This document shows positions 1 through 34,021 of a DNA stretch of 34,021 nucleotides, piece by piece; the first letter of the stretch is position 1, and each line of letters starts with the position of its first letter. Made by a program: the position numbers and the translations under genes. A model generated the notes under the pieces. The model was not told the origin of the DNA. It did no database searches and saw only the letters and a list, made by a program, of their open reading frames with translations. Source of the DNA: Kiloniella laminariae DSM 19542. GTDB taxonomy: Bacteria > Pseudomonadota > Alphaproteobacteria > Kiloniellales > Kiloniellaceae. The stretch is taken from contig NZ_KB893169.1 in NCBI RefSeq assembly GCF_000374005.1, positions 176,726 to 210,746 of the forward strand, given 5' to 3'.

Positions 1-135
1 CACTATGGCGCCTTCACCAAGCTTCATGATCGAGCCTTTACCAAAGGCGCGTTCAATCTGCCCCAGTGCTGCTTCCAATGCCTTCTGTTTATCCACCGTG
101 CTACTCTCCACTAACTGTAAGACGTTTTGTGCCAT
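1..135 (-). CDS. recA: RecA recombinase, N-terminal fragment (cut by window edge)
   Basis: The reverse complement from an ATG at 135 reads [20 protein letters not shown] and continues for 45 codons to the window edge without a stop. The stretch [15 protein letters not shown] matches the conserved N-terminal helix and first strand of bacterial RecA, just before the ATP-binding core, which lies outside the window. RecA forms the ATP-dependent filament for strand exchange and SOS induction in the cytoplasm. The gene is transcribed in the same direction as cckA, whose stop lies 132 bp upstream. recA near cckA is a known alphaproteobacterial arrangement. The call rests on the sequence match and is firm despite the short length. 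Confidence 0.95.
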
Positions 136-267
136 TGCTGCGTTCCTTATCCCACAGGGCCTCACCCTCTGCAATGGCAACAATGTACCCTTTTTGTTCT
201 CAAACAACAATCAAAAAGAACAAAGCGTGCACAAAATCAACTTTTCCTCCAAAAATCCTGATCTAAA

Positions 268-2622
268 TCAAGCCCCCAACACCTCTTTCACCTTCGTTGC
301 CAGCTGTTTGAGGCTGAAAGGTTTTGGTAAAAATTCGATCGCGGAATTGTCATCCAGGCTTTTGCGGAAAGAATCCTCTGTATAACCGGAAATAAAGATC
401 ACCTTCATATCCGGTTGCATCTCCAGCGCGTGTTTGATCAATGTCGGGCCGTCCATCCGTGGCATCACCACATCTGTAATGATCAGATCAACTGAAGCAC
501 CGTCACTTTTCAGCACTTCAAGCGCGGCTTCTCCCGAGTTGGCTTCATGAACCTTGTATCCCTTGTTTTCCAGGGCTCTTGCGCTGAAAGACCGCACGGC
601 ATCTTCATCCTCAACCAGAAGAATTGTACCGCGCCCAGTCAGATCAAGAGCTTGCGGAGCCTCTACCACGGCTTCTTCCAGTTGTTTTTTGTCTTCTCTA
701 AAATGTGGGAACAACAGCGAGAACACTGTGCCCTCATCTGCGGCGGAATCAACAAACACAAAACCACCAGACTGTTTAACAATGCCATAGACCGTAGAAA
801 GTCCCAGCCCCGTTCCCGCCCCCACTTCCTTGGTGGAAAAGAAAGGATCAAAGATCCTGTCAATAATTTCGGCGGGAATACCGTGGCCCGTATCCTGAAC
901 CTTGACGAGAACATAGTCTCCCGGCGGGATTTCCTCTCCCTTTACCTTGTAGGGGTTCTCGACAATGACGTTAGAAGTGATGATTTCCAAAACGCCGCCA
1001 TGATCCATGGCATCCCGGGCATTGACCGCCAGGTTGATAATAACCTGTTCCAGCTGCCCCTGATCCGCTTTTACATCCCCAAGATCCCGGCCATGGGTAA
1101 TCCGCAGTTCGATATTCTCACCAATAAGACGGCGTAACAGGTGGGCCAGTTCAGCGATGATATCAGTTACATTGAGACGCCGGGGTTGCAGTGTCTGCTG
1201 ACGAGAGAAAGCCAGAAGCTGCCGGACAAGGTTGGCCGCCCGGTTGGCATTCTGCTTGATCTGCATGATGTCGGCAAAAGACTGGTCGCCCGGGCGGTGC
1301 CGCAAGAGCAACAGATCAGAAAAGCCAATCATCGCCGTCAACAGGTTGTTGAAGTCATGGGCAATCCCCCCTGCCAGCTGCCCGACGGCCTGCATTTTCT
1401 GGGATTGGGCGAACTGTGCCTCTAGGTTTCTTTGATCTGTTGTATCGGTAAAGTTGAGAATATAGCCACTCGGCAAGCCTGAATTTTCGTCAACATGGGT
1501 CACATTCATGCTGCAGACCCTGTTGGGATTGCCTTCGAGGCGGACCTCAAGGGCTTTACGTTCAAAAGTCGAGGCAGACACCAGAGCCGTCCGAACCTGA
1601 TCCCGCTCGTCCTCGCCAACCAGAGAGAGTAACGGTTTGCCTTTGGCACTTTCCTCCGTCGCCAGAAACTCAAGAAATGCCCGGTTGCACTCGGTGATAA
1701 CGCCCCGCTCGTTCAGCAAGACAATACCGACAGGAGCTTCGTTGAAGAACTTCCGGAAACGTTTTTCTGATTGCTCCAGCGCGGTTGCCATCTCCCGCTC
1801 CAGCGTAAGGTTCCGGACAACGGACCGCGTGCGGAATCCCTTCTCTGCCCCTCCTTCAGCAATATGCTGACTGATGGCTGCGAGCACCCGTTTTTCCCCG
1901 TCCCCGGTTTTAAGGAAGACCTCTCCGGCGCTACTCTCGACATCTTCAAAGGGATGATAAGCAGGAACGTCCTCCAGCGAGGCATCGGCAATAATATCGT
2001 GCAATTTGATTTTGCCGCTTTCCAGCTCGGAAGAAGAATAACCGAGCCAGTCCGTCAGAGTCTGATTGGCAAAGAGAAAACAACCTTTATCATCAACCGA
2101 AAAAAAGCCGATCGGGGCGTTTTCAAGCAGATCGACAAAACGTTGCTGCTGATCATTAATCACCTGCTCCATTTGACGGCGCATGGTGATGTCATCAACG
2201 AACCAAAAAACATAGCCAGGACGGTTGGGAATGGGATAGGCCGCAACATGGCGCCATTGGGTGTCCCGATCACTCGGTCCGTTGCGGGGGAGTTCAATTT
2301 CTACATGCCCCGACACACCATTACGGGCATTGAGTTGCAGGGTTGCCAGTTTGCGTCCGATGTCTTCATCCCCCTGACTCTCATCAAGAATAAGGTCGGG
2401 GACAGCTCTCAAATCTCCCCCGAAAAAATCTTCAAAGGCGGGGTTGGCAAAAAGGCTCTTTCCTTCAGGATCGACAATCTGGCGTGGGCGAGGCACAGCG
2501 GCAAAGGCGTAGCGACGGATCGCGAGCATGCCTCTTTGCCGCCAGACAACGACAGACAACACCGCAATAATGGCAATCAAAAAGCCACATACACTTAGCC
2601 AGATGTAGTCTGACATTTCCAT
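268..2622 (-). CDS. cckA: Hybrid sensor histidine kinase CckA
   Basis: The protein has 784 residues. One clear membrane segment lies at about residues 7-27, followed by about three PAS-like sensor modules (roughly 45-150, 160-275 and 285-395). The histidine kinase core has [11 protein letters not shown] with His422, an N-box around Asn534 (NLAVNARDA) and a [10 protein letters not shown]-lid box at 577-583. A C-terminal receiver domain carries Asp717 in [13 protein letters not shown] and Lys767. The kinase core is highly characteristic of CckA. In Caulobacter CckA passes phosphate through ChpT to CtrA and CpdR and acts as kinase or phosphatase with the cell cycle. ATG at 2622 is used; a second ATG two codons later is also possible. 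It lies between recA and the flhB group. Caulobacter CckA is reported with two membrane helices, whereas only one is obvious here. Confidence 0.95.
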
Positions 2623-2702
2623 GCTTCCCCCACGAAACGTCTTTTCCCGTTACCGGGTAAGGATTTATGCTTAAATCAAGGTACCCTTAAAATTTATCTA
2701 AA

Positions 2703-2733
2703 ACAATTGAGTTGGGCATATCCTCCCAATTGT
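2703..2733 (-). terminator. Possible intrinsic terminator after flhB
   Basis: On the minus strand ACAATTG and CAATTGT can pair as a 7-bp stem, with GGG/CCC stacking inside, followed by TTTTA. It lies about 65 bp beyond the flhB stop and would end the flgB-to-flhB transcript before cckA. The stem is imperfect and the T-run short, so this is tentative. Confidence 0.4.
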
Positions 2734-2799
2734 TATCTCGGCTGGAGCATGGTTTCAGAAACCAATAGAGGCTTTTTCAGAGACAAAGTATATCATCTG

Positions 2800-3873
2800 C
2801 TAGTTCATTTTCCCCTTGAGTTTCAAGACGTATCCGATCACTTCAGCGACAGCCTTGTAATGTTCCGGTGGTATTTCCTGATCTATTTCCACCCCGGCAT
2901 AGAGTGCCCGTGCCAGTGGCGGATTTTCAACAATGGTCACTTTATTCTCTTCTGCAACTTTGCGAATGCGAAAAGCAACGGCATCAACACCCTTGGCAAC
3001 CAGCCTTGGTGCTTCCATTGTCTCGCCTTTGTATTCCAGCGCTACCGCAAAGTGGGTCGGATTGGTAATCACCACATCAGAACTTGGAACAGCAGCCATC
3101 ATCCGCTGACGTGCTTTTTCCATACGCAGCTGGCGCAGGCGTCCCTTGACCATGGGATCACCTTCACTCTGCTTCATTTCATCCTTGATCTCCTGTTTCG
3201 ACATTTTCAGTTTTTTTATGTACTGAAAATACTGAAACAGAAAATCCAGGCCTGCAATTATGGCCATAACTGCAACCACAGCCACGAGAACAAGTTTTGT
3301 CCAGTCCAACAGAACCATGGCCATCTGGGGCACATCAAGTTCAGCCAACTGGGGAACCATACTGCGTTTGGGCCAGATAACCAGAGCGATAATCGAACCA
3401 ACAATAATCAGTTTTGCCAGCCCCTTGACCAGATTCATGACCGACTGAATAGAAAACAGCCTTTTAACACCAGCCAAAGGTGATACTTTTTTAAATTCAG
3501 GTGTAAGGGATTTTGCGGAGATTAACCATCCATGCTGGATCAAGCCTGATGCAATACCAAAACAAATAAAGAGTACCGCTGGGACAATAAAAAGAATGCC
3601 GACATTTGCCATAATACTTTTAACAGCCTCGGCTAGCTGACCTGTGTCAAGTCGGATCATATCCGGCCGTTCTACAAAAATATTCAGACTTTCACTAATT
3701 CCCGTTGCAATCCAAACTGCAAAAAAACTTACTGTAATCATGAAACCAAAAAAAGAGAACCAGGAATCCATTTCCTGAGATTTAGGTACATCCCCTTTTT
3801 CCCGAGCGTCGGCGAGCTTTTTGCCTGTTGGTTCTTCGGTTTTCTGGGACTCGTCAGTATCTTCAGATGACAA
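2800..3873 (-). CDS. flhB: Flagellar export apparatus protein FlhB
   Basis: The 357-residue protein has the typical charged N-terminus (KTEEPTGKKLADAREKGDV), about four membrane segments between residues 35 and 215, and a cytoplasmic domain with the self-cleavage motif NPTH at 271-274. FlhB is part of the flagellar type III export gate and switches substrate class from rod/hook to filament after cleavage between Asn and Pro. The start codon is TTG, preceded on the minus strand by GAGGAGG at good spacing; no better ATG is nearby. It is the last gene of the unit flgB-flgC-fliE-fliQ-fliR-flhB. A second protein resembling only the FlhB C-terminal domain is encoded at 6842-7255. Confidence 0.97.
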   Translation of the reverse strand: MSSEDTDESQKTEEPTGKKLADAREKGDVPKSQEMDSWFSFFGFMITVSFFAVWIATGISESLNIFVERPDMIRLDTGQLAEAVKSIMANVGILFIVPAVLFICFGIASGLIQHGWLISAKSLTPEFKKVSPLAGVKRLFSIQSVMNLVKGLAKLIIVGSIIALVIWPKRSMVPQLAELDVPQMAMVLLDWTKLVLVAVVAVMAIIAGLDFLFQYFQYIKKLKMSKQEIKDEMKQSEGDPMVKGRLRQLRMEKARQRMMAAVPSSDVVITNPTHFAVALEYKGETMEAPRLVAKGVDAVAFRIRKVAEENKVTIVENPPLARALYAGVEIDQEIPPEHYKAVAEVIGYVLKLKGKMN

Positions 3874-3931
3874 ATCTGCCCCTCCTCAAGTTCGATATCA
3901 GGGAATTTTCCTGAAATTCTTCCAGGAATTC

Positions 3932-4690
3932 CTAGCGGACAAAAATAATCCAGTGCTCATTCAAACTGATCAGGAATACCCGTATCATAACTGGCAGCGA
4001 CAAAAACAGTACAACAATTCCCATTAATACCTGCAGAGGCATGGCAATAAAGAAAACCTGCATCTGGGGCATGAGCTTGGCGAGCAAGCCCAATCCCAGA
4101 AAAAAGATCACACCCACCACAATGAAAGGGGCTGCCATACGTGCTGCAAGTGTGAAGGTATCGGCTACTACCCGGGAAATCATATTCGAAAAATCACCTG
4201 TCGGCAAAGACTGTCCTGGAACAAAGAGCTCATAGCTGTCCACCAGCGCATGCAAAAACAGGTGGTGAATATCCAGCACAAAAATCAGGACCAGTGCCAC
4301 ACTGGACATAAAGGTCCCCATGATAGAAGCCTGCTGTTCAGCCGTCGGGTCCTGGATAAGCGCATTTGCCAAAGATGACAGGTTTGCCGCAATCATTCCC
4401 GCCGAGGCTGTGGCGCTCAGAAACAGACGGGCAATGGTCCCCATAAAGATCCCAATAACAACCTCTCCGAAGATCAGCAGTCCCAGATCCGCAACACTCT
4501 CGGACATCGGCGGAATTTTAGAAACAAGCGCCGGGGCTATGACGATGCAAATCAGAATGGAAAGTCCCAAACGAACCCGGGGAGATACATAGGATTCACC
4601 AAAACCCGGAAGAAGCATCATTGCCCCCCCCAGTCGGGCGAAGATAATCAGGACAGCATAGATACTGGAAGGTAAAAGGTCATAAAGCAT
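3932..4690 (-). CDS. fliR: Flagellar export gate protein FliR
   Basis: This is a 252-residue, strongly hydrophobic protein with about six membrane segments. Family signatures include ARLGGAMMLLPGFGESYVSP near the N-terminus and GLGLLAKLMPQMQVFFIAMP near residues 200-220. FliR joins FliP and FliQ to form the inner-membrane export channel at the base of the flagellum. The start ATG at 4690 lies 4 bp beyond the fliQ stop, and flhB follows 58 bp downstream. Length and order agree with the family, with nothing missing. Confidence 0.97.
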   Translation of the reverse strand: MLYDLLPSSIYAVLIIFARLGGAMMLLPGFGESYVSPRVRLGLSILICIVIAPALVSKIPPMSESVADLGLLIFGEVVIGIFMGTIARLFLSATASAGMIAANLSSLANALIQDPTAEQQASIMGTFMSSVALVLIFVLDIHHLFLHALVDSYELFVPGQSLPTGDFSNMISRVVADTFTLAARMAAPFIVVGVIFFLGLGLLAKLMPQMQVFFIAMPLQVLMGIVVLFLSLPVMIRVFLISLNEHWIIFVR

Positions 4691-4694
4691 CCTT

Positions 4695-4961
4695 CTAACC
4701 CAACGCCACGATCCGGTCCATAATCATTTCAGTGAAAGTACCCAAGGTCTGGGTCATATAAGGTGCTGATGCAATAATTGTCAGGCTGATGATAATCAAC
4801 TTTGGCACAAAAGTAAGGGTCATTTCCTGAAGTTGTGTCAACGCTTGAAACAGAGAAATAATCAACCCAACGATAAGTCCGACCATCAATACAGGCAAGC
4901 CCATCTTAAGCATTACCCAAACAGCTTCACGCCCGACCTCAACAACTTCGACTTCGCTCAT
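4695..4961 (-). CDS. fliQ: Flagellar export gate protein FliQ
   Basis: The product has 88 residues with two membrane helices separated by a short loop. The segments GLIISLFQALTQLQEMTLTF and VPKLIIISLTIIASAPYM are diagnostic for FliQ. Four or so copies assemble with FliP and FliR in the export gate. An in-frame ATG at 4982 would add seven residues (MKDRPRR). The start at 4961 (MSEVEVVEVGREAVW) is chosen because it fits the usual family length of about 89 residues and N-terminus; neither start has a strong ribosome binding site. It is followed closely by fliR. Confidence 0.95.
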   Translation of the reverse strand: MSEVEVVEVGREAVWVMLKMGLPVLMVGLIVGLIISLFQALTQLQEMTLTFVPKLIIISLTIIASAPYMTQTLGTFTEMIMDRIVALG

Positions 4962-5051
4962 TCGTCGCGGCCTGTCTTTCATCTAAGCTTATATAATTAA
5001 TATAATCGTCAGTTAGATAAGCTTGTCCAGTATCAAATTAATTAATCTAAT

Positions 5052-5360
5052 CTAGATCGGCATCCTGAGAATTTCCTGATAGGCTTGGACAACCTTATCA
5101 CGTACAGCAACAACTGTCTGCAGAGTAACTTCAGCTTCGGACATCGCGGTAACCACATCGGTCACGTCCGCTTTCCCTGAAGCTGCCATAAGTGTCTTGG
5201 TTTCGGCGTTCTGCATTGTTGAAAGAGTATTTTCAGCAACACCGCGCAAAGTCGAGGCAAAATCGGCTCCAACCGGGTCCTGATCCTGACCAAGATCTGT
5301 CTTCGCCTGTCCAGCGATCCGGTTATAAGCACTTACAGCGTCTGAAAAATTTACCGCCAT
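5052..5360 (-). CDS. fliE: Flagellar hook-basal body adaptor FliE
   Basis: The 102-residue protein ends in the conserved helical region VTAMSEAEVTLQTVVAVRDK and VVQAYQEILRMPI, the hallmark of FliE. FliE links the MS-ring/export gate to the proximal rod and is an early export substrate. It lies between flgC (upstream, 32 bp) and fliQ (downstream, about 90 bp with an AT-rich gap), the usual flgB-flgC-fliE order. The start is ATG at 5360. Confidence 0.96.
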   Translation of the reverse strand: MAVNFSDAVSAYNRIAGQAKTDLGQDQDPVGADFASTLRGVAENTLSTMQNAETKTLMAASGKADVTDVVTAMSEAEVTLQTVVAVRDKVVQAYQEILRMPI

Positions 5361-5392
5361 GACCCTCTATTCCTTTGTACCCGGCACCATAT

Positions 5393-5803
5393 TCACTGGA
5401 GTATTTCCAACGTTCTTTGCAACATCGACTTTGAAGCCTGAATAGCTTGCAGATTGGCCTCATAACTTCTTTGCGCCTCCCGCATGTCGTTCATCTCGAT
5501 CAATGAATTGACATTGGGGCGCAGAATATAGCCATCTGCATCAGCTGCAGGATGCCCCGGCAGATATTCCCGCTGGAAATCGCTTTTGTCGGAAATGATA
5601 TTTTTTACGACAACCTTCTCAACGCCGAGTTCACGATTGAGTTCATTGCCAAAAGTGACCATTTTCCGGCGATAGGGTGCACCACCAGGTTCCTGAGACA
5701 CTGAATCAGCGTTGGCGATGTTTTCAGAAATAATCCGCAGACGTGTCCCCTGCGCCTTCATCCCTGAAGCAGAAACCTGCATTGATTTATATAAATCAGA
5801 CAT
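5393..5803 (-). CDS. flgC: Proximal rod protein FlgC
   Basis: The 136-residue protein begins MSDLYKSMQVSASGMKAQGT, followed by ENIANADS, the N-terminal rod-family signature. It ends with MNDMREAQRSYEANLQAI and SKSMLQRTLEILQ, the C-terminal signature. FlgC is exported and polymerises in the proximal rod. The frame stays open five codons further to a TTG at 5818, but the ATG at 5803 matches the family N-terminus and has a GGGAAG stretch upstream. flgB is immediately upstream and fliE immediately downstream. Confidence 0.96.
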   Translation of the reverse strand: MSDLYKSMQVSASGMKAQGTRLRIISENIANADSVSQEPGGAPYRRKMVTFGNELNRELGVEKVVVKNIISDKSDFQREYLPGHPAADADGYILRPNVNSLIEMNDMREAQRSYEANLQAIQASKSMLQRTLEILQ

Positions 5804-5844
5804 CGTTAGTCTTCCCAAACAAAAACTGGCAACTCAAAAATATC

Positions 5845-6246
5845 TTATGGCCCACGCAAGACCATTTTCTGCATATCCTGATGCTTCTTATAGAGCCGGA
5901 CCATCCCCTGATAATCCAGCTGGGTTTCGGACATCTTGATCATTTGCTCTTCAAGAATAACCGAATTTCCTGCGGGAGCTGTCTCATACAGGTCTTTTGA
6001 CTTTGAAGATTTTGGATTATCCCCAAGCAACGGATTGTTGGTAATATGCCCCGCCTTGGTCGATGTCTGCGCCATCAGAGGCGCCGAGCGATTAACCAAA
6101 GCCTTGAAGTGGTTGTCTTTCAGGTCAAGCGGCACATAGTTCAACGTATCCGCATTTGCAATATTGCGGGACAAGACTTCCTGCCGGCGGGTCAGCCATT
6201 CCATCTTTTTGGCGAGCACATCCGTAATTTTCAGCTTGTCAGCCAC
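5845..6246 (-). CDS. flgB: Proximal rod protein FlgB
   Basis: The 133-residue protein carries the rod-family N-terminus RRQEVLSRNIANADTLNYVP and a C-terminal helix region ending near VRLYKKHQDMQKMVL. FlgB is the first proximal rod subunit, exported through the flagellar gate. The start is GTG at 6246, supported by AAGGAG eight bases upstream on the minus strand. It is the first gene of the flgB-to-flhB unit. A CtrA-like TTAA-N7-TTAA box lies about 60-75 bp upstream. Confidence 0.95.
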   Translation of the reverse strand: MADKLKITDVLAKKMEWLTRRQEVLSRNIANADTLNYVPLDLKDNHFKALVNRSAPLMAQTSTKAGHITNNPLLGDNPKSSKSKDLYETAPAGNSVILEEQMIKMSETQLDYQGMVRLYKKHQDMQKMVLRGP

Positions 6247-6306
6247 AACTGGCTCTCCTTGCGCAAGAAAGATCCATTAAACCTGAATAATTTACCTCTT
6301 CCTCCC

Positions 6307-6321
6307 TTAATAACCTGTTAA
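6307..6321 (-). promoter_or_regulatory. CtrA-like box upstream of flgB
   Basis: TTAATAACCTGTTAA is an exact TTAA-N7-TTAA arrangement, the core of the CtrA binding site in Alphaproteobacteria. It lies 61-75 bp upstream of the flgB GTG, in the 235-bp gap between the divergent flgB and csrA genes. The matching kinase gene cckA is in the same window. Binding is inferred from the motif alone. Confidence 0.55.
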
Positions 6322-6481
6322 TGAATGACAGATCTAGTAAAAAAATCCCCGCTGTCGGTAACTTGGGCTCGACCTCTCTCTAAAATCCACGTATAAATAC
6401 GGACGTAGCAGAAGAACAAGTAGTTTATCTAATCCTTTAGTCAGTATTTGGCGTTAGGGACAGGGAGTCCGAAGCCTCGAC

Positions 6482-6736
6482 ATGTTATATCTTACCCGGA
6501 AAATTGGTGAGTCCGTCATCATCAACAACAACATTGAAGTTCAGGTTGTTGATATACGTGGCAAGTCTGTAAAAATCGGCTTTACCTTTCCCGAGGATGC
6601 AACAGTTCTCCGCCAGGAATTGCACGAACGTATTCAGGAAGAAAACCGGGCAGCAGCAACTGCAGCCCTTGATGCTCTTGGGCTCCACTTTGATGTCTCT
6701 GAACCCCAAGATGATTCTGAACCAGAAAAAGAATAA
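6482..6736 (+). CDS. csrA: Carbon storage regulator CsrA
   Basis: The 84-residue protein begins MLYLTRKIGESVIINNNIEV, the canonical CsrA N-terminus, followed by VKIGFTFPEDATVLRQELHE. It ends in an acidic tail (EPQDDSEPEKE) longer than that of the roughly 61-residue E. coli protein. CsrA is a dimeric RNA-binding protein that blocks ribosome binding sites containing GGA. In many flagellated bacteria it represses flagellin translation and is sequestered by FliW, which is also encoded here (28414-28923). Its leader contains AGGGACAGGGAG just before the start, which could serve as ribosome binding site and possible self-target. It heads the plus-strand run leading to fliP. Confidence 0.95.
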   Translation: MLYLTRKIGESVIINNNIEVQVVDIRGKSVKIGFTFPEDATVLRQELHERIQEENRAAATAALDALGLHFDVSEPQDDSEPEKE

Positions 6737-6771
6737 CCTGTAAAACCAAAGAAGCTGCGGCTTTACCCCTT

Positions 6772-6812
6772 CAGATAATCTGTCGTTAAATATAACAGAA
6801 CAAAATTATCTG
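6772..6812. repeat. Inverted repeat CAGATAAT / ATTATCTG
   Basis: Eight-base arms at 6772-6779 and 6805-6812 are perfect inverted copies separated by 25 AT-rich bases. The left arm is also part of the small palindrome CAGATAATCTG. The repeat lies in the csrA to FlhB-paralogue gap and could be an operator or an RNA hairpin. There is no T-run directly after it, so it is not a clear terminator. Confidence 0.35.
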
Positions 6813-6841
6813 GAATGACTGTCTCTAGCGGAGAAAGCGCG

Positions 6842-7255
6842 ATGAGCGCAACCGAAGATCCCCCAGACGGGACAAGGGAGCAGAGTACAGAGAAAAATCG
6901 ACCGGGATCAGCCCCAAAGCTGCTCCCGAACGGTCACCTATCGATAAAAGATACCCAGACCGAAAATCTGCGCCTTGATGAAAAAACAAAAACATCCGTA
7001 GCCATTCAACACAATGCCGCTGGACGCCCCAAAATTGTGGCCAAAGGTAGCGGAGAACTGGCAGAGCAGATACTCCAGATCGCCTTCGCCCAGGGGATAA
7101 AAGTCCGAACAGATTCTGATCTGGTTGAAATTCTTTCTACTGTTGATATCGAAAGTGAGATACCTTTAGAAGCACTCACAGCAGTCGCAACAATTCTGAA
7201 TTACGTCTATAACGAACAGAAACATCAGCACGAAAAGTCGGTACCCCCTGAATGA
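6842..7255 (+). CDS. FlhB C-terminal-domain paralogue (FlhX-like)
   Basis: The 137-residue protein has a polar, disordered-looking first 45 residues. Residues about 50-125 align with the end of FlhB: SVAIQHNAAGRPKIVAKGSG corresponds to FAVALEYKG...PRLVAKGVD of the FlhB in this window, and IPLEALTAVATILNYVY to the final helix. There are no membrane segments and no NPTH cleavage site. Such soluble FlhB-like proteins (FlhX, YlqH) are known, and in epsilonproteobacteria one can substitute for the cleaved FlhB C-terminal piece. The ATG at 6842 is chosen over an in-frame start at 6815 because GGAG lies eight bases upstream. Its stop overlaps the next start by 4 bp (ATGA). Its role in export is inferred. 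Confidence 0.8.
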   Translation: MSATEDPPDGTREQSTEKNRPGSAPKLLPNGHLSIKDTQTENLRLDEKTKTSVAIQHNAAGRPKIVAKGSGELAEQILQIAFAQGIKVRTDSDLVEILSTVDIESEIPLEALTAVATILNYVYNEQKHQHEKSVPPE

Positions 7256-7581
7256 CAAGCTATACTGAACTAGAAAAAGATATTGCGGATCTATCACAAC
7301 AGGTTGCTCATGCCAGCAGCGCGGCCAAATCCGGGCAGGTCTTCAGCGTTACAGATATGCCGAAAGTCACCGATTATCTTTGCCAGGAAATCACCAAACT
7401 TGATGACAAGGAGCGTGCCCGCCTCTCTCCTAAATTACTGGCACTGATAGAAGAGCTTGATAATCTGACCATTACAATTCAGTCCAGCCTCGAACTTGTT
7501 AAGATCGAGATGAAAGAGACCACCTCTCACAACAAAGCCGCGCGTGCCTATACCTCGGCGAACACCCCCGGAAAAAAATAA
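7252..7581 (+). CDS. Small helical protein of the fliO-fliP unit, function unknown
   Basis: This 109-residue protein is not recognised with certainty. It appears entirely helical and soluble, with a leucine-rich C-terminal half (LLALIEELDNLTITIQSSLE) and a distinctive tail LVKIEMKETTSHNKAARAYT ending in a basic stretch. It begins inside the stop of the FlhB paralogue (ATGA overlap) and ends 3 bp before fliO, so it is almost certainly translated with the export genes. The helical pattern recalls FlgN/FliT-type export chaperones, but the similarity is by shape only. A separate FlgN-like protein is encoded at 25033-25494. Confidence 0.7.
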   Translation: MTSYTELEKDIADLSQQVAHASSAAKSGQVFSVTDMPKVTDYLCQEITKLDDKERARLSPKLLALIEELDNLTITIQSSLELVKIEMKETTSHNKAARAYTSANTPGKK

Positions 7582-7584
7582 TCC

Positions 7585-7932
7585 ATGGAATATGGAAGCT
7601 ACGTCCAGTTCCTTCTGTCACTGGTTTTTGTACTTGGCTTGATTCTCGCCATTGCACTCCTTGCGCGGCGTTTTGGTTTGGGCAACAGCCCGATCCAGAA
7701 GAGCGGAAAACACAAACGAATTCAACTTGTCGAAGTACGGCCACTCGATGCCCGCCGGCGACTGGTTCTTGTCCGGTGTGACGATCGTGAGCACCTCTTG
7801 CTGACTGGTGGCACGCATGATCTTGTGATAGACAGCAACCTCTCCTCCCCTTCTGATCGTGACGACAGTTTCCAGGGCGGAGAGAACAAGAAGATCGACC
7901 AAGAAAAGAGCGGGAGCAAAATAGATCAATGA
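7585..7932 (+). CDS. fliO: Flagellar biosynthesis protein FliO
   Basis: The 115-residue protein has a single N-terminal membrane helix (about residues 7-27, FLLSLVFVLGLILAIALLAR). It is followed by a small cytoplasmic beta-rich domain with LVEVRPLDARRRLVLVRCDD and HLLLTGGTHDLVID, as in FliO. FliO helps assemble and stabilise the FliP ring in the export gate. It sits directly before fliP and its stop overlaps the fliP start by 4 bp, the standard order. The C-terminus is a short charged tail. Confidence 0.92.
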   Translation: MEYGSYVQFLLSLVFVLGLILAIALLARRFGLGNSPIQKSGKHKRIQLVEVRPLDARRRLVLVRCDDREHLLLTGGTHDLVIDSNLSSPSDRDDSFQGGENKKIDQEKSGSKIDQ

Positions 7933-8696
7933 CCGCTGACATGAGAAAAAAACTGTCAATCAGCCTGTTTACCGGTCTGGCCATTGGGACAGCCACCCTG
8001 CTGGCTCTGCCAGAATCAGCCTGGTCACAGGCAGTAACACTTGATCTGAACAATGAGATCCTGGGATCTGGCAGCGGGCGTATTCTCCAGATGCTGGCTC
8101 TGCTCACAATCCTGAGCCTGTCACCTGCAATCCTGATGATGGTCACCTCCTTCACCCGGATCATTGTCGTCCTGTCGTTTATTCGTACCGCAATGGGAAT
8201 TCAGCAGGCTCCCCCCAACACCGTATTGATCAGCCTGGCACTGTTCCTGACACTCTTTATCATGACCCCGACGATGGAGAAGGTCTATAACGACGCAGTC
8301 AAACCTCTGCTGGAAGAGGAAATTGACGAGATCCAGGCCTGGGAAAGAGGTGTCATACCTGTCAGGAACTTCATGCTTCAGCATGTCAGGGAAAAAGATC
8401 TCGGACTTTTCATGGACCTGGCTAACGTAGGCGAAGTTGCCACCCCCGAAGCCACTCCACTTCGCGCCCTGATCCCGGCCTTTATGATCAGCGAACTGCG
8501 GCGTGCTTTTGAGATCGGCTTCCTGATCTTTTTGCCCTTTCTGATTATTGATATGGTTGTCGCCTCTGTCCTCATGTCCATGGGGATGATGATGCTGCCC
8601 CCTATTATGATCTCGCTTCCCTTCAAGCTGATCTTTTTCGTCATGGTTGACGGCTGGTATATGATCGCAGGCAGTCTGGTCAGAAGCTTCGGCTAA
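7929..8696 (+). CDS. fliP: Flagellar export gate protein FliP
   Basis: The 255-residue protein starts with a cleavable signal-like segment ending near ESAWSQA, as known for FliP. It then has membrane segments and the family signatures MMVTSFTRIIVVLSFIRTAM and IPAFMISELRRAFEIGFLIF. The end GMMMLPPIMISLPFKLIFFV is also typical. FliP forms the ring of the export channel with FliQ and FliR, which are encoded on the other strand of this locus. It is the last gene of the csrA-to-fliP run, with 100 bp before the inverted-repeat element. Confidence 0.97.
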   Translation: MTADMRKKLSISLFTGLAIGTATLLALPESAWSQAVTLDLNNEILGSGSGRILQMLALLTILSLSPAILMMVTSFTRIIVVLSFIRTAMGIQQAPPNTVLISLALFLTLFIMTPTMEKVYNDAVKPLLEEEIDEIQAWERGVIPVRNFMLQHVREKDLGLFMDLANVGEVATPEATPLRALIPAFMISELRRAFEIGFLIFLPFLIIDMVVASVLMSMGMMMLPPIMISLPFKLIFFVMVDGWYMIAGSLVRSFG

Positions 8697-8796
8697 AGCA
8701 CTTTTTGTTTAACCAGAAACAGAAAATAAGGGAATGACGAGAGGGCCTTTGGCATTTGCCTTGCCCCAAGTATATATATTCGTCTTCTGGTGGTTA

Positions 8797-9087
8797 TACC
8801 AAGGAGCGATAATAAAGATCCATACAGATCGCTTCAATTTGTTGTCGGGCAGGAAAAAGCCGTAGGCGATGCGCGTCAGGCTATACAGGGCATCGGCAAG
8901 GTTTTTTGACGCCCGCCCCAACAGCTGATCAAGGCGGCGAACTGAAGCGACAGAAACTGCGCTCTTCCGGTTTTCCCGGGCGGCGTCGCGCCCTGCTTGC
9001 ACTATGCTATAGCGCTGCCGCAACACGCTCCTTGACCGGGAAAGCCGGAAGAGCGTCTGTATGAGCCTTTATTATTGCTCCTTGGTA
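8797..9087. mobile_element. MITE-like non-coding element with 32-bp terminal inverted repeats
   Basis: The ends at 8797-8828 and 9056-9087 are inverted copies of each other, identical at 28 of 32 positions and starting TACCAAGGAGC. The three bases outside each end are TTA (8794-8796 and 9088-9090), consistent with a 3-bp target duplication. Inside are a second inverted pair (8960-8979 with 9035-9054, one mismatch) and TCGCTTCA at 8828-8835 with its inverse at 8943-8950. No convincing gene is present, so a non-autonomous transposable element is the simplest reading. The right TTA is the stop codon of the neighbouring minus-strand gene. It fills most of the 391-bp gap between fliP and the TPR gene and could also end transcription from both sides. 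Confidence 0.65.
8960..9054. repeat. Inner inverted repeat of the MITE-like element
   Basis: CGCTCTTCCGGTTTTCCCGG at 8960-8979 pairs with CCGGGAAAGCCGGAAGAGCG at 9035-9054, with one mismatch in 20. The separation is about 55 bp, itself G+C-rich. As RNA this would form a stable long hairpin. Confidence 0.75.
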
Positions 9088-12000
9088 TTAATTAATCGCA
9101 CTGAGCGGGGTACTTTCAAGCCGCTCCCGATAGAGATCCATAAAAGCCTGAATTTGTGTAATCTGCTTCAGCTCATCCGCTATTGACTTCACCGCACCAC
9201 TGTCGAGGCTACCTGTCAAAAGCCTAAAGGTTGCATTTCGAGGGCTCGCCTCCATTACAGCGCCATAGTTATCACGAAGCAATTGCAGGCCTTCATTATC
9301 TCCTGCCAGAGTCTGGGCAATTGCCAGATTAATCACAGCCTGGCTTTCTTCCTCATTCAAGGCACGATCTGTTGGCGGAGATGAAGGTATAAGCTTTCCA
9401 AGGCTCTTGCCGACTTCATTCCATTTGCGCATTTTCCACAGGATATCAGACTTCAGACGTAAAGCATCAAGGCTTTCATCTCCCGCAAGCAGGTCCAGGG
9501 CCTGATCTTCCTGAGAAAGCTCTGCCATTGCCCGCGCCCTGAGATGCAGCCGCTGCTGCTTGAGGTTATCAGGCATGTCAGCGATTTCTGTCTCATCCAG
9601 TGCTGTCAGGCTTTGTTCTGGTGTCCCTTCAAGCAAACGAATGAGCGAGAGGCGGGTTCCGACTCTTGCCTTTTCCTCACCCTCCAACCTGTAGGAAACC
9701 TGATCTGCAAGCAGGTCACCTGCCTGCTCCAGCAGATCTACATCTACCAGACGGTCCGCCAGTTTGGCGATCATCATCTCTCCCTTTTCGCCAAGCGGGG
9801 TGAGTTCTTTGAATTCTTCATAAAGTGCTATAGAGGAAAGCGGCGGGATACGGCTTCCGCCATCCTCAATATACATACCTTCGAAAATCTCTTTCATTCG
9901 TTTTGCGACCTGATCCGCCCGGTCTGAATGCGGAAAATAGGAAGCTGCCTGCCGAAGGGAGTGAAGACTTTTTCGATAGTCCAGTGCTTCCGCATAACGA
10001 TCCCCCAACTCGTTGAGGATCGCAAATTCGAACTTGTCCCCCCGCCAGGCAAAGCGGAGTTGCTCAAGCTGCTCGATACCCTCTTCCTGGGTTAATGTGC
10101 CTTCGTCAATCCCCAGCTTGGTCAAAGCATGCCTGGCACGCGCACTGGTTGGCCGATGCCGATTGTATTTAAGGCCTTTCCAGATTTCCCGGGCTTCTTC
10201 AATCATACCATCCTGAAACAGACGCTGACCTTCGAGGAAATCTGCCTGTGCCATTTCGAATTCTGTTGGATCACCTGCCAATACTTTCCCAAGGTAAAGA
10301 CTGGCACCCCCCGTATCCCCCACATGCAACGCCGTATCTGCGGCAAGTAAATATAGCCTGTTACCTACATTCGACGGCAAATCATAGATCAGAGCATCAG
10401 CCTCGGCAAAACCAATGGCAGCCGGCCCCCAATCTTGCCCTGAAGCTGCCAGAGCAGCTTGCCACAGTGCCGTTTCCCATTCACCAGCCAGAGCAGGATC
10501 AGCAAGAGTTTTTTCTGCTTCTTCAAAGTTATCACTCAAAAACTGGCTTGCTCCAAGGAGCAGTTTAAATGAAGGATCTTCGCTCAGGCGTCGATTTTCC
10601 TGTGCGACCAGCTCGAGCATTCCAATAGCTTCGGTAATGCGGCCATGGGCAAAGAAAAAACGGGCCAGATCAAGTCGGGCCAATCCTTGTTGCAGCCCTG
10701 TTGCTTCGGTCACCGCTCGCTGGAGATTTTGCAAATTCTTTAGATATACCTTTTCGTTCCCGCGCCGGTCAGCTTCCAGATCCAGCATTTTGATCGGAGG
10801 AACAGGCACCACCTCGCCACCCTTGGGCAAGGATCGCGCTGTTTCGCCGGAAACCAGCAGCTCTTCTCTGGAGCGAACCACAACAGCTCTCGGTGTGAGA
10901 GCCACAATCAGGCCTTCGGCAGTGGGTTGTAACACCACCCCCTGATAGGATGGCAAAGCCCGGAACTGCAGAAATTCATCAATTTTTGGTGAACCGAGAT
11001 TGGGTTCAGCAATCGGCGCCACAATCAGTCGATCTCCCAGTTCAGGATGAGACAGAGAAAGCAGTCGTGTTACTGACTTAACCAGGAACCTGACTTCAGG
11101 GCCGTCTTCGCCTCGACCAAGATCACTGACAATCGCCTGGACTGGCAAAGAAGATCGACGCCGGATGTCAATTGTCCAGCGACTACCCTCCTTACTCATG
11201 CGTGGAACTTGTGTTTGCGGGGCTGACAAACGCAGGACGGTCGCTCCGTCAATCGGCAGACTGTCAACCGGGGCAAACTGTGGCGCCATCTGTTCGATTG
11301 CCTGATGTAAATTCTCTGGTCCTTGACGATCAAAAACAAGCCAGAGATGTTCACCCCGCCGAAACACGGCGGCACCAGTTGGTTCAGGCCAGTTAAAATT
11401 GAATATTGTCGGCGGCAACAAATCTGCCGACCTTCCCGGTGGCGGGACAAGGAAAGGAATATCCAGTGGCTCTGTTAAGGTTACCAGATCCTGGGCTACC
11501 AGATCTGACTTGTCTTTTTCCCTGTTTCCATCCGTCCCGCCATCAACGAGTTTTAGCTCGGACAGTCTGACCGGTCCTGTGTTGTTTCTGGACTCCCCGG
11601 ACAGACGTTTTCGACCATTTTCAGGCTGACCTGTCGCCGTTGTACCAGGCCCCGGTTTTGTCGCATCAGCAGGATTCACAGGAGAAACTGTTTCTTTTGA
11701 CGGAGCCTGCTCGGAAGGAGTCAGACCTGCAATCCCGGGAACAAGAGGCGGAGATTTAGCCGGAGCTGTTTCTGGCGTGGTTTCGACTACAGGCTTTGCC
11801 TCTTCTACACCTGCGGGTTTTGGCAAAAGAGACAAAGGCCCGGATCCCGCCAGCTCATCAAGTTTGGGTAAAGTCACTTGAGGTGACGAAGTCTCCGCTT
11901 GAGCTGGTTCATTTGTTTTGGCGGTCTCAGCAGGCATAGGCACAGCAGGTTTCGCAGGCTCAGGAGCTTTCTGGTTTTCGGCCTTCTGGCTATCCCGAGG

Positions 12001-12747
12001 CTTGATATCAATGACAGACTTGGCGCCAACATTAAACAGACGGGCTTCCGAGCCTGGCGTCAGATTAAATTCCAGTTTCAAACCGGGTGATTGTTCCAGA
12101 ACCCTTCCTGCTTGAACCAGTGGCATTCTCGTCCTGTTAAGCTGAGAAAGGTCAACTTTTGCCGCTTTATCAAAGTCAACGACCAGTCGATCTCCCTGCT
12201 GGGACAGCTTTCCCTTTACCGCAGATGGCCAGTCCACAACCAGGCGATTATAATCCGGATGTTCGGCAAAGCGAAAACCTACTGTCGATGCCGGACTGGA
12301 GGCCACGACAGGTGGGGAAGGTTGTTTTGTTATTGCAGGCTGAGCTGTAGCAGAAGGCTGTGACGGATTAACCGTTGTTGCAGGATCTCCAATCCGAAGA
12401 TCAACAATAACCTTGCTGCCGCTTTTTGAGCTCTCCTGAACAAAGTCATCCAGAAGAGGAAAGGTAATTCGTTTTTTACTGTCAGCCAGGACAGGTTTTC
12501 CGGTATAGCCCCGCAGTCCCTGCCCCAGCGCCCCAAACTGATAATCTGCTTCTTGATCAAATTCGACGATAAGCTGTCTGTTTTCAATCCGGGCCTGATA
12601 GGGAACATCGCGCAGCCAGTCAAACACAATCCGTCCATAGCCAGGATGGACAGCAGCACGAACTGTCACGTCCTGAGCAACAGAGGCGAGAGGAAACAAG
12701 AACAGCAATACCCCTGCCAGAAAGATTTGGCACAAGGTTTTATTCAA
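9088..12747 (-). CDS. Large exported protein: AMIN-like repeats, Pro/Ala linker, TPR array
   Basis: The 1,219-residue protein has a signal peptide (about residues 1-24, ending SVAQD). It then has at least two diverged repeats of an AMIN-like beta module: HPGYGRIVFDW...LIVEFD near 34-68 and HPDYNRLVVDW...LVVDFD near 162-197. A third related segment lies near 440-480. Residues about 250-430 form a Pro/Ala/Glu-rich linker. The C-terminal half (about 680-1190) is helical with tetratricopeptide-like repeats, for example ARLDLARFFFAHGRITEAIG. Export to the periplasm is inferred. The start is TTG at 12747, overlapping the MotB-like stop (TTGA), with GGAG seven bases upstream. AMIN modules often bind envelope polymers and TPR arrays act as scaffolds; coupling to motB suggests a stator or motor scaffold. 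No named family is claimed. Confidence 0.8.
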   Translation of the reverse strand: MNKTLCQIFLAGVLLFLFPLASVAQDVTVRAAVHPGYGRIVFDWLRDVPYQARIENRQLIVEFDQEADYQFGALGQGLRGYTGKPVLADSKKRITFPLLDDFVQESSKSGSKVIVDLRIGDPATTVNPSQPSATAQPAITKQPSPPVVASSPASTVGFRFAEHPDYNRLVVDWPSAVKGKLSQQGDRLVVDFDKAAKVDLSQLNRTRMPLVQAGRVLEQSPGLKLEFNLTPGSEARLFNVGAKSVIDIKPRDSQKAENQKAPEPAKPAVPMPAETAKTNEPAQAETSSPQVTLPKLDELAGSGPLSLLPKPAGVEEAKPVVETTPETAPAKSPPLVPGIAGLTPSEQAPSKETVSPVNPADATKPGPGTTATGQPENGRKRLSGESRNNTGPVRLSELKLVDGGTDGNREKDKSDLVAQDLVTLTEPLDIPFLVPPPGRSADLLPPTIFNFNWPEPTGAAVFRRGEHLWLVFDRQGPENLHQAIEQMAPQFAPVDSLPIDGATVLRLSAPQTQVPRMSKEGSRWTIDIRRRSSLPVQAIVSDLGRGEDGPEVRFLVKSVTRLLSLSHPELGDRLIVAPIAEPNLGSPKIDEFLQFRALPSYQGVVLQPTAEGLIVALTPRAVVVRSREELLVSGETARSLPKGGEVVPVPPIKMLDLEADRRGNEKVYLKNLQNLQRAVTEATGLQQGLARLDLARFFFAHGRITEAIGMLELVAQENRRLSEDPSFKLLLGASQFLSDNFEEAEKTLADPALAGEWETALWQAALAASGQDWGPAAIGFAEADALIYDLPSNVGNRLYLLAADTALHVGDTGGASLYLGKVLAGDPTEFEMAQADFLEGQRLFQDGMIEEAREIWKGLKYNRHRPTSARARHALTKLGIDEGTLTQEEGIEQLEQLRFAWRGDKFEFAILNELGDRYAEALDYRKSLHSLRQAASYFPHSDRADQVAKRMKEIFEGMYIEDGGSRIPPLSSIALYEEFKELTPLGEKGEMMIAKLADRLVDVDLLEQAGDLLADQVSYRLEGEEKARVGTRLSLIRLLEGTPEQSLTALDETEIADMPDNLKQQRLHLRARAMAELSQEDQALDLLAGDESLDALRLKSDILWKMRKWNEVGKSLGKLIPSSPPTDRALNEEESQAVINLAIAQTLAGDNEGLQLLRDNYGAVMEASPRNATFRLLTGSLDSGAVKSIADELKQITQIQAFMDLYRERLESTPLSAIN

Positions 12748-13688
12748 CCATTCTCTCCGGCATAGAGATGTACGATAATATCAACACGGCGCGCGAGCTT
12801 GTCTTTTTGAGTGGCTGACAGTTTGTCTGAAAGTTTACCATAACGTGAATCACCATAGCCACGCGACAGAATAGTATTTTTATACCCTGATTTTTCCAAT
12901 AAAACAGCTACATAGTCAGCTCGTGCAAGGGAAAGCTCCCAATTGGACGGATAGGCACTACTATTCCCGGGCAAGGAAGGGTCAGCATGACCGGCTATTT
13001 CGATTCTGTTATCGATGAAACCCATAACTCTTCCCAGCCGGATCAGCGCTGCTTCGGTTTCGGCAAGTGGTGTAATATCGCCTGGCTCAAACAACAGATC
13101 GCCCGGCAGAGATACAACGAGCCGATCCTCCAATCGGGTCAGCAATACACTGGAAAGCTTTGGGTCATCCTTAAGTTTTTGTCCCAGAAGAGAATGAAGA
13201 TAATCCAGATCTTCCCCCGGGATAAAGTCCACAGGCTCCATGGTCAGGCTCTTCGCCGGCTTGGGCTCAACGACAAACCGTTCGACTTTCAAGCTGGTTG
13301 ACAATGAGTCGACCAGATTTCGCCACTTCTTTTCCTCCATTACCGACATCGAGTAGAGCAGAACAAAAAAAGTAAGCATCAAAGCAACCAGATCGGTAAA
13401 GGTCACCATCCAGCTGGAAGAAAACACCGGCCCCTGAGGCTCCTGGTGTTTCTCAGTCGCCTTTAGCAAGCGGGTAAGATAGTATTCCTGAACAATAGCA
13501 GGGGCAGTTACCTTGACTGTCTGAACGGCCACGTCCTCATCGACTTCACCTTCAGCATAAAGCTGATCCGCCGTTTTCTGGCTCGAAGTCTTCTTGGTCG
13601 ATTTTTTTGTAGCCGATGCTTTATCAGCAGAGCCTTTATCTTTTCCAGATGTTCTATAGGTGAATTGAGGATCTTTTTTCTCTGACAT
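12744..13688 (-). CDS. motB: MotB/OmpA-family stator-like protein
   Basis: The product is 314 residues from ATG at 13688; a GTG one codon earlier is possible. About 90 Lys/Ser/Thr-rich cytoplasmic residues precede a single membrane helix WMVTFTDLVALMLTFFVLLY. The helix carries Asp (about residue 99) in the place of the proton-carrying Asp of MotB. The periplasmic part is an OmpA-like peptidoglycan-binding domain with EIAGHADPS, NWELSLARADYVAVLLEKSG and ARRVDIIVHL. MotB with MotA forms the torque-generating stator. MotA is not in this window and the N-terminal extension is much longer than in E. coli MotB, so a motor-associated paralogue is possible. It overlaps its upstream neighbour by 1-4 bp and the downstream TPR gene by 4 bp. 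Confidence 0.82.
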   Translation of the reverse strand: MSEKKDPQFTYRTSGKDKGSADKASATKKSTKKTSSQKTADQLYAEGEVDEDVAVQTVKVTAPAIVQEYYLTRLLKATEKHQEPQGPVFSSSWMVTFTDLVALMLTFFVLLYSMSVMEEKKWRNLVDSLSTSLKVERFVVEPKPAKSLTMEPVDFIPGEDLDYLHSLLGQKLKDDPKLSSVLLTRLEDRLVVSLPGDLLFEPGDITPLAETEAALIRLGRVMGFIDNRIEIAGHADPSLPGNSSAYPSNWELSLARADYVAVLLEKSGYKNTILSRGYGDSRYGKLSDKLSATQKDKLARRVDIIVHLYAGENG

Positions 13689-14377
13689 CACTCAATCTCG
13701 GCATAGTTTTCGAAAGTGATATCTTTAACTGCCGTGTCATACACACGTATAACAAAAAAAACATTTTCTCCGGCATCCGGCTGAAGGCCAATGGCAGCTT
13801 TATCTGCCGGTATTCCGGCGCTTTCTATTGCCTGGGCCAGAACGCCACTTCTTCTTATGGCAACATCAAGATCTTGAGGGGTAGCAGCCGCTCCGGTTCC
13901 GGCAATCCCATAGAGAAACTCAAACTCATAATAACCGCCCCCATCGGCAAAGCGCCCCAGCGTTGTTGCCAAGCGTTTGAGCAATAGCTCCCGGCCTGAC
14001 GCCAGATCCATTTCTCCCTGGGGAAACATACTCTCCCTAGGAAGTCTGAGCCTCAAGAAGTTTTGGGTACTGCCCTTTTCCCGTTCCACAGCAGGAATCG
14101 TTGTTTCGAACAGGCGCTCCACTTCGCTGACCAACTCTGCCTTGTCGTCGAGATTATCCAGACTCTGGTCAAAGCGGGCATGACGCTCGAACTTGCTGGC
14201 ATCTCCGCTAAAGGTGCTGTTGACAGAATCAAGAACAGCCTTCGCTTTGTCTTCTTCAAAGGAGGAAAGAGCATTAAGCATAATGAAAAAAGCCAAAAGC
14301 AGAAGCTTAAGGCTTAAGAGAGCAACGATATTCCTATCGTGCCCCTGGTGCTGCTTCCTGAGCAGGGGGCCGAACAT
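13688..14377 (-). CDS. Degenerate MotB-like membrane protein
   Basis: The 229-residue protein has one N-terminal membrane helix (NIVALLSLKLLLLAFFIMLN) without the proton-carrying Asp of MotB. A charged helical stretch follows, then a periplasmic domain that parallels OmpA-like folds: FPQGEMDLASGRELLLKRLA corresponds to the FEPG-DITPLAETEAALIRLG stretch of its neighbour. The peptidoglycan-contacting Asp and Arg motifs are missing, and AIRRSGVLAQAIESAGI stands in place of LSLARADYVAVLLEKSG. It is read as a duplicated and degenerated partner of the adjacent MotB-like protein. ATG at 14377 is preferred; a TTG at 14386 would overlap the cheZ stop. It lies between cheZ and motB with almost no gaps. 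Confidence 0.7.
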   Translation of the reverse strand: MFGPLLRKQHQGHDRNIVALLSLKLLLLAFFIMLNALSSFEEDKAKAVLDSVNSTFSGDASKFERHARFDQSLDNLDDKAELVSEVERLFETTIPAVEREKGSTQNFLRLRLPRESMFPQGEMDLASGRELLLKRLATTLGRFADGGGYYEFEFLYGIAGTGAAATPQDLDVAIRRSGVLAQAIESAGIPADKAAIGLQPDAGENVFFVIRVYDTAVKDITFENYAEIE

Positions 14378-14382
14378 GTCAA

Positions 14383-15030
14383 TCAATCAAACCCGAGAAG
14401 GGCATCAATATCATCCTGACTGACGCCTTGCCCCGGTAGCTGTGGACCATTGAGAAGATCTTCATCAGGCCGATTAACACCATCAGCTCGCTTGGGTGTG
14501 GGTTGTTTATCTGTTGCCGGAAGATTGCTGCTGTTGCCGAAAGCCTGCAGCAACTTGTCGACTTTCAGCTCGACATGCTGAAGCGCATTGACGACCCGGG
14601 AAACCCTCTGGCCCATGATATCCTGAAAACTGCAGGCTTCATAAACCTGGGTAACAACTTCGCTTATTTTCTCTGACATTTCGGCATCTGGAAGCTTCTC
14701 TGTCAGTTCTTCCAGCAGTTCCATTGCCTCGAGGATATTGTGGGTGGCCTGTTCTGTGGCCCCCACAATAGCATCGAGTTCGTCAGCGGCTGTAGGAAGA
14801 TAATCGCTCTTGATTTCATCAGGCCGCAGGGAAGCAAGCTCCCTTTTGGTGTCATGAATATAGCTTGCAACCGAACCAATTTCGCTCAAAAGCTTTTTGT
14901 TCGTTGCAGTTGCATCCCCCTCCACATCGGAGGTCAGGCTATCAACAAGACTGTCAATGTCAGCACTACTCAGGCCAACATCTGCTGCCTTCAGCTTTTC
15001 CAGCAACTCTTCCCTGACCGATCTGGTCAT
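14383..15030 (-). CDS. cheZ: Protein phosphatase CheZ
   Basis: The 215-residue, mostly helical protein contains CSFQDIMGQRVSRVV near residues 133-147, matching the CheZ active-site helix. Asp137 and Gln141 fall at the positions of E. coli Asp143 and Gln147. The C-terminal peptide SQDDIDALLGFD resembles the CheZ tail that binds CheY-P. A related segment, LSSADIDSLVDSL, occurs near the N-terminus. CheZ speeds dephosphorylation of CheY-P. It lies 11 bp downstream of cheY, with AAGGAA six bases before its ATG, and is followed at once by the two MotB-like genes. Alphaproteobacterial CheZ proteins diverge from the E. coli one, but the motif match is clear. Confidence 0.88.
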   Translation of the reverse strand: MTRSVREELLEKLKAADVGLSSADIDSLVDSLTSDVEGDATATNKKLLSEIGSVASYIHDTKRELASLRPDEIKSDYLPTAADELDAIVGATEQATHNILEAMELLEELTEKLPDAEMSEKISEVVTQVYEACSFQDIMGQRVSRVVNALQHVELKVDKLLQAFGNSSNLPATDKQPTPKRADGVNRPDEDLLNGPQLPGQGVSQDDIDALLGFD

Positions 15031-15041
15031 AACAGCTTCCT

Positions 15042-15431
15042 TTAGAAGTTACCTAAAACCGCAATCAACTTCTTCTTGAGAGTCGCAGCGTTAAAAGGCT
15101 TGACGATGTAGTTGTTCACACCGGCCTGTTTGGCAGCGATAACGTTTTCTGTCTTGCTTTCCGCGGTCACCATAATGAAAGACAGATCTTTCAGGTGTGC
15201 ATCTGCACGACATTCCTTCAGCAACTGAAGGCCACTCATTGGCTCCATATTCCAGTCAGAGATAACAAGACTGTACTGCTTGCCCCGCAATTTTTGCAGA
15301 GCACTGCTGCCGTCTGTCGCCTCATCCACATTATTGAAGCCAAGCTGCTTGAGCAAATTCCGCACAATACGCAGCATGGTTTTATAATCATCCACGATGA
15401 GAATTGGCATATTCATGTCGACTTCCGACAT
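15042..15431 (-). CDS. cheY: Chemotaxis response regulator CheY
   Basis: This is a single receiver domain of 129 residues. The acidic pocket is Asp14/Asp15 ([12 protein letters not shown]), the phosphorylation site Asp59 ([13 protein letters not shown]), with Thr89 (MVTAES) and Lys111 (YIVKPF). There is no output domain. The sequence is close to classical CheY proteins that bind FliM to change rotation. The frame runs on to a TTG at 15437, but ATG at 15431 with AAGGAG six bases upstream is clearly the start. It is placed directly before cheZ and separated from motE by a terminator, so it probably has its own promoter in the 235-bp gap. Confidence 0.95.
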
Positions 15432-15585
15432 AGGCAACTCCTTAACTAATCTCTATATGCAAACAATATTAGCGCAAATCGTGATTTTAAGCTAACAGCA
15501 TAGAATTAACGCAGAGTAAACAAACCATAGCTTTTCAAGATCTTAGAGCTTTTCTTTTCTTATCTCGACCAGTTAGCACAAGAAA

Positions 15586-15611
15586 GCCCCGGAAGTCCTA
15601 GGACCCGGGGC
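15586..15611 (-). terminator. Intrinsic terminator between motE and cheY
   Basis: The G+C-rich hairpin GCCCCGG...CCGGGGC with an inner GTCC/GGAC pairing is followed on the minus strand by CTTTCTTG and on the plus strand by CTTTTG. It would end the fliL-fliM-motE transcript before cheY. The rest of the gap (15432-15674) shows only AT-rich sequence suitable for a cheY promoter. Confidence 0.7.
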
Positions 15612-15674
15612 CTTTTGCTGTGTCAAAATCTAACCGAATAAATCTTAACCATAAATACCTAAAGACGATTTCTT

Positions 15675-16349
15675 TTATTGTTTTGCCAGTGGTAACGCCC
15701 GTCTTTGAGCAAGTTCAAGAGTAACTTCTTTTGCTTTTTTGGGATTCATACTGGCAAGAATCGGAGCAGTTTTACGCTCTTTCATTCTCTCGACGACTTC
15801 AAGCAGAACAACCATATCCAGTTCTTCAAAAATTCTGGCAGCATCTTTGGGCTTCATGCTTTCATATATTTTGACAAGACTGGTCATCTGCTCATCACTC
15901 TGGGCATCGTGTTGAACAATCAGACCTTCAATTGTTTTCTGAAGTTTTCCGAGTTCGGCAATTTTTTCGTCAATCCGCTGCTCTGCCGCCAACAGCAATA
16001 TTTCCCTCTGCTCAACTCCGCGTTCGCGTTCATCAAGCTGTTCCCGGCGCGCAGAAAGTGATTGTAACAAAACAACCTCTTCATCCGTCATGGAGAAAGG
16101 ATCGGCCTCAAGCCCCTGCACCTTGGGAAGTTCAGCTGACTGCTCGCCGGCCTGATCCCCGGCCATTTTCTCTGGCGTATCCGGTATGGCGGGTGTTTCC
16201 GGTGTTGCTGGCGCCTCTGCTGCTGGAGTCTCGGGCGTGGCATTCTGGGCGAAGGCCTCTCCGGCCTGGTTAAAGCCTTCCCACACGCCCCCAACCTTTA
16301 CAAGCAACGTCATGGAGGAGACAGCTATCAGTACAGGTAATAAACGCAT
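15675..16349 (-). CDS. motE: MotE-type flagellar motor protein (MgtE-N-like domain)
   Basis: The 224-residue protein has an N-terminal signal or anchor segment (residues 1-20). A Pro/Ala/Glu-rich stretch with repeated ETPA-type units covers about 35-80. A long coiled coil (about 95-150, RREQLDERERGVEQREILLL) leads into a C-terminal domain with YESMKPKDAARIFEELDM and ILASMNPKKAKEVTLELAQR. That domain is the MgtE-N-like module of MotE. In Sinorhizobium MotE is a periplasmic chaperone for the motor protein MotC. The Shine-Dalgarno AGGAGG precedes the ATG. It is the last gene of the fliL-fliM-DUF6468 run. No MotC-like gene is evident unless the large TPR protein plays that part. Confidence 0.85.
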   Translation of the reverse strand: MRLLPVLIAVSSMTLLVKVGGVWEGFNQAGEAFAQNATPETPAAEAPATPETPAIPDTPEKMAGDQAGEQSAELPKVQGLEADPFSMTDEEVVLLQSLSARREQLDERERGVEQREILLLAAEQRIDEKIAELGKLQKTIEGLIVQHDAQSDEQMTSLVKIYESMKPKDAARIFEELDMVVLLEVVERMKERKTAPILASMNPKKAKEVTLELAQRRALPLAKQ

Positions 16350-16358
16350 CTTTTCCTC

Positions 16359-16892
16359 CTATCGCATCCCTTTAAGCGCCTTGAGGAGATCCTCGGCCGC
16401 TGGTGAGAGATCTTTTGGCTTTGTTGCAGTGCTGGCCTTATGAGATGTTATTGTTTCCTCCAGTTCGGCAGCCAGCTTATCAGTAACTTCTCGTCCCAAA
16501 TTCTCACCGGGATCATTCTTTTTTACTCCTTTGGGCAGCAAACTTTCGGGAGACTGTTTTCTTGCCGCACCAAGATTGCCTTCAAGCCTGTCTGCCACAA
16601 CTTCCGCCCGGTCAACCAGATAACTGAGATCTGACAGAATACCATCAGCTTTGCGGGACTGCTCCTGAAGACCGGTTCCGGTCTGGGATGCGTGGACTTT
16701 CAGATCAGCAAGACTCTTCTCTGCCTTGGCTGTTGTTTCCGCAAAAGAACGGATCAGAATTTCCATTTCAGCTTTGGCATCACGTAAAGCATCGAGCTTT
16801 TTGTTCAGCACCACGGCATATCCAATAGTCGCGATCAGCAAAATCGCCACGATGATATTAAACCCGAGTTCAAGGTTTGTTAAGTCAGGCAT
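16359..16892 (-). CDS. DUF6468-type single-pass membrane protein
   Basis: The 177-residue protein has one N-terminal membrane helix (about residues 10-29, FNIIVAILLIATIGYAVVLN). It continues with KKLDALRDAKAEMEILIRSF and a long helical, probably coiled-coil region to about residue 110, then a charged tail. The N-terminal pattern matches proteins labelled DUF6468, found beside fliM in Alphaproteobacteria; this is from memory of the family. The function is unknown. It lies 5 bp downstream of fliM and 9 bp upstream of motE, so a structural role near the motor is plausible. Confidence 0.75.
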   Translation of the reverse strand: MPDLTNLELGFNIIVAILLIATIGYAVVLNKKLDALRDAKAEMEILIRSFAETTAKAEKSLADLKVHASQTGTGLQEQSRKADGILSDLSYLVDRAEVVADRLEGNLGAARKQSPESLLPKGVKKNDPGENLGREVTDKLAAELEETITSHKASTATKPKDLSPAAEDLLKALKGMR

Positions 16893-16897
16893 CTGTT

Positions 16898-17986
16898 TTA
16901 TCCGCCATCATCACGAACAATCTTGTTCGCTATCTTAATCGCGATATTGCCACTCTTGCGCCCCATGTTGCCCTTGAACATGGACACATCACCACAGCGC
17001 AATTCAACCAGGGACTCTGGCGACACCGACAGATCCAGCGTACTTCCGACTTCCCAGTTCATGACATCCCCCAGGGAAAGATTCACCTGCTCCAGAACAG
17101 CCTGAATTGCAACGTCGGTCTGCCACAGTTCGGCAGTCAAGTGTCCTTCCCAAATGGAATCCCGGCCAAATTTTTCCCCCATAAACATCTGCAAGAGGAG
17201 TTCCCTGACCGGTTCCAGCGTTGCATAGGGAATCAACAGTTCGATCCGGCCACCGCGATCTTCCATATCCACACGGAGCGTAATGACGATTGCCGCATTT
17301 TCGTGTCGGGCAATCGTGGCAAAGCGGGGGTTCGTCTCAAGCCGATCAAACCGGAACGTTACCGGTGATAGAGGATCAAAGGCGCTGGAAAGGTCTGCCA
17401 GAACGACATGAGCGAGACGTTGAATCAGATTACGTTCAATTGTCGTATAAGGACGGCCTTCGATACGCATCGCTGCCGTACCGCGGCGCCCGCCCAGCAA
17501 CACATCAACAATCGAATAGATCATTGCGGAATCGACAGTCATCAAACCGTAGTTATCCCACTCCTCTGCCTTGAAGACCGTCAGCATCGCCGGAAGGGGA
17601 ATTGAATTGAGGTAGTCACCAAAACGGGCCGAGGTAATATTGTCCAGACTGACTTCCACGTTGTCAGAGGTAAAATTACGCAGCGACGTCGACATCATCC
17701 GGACCAGACGGTCAAAGACGATGTCCAGCATGGGAAGACGTTCGTAGGACACCAGCGCAGAGTTGAGGATCGCCTGGATACCCGACTGATCACCGCCCTC
17801 ATCAACATTACTGTCGACACCCAACAGACTGTCAATTTCACTTTGATCGAGTACACGCGTACCACCGGGACCTTCGTCGGCGTTGTCAAAGACATCGTCG
17901 TCGTCGTCTCCATCCTCGTCTGCCATGGCCTCCCATTCGGCCATCATGGCTTCCTGGTCGACTTCTTCTTCTGTCTCGTCTGCCAT
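16898..17986 (-). CDS. fliM: Flagellar motor switch protein FliM
   Basis: The 362-residue protein has the CheY-P-binding peptide LDQSEIDSLLG at about 46-56. The central domain has NSALVSYERLPMLDIVFDRL, the FliG-contacting VDVLLGGRRGTAAM and the usual LDIVFDRLVRMM helix. The C-terminal SpoA domain ends near AIKIANKIVRDD. FliM forms the C-ring middle and sets rotation sense. Unlike E. coli FliM, in which the peptide is at the very N-terminus, about 45 strongly acidic residues come first (for example DEDGDDDDDVFDNADEG). The gene lies 16 bp after fliL, and AGGTAGGA precedes the ATG. Confidence 0.97.
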   Translation of the reverse strand: MADETEEEVDQEAMMAEWEAMADEDGDDDDDVFDNADEGPGGTRVLDQSEIDSLLGVDSNVDEGGDQSGIQAILNSALVSYERLPMLDIVFDRLVRMMSTSLRNFTSDNVEVSLDNITSARFGDYLNSIPLPAMLTVFKAEEWDNYGLMTVDSAMIYSIVDVLLGGRRGTAAMRIEGRPYTTIERNLIQRLAHVVLADLSSAFDPLSPVTFRFDRLETNPRFATIARHENAAIVITLRVDMEDRGGRIELLIPYATLEPVRELLLQMFMGEKFGRDSIWEGHLTAELWQTDVAIQAVLEQVNLSLGDVMNWEVGSTLDLSVSPESLVELRCGDVSMFKGNMGRKSGNIAIKIANKIVRDDGG

Positions 17987-18002
17987 TTCCTACCTTACAG
18001 GG

Positions 18003-18530
18003 TTACTGCACCAGCATTTCCTGAAACAATACATCCTTGATTTTCACAGGGGCGGCTGCAGCATTGACCCTCAACAACAATTCTTCACGCAATCTCTGGA
18101 TACCAGCCGAACCGCTCAAATCTTCAATCCGCAACTCTCTCAGATAGACCTGAAAATTATCAACAATTCTTGGCATTACGGCTTCGACTGCCGGAACATC
18201 TGTCGCCACAGCAAGTTCAAGGCTGATGGTGATCTTTAGAAAGTGATTCTTGCTTCCCGAAGAGCTCAGATTCACGAGGAGTTCCGGTACGTCATAGAAC
18301 ACAGCCGGACCATTTGCCGGAATTGTTTCTTCGGCAACAACCTCTTCCTGTACTTCTTCTTTTCCAAGAAGGGAATCAAGCAAGCCTGTGAAATAGGCAC
18401 CAGCCCCTCCACCGATAATCAGCAGTAGTGGCAGGATAAAAAACAGAACTATTTTTTTCCCAGAGGCGCCACCTTTTGGACGGGCTTCTACTTCGAGGTC
18501 TTCGCCTTCACGGACAGATTCATCAGCCAT
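18003..18530 (-). CDS. fliL: Flagellar basal-body protein FliL
   Basis: The 175-residue protein has a charged N-terminus and one membrane helix at about 29-50 (IVLFFILPLLLIIGGGAGAY). An acidic linker precedes the FliL periplasmic domain with VFYDVPELLVNLSSSGSKNH, FLKITISLELA and KIKDVLFQEMLVQ at the C-terminus. FliL rings the stators and supports torque and swarming. It is the first gene of the fliL-fliM-DUF6468-motE unit. A CtrA-like TTAA-N7-TTAA box lies 52-66 bp upstream of the ATG. Confidence 0.95.
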   Translation of the reverse strand: MADESVREGEDLEVEARPKGGASGKKIVLFFILPLLLIIGGGAGAYFTGLLDSLLGKEEVQEEVVAEETIPANGPAVFYDVPELLVNLSSSGSKNHFLKITISLELAVATDVPAVEAVMPRIVDNFQVYLRELRIEDLSGSAGIQRLREELLLRVNAAAAPVKIKDVLFQEMLVQ

Positions 18531-18581
18531 ACAGTGTTATTACGCCTCCAGTTGGACATCCCATATAAGGATACAAGATGG

Positions 18582-18596
18582 TTAAAAAGTCGTTAA
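18582..18596 (-). promoter_or_regulatory. CtrA-like box upstream of fliL
   Basis: Read on the minus strand, TTAACGACTTTTTAA is an exact TTAA-N7-TTAA arrangement and is followed by CC, matching the extended CtrA consensus TTAA-N7-TTAACC. It lies in the 418-bp gap between the divergent fliL and flgF genes. The rest of that gap holds a small AGGTTTGTAACCT palindrome and the flgF promoter, with no gene seen. Confidence 0.6.
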
Positions 18597-18893
18597 CCAC
18601 TCTGTCCACAAAATCAATCACTTAAGAGACAAACTGCCCAGAGGCCGCCTCTCTCTTCCTAACCATAGGTTTGTAACCTAAAGCAGATTATACGAAAAGT
18701 GTTAATATCTGCTCAATTCCCGCAGGCTTTCTTATCGGACGATCACTTAATACATGGGAAAAGATATATTTTTCCATAGCCGGTGGCAAAAGTTTCCATC
18801 CCCAGAAAATACTGAGAAAATACTGCAGCCTGAATTCGGATATTTACACCCTCAAATCATCGCATCCCTTTGCTAATCCAAAGAAACCCGTTC

Positions 18894-18909
18894 TGGCATA
18901 TATCCTGCA
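18894..18909 (+). promoter_or_regulatory. Sigma-54-type promoter of flgF
   Basis: TGGCATATATCCTGCA fits the -24/-12 pattern TGGCAC-N5-TTGCA, with the invariant GG and GC at the correct 12-base offset and two deviations elsewhere. It lies 39 bp upstream of the flgF ATG. In Caulobacter, middle and late flagellar operons use sigma-54 with FlbD and FliX; a FliX gene is in this window. Confidence 0.6.
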
Positions 18910-18948
18910 TAGATTACTGGCAAACCACGAAGGCAAGGAATATCCAGG

Positions 18949-19677
18949 ATGGAAAATTCAGGTTATATCGCTCTATCAAGACAGATGGCACTGGGCCGTG
19001 AAATGTCCATTATTGCCAACAATGTCGCCAACATGAACACCAATGCCTACAAGGGTGAAGGGATGATGTTTGTCGAATATCTTGATAAGACCAAAACCGG
19101 AGAACGTCTCAGCTTTGCCCAGGATCTGCGCCTGGTACGTAACCTTGCCGAAGGACAGTTGCAGACGACAGACAACCCGCTGGATGTGGCCATTACCGGC
19201 GAGGGATACTTCACCGCAGAAGTCAACGGAGACCAGCGTTTCACACGGAACGGATCTTTCCACCTCAGCCCCGAAGGCACACTGGTTACCTCGGGTGGTT
19301 ATAATGTTCTGGGTCAAGGTGATGCCCCGATTACCTTTCCTCCCGGAGCAACAGATATAACCATTACCCGGGATGGCAGCATCAGCGCCAGCAGTGGCCC
19401 CATCGGGAAACTGAAACTGGTCAGCTTTGAAGATGAACAACTGCTGGTCAAGGAAGCTGGCGGCCTGTTCAGTACGGCGGACAACCAGGAAGCAATAGAA
19501 GACGCCACCGGAGAGATTCTCCAGGGTGCGGTCGAGGGATCAAACATCCAGGGGATTATCGAGATGTCGCGCATGATTGATACCACGCGCAGCTATGAGT
19601 CCATGGCCAAATTTATTAACGGTGAACACGAACGCCAGCTCAAGGCTATCCAGAGCCTGGCGAGCATGAGAGCATAG
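18949..19677 (+). CDS. flgF: Proximal rod protein FlgF
   Basis: The 242-residue protein starts with the rod-family N-terminus SIIANNVANMNTNAYKGEGM and contains PLDVAITGEGYF and FTRNGSFHLSPEGTLVT. The C-terminal helix has MIDTTRSYESMAKFI. It is shorter than FlgG and diverges as FlgF does. FlgF is a proximal rod subunit exported through the gate. It is first in the flgF-flgG-flgA-flgH unit, behind the sigma-54-type promoter. ATG at 18949 is preceded by AAGGAATATCCAGG. Confidence 0.95.
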   Translation: MENSGYIALSRQMALGREMSIIANNVANMNTNAYKGEGMMFVEYLDKTKTGERLSFAQDLRLVRNLAEGQLQTTDNPLDVAITGEGYFTAEVNGDQRFTRNGSFHLSPEGTLVTSGGYNVLGQGDAPITFPPGATDITITRDGSISASSGPIGKLKLVSFEDEQLLVKEAGGLFSTADNQEAIEDATGEILQGAVEGSNIQGIIEMSRMIDTTRSYESMAKFINGEHERQLKAIQSLASMRA

Positions 19678-19690
19678 AGGGAACAGCAAA

Positions 19691-20476
19691 ATGAGATCGT
19701 TAAACATCGGTGCAACCGGAATGCTGGCCCAGCAACTCAATGTCGAGGTCATCTCCAACAACATCGCCAACCTCAGCACAACCGGCTTCAAGCGCCAGCG
19801 CGCTGAGTTCAGTGATCTGCTTTATCAAAATCTTCGGCGCGTAGGAACAAACTCTTCGGACACCGGTACTGTTGTCCCGACCGGCATCCAGCTGGGCCTC
19901 GGCGTCAAACCGACCGCAACCTATCGCATCACGTCCCAGGGTGAAATGCAGATAACCGACAACTCCCTTGATGTCGCCATCAACGGGGAAGGCTATTTCA
20001 ATATCGAACTCCCTTCGGGAGAAACCGGCTACACCCGCGCCGGGGCTTTCCAGCTCTCTCCTACAGGCGACATTGTCACCCCCGATGGCTATACAGTTCA
20101 GCCGGGCATCAATGTGCCAACCAATGCCGTATCCATCAGCATCAATGCTTCCGGAGAAGTCTATATCAAGCTCGACGGTCAGGTGAATGCAACACTTGCC
20201 GGCCAATTTGACCTGTCAATCTTCCCCAACGAAGCCGGACTGGAAGCCATCGGAGACAACAACTACCTCGAAACGGCAGCCTCTGGCGCCGCAACCACAG
20301 GGTCGCCGAACTCGGTCGGATTTGGCTCCATGCTTCAGGGGGCTCTCGAGACCTCGAACGTGAATGCGGTTTCGGAAATCACCAGCCTGATTACCGCCCA
20401 GCGGGCCTATGAGATGAACTCGAAAATTATTTCAGCATCAGACGAGATGATGCGTTCGATTACGAACATCAGGTAA
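19691..20476 (+). CDS. flgG: Distal rod protein FlgG
   Basis: The 261-residue protein matches FlgG throughout. It has MRSLNIGATGMLAQQLNVEV, ISNNIANLSTTGFKRQRAEF and DLLYQNLRRVG at the start. The middle has the GIQLGLGVKPTAT stretch found in FlgG, and the end has EITSLITAQRAYEMNSKI. FlgG builds the distal rod. It lies 13 bp after flgF and 23 bp before flgA, the usual order. Length is standard and no internal damage is seen. Confidence 0.97.
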   Translation: MRSLNIGATGMLAQQLNVEVISNNIANLSTTGFKRQRAEFSDLLYQNLRRVGTNSSDTGTVVPTGIQLGLGVKPTATYRITSQGEMQITDNSLDVAINGEGYFNIELPSGETGYTRAGAFQLSPTGDIVTPDGYTVQPGINVPTNAVSISINASGEVYIKLDGQVNATLAGQFDLSIFPNEAGLEAIGDNNYLETAASGAATTGSPNSVGFGSMLQGALETSNVNAVSEITSLITAQRAYEMNSKIISASDEMMRSITNIR

Positions 20477-20499
20477 TCCCAAGTAAGGGAGTATGAGAC

Positions 20500-21477
20500 A
20501 TGCGTTTACTCAAGGTATTCTTCTTCACAACCAGCCTGGCTTTTCTGGGCCAGGCCGTACAGGCAGAAACAGCACCAGATGCTTTTTCCGGAGTTGTTAA
20601 CCTGAACCGCGATATCGTGGTTGAAGGGGACATCGTTTATCTGAGCGATATTTTCTCTGGCCTGAAAGAAGAACAGAACACCGCCATCGCGCACGCGCCG
20701 GAGTTAGGGAAAAACGTTGATCTCGACGCAAGATGGCTTTGGGCCCTCGCCCAGAAACATGATGTCAACTGGCAGCCGAATTCCCGCTTTGACACCACCT
20801 CTGTCAGTCGTGCCGGTCAAAAGATCGACGCCGACCAGATCAAAAACAGTGTTGAGGTTGCACTTTTGGAGCAAGGCCTCGCCGATGGCCACCAGATCGA
20901 ATTTGATCTGAAGGACCGCGCCCTGGAAATCCCGGCAGAAGTTGAACCTAGCTTGCGCGTCGAGAGCATAAACTATCGCGAAGGCCAAAGCCGCTTTTCT
21001 GCCCAGATTGTCATTCCCGCAGAAGGTCGTCCTGTTATTACCAAGGTTGTCTCAGGATATCTGATCAAGGTGGTGAACGTGCCTGTACTGAACCGTCGAC
21101 TCAGCAAGGGAGATATCATCCGCGATCACGATATCAACTGGATCACTCTCAAATCGACCAAGTTAAGCAAAAATGCCATCACCGATCTGGAGAGCCTGAT
21201 TGGCATGACACCCAAACACTCTATCAAACCAGAAAGCGTGATCCGGACCAACGACCTCGACACACCAAAGGCCGTCAACAAAAACAGCCTGGTAACGATT
21301 CAGCTCAACAGTGGTCCGCTGGTTCTAAGAACCCAGGGACGCGCACTTGACAGCGGCGCCATGGGCGACGTCATCAGAATATTGAACACCCAATCCAATA
21401 CGATTGTTAACGGTACAGTCACCGGTGAAGGACTGGCAACAGTTCAACTCATCAGTAGCACCATCGTCGGTAACTAG
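20500..21477 (+). CDS. flgA: Flagella P-ring assembly chaperone FlgA
   Basis: The 325-residue protein has a signal peptide (about 1-22, ending AVQAETA). The C-terminal half has the SAF-type FlgA domain: VPVLNRRLSKGDIIRDHDIN, LIGMTPKHSIKPESVIRTND and VTIQLNSGPLVLRTQGRALD. FlgA is a periplasmic chaperone for P-ring formation by FlgI. It lies between flgG and flgH, with AAGGGAG about 10 bases before the ATG. The N-terminal half is less conserved, as usual in Alphaproteobacteria. Confidence 0.93.
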   Translation: MRLLKVFFFTTSLAFLGQAVQAETAPDAFSGVVNLNRDIVVEGDIVYLSDIFSGLKEEQNTAIAHAPELGKNVDLDARWLWALAQKHDVNWQPNSRFDTTSVSRAGQKIDADQIKNSVEVALLEQGLADGHQIEFDLKDRALEIPAEVEPSLRVESINYREGQSRFSAQIVIPAEGRPVITKVVSGYLIKVVNVPVLNRRLSKGDIIRDHDINWITLKSTKLSKNAITDLESLIGMTPKHSIKPESVIRTNDLDTPKAVNKNSLVTIQLNSGPLVLRTQGRALDSGAMGDVIRILNTQSNTIVNGTVTGEGLATVQLISSTIVGN

Positions 21478-21487
21478 GAGAACACCC

Positions 21488-22240
21488 ATGTCTCACTTAT
21501 TCAAAACCACATTAGGTAAAGGTGCTGTTGCCGTCCTTATCGGCCTGTCCCTGACAGCCTGTAATGCTCTGAGCCGGATTTCCCAAATTGGGGAAGAACC
21601 TAAACTTAGCAAGATCGAAAACCCAGCCCCTCCTCAGCCCATTTCCTTGCCGATGCCGGCACCGCAGGTTGCCGAGCGACAGCCCAATTCACTGTGGCGT
21701 CCCGGTTCACGCGCCTTTCTCAAAGATCAGCGTGCGGATCAAATCGGTGATCTCCTGACCGTCGTGATCCAGATTGCCGATGAAGCAAAAGTTTCAAACA
21801 CAACCGAGCGGACACGAGCCAGCGCTGAAGGAGCCGGCCTTTCCAGCTTCCTCGGGTATGAAACCGAATTGGGCCGTGTCTTTAATGACAATCTCAATCC
21901 CGCTTCTCTGGTTGATGCTGACAGCAGCAGTTCTTCAAAAGGCGTTGGTTCTGTTGATCGAAATGAAAGTATCAAACTGCGTGTTGCGGCGCTGGTTACC
22001 CAGGTTATGCCCAACGGCAACCTGATCATCTCGGGACGTCAGGAAGTTCGGGTAAACTACGAGGTCAGGGAACTGCTCGTATCGGGGATGATCCGCCCTG
22101 AAGACATTACATCGACCAACACAATCAGTTACGACCAGATTGCGGAAGCCCGTATTGCCTATGGTGGCCGCGGCCAGCTGAGCGACGTTCAGCAGCCAAG
22201 ATACGGCCAGCAACTCTACGATATCATCTTCCCCTTCTAG
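21488..22240 (+). CDS. flgH: Flagellar L-ring lipoprotein FlgH
   Basis: The 250-residue protein has a lipoprotein signal with lipobox LTAC at about residues 21-24. It then has SLWRPGSRAFLKDQRADQIG, DLLTVVIQIAD and the C-terminal ISYDQIAEARIAYGGRGQLS typical of FlgH. FlgH forms the outer-membrane L-ring bushing. ATG at 21488 is chosen because AGGAG lies a few bases upstream and the lipobox is then correctly placed; the open frame extends back into flgA but that part is not coding. It is last in its unit, before a strong terminator. Confidence 0.96.
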   Translation: MSHLFKTTLGKGAVAVLIGLSLTACNALSRISQIGEEPKLSKIENPAPPQPISLPMPAPQVAERQPNSLWRPGSRAFLKDQRADQIGDLLTVVIQIADEAKVSNTTERTRASAEGAGLSSFLGYETELGRVFNDNLNPASLVDADSSSSSKGVGSVDRNESIKLRVAALVTQVMPNGNLIISGRQEVRVNYEVRELLVSGMIRPEDITSTNTISYDQIAEARIAYGGRGQLSDVQQPRYGQQLYDIIFPF

Positions 22241-22258
22241 AACGGTAGAATCTGCCAC

Positions 22259-22301
22259 AACAAAAAAGGACCGGCTGAAAATCAGCCGGTCCTTTTTTGT
22301 T
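22259..22301. terminator. Strong bidirectional terminator between flgH and dksA
   Basis: A perfect 20-bp stem with an AAA loop (22279-22281) has a G+C-rich core GGACCGGCTGA and is bounded by A6 on one side and T6 on the other, so it works as an intrinsic terminator in both directions. It separates the convergent flgH and dksA genes. Confidence 0.93.
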
Positions 22302-22319
22302 GTATATTTTGCGAAGGTA

Positions 22320-22736
22320 TCAATCGTCCCTGTGGACCTTCTCCATCCGCTCGTGCTGTTCCTGAGCTTCAAGGGTCATCGTTGCGATAGGACGCGCCTC
22401 CAGCCTCTTGATATTGATTGGTTCGCCGGAGATCTCGCAATAACCGTATTCGTTTTCATCGATGCGCCTCAGAGCTTCATCGATTTTTCCGATCAGTTTG
22501 CGCTCCCGATCACGGGTACGCAGCTCAAGGGCGCGTTCGGTTTCGGAAGAAGCCCGGTCAGCAAGATCCGGTTCCTGCAGTGTTTCGTTTTGAAGTGATT
22601 GCAGTGTTGCAGAGGATTCAGCGAGCAGCTCCTCCCTCCACGCCAAAAGTTTCTGCTTGAAGTACTCCAGCATTGTCGAGTTCATAAACTCTTCGTCTTC
22701 TGACGGACGATAATCATGCGGAAGAGGTATCGTCAT
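22320..22736 (-). CDS. dksA: DksA-type RNA polymerase regulator, one-cysteine form
   Basis: The 138-residue protein has the DksA coiled coil with the tip acidic pair Asp57 and Asp60 (PDLADRASSE), LELRTRDRERKLIGKI and the globular part EYGYCEISGEPINIKRLEAR. DksA binds in the RNA polymerase secondary channel and works with ppGpp. Only one of the four zinc-site cysteines is kept (Cys100); the others read Ser103, Thr121 and Ala124. Zinc-free variants exist in Alphaproteobacteria, so it is probably functional. It converges on flgH and lies upstream of, and in the same direction as, fliX on the minus strand. Confidence 0.93.
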   Translation of the reverse strand: MTIPLPHDYRPSEDEEFMNSTMLEYFKQKLLAWREELLAESSATLQSLQNETLQEPDLADRASSETERALELRTRDRERKLIGKIDEALRRIDENEYGYCEISGEPINIKRLEARPIATMTLEAQEQHERMEKVHRDD

Positions 22737-22855
22737 GGCAACGCCCCTAGTCTATTGGCAATTTTCGGCGTGCAGTATATGCGATTTGACTACAACGACA
22801 AGTTTGTCCTGAACAAATTATGCAATTTTGAATTATATTAAATTAAAGCAACAAC

Positions 22856-23272
22856 TTACCGTCCAAGCTTAGCCAATTCAACAGCTGCTCTGACTTCTAT
22901 TTCATTAAGAATTTCAAGGAGTCGAGGATCATCCACCTCTTCTTTGCGTTTCGCGACCAGCGATTCGATGCGTTCAAGCCGGCGAATTGGGATCGTTCCC
23001 AAAAGCAACCCAATGCGCAGTTCATCAAGCTCATCAAGGATGTTCTCGGCATGGCGTTTCGCTTTTTGCCGCCCGGTCAAGGCATCCGGAACCTCTTGTA
23101 TGGAAAGCAGGCCACCGAGGCTGCTGGTCCCAGAAACACCCCGCGCGCTTACAGGGGTGTCGTCCGAGCCTGTTTCCAGGGCCTCACTAAAACTCCCGCT
23201 CGCACTACCGGTCTTTTTCTTGGAACGTGCCCCCGATGTCGAAGTGACGGAAGAACCCGTTTGTATCTTCAT
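22856..23272 (-). CDS. fliX: Flagellar assembly regulator FliX
   Basis: The product has 138 residues from ATG at 23272. A Ser/Gly-rich N-terminal region is followed by a conserved helical C-terminus: LTGRQKAKRHAENILDELDE, LRIGLLLGTIPIRRLERIES and LLEILNEIEVRAAVELAKLG, the FliX pattern. In Caulobacter FliX monitors early basal-body assembly and controls FlbD, the sigma-54 activator. The frame is open to 23344 but the MKIQ start fits the family N-terminus (MKV...). It is divergent from flgI, which has a near-consensus sigma-54 promoter. Confidence 0.88.
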   Translation of the reverse strand: MKIQTGSSVTSTSGARSKKKTGSASGSFSEALETGSDDTPVSARGVSGTSSLGGLLSIQEVPDALTGRQKAKRHAENILDELDELRIGLLLGTIPIRRLERIESLVAKRKEEVDDPRLLEILNEIEVRAAVELAKLGR

Positions 23273-23448
23273 ATCAAGTCCATAAAAGTTTAATCGCGCC
23301 AGCTTTTGCGCCTGGTCAGAAAATTGTGACCAGAGCCCCGGCAAGATTTACCAAGTCAACAGAGCCATTGTTACCCATCCGGTGACCAGAAGTAAAACAA
23401 TCCCCTGAAATTTGGCAAATTCGAGCCACATTCAGCCATTTCCTATAT

Positions 23449-23464
23449 TGGCACGAAATTCGCA
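23449..23464 (+). promoter_or_regulatory. Sigma-54 promoter of flgI
   Basis: TGGCACGAAATTCGCA differs from the -24/-12 consensus TGGCACG-N4-TTGCA at one position only. It lies 75 bp upstream of the flgI ATG. It is probably the main promoter of the flgI-to-fliW run, and perhaps of the acyl genes beyond. Confidence 0.8.
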
Positions 23465-23539
23465 TAACGTACACAGAACATTCTTGATAAGTATGAAAAT
23501 CATCTTGTTTTCATATGCTTTAACCAAGTGAGTAGCGAA

Positions 23540-24682
23540 ATGAGCCGACTGCATCACCTTAGCGTCCTAGCCAGAACAACAGCCCTCGTTTGCGGCCTGT
23601 TCACCTGCCTGGTCGTGTTTGGCGGAGAAGCGGCTGCTCAATCCAGAATCAAGGATATCACAAATTTCGAAGGTATCCGAGACAACCTTCTTGTCGGATA
23701 CGGCCTGGTGGTGGGGTTAAACGGTACCGGCGATGATATCGGCGATGCCGTCTTTACCCGGGAAAGTCTGATCGGTGTCCTCCAGCGCCTGGGGGTCAAT
23801 GCCCGCGATGATGATCTGGACACTGACAACGTGGCCGCGGTCATGGTCACAGCCAACCTGCCCCCCTTCTCGCGTCAGGGAAGCCGGATTGACCTGACAG
23901 TCTCTGCAATCGGTACATCCAATAGCCTCCAGGGCGGCACCTTGCTCGTCACCCCCCTGATGGGTGCCGATGGTGAAGTTTACGCCGTTGGCCAGGGACC
24001 GATAGCGATCAATGGTTTTAGCGCTGCCGGTAATGCAGAAACCATTACCCGGGGCGTTCCGACTGTTGGCCGCATCTCCAACGGCGCCATTGTTGAGCGG
24101 GAGATCGATTTTGACCTCAAAGAACTGCAGAGCATCAAGATTGCGCTAAAGAACCCCGACCTCACAACGGCACAGCGCATTGCCGATGCGATCAACCAGC
24201 AGCTCGGTGGCAACAGCGCAACCAGCACAGATCCTTCAACCGTTCAGGTTAATGTTCCCGACCGTTATAGAGGCAACACGGTCGCCATGCTGACAGATAT
24301 CGAACTCCTGCCTGTTCGGGTTGATTCCCCCGCAAAGGTCGTGATCGACGAAAAATCAGGCGTCATCGTGATCGGTAACGAAGTGCGCATCAGTACAGTC
24401 GCCATTGCCCAGGGCAACCTGACGGTCAAGATTACCGAGACCCCGCAGGTCAGCCAGCCCAACGCCTTTTCCAATACAGGAAATACCGAGGTCGTAGATC
24501 GCACCCAGATTGAAGTGACTGAGGATGAAGACCGTCGCCTGGCAGTTCTCCCTTCCGGTGTCACCCTGCAGGAAGTCGTCAATGGCCTCAACGCCTTGGG
24601 TGTCGGACCACGGGATATGATTGCAATCCTGCAAAGCATCAAGGCGGCTGGCGCCCTGCAAGCTGATATCGAGTTACTCTAA
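23540..24682 (+). CDS. flgI: Flagellar P-ring protein FlgI
   Basis: The 380-residue protein has a signal peptide (ending near GGEAAAQ) followed by SRIKDITNFEGIRDNLLVGY, GLVVGLNGTGD and the conserved VMVTANLPPFSRQGSRIDLT. It ends with LNALGVGPRDMIAILQSIKA. FlgI forms the periplasmic P-ring. ATG at 23540 is preferred; a GTG at 23528 would add four residues and neither has a strong ribosome binding site. The stop TAA shares its last base with the flgJ ATG (TAATG), implying coupled translation. Confidence 0.97.
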   Translation: MSRLHHLSVLARTTALVCGLFTCLVVFGGEAAAQSRIKDITNFEGIRDNLLVGYGLVVGLNGTGDDIGDAVFTRESLIGVLQRLGVNARDDDLDTDNVAAVMVTANLPPFSRQGSRIDLTVSAIGTSNSLQGGTLLVTPLMGADGEVYAVGQGPIAINGFSAAGNAETITRGVPTVGRISNGAIVEREIDFDLKELQSIKIALKNPDLTTAQRIADAINQQLGGNSATSTDPSTVQVNVPDRYRGNTVAMLTDIELLPVRVDSPAKVVIDEKSGVIVIGNEVRISTVAIAQGNLTVKITETPQVSQPNAFSNTGNTEVVDRTQIEVTEDEDRRLAVLPSGVTLQEVVNGLNALGVGPRDMIAILQSIKAAGALQADIELL

Positions 24683-25032
24683 TGACCATAGAAACCGGAA
24701 ATCTTGCCCCAAATTTTATGGCCCAGAACTATATGGATGGTGCCCTCGGGAACAGCCTGTCTGAAAAGGCAGCCGCGATCTCCCGGATCAACCCGAAAAA
24801 CGAAGCAGCTGCCCGGGCCGCAGCCGAAGATTTTGAGGCAGTATTTTTAACCCAGATGCTGACCCCGATGTTTGAAAGCCTTCCAACCGACGGCCCCATG
24901 GGTGGTGGCTCCGGCGAAAAGGTTTTCCGCTCTCTCCTGGTTCAGGAGTATGGCAAATCACTTTCCAAAGCAGGCGGCGTAGGAATATCAGACGCCGTAT
25001 ATCGCGAAATCATCAGAATGCAGGAGGTATAA
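24682..25032 (+). CDS. flgJ: FlgJ rod-binding protein, N-terminal domain only
   Basis: The 116-residue protein has the FlgJ rod-capping region AAAEDFEAVFLTQMLTPMFE and GGGSGEKVFRSLLVQEYGKS. It ends at VYREIIRMQEV with no glucosaminidase domain. Such short forms are normal in Alphaproteobacteria, where a separate lytic enzyme opens the peptidoglycan. FlgJ helps assemble the rod. It overlaps flgI by one base and is followed directly by the flgN-like gene. Confidence 0.93.
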   Translation: MTIETGNLAPNFMAQNYMDGALGNSLSEKAAAISRINPKNEAAARAAAEDFEAVFLTQMLTPMFESLPTDGPMGGGSGEKVFRSLLVQEYGKSLSKAGGVGISDAVYREIIRMQEV

Positions 25033-25494
25033 ATGTCTGCAGCAACCCTGATTAAAGAGTATCCCGAAACAACCGTTCACAGTGTGATTGAAACGGTCAA
25101 GGGCCTTATTGCTGTCATGAGTCGCGAGATAGAACTCCTCCGCGCCATGCAGATCCAGGAAATGAGCCAGCTGCAAAAGGAAAAACTGGAGCTGGTCAAC
25201 ATTTACGAACAAAGCACTGCACAGCTGAGAAGCAATCCTTCTTTCATGCAGCATCTTGACCCCCTGCTCAAAGAGGAGCTTCGGGATGTCATCACCCAGA
25301 TGAACCACATGGTCAAAGAAAACGAGATTGCCCTGCTCGCTGCCAAAGCCAGTAACGAACGCCTGATGCAGGCGATTGTAACAGCCGTTCAACAGCAAAA
25401 ACAGCAAGACAGCTCAAGCTACTCAAACTCAGGCGTGTTGGCGGCCCAGGTTGCCAAGTCATCCTCACCAATGCATCTCAACCAGTGCCTGTAA
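25033..25494 (+). CDS. flgN: FlgN-like export chaperone
   Basis: The 153-residue soluble helical protein has the FlgN-like pattern LIAVMSREIELLRAMQIQEM and LQKEKLELVNIYEQ, and later NEIALLAAKASNERLMQAIV. The Ser/Gln-rich tail is probably disordered. FlgN binds the hook-filament junction proteins FlgK and FlgL before export; both follow immediately downstream. AGGAGG lies just before the ATG and the gene begins right at the flgJ stop. The family call rests on helix pattern and position, so it is somewhat less certain than its neighbours. Confidence 0.82.
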   Translation: MSAATLIKEYPETTVHSVIETVKGLIAVMSREIELLRAMQIQEMSQLQKEKLELVNIYEQSTAQLRSNPSFMQHLDPLLKEELRDVITQMNHMVKENEIALLAAKASNERLMQAIVTAVQQQKQQDSSSYSNSGVLAAQVAKSSSPMHLNQCL

Positions 25495-25538
25495 CTGCTG
25501 ATCGCCTTTGAAACTGAACAGCTGAATTCGAGGACATC

Positions 25539-27416
25539 ATGTCGCTATCTCTAGCCCTGAACAATGCTCTAAGCGGTCTGCGGGTCAATCAAAGTGCTTT
25601 GGCGCTTACATCGACCAACCTGGCCAACCTGAACAATCCGAACTACTCCCGCAAGGTACTGGTTCAGGAAACCCAGGTTATTGCAGGAATTGGATCCGGG
25701 GTTACCGCAGATGCAATTCAGCGAAGTGTAAATGTTCTTTTGCAACGAGACTTTCGTGAAGAAACCACTCGACTAAGTGCGATTCAAACTGAGAATAACT
25801 ATTTGAATAGAATTCAGCAGATGTTTGGTTCCGTCGCTAATAAAAATGCTCTTGGTGATCTGGTTAACAGTTTCTCTTCTTCACTCGAAAACATTGGAAA
25901 CAGTCCTGAGATCTCGTCCAATCACTTCACTGGAGTGAATAATGCTGTGAATTTAGCTGATCGTATTAGGGATATGGCTGATACAATCCAGAAAGAACGC
26001 ATTCGCGCAGACGCTGAAATTTCTCAAGCTCTGAAGGAAATTAAATCCCAGTTAAGTATCATTGCCGAAATCAACGGCACTATACCTGGTCAAAAAGCCC
26101 AAGGCCTCCCAACAGGAGACCTTGAAGACAAACGAGATCAGGCAATCAACACCCTGGCCCAATATGTTGACATTCAATATTTCCAAACAGATCGTGGGCA
26201 GATCAATGTCCTTACCGGCAGTGGGAAAACACTTGTCAGTGGAGCTTTTACAGCTGAGCTTTCCTTTAGAGAGACACCCTTTATCACAGCAAATGAAACA
26301 TATCCGACTGCGTTGGATGGAGTACATTTTAATGCAGGCGGATCGCCATCTGCTGCAAACGATATAACAGCAGGACTTACTGGAGGCAAACTAGCAAGTT
26401 TGTTTGAAGCCAGGGACAAGACGCTCCCCGCAGTCACAAACCAACTTGACCTGATGAGCGCTCAACTCCGCGATGCTGTGAACCTTGCCCATAACAGAGG
26501 TGCAAACACCCCTTTAGGCAAAGGTACTAATGCGGCCTCTCCAGCAACTCTCCTCAGTTCACGAAGCTTCACAAATACAGCGCAGGCCATGACACTTAGT
26601 GATGACGTTAATCTCGTCCTTCTAGATGTAAATGGTGTTATGGTTGGCGGCATGGGAACTATTGCAGCAGGAGCGACCACACCAGCTGCTGTTCAGGCAC
26701 AGATAAATACATTTCTTGGTGCAAACGGGACAGCTCAGTTTGATTCCAACGGAAGGTTAGAGATTAAACTTAACAGTAATGTCCGGCTTGCAATAAAAGA
26801 CGCAGGAACAGTTGCCAACCAAGGTGACAGTATTGTGCAATACGACGCAGATCTCGATAGCACTACCGAAAATTATAGTGGGTTTTCCAATTTCTTTGGT
26901 TTGAATGATTTCTTTGTAACCCCCCAATTGACTGCAGCGACACCAGCTGTTGCAGGGCAAGGCTCACAAAATGGGATTTCATCCGGATTTCTCGTTCGGA
27001 GTGACATCGTTGCAGATCCCTCAAGTATTTCCCGTGGTCGTTTAACCGGAACACCACCGAACTTACAACTCGGTAGCGGAAACAATGAAATAGCTCTAGA
27101 GCTGGCTGCTGCTTTCGAAAAAAACTACACTTTTGACAGTATCGCCAATGGCCCAAACAGAAACTCAAGCACTTTAGCCGGATATGCGGGAGTTATGTTG
27201 TCTTATAGTGCAACAACTACTCAGGTATCACAAAACGCATTGCAATTTCAATCGACCCTCACAGGTGACCTGCAAGTCAAAATGCAAAATGAATCCGGGG
27301 TAAATATGGACGAAGAGTTGGCCAATATGGTGATTTTTCAAAATGCATACAACGCCGCAGCAAAAGTAATCCAGATTACCGGCGAAATGCTCGATACCGT
27401 CATTGAATTGGCATAG
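25539..27416 (+). CDS. flgK: Hook-associated protein FlgK (HAP1)
   Basis: The 625-residue protein starts with ALNNALSGLRVNQSALALTS and TNLANLNNPNYSRKVL, the FlgK N-terminus. The variable middle domain is followed by GVNMDEELANMVIFQNAYNA and AKVIQITGEMLDTVIEL at the end. FlgK is the first hook-filament junction protein. The first 50-60 codons look like the G+C-richer upstream genes, while the body from about 25,720 on is visibly more AT-rich. The start is ATG at 25539 after GAGGACATC; flgL follows 11 bp later. Confidence 0.96.
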   Translation: MSLSLALNNALSGLRVNQSALALTSTNLANLNNPNYSRKVLVQETQVIAGIGSGVTADAIQRSVNVLLQRDFREETTRLSAIQTENNYLNRIQQMFGSVANKNALGDLVNSFSSSLENIGNSPEISSNHFTGVNNAVNLADRIRDMADTIQKERIRADAEISQALKEIKSQLSIIAEINGTIPGQKAQGLPTGDLEDKRDQAINTLAQYVDIQYFQTDRGQINVLTGSGKTLVSGAFTAELSFRETPFITANETYPTALDGVHFNAGGSPSAANDITAGLTGGKLASLFEARDKTLPAVTNQLDLMSAQLRDAVNLAHNRGANTPLGKGTNAASPATLLSSRSFTNTAQAMTLSDDVNLVLLDVNGVMVGGMGTIAAGATTPAAVQAQINTFLGANGTAQFDSNGRLEIKLNSNVRLAIKDAGTVANQGDSIVQYDADLDSTTENYSGFSNFFGLNDFFVTPQLTAATPAVAGQGSQNGISSGFLVRSDIVADPSSISRGRLTGTPPNLQLGSGNNEIALELAAAFEKNYTFDSIANGPNRNSSTLAGYAGVMLSYSATTTQVSQNALQFQSTLTGDLQVKMQNESGVNMDEELANMVIFQNAYNAAAKVIQITGEMLDTVIELA

Positions 27417-27427
27417 GGAGAATAATC

Positions 27428-28345
27428 ATGATTCGCGTATCCAGCTATGCTCAAAATCAGGTCCTGCAAGCAAACATGGCATCTACTCAAGCCAAGGTTT
27501 CTGAAAGAACTGTACAGATATCAAGTGGTAAAGTTACCCAAGAGTATACCAATATTGCCTTACAATCTCTGGAGCTGGTCAATCTGCAACGAGACAATAC
27601 CAGAACAACCCAGTTTGAAAGAAATACACAGTCAACTCAGACGCGCTTAGAGATAATGGAAACAAATTTGAGTACAGCTACAGAACGTATTACAAAGTTG
27701 TTGGCAGACCTCATAAACGGACTTAACGGCTCAAACATACAAGAGATTCCTTTTGAGCAATTTGCACAGGGTTACCGTTCCGAGTTAACAGCTGTTTTCA
27801 ACGCCCAACATGAGGGTCGATATCTGTTTTCAGGTAGCCTTACTGACACAGCTCCGGTTAATCTCAACGACCCTGCCTACACCCCCCAGGCAGGTCTACC
27901 TGGGACATTCACTCCGGATTTTGACTATTATCAGGGAGACAACGTCAAGCTCAGTAACCGTATTGACCAAGATACGACATTGGCATACGGGATTACCGCG
28001 GATGATCCAACTGTGGAGAAAATTTTACGGGGCCTTTCATATGTTGAGTATGCAGGCTTAAATGACGATACAACCGTTTTACAGGAAGCCTATAACGTGC
28101 TTCAGACGGCCCTTGATGGTGTTACCGCAATGCGAAGCCAGATCGGTGCACAACTCTCTGTACTTGATAGTACAAAGAAGAATCACGCCGATTACAAAAC
28201 CTATGTTCAGAATACAATTTCCGGTATAGAAGATGTAGATATTGCAGAATCAACCAGTAAACTGGCCTTTGATCAGGTCCAGCTTCAGGCCTCATACATC
28301 AGTATTTCACGTATCAATGAAATTACACTTTTGAACTATGTCTGA
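27428..28345 (+). CDS. flgL: Hook-associated protein FlgL (HAP3), flagellin family
   Basis: The 305-residue protein has flagellin-family ends: VSERTVQISSGKVTQEYTNI near the start, FNAQHEGRYLFSGSLTDTAP in the middle, and IEDVDIAESTSKLAFDQVQL with SYISISRINEITLLNYV at the end. Position after flgK and the RYLFSG motif favour FlgL over a true flagellin. It forms the second junction zone. The leader AGGGAGAATAATC contains a GGA that could be a CsrA target; that is speculative. Confidence 0.92.
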   Translation: MIRVSSYAQNQVLQANMASTQAKVSERTVQISSGKVTQEYTNIALQSLELVNLQRDNTRTTQFERNTQSTQTRLEIMETNLSTATERITKLLADLINGLNGSNIQEIPFEQFAQGYRSELTAVFNAQHEGRYLFSGSLTDTAPVNLNDPAYTPQAGLPGTFTPDFDYYQGDNVKLSNRIDQDTTLAYGITADDPTVEKILRGLSYVEYAGLNDDTTVLQEAYNVLQTALDGVTAMRSQIGAQLSVLDSTKKNHADYKTYVQNTISGIEDVDIAESTSKLAFDQVQLQASYISISRINEITLLNYV

Positions 28346-28413
28346 TAAGTCTTTGTGATTTCACGCTTACCATTCGTTAATCATGGTTGCCTATTGTAAC
28401 GGGAAGGCCCATT

Positions 28414-28923
28414 ATGCTGAATATCAGTCCGAATTACAAAGCTCAGGATTTCGCCGGAACCATAATGCCGATGACCGAGGAAAAACCAAAAAACATTATA
28501 ACCCTGAAGACCCGCTTCGGTGTTATGGAGATTGACCGGGAACGGACAATCAAGATGCCCCAAGGTATGGTAGGCTTTTCAGAATTCCGGGAATTTGGCC
28601 TCTCGATTCCTAACCATCCTGTACTAGAAGGCTTCATGCTTCTCCAGTGCATTGATGAGCCAGATTTGACCTTTATTTTAAAACCGTATGAATTATCCAG
28701 CGGCATTATTTCTGACGAGGATTTGGCTAATGCTATAAAACAACTCGCAATACCGCCCGAGAGCCTTGCCATTATGCTGGTTACAACTCTGAGACACCAA
28801 CAGAGTGGTCTGACCAAAACGGTGAATATCCGCGCACCACTGTTTCTTGACACTGTGAAACAATTGGGATGGCAACACATTCTTAACTCGGAAGATTACA
28901 ACGTTCGACATGCAATTAATTAA
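28414..28923 (+). CDS. fliW: Flagellar assembly factor FliW
   Basis: The 169-residue protein has the FliW signatures TRFGVMEIDRERTIKMPQGM, VGFSEFREFGL, LLQCIDEPDLTFILKP and the C-terminal KTVNIRAPLFLDTVKQLGWQ. FliW binds CsrA and flagellin and so couples flagellin translation to secretion. ATG at 28414 is chosen because GGGAAGG precedes it; the frame extends to a TTG at 28387. It lies 68 bp after flgL and only 12 bp before the acyl carrier protein gene. csrA is in the same locus at 6482-6736. Confidence 0.94.
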   Translation: MLNISPNYKAQDFAGTIMPMTEEKPKNIITLKTRFGVMEIDRERTIKMPQGMVGFSEFREFGLSIPNHPVLEGFMLLQCIDEPDLTFILKPYELSSGIISDEDLANAIKQLAIPPESLAIMLVTTLRHQQSGLTKTVNIRAPLFLDTVKQLGWQHILNSEDYNVRHAIN

Positions 28924-28935
28924 GTATCTTTAAAC

Positions 28936-29187
28936 ATGACTATCACGACACTTGAGCGCTTAAAGCAAGTTTTCACCAAAACACTTGAGATCTCCGGTTC
29001 TAATACACTCCACATATTGGAATATAACAAAACCCCCAAATGGGATTCAATTGGCCACATGCAGCTAGTTGCGGCTATTGAAACCGAGTTCGATATATTG
29101 ATGGAAACAGAACAGATCATTGACATGAGTTGTTTTGAAAAAGCCTGTCTGATACTCGGAGAACACGGGATTGACTGCACTTCTTGA
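28936..29187 (+). CDS. Acyl carrier protein
   Basis: The 83-residue acidic protein has the carrier-protein motif WDSIGHMQLVAAIETEFDI, with Ser38 as the expected phosphopantetheine site. It is followed by the usual helix (FEKACLILGEHG). It would hold acyl groups as thioesters for the enzymes encoded next. It is clearly not the housekeeping AcpP, whose motif is DSLD. It begins 12 bp after fliW without an obvious ribosome binding site and overlaps the reductase gene by 17 bp. A dedicated role in this gene set is inferred from position. Confidence 0.88.
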   Translation: MTITTLERLKQVFTKTLEISGSNTLHILEYNKTPKWDSIGHMQLVAAIETEFDILMETEQIIDMSCFEKACLILGEHGIDCTS

Positions 29188-29920
29188 AAATAAAATAGCT
29201 CTTGTTACTGGCTCAAGCAGAGGCATTGGGCGTGAGATTGCCTGCCTCTTCGCCAAGGAAAATGCCACTGTCATCTTGCACAGCCTTAACGAGAAAAACT
29301 GTCAGACTACTGCTGAAGAAATTGTTGCTCACGGTGGTAAAAGTCCCTTTATTATGGCAGCCGATATATCAAATCCAGATGAAATTTCCCGGATGTTCAA
29401 AGAAATTTTTTCCGTTCATAAACGGCTTGATATTCTGGTCAATAATGCCGGCATCTTAGAAGATCGTCTTCTAGGAATGATCACCCAAGACAATCTCAAC
29501 AAGATATTCGCGGTTAATACCTTTGGCACCCTGCACTGTTTACAACTTGCAGCACGCTTAATGCGAAGAAGTTCCAACGCCTCCGTAATCAATCTTTCAT
29601 CAATCATTGGCGTTGAGGGTGCAGCAGGACAAGCCGCATATGCAGCATCTAAAGCCGCAGTTATCGGGTTGACAAAATCTGCTGCAAAAGAACTCGGACC
29701 TCAAGGAATTCGAGTTAATGCCATCGCCCCCGGGCTTATCAAGACCGACATGATTGCTCATTTAAGTCTTGAACAAATTGCTGATCATATTGCGAACACA
29801 GCCCTCCAACGTTTGGGTTCTGCACAAGAGATTGCTCAGACCGTCCTGTTTCTCGCTAGCGATCAATCTTCTTTTATAACTGGGCAAACACTACAGGTAG
29901 ACGGAGGCTTGAGAGTTTGA
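29171..29920 (+). CDS. Short-chain dehydrogenase/reductase, FabG-like
   Basis: The 249-residue protein has the NAD(P)-binding motif TGSSRGIG at 13-20, NNAG at 91-94, the catalytic Ser at 143/144 (NLSS) and Tyr157/Lys161 (YAASK). It ends with FLASDQSSFITGQTLQVDGG, typical of 3-oxoacyl-carrier-protein reductases. It probably reduces a beta-keto group on a carrier-bound substrate. The start is TTG at 29171, inside the carrier protein gene, with GGAG upstream; no in-frame ATG is possible near the conserved N-terminus. It overlaps the next gene by 4 bp (TTGA). Confidence 0.88.
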   Translation: MTALLENKIALVTGSSRGIGREIACLFAKENATVILHSLNEKNCQTTAEEIVAHGGKSPFIMAADISNPDEISRMFKEIFSVHKRLDILVNNAGILEDRLLGMITQDNLNKIFAVNTFGTLHCLQLAARLMRRSSNASVINLSSIIGVEGAAGQAAYAASKAAVIGLTKSAAKELGPQGIRVNAIAPGLIKTDMIAHLSLEQIADHIANTALQRLGSAQEIAQTVLFLASDQSSFITGQTLQVDGGLRV

Positions 29921-31368
29921 AAACTCTCCTGTCAGCCCTAGATCATTTCTCAGATAAAACGGCTCTTGTCGACGGGCACAGCGGCCAAGAAGTTTCTTTT
30001 TCTACAATCAGATCAATGCACGACCTACTTCTTTCTGTCCTGCCGAGAGAAACCGGGAATTTGATCTTTATCCTATCCGATAACAGCCTGTCCCTTACAA
30101 CCCTTTTACTCGCCTCTCTCGCAAGCGAAAATGTTGTATGCCCCCTAGACCCTGCACTTCCTCGGGCAATTCTTGAAAAATATATTAAAGTTTTTTCACC
30201 AAATCTTGTCATTACCTCAGCCGAACCCAGAACCTTACCAAAAGAGCTCACCCCCCTAAATTTACGGGCAAAGGGAGGGGGGGAACAGAAATTACTCACA
30301 AACTTGATTTTAGAGGCTCGCTTTTATTTGGCGAACCTCGAACCCAAGGGCAAACCTCTCCCTTCTGGCTTAAGGCTTCTCCTCCCCACATCTGGGACCA
30401 CAGGCTCAGCAAAATTTGTCCGTCTTTCTGCATTTAATCTGGAAGACAATAGCAAGTCCATCAGCGGAGCGATGCAGATAACGGCAAACGACAAAGCCTT
30501 TGCCCACTTACCAGCCTTCTATTCCTATGGACTTTCTGTTTTGCTTAGTCACAGCTGTAGTGGCGCACGCAGTATTCTCTCCAAGGCTGGAATTATGGAT
30601 AAAGAATTCTGGCAGCAAATCCAACGTCATAATTGTTCTTTTTTCCCTGGTGTCCCTTTCCACTATGATATCCTCCTAAAGCTCGGCCTTGATCGGTTAA
30701 AACTTCCCACTCTCAATAGTTTTAGCGTCGCTGGAGGGAAACTTTCCGCCGACAAGCAGCTCGCATTTACACAACAGCTTCCCCCCCATATAGATTTTTA
30801 TATTATGTATGGCCAAACGGAAGCAGCACCCCGGATAACAACCTTTAACCTTTGTCATTTCCCGGAAAAACTTGGCTCTGTGGGCCCAGTAATAAGTACA
30901 GGCCAGTTAACGATATCCTCCCCCGAGGGGCTAATAGACACGCCGTACTCGCGGCAAGAAGGAGAGATTATCTATTCAGGGCCAAATGTGATGTGGGGTT
31001 ATGCCGAAACACGTGAGGACTTATATAAGGCACCTCAACTCGATAATATCCTCGAGACAGGAGACCTCGGTTACCTGGATGATGATAAATTTCTCTATAT
31101 CACAGGTCGGACTAAACGTATTTCTAAGCTTTATGGCCTCAGGTTCAATCTGGATGATATTGAACAAAGTCTGTCCAGAATTTCTACCTGCGCAATCATT
31201 GAGAAAGATGGCAAAATAAGAATATATCATGAGACCGCTGTGAATTCGAGCGCACTAAAAGATGCCCTGGAGAAACAATACTCTTTCCCCGGCAATATTT
31301 TGACCTTTAATCAGCTAGAAAAACTACCTCGCCTACCATCCGGCAAGCTGGATTATAAACGGTTATGA
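29917..31368 (+). CDS. AMP-forming acyl ligase (acyl-CoA or acyl-carrier ligase)
   Basis: The 483-residue protein belongs to the ANL superfamily. It has the P-loop-like motif LLPTSGTTGSAKFVRL at about 155-170, YIMYGQTEAAPR in the middle, ETGDLGYLDDDKFLYITGRT and the C-terminal lysine motif PSGKLDYKRL (Lys477). It would activate a carboxylic acid with ATP and load it onto CoA or onto the carrier protein encoded two genes upstream. The substrate cannot be read from sequence. The start is TTG at 29917 overlapping the reductase stop, with GGAGG nine bases upstream. It overlaps the next gene by 4 bp. Confidence 0.87.
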   Translation: MKTLLSALDHFSDKTALVDGHSGQEVSFSTIRSMHDLLLSVLPRETGNLIFILSDNSLSLTTLLLASLASENVVCPLDPALPRAILEKYIKVFSPNLVITSAEPRTLPKELTPLNLRAKGGGEQKLLTNLILEARFYLANLEPKGKPLPSGLRLLLPTSGTTGSAKFVRLSAFNLEDNSKSISGAMQITANDKAFAHLPAFYSYGLSVLLSHSCSGARSILSKAGIMDKEFWQQIQRHNCSFFPGVPFHYDILLKLGLDRLKLPTLNSFSVAGGKLSADKQLAFTQQLPPHIDFYIMYGQTEAAPRITTFNLCHFPEKLGSVGPVISTGQLTISSPEGLIDTPYSRQEGEIIYSGPNVMWGYAETREDLYKAPQLDNILETGDLGYLDDDKFLYITGRTKRISKLYGLRFNLDDIEQSLSRISTCAIIEKDGKIRIYHETAVNSSALKDALEKQYSFPGNILTFNQLEKLPRLPSGKLDYKRL

Positions 31369-32459
31369 CAACTGATATGACTTTTGAACATCTGCTGGTA
31401 AAATCTGCAGAGTCTCTTACTCCTCAGCACAAGACATATATGATGCTGGCCGGTCTGCTTGAACTTACCTCCCACCATCAAAGAAAATGCCCTCACTACA
31501 CCAAGATATTACAGGGTCTTGAGTTCTCTTCCAAAAATTGTATAAGCATAGAGGATGTACCGTTTCTGCCTGTAAATCTTTTTAAAAAATTCCAGCTACA
31601 CAGCCTCAGTTATCCGGATCAAATAATTAAAACCTTGGTATCCAGCAGTACTAGCGGAAATGCCCCAAGTATGATTTCGATTGATCATGAAACCGGAACC
31701 CGCCAAGTCCGTGCCCTGAACAAAACCTTACAGAGGATTTTAGGTAATCGACGGTTACCAATGCTAATCCTTGATATGTCTTCCGTAATCAGATCCGTAC
31801 CTCTTACCGCCAGAGGTGCCGGAGTATTGGGTATGATGCGTTTTGGACACGCACATTGCTTTGCCTTTGACGAACGGATGCAGCTGCAGGAAAAAGAAAT
31901 CGAGAGCTTTCTGACAAAGAACAGCAACAACCCTTTCCTCCTCTTTGGTTTTACCTTTATAGCCTGGGAATACTTCCTCCAGCAATGCCCCACCTCTTGG
32001 GATCTTGGTCAGGGCGTATTAATTCATAGCGGAGGCTGGAAAAAAATGCAGTCACAGGCCGTGAGTCCAGATACATTCAAGAAAACTTTTCAACAGAAGA
32101 TTGGGCTAAAGAAAATCTATAATTTTTATGGCTTGGTCGAACAGATAGGCAGTATTTTCTTAGAGCAAGAAAATGGTCTTCTCGCCCCCCCTCCCTTTAG
32201 CGATGTAATCATCAGGGATCCCTTTACACTCGCTCCTTTACCTTACGGTAAAGAAGGCTTGATACAACTTCTCAGCTTGGTTCCCAAAAGCTACCCTGGT
32301 CACTCCATCTTGACCAGTGACATGGGCGTACTCCACCCCAGCGAGATAATTAATGGCTCCCCTCACTGCCTCGAAGTTACCAGACGCGCTCCCATGGCCG
32401 AAATTCGCGGGTGCAGTGACACAGCCCCCAATCGCAGCGAGCTCGCAAATGAAAGTTAA
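31365..32459 (+). CDS. LuxE-like acyl-protein synthetase
   Basis: The 364-residue protein matches the LuxE family: CPHY at 42-45, VPFLPVNLFKKFQL at 65-78, VSSSTSGNAPSMISID at 92-107, IHSGGWKK and YNFYGLVEQIGSIF. It ends with EIRGCSDT, with Cys350 near the C-terminus, where LuxE carries its acyl-accepting Cys. In luminous bacteria LuxE activates a fatty acid and passes it to the LuxC reductase. No luxA, luxB or luxD is present. It overlaps the ligase by 4 bp and the LuxC-like gene by 11 bp. Confidence 0.87.
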   Translation: MTTDMTFEHLLVKSAESLTPQHKTYMMLAGLLELTSHHQRKCPHYTKILQGLEFSSKNCISIEDVPFLPVNLFKKFQLHSLSYPDQIIKTLVSSSTSGNAPSMISIDHETGTRQVRALNKTLQRILGNRRLPMLILDMSSVIRSVPLTARGAGVLGMMRFGHAHCFAFDERMQLQEKEIESFLTKNSNNPFLLFGFTFIAWEYFLQQCPTSWDLGQGVLIHSGGWKKMQSQAVSPDTFKKTFQQKIGLKKIYNFYGLVEQIGSIFLEQENGLLAPPPFSDVIIRDPFTLAPLPYGKEGLIQLLSLVPKSYPGHSILTSDMGVLHPSEIINGSPHCLEVTRRAPMAEIRGCSDTAPNRSELANES

Positions 32460-33696
32460 AAAATGCGCCCCAACTGAGGAAACCATTGAATTAGCAGAAA
32501 TTTTCACTTCTAAAACAATCGGCGCGAAAGCTGTCCCTGCTTTTTCAGAGTCGATCATCAATTTTTGTGCACACCTCTCAGACGCAATCGGCACAGAACC
32601 AAACTTGTCTCATGATCCTGAGCTTGCTGCATTGGCTTTCTGGCTACGTAAGAAAAACATCTCGAGCTTAGCCCAGAAAGACAATGAACCTAAAAAAAGA
32701 AAAACACACAAAAGCCCCAAGGGCGTTGTCTTCCTGATCCCTCCAACAAATGTTGGTTCTTTGTTTTGTTACCAACTGGTTTTATCCCTTCTCACAGGCA
32801 ACCGCACTCTGATTCGGGTATCCCCCAATGCTCCTGTCACAACAATAACGCTTTGCCGATTGCTCAGGGATCTATGCAAAAATCCTGCTTACAAAGAAAT
32901 TGCGCAAAGCTTTGATATTTTTTCATATAGGCATGAAACAGAAATTACTGCCGCGTTATCACAGTCTTGTGATCTGCGGGTAATTTGGGGTGGTGACGAA
33001 ACGATCAACGAAATTCGTAAAATCCCCTTGGCGGCAAAGGCTGCCGAAATCAGCTTTTCAGATAGGTTTTCCTGGGCCGCAGTCAAAGCCACATCGTATC
33101 TAGAGGCATCAGATTCAGAAAAACAGCAACTTGCCCAACGCCTCGCCAGCGACCTTATGTTATTTGATCAGAAAGCCTGTTCCTCTCCCAAAGCATTTTG
33201 CTGGATCGGAGGGAAAAAGGATATCAACTCAGCCACAGCGGTGTTTTGGGGAAATCTTACCAAAGAAATCGGGAAAAGGCCTGCTGAACTATGCATCGGC
33301 AACGCGGTCGAGAAACTAGATAATATTTATACTATATTGGCTTTAGTAAATAATTGTCGTCTGGAAACTCACTCTCCATTTCTCTCGACTTTGAAACTCA
33401 ACCAACCAAAGGTTGATACATTTGATCTCACGCGCGATCTCCATCAAGGGAATGGTCTTTTATTAGAGATTCGGGCAAAATCGCTCGGAGGAATACAGTC
33501 TCTTATTTCTAAGAAAGACCAAACTCTCTCCCACTATGGCTTTGACGGTAAAGAACTTACTGACTTTTTAGATTCATGCACAGGGAATTGCTTTGATCGT
33601 ATTGTCCCCATCGGCCAATCCCACATTTTTTCAGAGATCTGGGATGGATACAACATGATCGATGCTTATCAGAGAACGATAACTTTGAGTGAATAA
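32449..33696 (+). CDS. LuxC-like acyl reductase (aldehyde-forming)
   Basis: The product has 415 residues from ATG at 32449. The aldehyde-dehydrogenase-like fold is suggested by PPTNVGSLFCYQLVLSLLTG and NRTLIRVS. The active site FDQKACSSPKAF has Cys244, the LuxC signature. LuxC enzymes reduce an acyl thioester to an aldehyde with NADPH, taking the acyl group from LuxE. The frame stays open upstream to 32353, inside the LuxE-like gene, but that extension looks non-coding. No luciferase follows; 127 bp later an IS3-family element begins. Confidence 0.87.
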   Translation: MKVKKCAPTEETIELAEIFTSKTIGAKAVPAFSESIINFCAHLSDAIGTEPNLSHDPELAALAFWLRKKNISSLAQKDNEPKKRKTHKSPKGVVFLIPPTNVGSLFCYQLVLSLLTGNRTLIRVSPNAPVTTITLCRLLRDLCKNPAYKEIAQSFDIFSYRHETEITAALSQSCDLRVIWGGDETINEIRKIPLAAKAAEISFSDRFSWAAVKATSYLEASDSEKQQLAQRLASDLMLFDQKACSSPKAFCWIGGKKDINSATAVFWGNLTKEIGKRPAELCIGNAVEKLDNIYTILALVNNCRLETHSPFLSTLKLNQPKVDTFDLTRDLHQGNGLLLEIRAKSLGGIQSLISKKDQTLSHYGFDGKELTDFLDSCTGNCFDRIVPIGQSHIFSEIWDGYNMIDAYQRTITLSE

Positions 33697-33773
33697 ATCA
33701 TACACAAGTATTTTTAGACCAAACGGATCACAACCAGTCCATATGTTTAACGGTAATCCCCCCGAAAAATAGA

Positions 33774-34021
33774 TGTGTTCAAAAGTAGAATTTTCTCGGC
33801 AATATACCTGAGGAGATTTTAGATGAAGAATTCACGATTTAGCGAAGCCCAGATCATGTCAATTTTAAAGCAGGCAGAAGGTGGTGCGCCGGTTTCTGAG
33901 CTTTGCCGTGAACACGGGATGAGCAGTGCGTCTTTTTACAAATGGCGGGCAAAATACGGCGGCATGGATGCCTCTCTGATTTCTGAGATGAAGGACCTGG
34001 CAGAACAAAACCGCCGCTTGA
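33774..34021 (+). mobile_element. IS3-family insertion sequence, left part (cut by window edge)
   Basis: The segment begins near TGTGTTCAAAAG at 33774-33785, a plausible IS3-type left end (TG...), and contains the start of an IS3-type orfA. The right end and orfB lie outside the window, so the exact boundary and target duplication cannot be tested. The 76 bp between luxC and this end hold nothing recognised. Confidence 0.65.
33823..34021 (+). CDS. IS3-family transposase OrfA, N-terminal fragment
   Basis: Sixty-six codons are visible, starting MKNSRFSEAQIMSILKQAEG and continuing with PVSELCREHGMSSASFYKW, the helix-turn-helix of IS3-family OrfA proteins. AEQNRRL begins the leucine-zipper-like part. 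OrfA binds the IS ends and is joined to OrfB by frameshifting in this family. GAGGAG lies upstream of the ATG. The gene runs off the window edge. Confidence 0.92.
   Translation, partial: MKNSRFSEAQIMSILKQAEGGAPVSELCREHGMSSASFYKWRAKYGGMDASLISEMKDLAEQNRRL

Follow-up and report, generated by a model that had tools for sequence, protein, structure and literature searches.

Organization of the locus

The window, by which the whole stretch of DNA analysed is meant, comprised 34,021 nt of Kiloniella laminariae DSM 19542 (contig NZ_KB893169.1, termed C36 here, positions 176,726–210,746 of the forward strand). Genes for an acyl carrier protein (ACP), a FabG-like short-chain dehydrogenase (SDR), an AMP-forming ligase, a LuxE-like protein and a LuxC-like protein were found in series 3' of fliW on the same (+) strand (Table 1). 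The ACP gene is separated from fliW by 12 bp, and the ACP/SDR, SDR/ligase, ligase/LuxE and LuxE/LuxC junctions overlap by 17, 4, 4 and 11 bp, respectively. An initial annotation of this DNA had described five genes after fliW with all junctions overlapping, and its coordinates, strand, gap and overlaps proved to be exact; its wording "without luciferase" also holds for the block itself, which consists of these five genes only. The longest ORF of the LuxC-like gene starts at 32353, and the start at 32449 gives a protein of 415 aa, which is near the 417 aa of its counterpart in G005, the genome of a second Kiloniella species. The gene fliW was present in 8 of 8 Kiloniella congeners.

Table 1. 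Coordinates of the block and of the adjoining features in the window
Feature	Position	Strand	Evidence
flgK, hook-associated protein 1 (upstream context)	25539..27416	+	ORF; named by position; counterpart at the same place in G005
flgL, hook-associated protein 3 (upstream context)	27428..28345	+	ORF; 77–79% identity to counterparts in 7 congeners
fliW, gene directly 5' of the block	28387..28923	+	PF02623, 66 bits, above cut-off
Dedicated acyl carrier protein, DSIGH phosphopantetheine serine	28936..29187	+	ORF, motif
FabG-like short-chain dehydrogenase, TTG start	29171..29920	+	PF13561, 230 bits, above cut-off
AMP-forming acyl ligase, TTG start	29917..31368	+	PF00501, 138 bits, above cut-off
LuxE-like acyl-protein synthetase, non-luminescent clade	31365..32459	+	PF04443, 156 bits, above cut-off
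LuxC-like acyl reductase, ATG at 32449	32449..33696	+	PF05893, 89 bits, above cut-off
Insertion sequence end, HTH_Tnp_1 transposase ORF	33752..34021	+	PF01527, 77 bits; contig stops inside

The promoter and terminator scan returned 10 promoter-like sites (12.8 expected) and 11 terminator-like sites (9.3 expected), and so spoke neither for nor against such signals. GC content did not clearly mark the DNA as foreign (block 0.446, flgK 0.455, flgL 0.435, fliW 0.443, window 0.487).

Conserved residues and relation to the luminescence genes

The DSxGH serine was kept in 79 of 79 aligned family ACPs, the window ACP scoring below the Pfam cut-off (PF00550, 14.0 bits against 20.8). The Ser-Tyr-Lys residues of the SDR were kept in 72 of 72 aligned members, and the C-terminal PSGK lysine of the AMP ligase in 83 of 84, the remaining one being a gap. 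The window SDR scored 255 bits against the FabG equivalog NF004198 (cut-off 296, not reached) and is proposed to be an aldehyde or ketone reductase, and the AMP ligase is proposed to be the loader of the ACP. Pfam scanning detected no ketosynthase among the five block genes. The C-terminal cysteine of the LuxE-like protein was present in 84 of 84 family rows and aligned to the LuxE chain of PDB 7xc6, and the QxxCxSP cysteine of the LuxC-like protein was present in 83 of 83 (window included in both cases); these cysteines are the catalytic residues of the two enzymes.

The block has its protein families and conserved cysteines in common with the luminescence LuxC-LuxE proteins (PDB 7xc6; NF052244, NF052251), from which it differs by a separate tree branch, by equivalog scores and by the lack of luciferase genes. 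The window LuxE-like protein scored 64.6 bits against NF052244 (equivalog cut-off 550) and the LuxC-like protein 40.4 bits against NF052251 (equivalog cut-off 750), neither cut-off being reached, whereas 674–726 bits against NF052244 were reached by five LuxE proteins of Vibrionaceae that served as a comparison. In the LuxE tree (50 chosen rows, midpoint root), 12 luminescent-type rows, of which five were checked against the equivalog, split from the 38 others (window included) at 100/100 with a branch of 6.8, the tree program giving a long-branch warning with fusion rows meeting the luminescent-type rows. Since both proteins lie far below the luminescence cut-offs and the tree separates them, the block is not a lux system and is, as judged by sequence, only distantly related to the light-producing lux genes. 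A luminescence system and a diffusible-aldehyde system were both rejected on the equivalog scores and the tree split, and no support was found for the diffusible aldehyde-derived product that the initial annotation had offered as one possibility.

The interval downstream of fliW in Kiloniella

The block was located directly 3' of fliW in two of nine Kiloniella genomes, i.e. the window genome and G005, in which the fliW-block junction recurs. In the other seven genomes different genes of the island occupy the space 3' of fliW. A nucleotidyltransferase homologue was found there in six of the seven, and homologues of TPR-GT41, FliS and FliD then follow in six of the seven, the contig of G006 ending early. 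Two congener loci that were scanned carried RmlA-type, methyltransferase, WbqC, PglD-like hexapeptide, GT41, FliS, FliD and flagellin genes. The interval from fliW to fliS-fliD-flagellin is, according to its predicted gene content, a variable glycosylation island of the genus. The position of the block matches this island, and the window contig ends before the remainder of it. The gene 3' of luxC in G005, an antisense ORF cut by the contig end with a nucleotidyltransferase match of 16.9 bits (cut-off 21.2), is not an acyltransferase.

Because the contig ends in an insertion sequence (IS) 3' of luxC, the block has no physically linked acyltransferase or glycosyltransferase gene in the window. 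Besides the end of C36, three other contig ends of the window genome carry 254 bp of this IS. The contigs C36 and C7 end in the same end of the IS. As a single IS cannot bridge two identical IS ends, a one-IS bridge joining C36 to C7 was excluded and the link between them rests on synteny. Beside two flagellin genes, C7 carries genes for a VioB/NeuD-type hexapeptide N-acyltransferase (best PDB match VioB 7txp, E 1.3e-17; 148 against an NCBIfam cut-off of 160.8, thus below it), a DegT aminotransferase (135 bits, below the NCBIfam cut-off of 650), RmlA (above cut-off), two GT41 proteins, FliS and FliD. DegT and VioB-like genes were found on C7 only, none being in the block, and RmlB is encoded elsewhere in the window genome, not on C7.

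Occurrence in other genomes

At least 565 places encoding a relative of the LuxE-like protein were recorded, and the best 80 were taken further. The 84 loci listed comprise the window, L011, three of 20 plasmid records and 79 of these best 80; L012 was left out as it lies on the same contig as L011. These are not 84 independent cases, because several are close kin (e.g. Nonomuraea and Kibdelosporangium species). Among the matches listed, relatives of the block occur in many phyla and in dozens of genomes. The strict order ACP-SDR-AMP ligase-LuxE-LuxC was found in 52 of the 84 loci listed (window and G005 included), and, given this and the recurrence of the fliW junction in G005, the gene set and its order are not due to chance.

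Flagellar matches were obtained in 6 of the 84 loci listed, with HMMs built from Kiloniella that may miss distant flagellar genes, and a flagellum-specific block was rejected on this count. Glycan genes were found in 62 of the 84, a DegT aminotransferase nearby in 43 and NeuB nearby in 18; an N-acyltransferase of the amino-sugar type touches the block in 34, and in the other 50 no modelled acyltransferase touches it. The initial annotation had held that an association with flagellar or surface-glycan genes would fail if the five genes lay mostly away from both; they do lie mostly away from the flagellar genes, but not from the surface-glycan genes. Among the 65 loci of at least 15 kb, a glycan gene was present in 51, two or more kinds in 38 and an acyltransferase in 42. 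Twelve of the 84 had no modelled glycan or acyltransferase gene, seven of which were at least 15 kb, including the window and G005. As controls, 18 stretches of 20 kb were drawn from relatives at the level of genus, family and order, not from other phyla; 20 had been intended, and two contigs were too short. The contrast between loci and controls is partly circular, since genes that recur in these loci were themselves the source of the neighbour models. Telmatospirillum (L030) carries flagellin, DegT, the block and a hexapeptide gene next to one another.

Two of 197 Vibrionaceae genomes carried, in one run, genes for an ACP, an AMP ligase, a protein of ~380 aa and a LuxE-LuxC protein of 830–836 aa, NeuB and a hexapeptide gene being located upstream of the run (L155 and L156). 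The ~380-aa gene of L155, the one scanned, encodes an iron-containing alcohol dehydrogenase (Fe-ADH). The Vibrionaceae runs thus seem, from their sequences, to be similar parts with another alcohol dehydrogenase.

Comparison with known systems

In the open-access literature the block is already known in kind and chemically unexplained. The Group II polar flagellin glycosylation island of Aeromonas, reported for 98 strains, contains orf1-orf2-orf3-luxE-luxC (PMC7874193), which by the published description are the same five gene kinds in the same order. In that island pseudaminic acid genes flank the set, pseH being upstream of it, and luxC is followed in all but one strain by the glycosyltransferase gene fgi-1 (PMC7874193), whereas in the window they directly follow fliW and luxC is followed by the IS. 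Enterobacterial flagellin islands are described with Acp, LuxE, LuxC, CaiC and FabG (71 to 80 strains per gene; PMC4875605), the same protein kinds as in the block, given gene by gene and with a liposugar as the proposed product. For the flagellin islands of Geobacillus and Clostridium, no mention of lux or acyl carrier genes was found in the main text of the papers concerned. Because the Kiloniella interval is a glycosylation island and the same order occurs in Aeromonas flagellin islands, a role of the block in flagellin glycan chemistry is likely. A building block for flagellin, glycan or surface modification, as the initial annotation had suggested, is in this respect retained, with the reservation that the set is neither new nor flagella-specific.

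The comparison with Pseudomonas flagellin glycosylation islands, made in the initial annotation, was apt, with a difference in gene content. The Pseudomonas syringae viosamine island has, like the block, a dedicated ACP and a 3-oxoacyl-ACP reductase (VioR), together with the aminotransferase VioA and the acyltransferase VioB; it places a 3-hydroxy-1-oxobutyl group on flagellin viosamine, and loss of vioR removes the sugar (PMC3927599). It differs in having a 3-oxoacyl-ACP synthase III (VioS) where the block has LuxE, LuxC and AMP ligase, which do not appear in the published gene table (PMC3927599).

In Vibrio cholerae O1, perosamine is acylated by tetronate (PMC3441752), and the rfb/wbe tetronate pathway (RfbL/RfbK, PMC12208996; wbeL, PMC3441752), like the block, has a carrier protein and an AMP ligase, which in that pathway are described as serving to place a small hydroxyacyl group on an amino sugar. 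The product of a tetronate-type pathway is an amino sugar bearing 2,4-dihydroxybutanoyl. The ACP, the AMP ligase and the LuxE and LuxC domains of a tetronate-type pathway stand together in the window, with counterpart operons in L155 and L156. The block differs in having an SDR in place of the tetronate-type Fe-ADH, which was found in L155, and in encoding LuxE and LuxC separately; V. cholerae was compared by its published description. RfbM is presumably the alcohol dehydrogenase, RfbN a LuxE/LuxC-like protein and RfbO a hexapeptide transferase.

Proposed function

The five genes probably form a mobile acyl-donor module for the N-acylation of amino sugars, which would be used here for the flagellin glycan; most likely, the block makes a small acyl group decorating a sugar of the flagellar filament. 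The observed basis is the gene set, its order and overlaps, the kept catalytic residues, the location at the site of the congeners' glycosylation island and the repeated contact with amino-sugar genes in relatives. The general role of the module is well supported; the reaction order, the acyl group and its short chain, a viosamine-like acceptor sugar and co-transcription are inferred. The LuxE-like protein would use ATP to activate a short acid, such as a C4 dicarboxylic or hydroxy acid, and hand the acyl group through its C-terminal cysteine to the LuxC-like protein, which would reduce it to an aldehyde. The SDR would convert the aldehyde (or a keto group) to an alcohol, and the AMP ligase would load the resulting hydroxy acid onto the dedicated ACP. 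An N-acyltransferase (PglD/VioB-type hexapeptide or PseH-type GNAT) may then transfer the group from the ACP to a nucleotide-linked amino sugar, acylating its amino group, and a TPR-GT41 glycosyltransferase would then attach the acylated sugar to flagellin. We consider it more likely that the ACP brings the finished hydroxyacyl group to the N-acyltransferase than that the acyl group enters from the carrier, as had been suggested.

An alternative within the same island is that the aldehyde is itself the product and is not reduced further to a hydroxyacyl group; it would be condensed with another unit, for example by a thiamine-dependent or NeuB-like enzyme, or be coupled to an amine. In L157 and L158 the block genes include NeuB and a TPP enzyme, and a transketolase pair adjoins the block on a Rhizobium plasmid (L010). 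This is unlikely, as in these three loci no SDR stands between the ACP and ligase genes and their LuxE proteins belong to a single 7-row branch of the LuxE tree, separate from the window; the window form retains the SDR with no NeuB/TPP-type partner seen, and alcohol formation is indicated both by the loci with Fe-ADH and by the published tetronate pathway (PMC12208996).

It is about equally unlikely that the block acts in the synthesis of a surface polysaccharide (O-antigen, capsule) or of some other product, its position after fliW being only a transcriptional hitch-hike. The scarcity of flagellar matches among the loci listed, a Deinococcus plasmid copy of the block among polysaccharide genes and a nonulosonate locus of the window genome (C24, with hexapeptide and WbqC-like genes and the sole NeuB match of that genome) are consistent with it, but the block occupies the Kiloniella glycosylation island adjoining the flagellar genes, its position after fliW is kept in G005, and the Aeromonas flagellin islands are described with the same order (PMC7874193).

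Similarly unlikely is the attachment of a fatty aldehyde or alcohol, made from a long-chain fatty acid, to flagellin or a surface glycan: both papers on the set give a liposugar guess and a fatty-acid-related label (PMC7874193, PMC4875605), and the named LuxE/LuxC families and 7xc6 are long-chain enzymes, but the window proteins lie far under the long-chain equivalog cut-offs, the window LuxE splits from the luminescent type, amino-sugar-type N-acyltransferases often touch the block in relatives, and the Aeromonas AH-3 glycan composition, as published, has no lipid chain (PMC7874193).

The widespread five-gene block has been labelled "fatty acid / liposugar" since 2016 (PMC7874193, PMC4875605), and the present comparison connects it with N-acyltransferases of the amino-sugar type and, within O-antigen chemistry, with a known case of hydroxyacyl transfer. 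If the acyl-donor reading is true, a single corrected annotation would hold for flagella, capsules and O-antigens in many phyla. The flagellin of Aeromonas piscicola AH-3, a strain with the five genes downstream of pseH, is reported to carry a pseudaminic acid derivative of 376.14 Da together with a 102 Da moiety that is left unexplained (PMC7874193). It is conceivable, as a tentative reading, that the block generally acts as a factory of C4 (di)hydroxyacyl-ACP with which amino sugars of flagellin, O-antigen and capsule are N-acylated, that it accounts for the 376/102 Da glycan of AH-3, and that an alphaproteobacterial genus has wired it to the late flagellar operon to make a dihydroxybutanoyl-viosamine-like filament sugar. 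The AH-3 glycan fits a C4H6O3 group, not uniquely, as O-methyl-glyceroyl, two hydroxypropanoyl groups and others have the same formula: by calculation, Pse5Ac7Ac with one acetyl replaced by C4H6O3 gives 376.148, and C4H6O3 gives 102.032.

Organization of the block in the window

The initial annotation had placed genes for an acyl carrier protein (ACP), a FabG-like SDR, an AMP-forming ligase, a LuxE-like and a LuxC-like protein behind fliW, and these five ORFs and the overlaps between them (17, 4, 4 and 11 bp, respectively) were borne out exactly. The SDR, AMP-binding, LuxE, LuxC and FliW domains scored above the Pfam cut-offs and the ACP remained sub-threshold (14.0 bits vs a cut-off of 20.8), with the DSxGH serine that is common to 79/79 family ACPs. 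Contig C36 (210,746 bases; genome, 4.44 Mb) has the window at its 3' end and terminates within an insertion sequence (IS) shortly 3' of luxC. Elsewhere in the window, a 1219-aa protein gave sub-threshold AMIN and TPR matches only, and its gene is adjoined by a MotB-like one (PF13677 above cut-off).

Coordinates of the block and of other features
Feature	Sequence	Position	Strand	Remark
Five-gene block	Window	28936-33696	+	ORFs, 12 bp after fliW
Gene for 1219-aa protein	Window	9088-12747	-	
IS end	Window (C36)	33752-34021		
IS end	Contig C7	1-254		
IS end	Contig C11	17-270		
IS end	Contig C24	62-315		
DDE_3 transposase remnant	L120 (locus on C7)	245-520		Between IS end and GT41 genes
Nonulosonate locus	L122 (C24)	24000-43000		
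Nucleotidyltransferase homologue	L106 (congener G004)	2072-2744		Reversed coordinates; two frames
LuxE-LuxC protein	L062 (Treponema sp. UBA4319)	9902-12280		792 aa

Comparison with luminescence proteins

A lux system was rejected as the reading of the block, since both luminescence equivalog cut-offs were missed (LuxE-like, 64.6 bits vs 550; LuxC-like, 40.4 bits vs 750; for comparison, five Vibrionaceae LuxE proteins reach 674-726 on the LuxE equivalog) and the tree of 50 LuxE domains splits, 12 rows of the luminescent type, five of which were scanned, separating at 100/100 and the window being paired with congener G005 at 100/100 within the non-luminescent group. The cysteines are kept in 84/84 LuxE-like and 83/83 LuxC-like family members. 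The Treponema protein, matching both LuxE and LuxC models, falls in the non-luminescent group, apart from the Vibrionaceae fusions.

The fliW-side interval in the genus

Matches to the LuxE-like protein were obtained in 2 of 58 genomes, the own one and G005, where the block lies on a contig of 15,096 bases in the identical order (flgK-flgL-fliW-ACP-SDR-AMP-LuxE-LuxC), with protein identities of 71, 71, 45, 56 and 42% for the ACP, SDR, AMP ligase, LuxE and LuxC, respectively. The remaining seven congeners possess fliW, and the block was found behind it in none of them. A nucleotidyltransferase homologue lies behind fliW in six of these seven and was not found there in the other (L100); six of the seven then have TPR-GT41, FliS and FliD homologues, the contig of the seventh (G006) being too short. 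The nucleotidyltransferase homologue of L106 is split, perhaps as a broken gene or by a sequencing error. The domain scan of the block-less islands covered two loci: L102 encodes, after fliW, RmlA (at equivalog level), methyltransferases, a WbqC-like protein, an ATP-grasp protein and a protein with TPR and GT41 domains, then FliS and FliD, and L101 has in addition a PglD-like hexapeptide protein, PhyH proteins and a flagellin. Similarly to the TPR-GT41 proteins, the Caulobacter flagellin glycosyltransferase FlmG combines TPR repeats and a GT-B domain in one protein (PMC7591256). The interval behind fliW is thus an island for flagellin glycosylation whose gene content varies within the genus, the block being probably one of the alternatives.

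The own flagellin genes are on contigs C7 and C1. C7 starts with 254 bp of the IS end also seen on C36, after which come two GT41 proteins, one with TPRs; it also encodes a hexapeptide N-acyltransferase (TIGR03570 NeuD/PglB/VioB, 148 bits, below the cut-off of 160.8; best PDB match, VioB 7txp), FliS and FliD (both assigned by similarity to L102), a flagellin, a DegT aminotransferase (best family DesI, 135 bits vs 650 required), a second flagellin and RmlA (378 bits, above 360.65). RmlB was found on C1 (421.8 bits, above 365.1) and in G005. The C7 and RmlB genes are parts for an N-acylated dTDP-4-amino-4,6-dideoxyhexose. The assembly is broken because one IS end recurs at the ends of C36, C7, C11 and C24; as all four carry it, one simple IS cannot join C36 to C7, and the putative join is based on synteny with the congeners. 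The DDE_3 remnant beside the IS end shows that more than one mobile element has struck the island. On C24, a separate nonulosonate locus contains NeuB, PseB-like, DegT and cytidylyltransferase genes, together with genes similar to those for WbqC-like and hexapeptide proteins in the flagellin islands of the congeners.

Gene neighbourhood across bacteria

The best 80 of at least 565 places encoding LuxE-like relatives in named genomes were kept, and represent Actinomycetota, Bacillota, Spirochaetota, Acidobacteriota, Pseudomonadota and others. The strict ACP-SDR-AMP-LuxE-LuxC order occurs in 52 of the 84 loci examined, with variants in the rest. Modelled glycan genes were present in 62/84 loci vs 2/18 control stretches, two or more kinds of them in 45/84 vs 0/18, an acyltransferase in 50/84 vs 0/18 and flagellar genes in 6/84 vs 0/18, a contrast that is partly circular because the models were derived from genes recurrent in these very loci and the controls from relatives of the window only. 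A firmer measure is acyltransferase adjacency: a GNAT or hexapeptide acyltransferase directly contacts the block in 34/84 loci. Flagellin, DegT, block and hexapeptide genes are grouped side by side in Telmatospirillum; in several Bacillota and gammaproteobacterial loci, a GNAT (PseH-like by context) abuts the block, with NeuB and mostly also a cytidylyltransferase nearby. Conversely, no modelled glycan or acyltransferase gene was found in 12/84 loci (seven of at least 15 kb), the window and G005 included.

Proposed pathway

Chain extension is not expected, since a ketosynthase is absent from the block, which can probably reduce and load an acid. Besides its carrier protein and AMP ligase, the V. 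cholerae tetronate pathway has an alcohol dehydrogenase, a protein of the LuxE/LuxC type and a transferase of the hexapeptide class. Among 197 genomes in the family to which an Aliivibrio MAG belongs (Vibrionaceae), two (loci L155 and L156) have such genes in one run, in which ACP and AMP ligase are joined by a gene of ~380 aa in third place (Fe-ADH by a domain scan of L155) and a LuxE-LuxC protein of 830-836 aa, with NeuB and hexapeptide genes a few kb upstream; the separate-gene type occurs in three, and the other 28 matching genomes gave weak, luminescent-type or similar matches only. The window's block is obtained from this form by exchanging the Fe-ADH (as scanned in L155) for the SDR and separating LuxE from LuxC.

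This parallel and the lack of a ketosynthase lead to a reduce-load-transfer model, in which LuxE and LuxC would convert an acid to the aldehyde, the SDR would reduce it to the alcohol, the AMP ligase would load the hydroxy acid onto the ACP, a VioB/PglD- or PseH-type acyltransferase would transfer the ACP-borne acyl group to an amino sugar, and GT41 would attach the sugar to flagellin; we infer both the reaction order and the chain length. The functional hypothesis for the block is better founded than before.

In the open-access literature searched, no report was found in which an alphaproteobacterial genus has the block behind fliW, nor any of the broad spread of the block beyond flagellar islands, of N-acyltransferases in contact with it, of the Fe-ADH/fusion parallel or of the mass argument below. 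Published accounts give the five-gene order for Aeromonas Group II (98 strains; PMC7874193) and the gene kinds for Enterobacteriaceae (PMC4875605), a liposugar being suggested in both. The former account places the five genes downstream of pseH in A. piscicola AH-3, whose flagellin bears, besides a pseudaminic acid derivative of 376.14 Da, an unexplained moiety of 102 Da; strain AH-1, described there as being without glycosyltransferase genes between its pse genes, shows 403 Da in place of this derivative. Replacement of one acetyl of Pse5Ac7Ac (316.127) by C4H6O3 (computed, 102.032) gives 376.148, a fit that is suggestive only, because other combinations give the identical formula.

A variant with no SDR between ACP and ligase was observed in L157 and L158 (Vibrionaceae), with NeuB and a thiamine-pyrophosphate enzyme among its genes, and in L010 (a Rhizobium plasmid), with a transketolase pair, so that the aldehyde may be put to another use in these loci.
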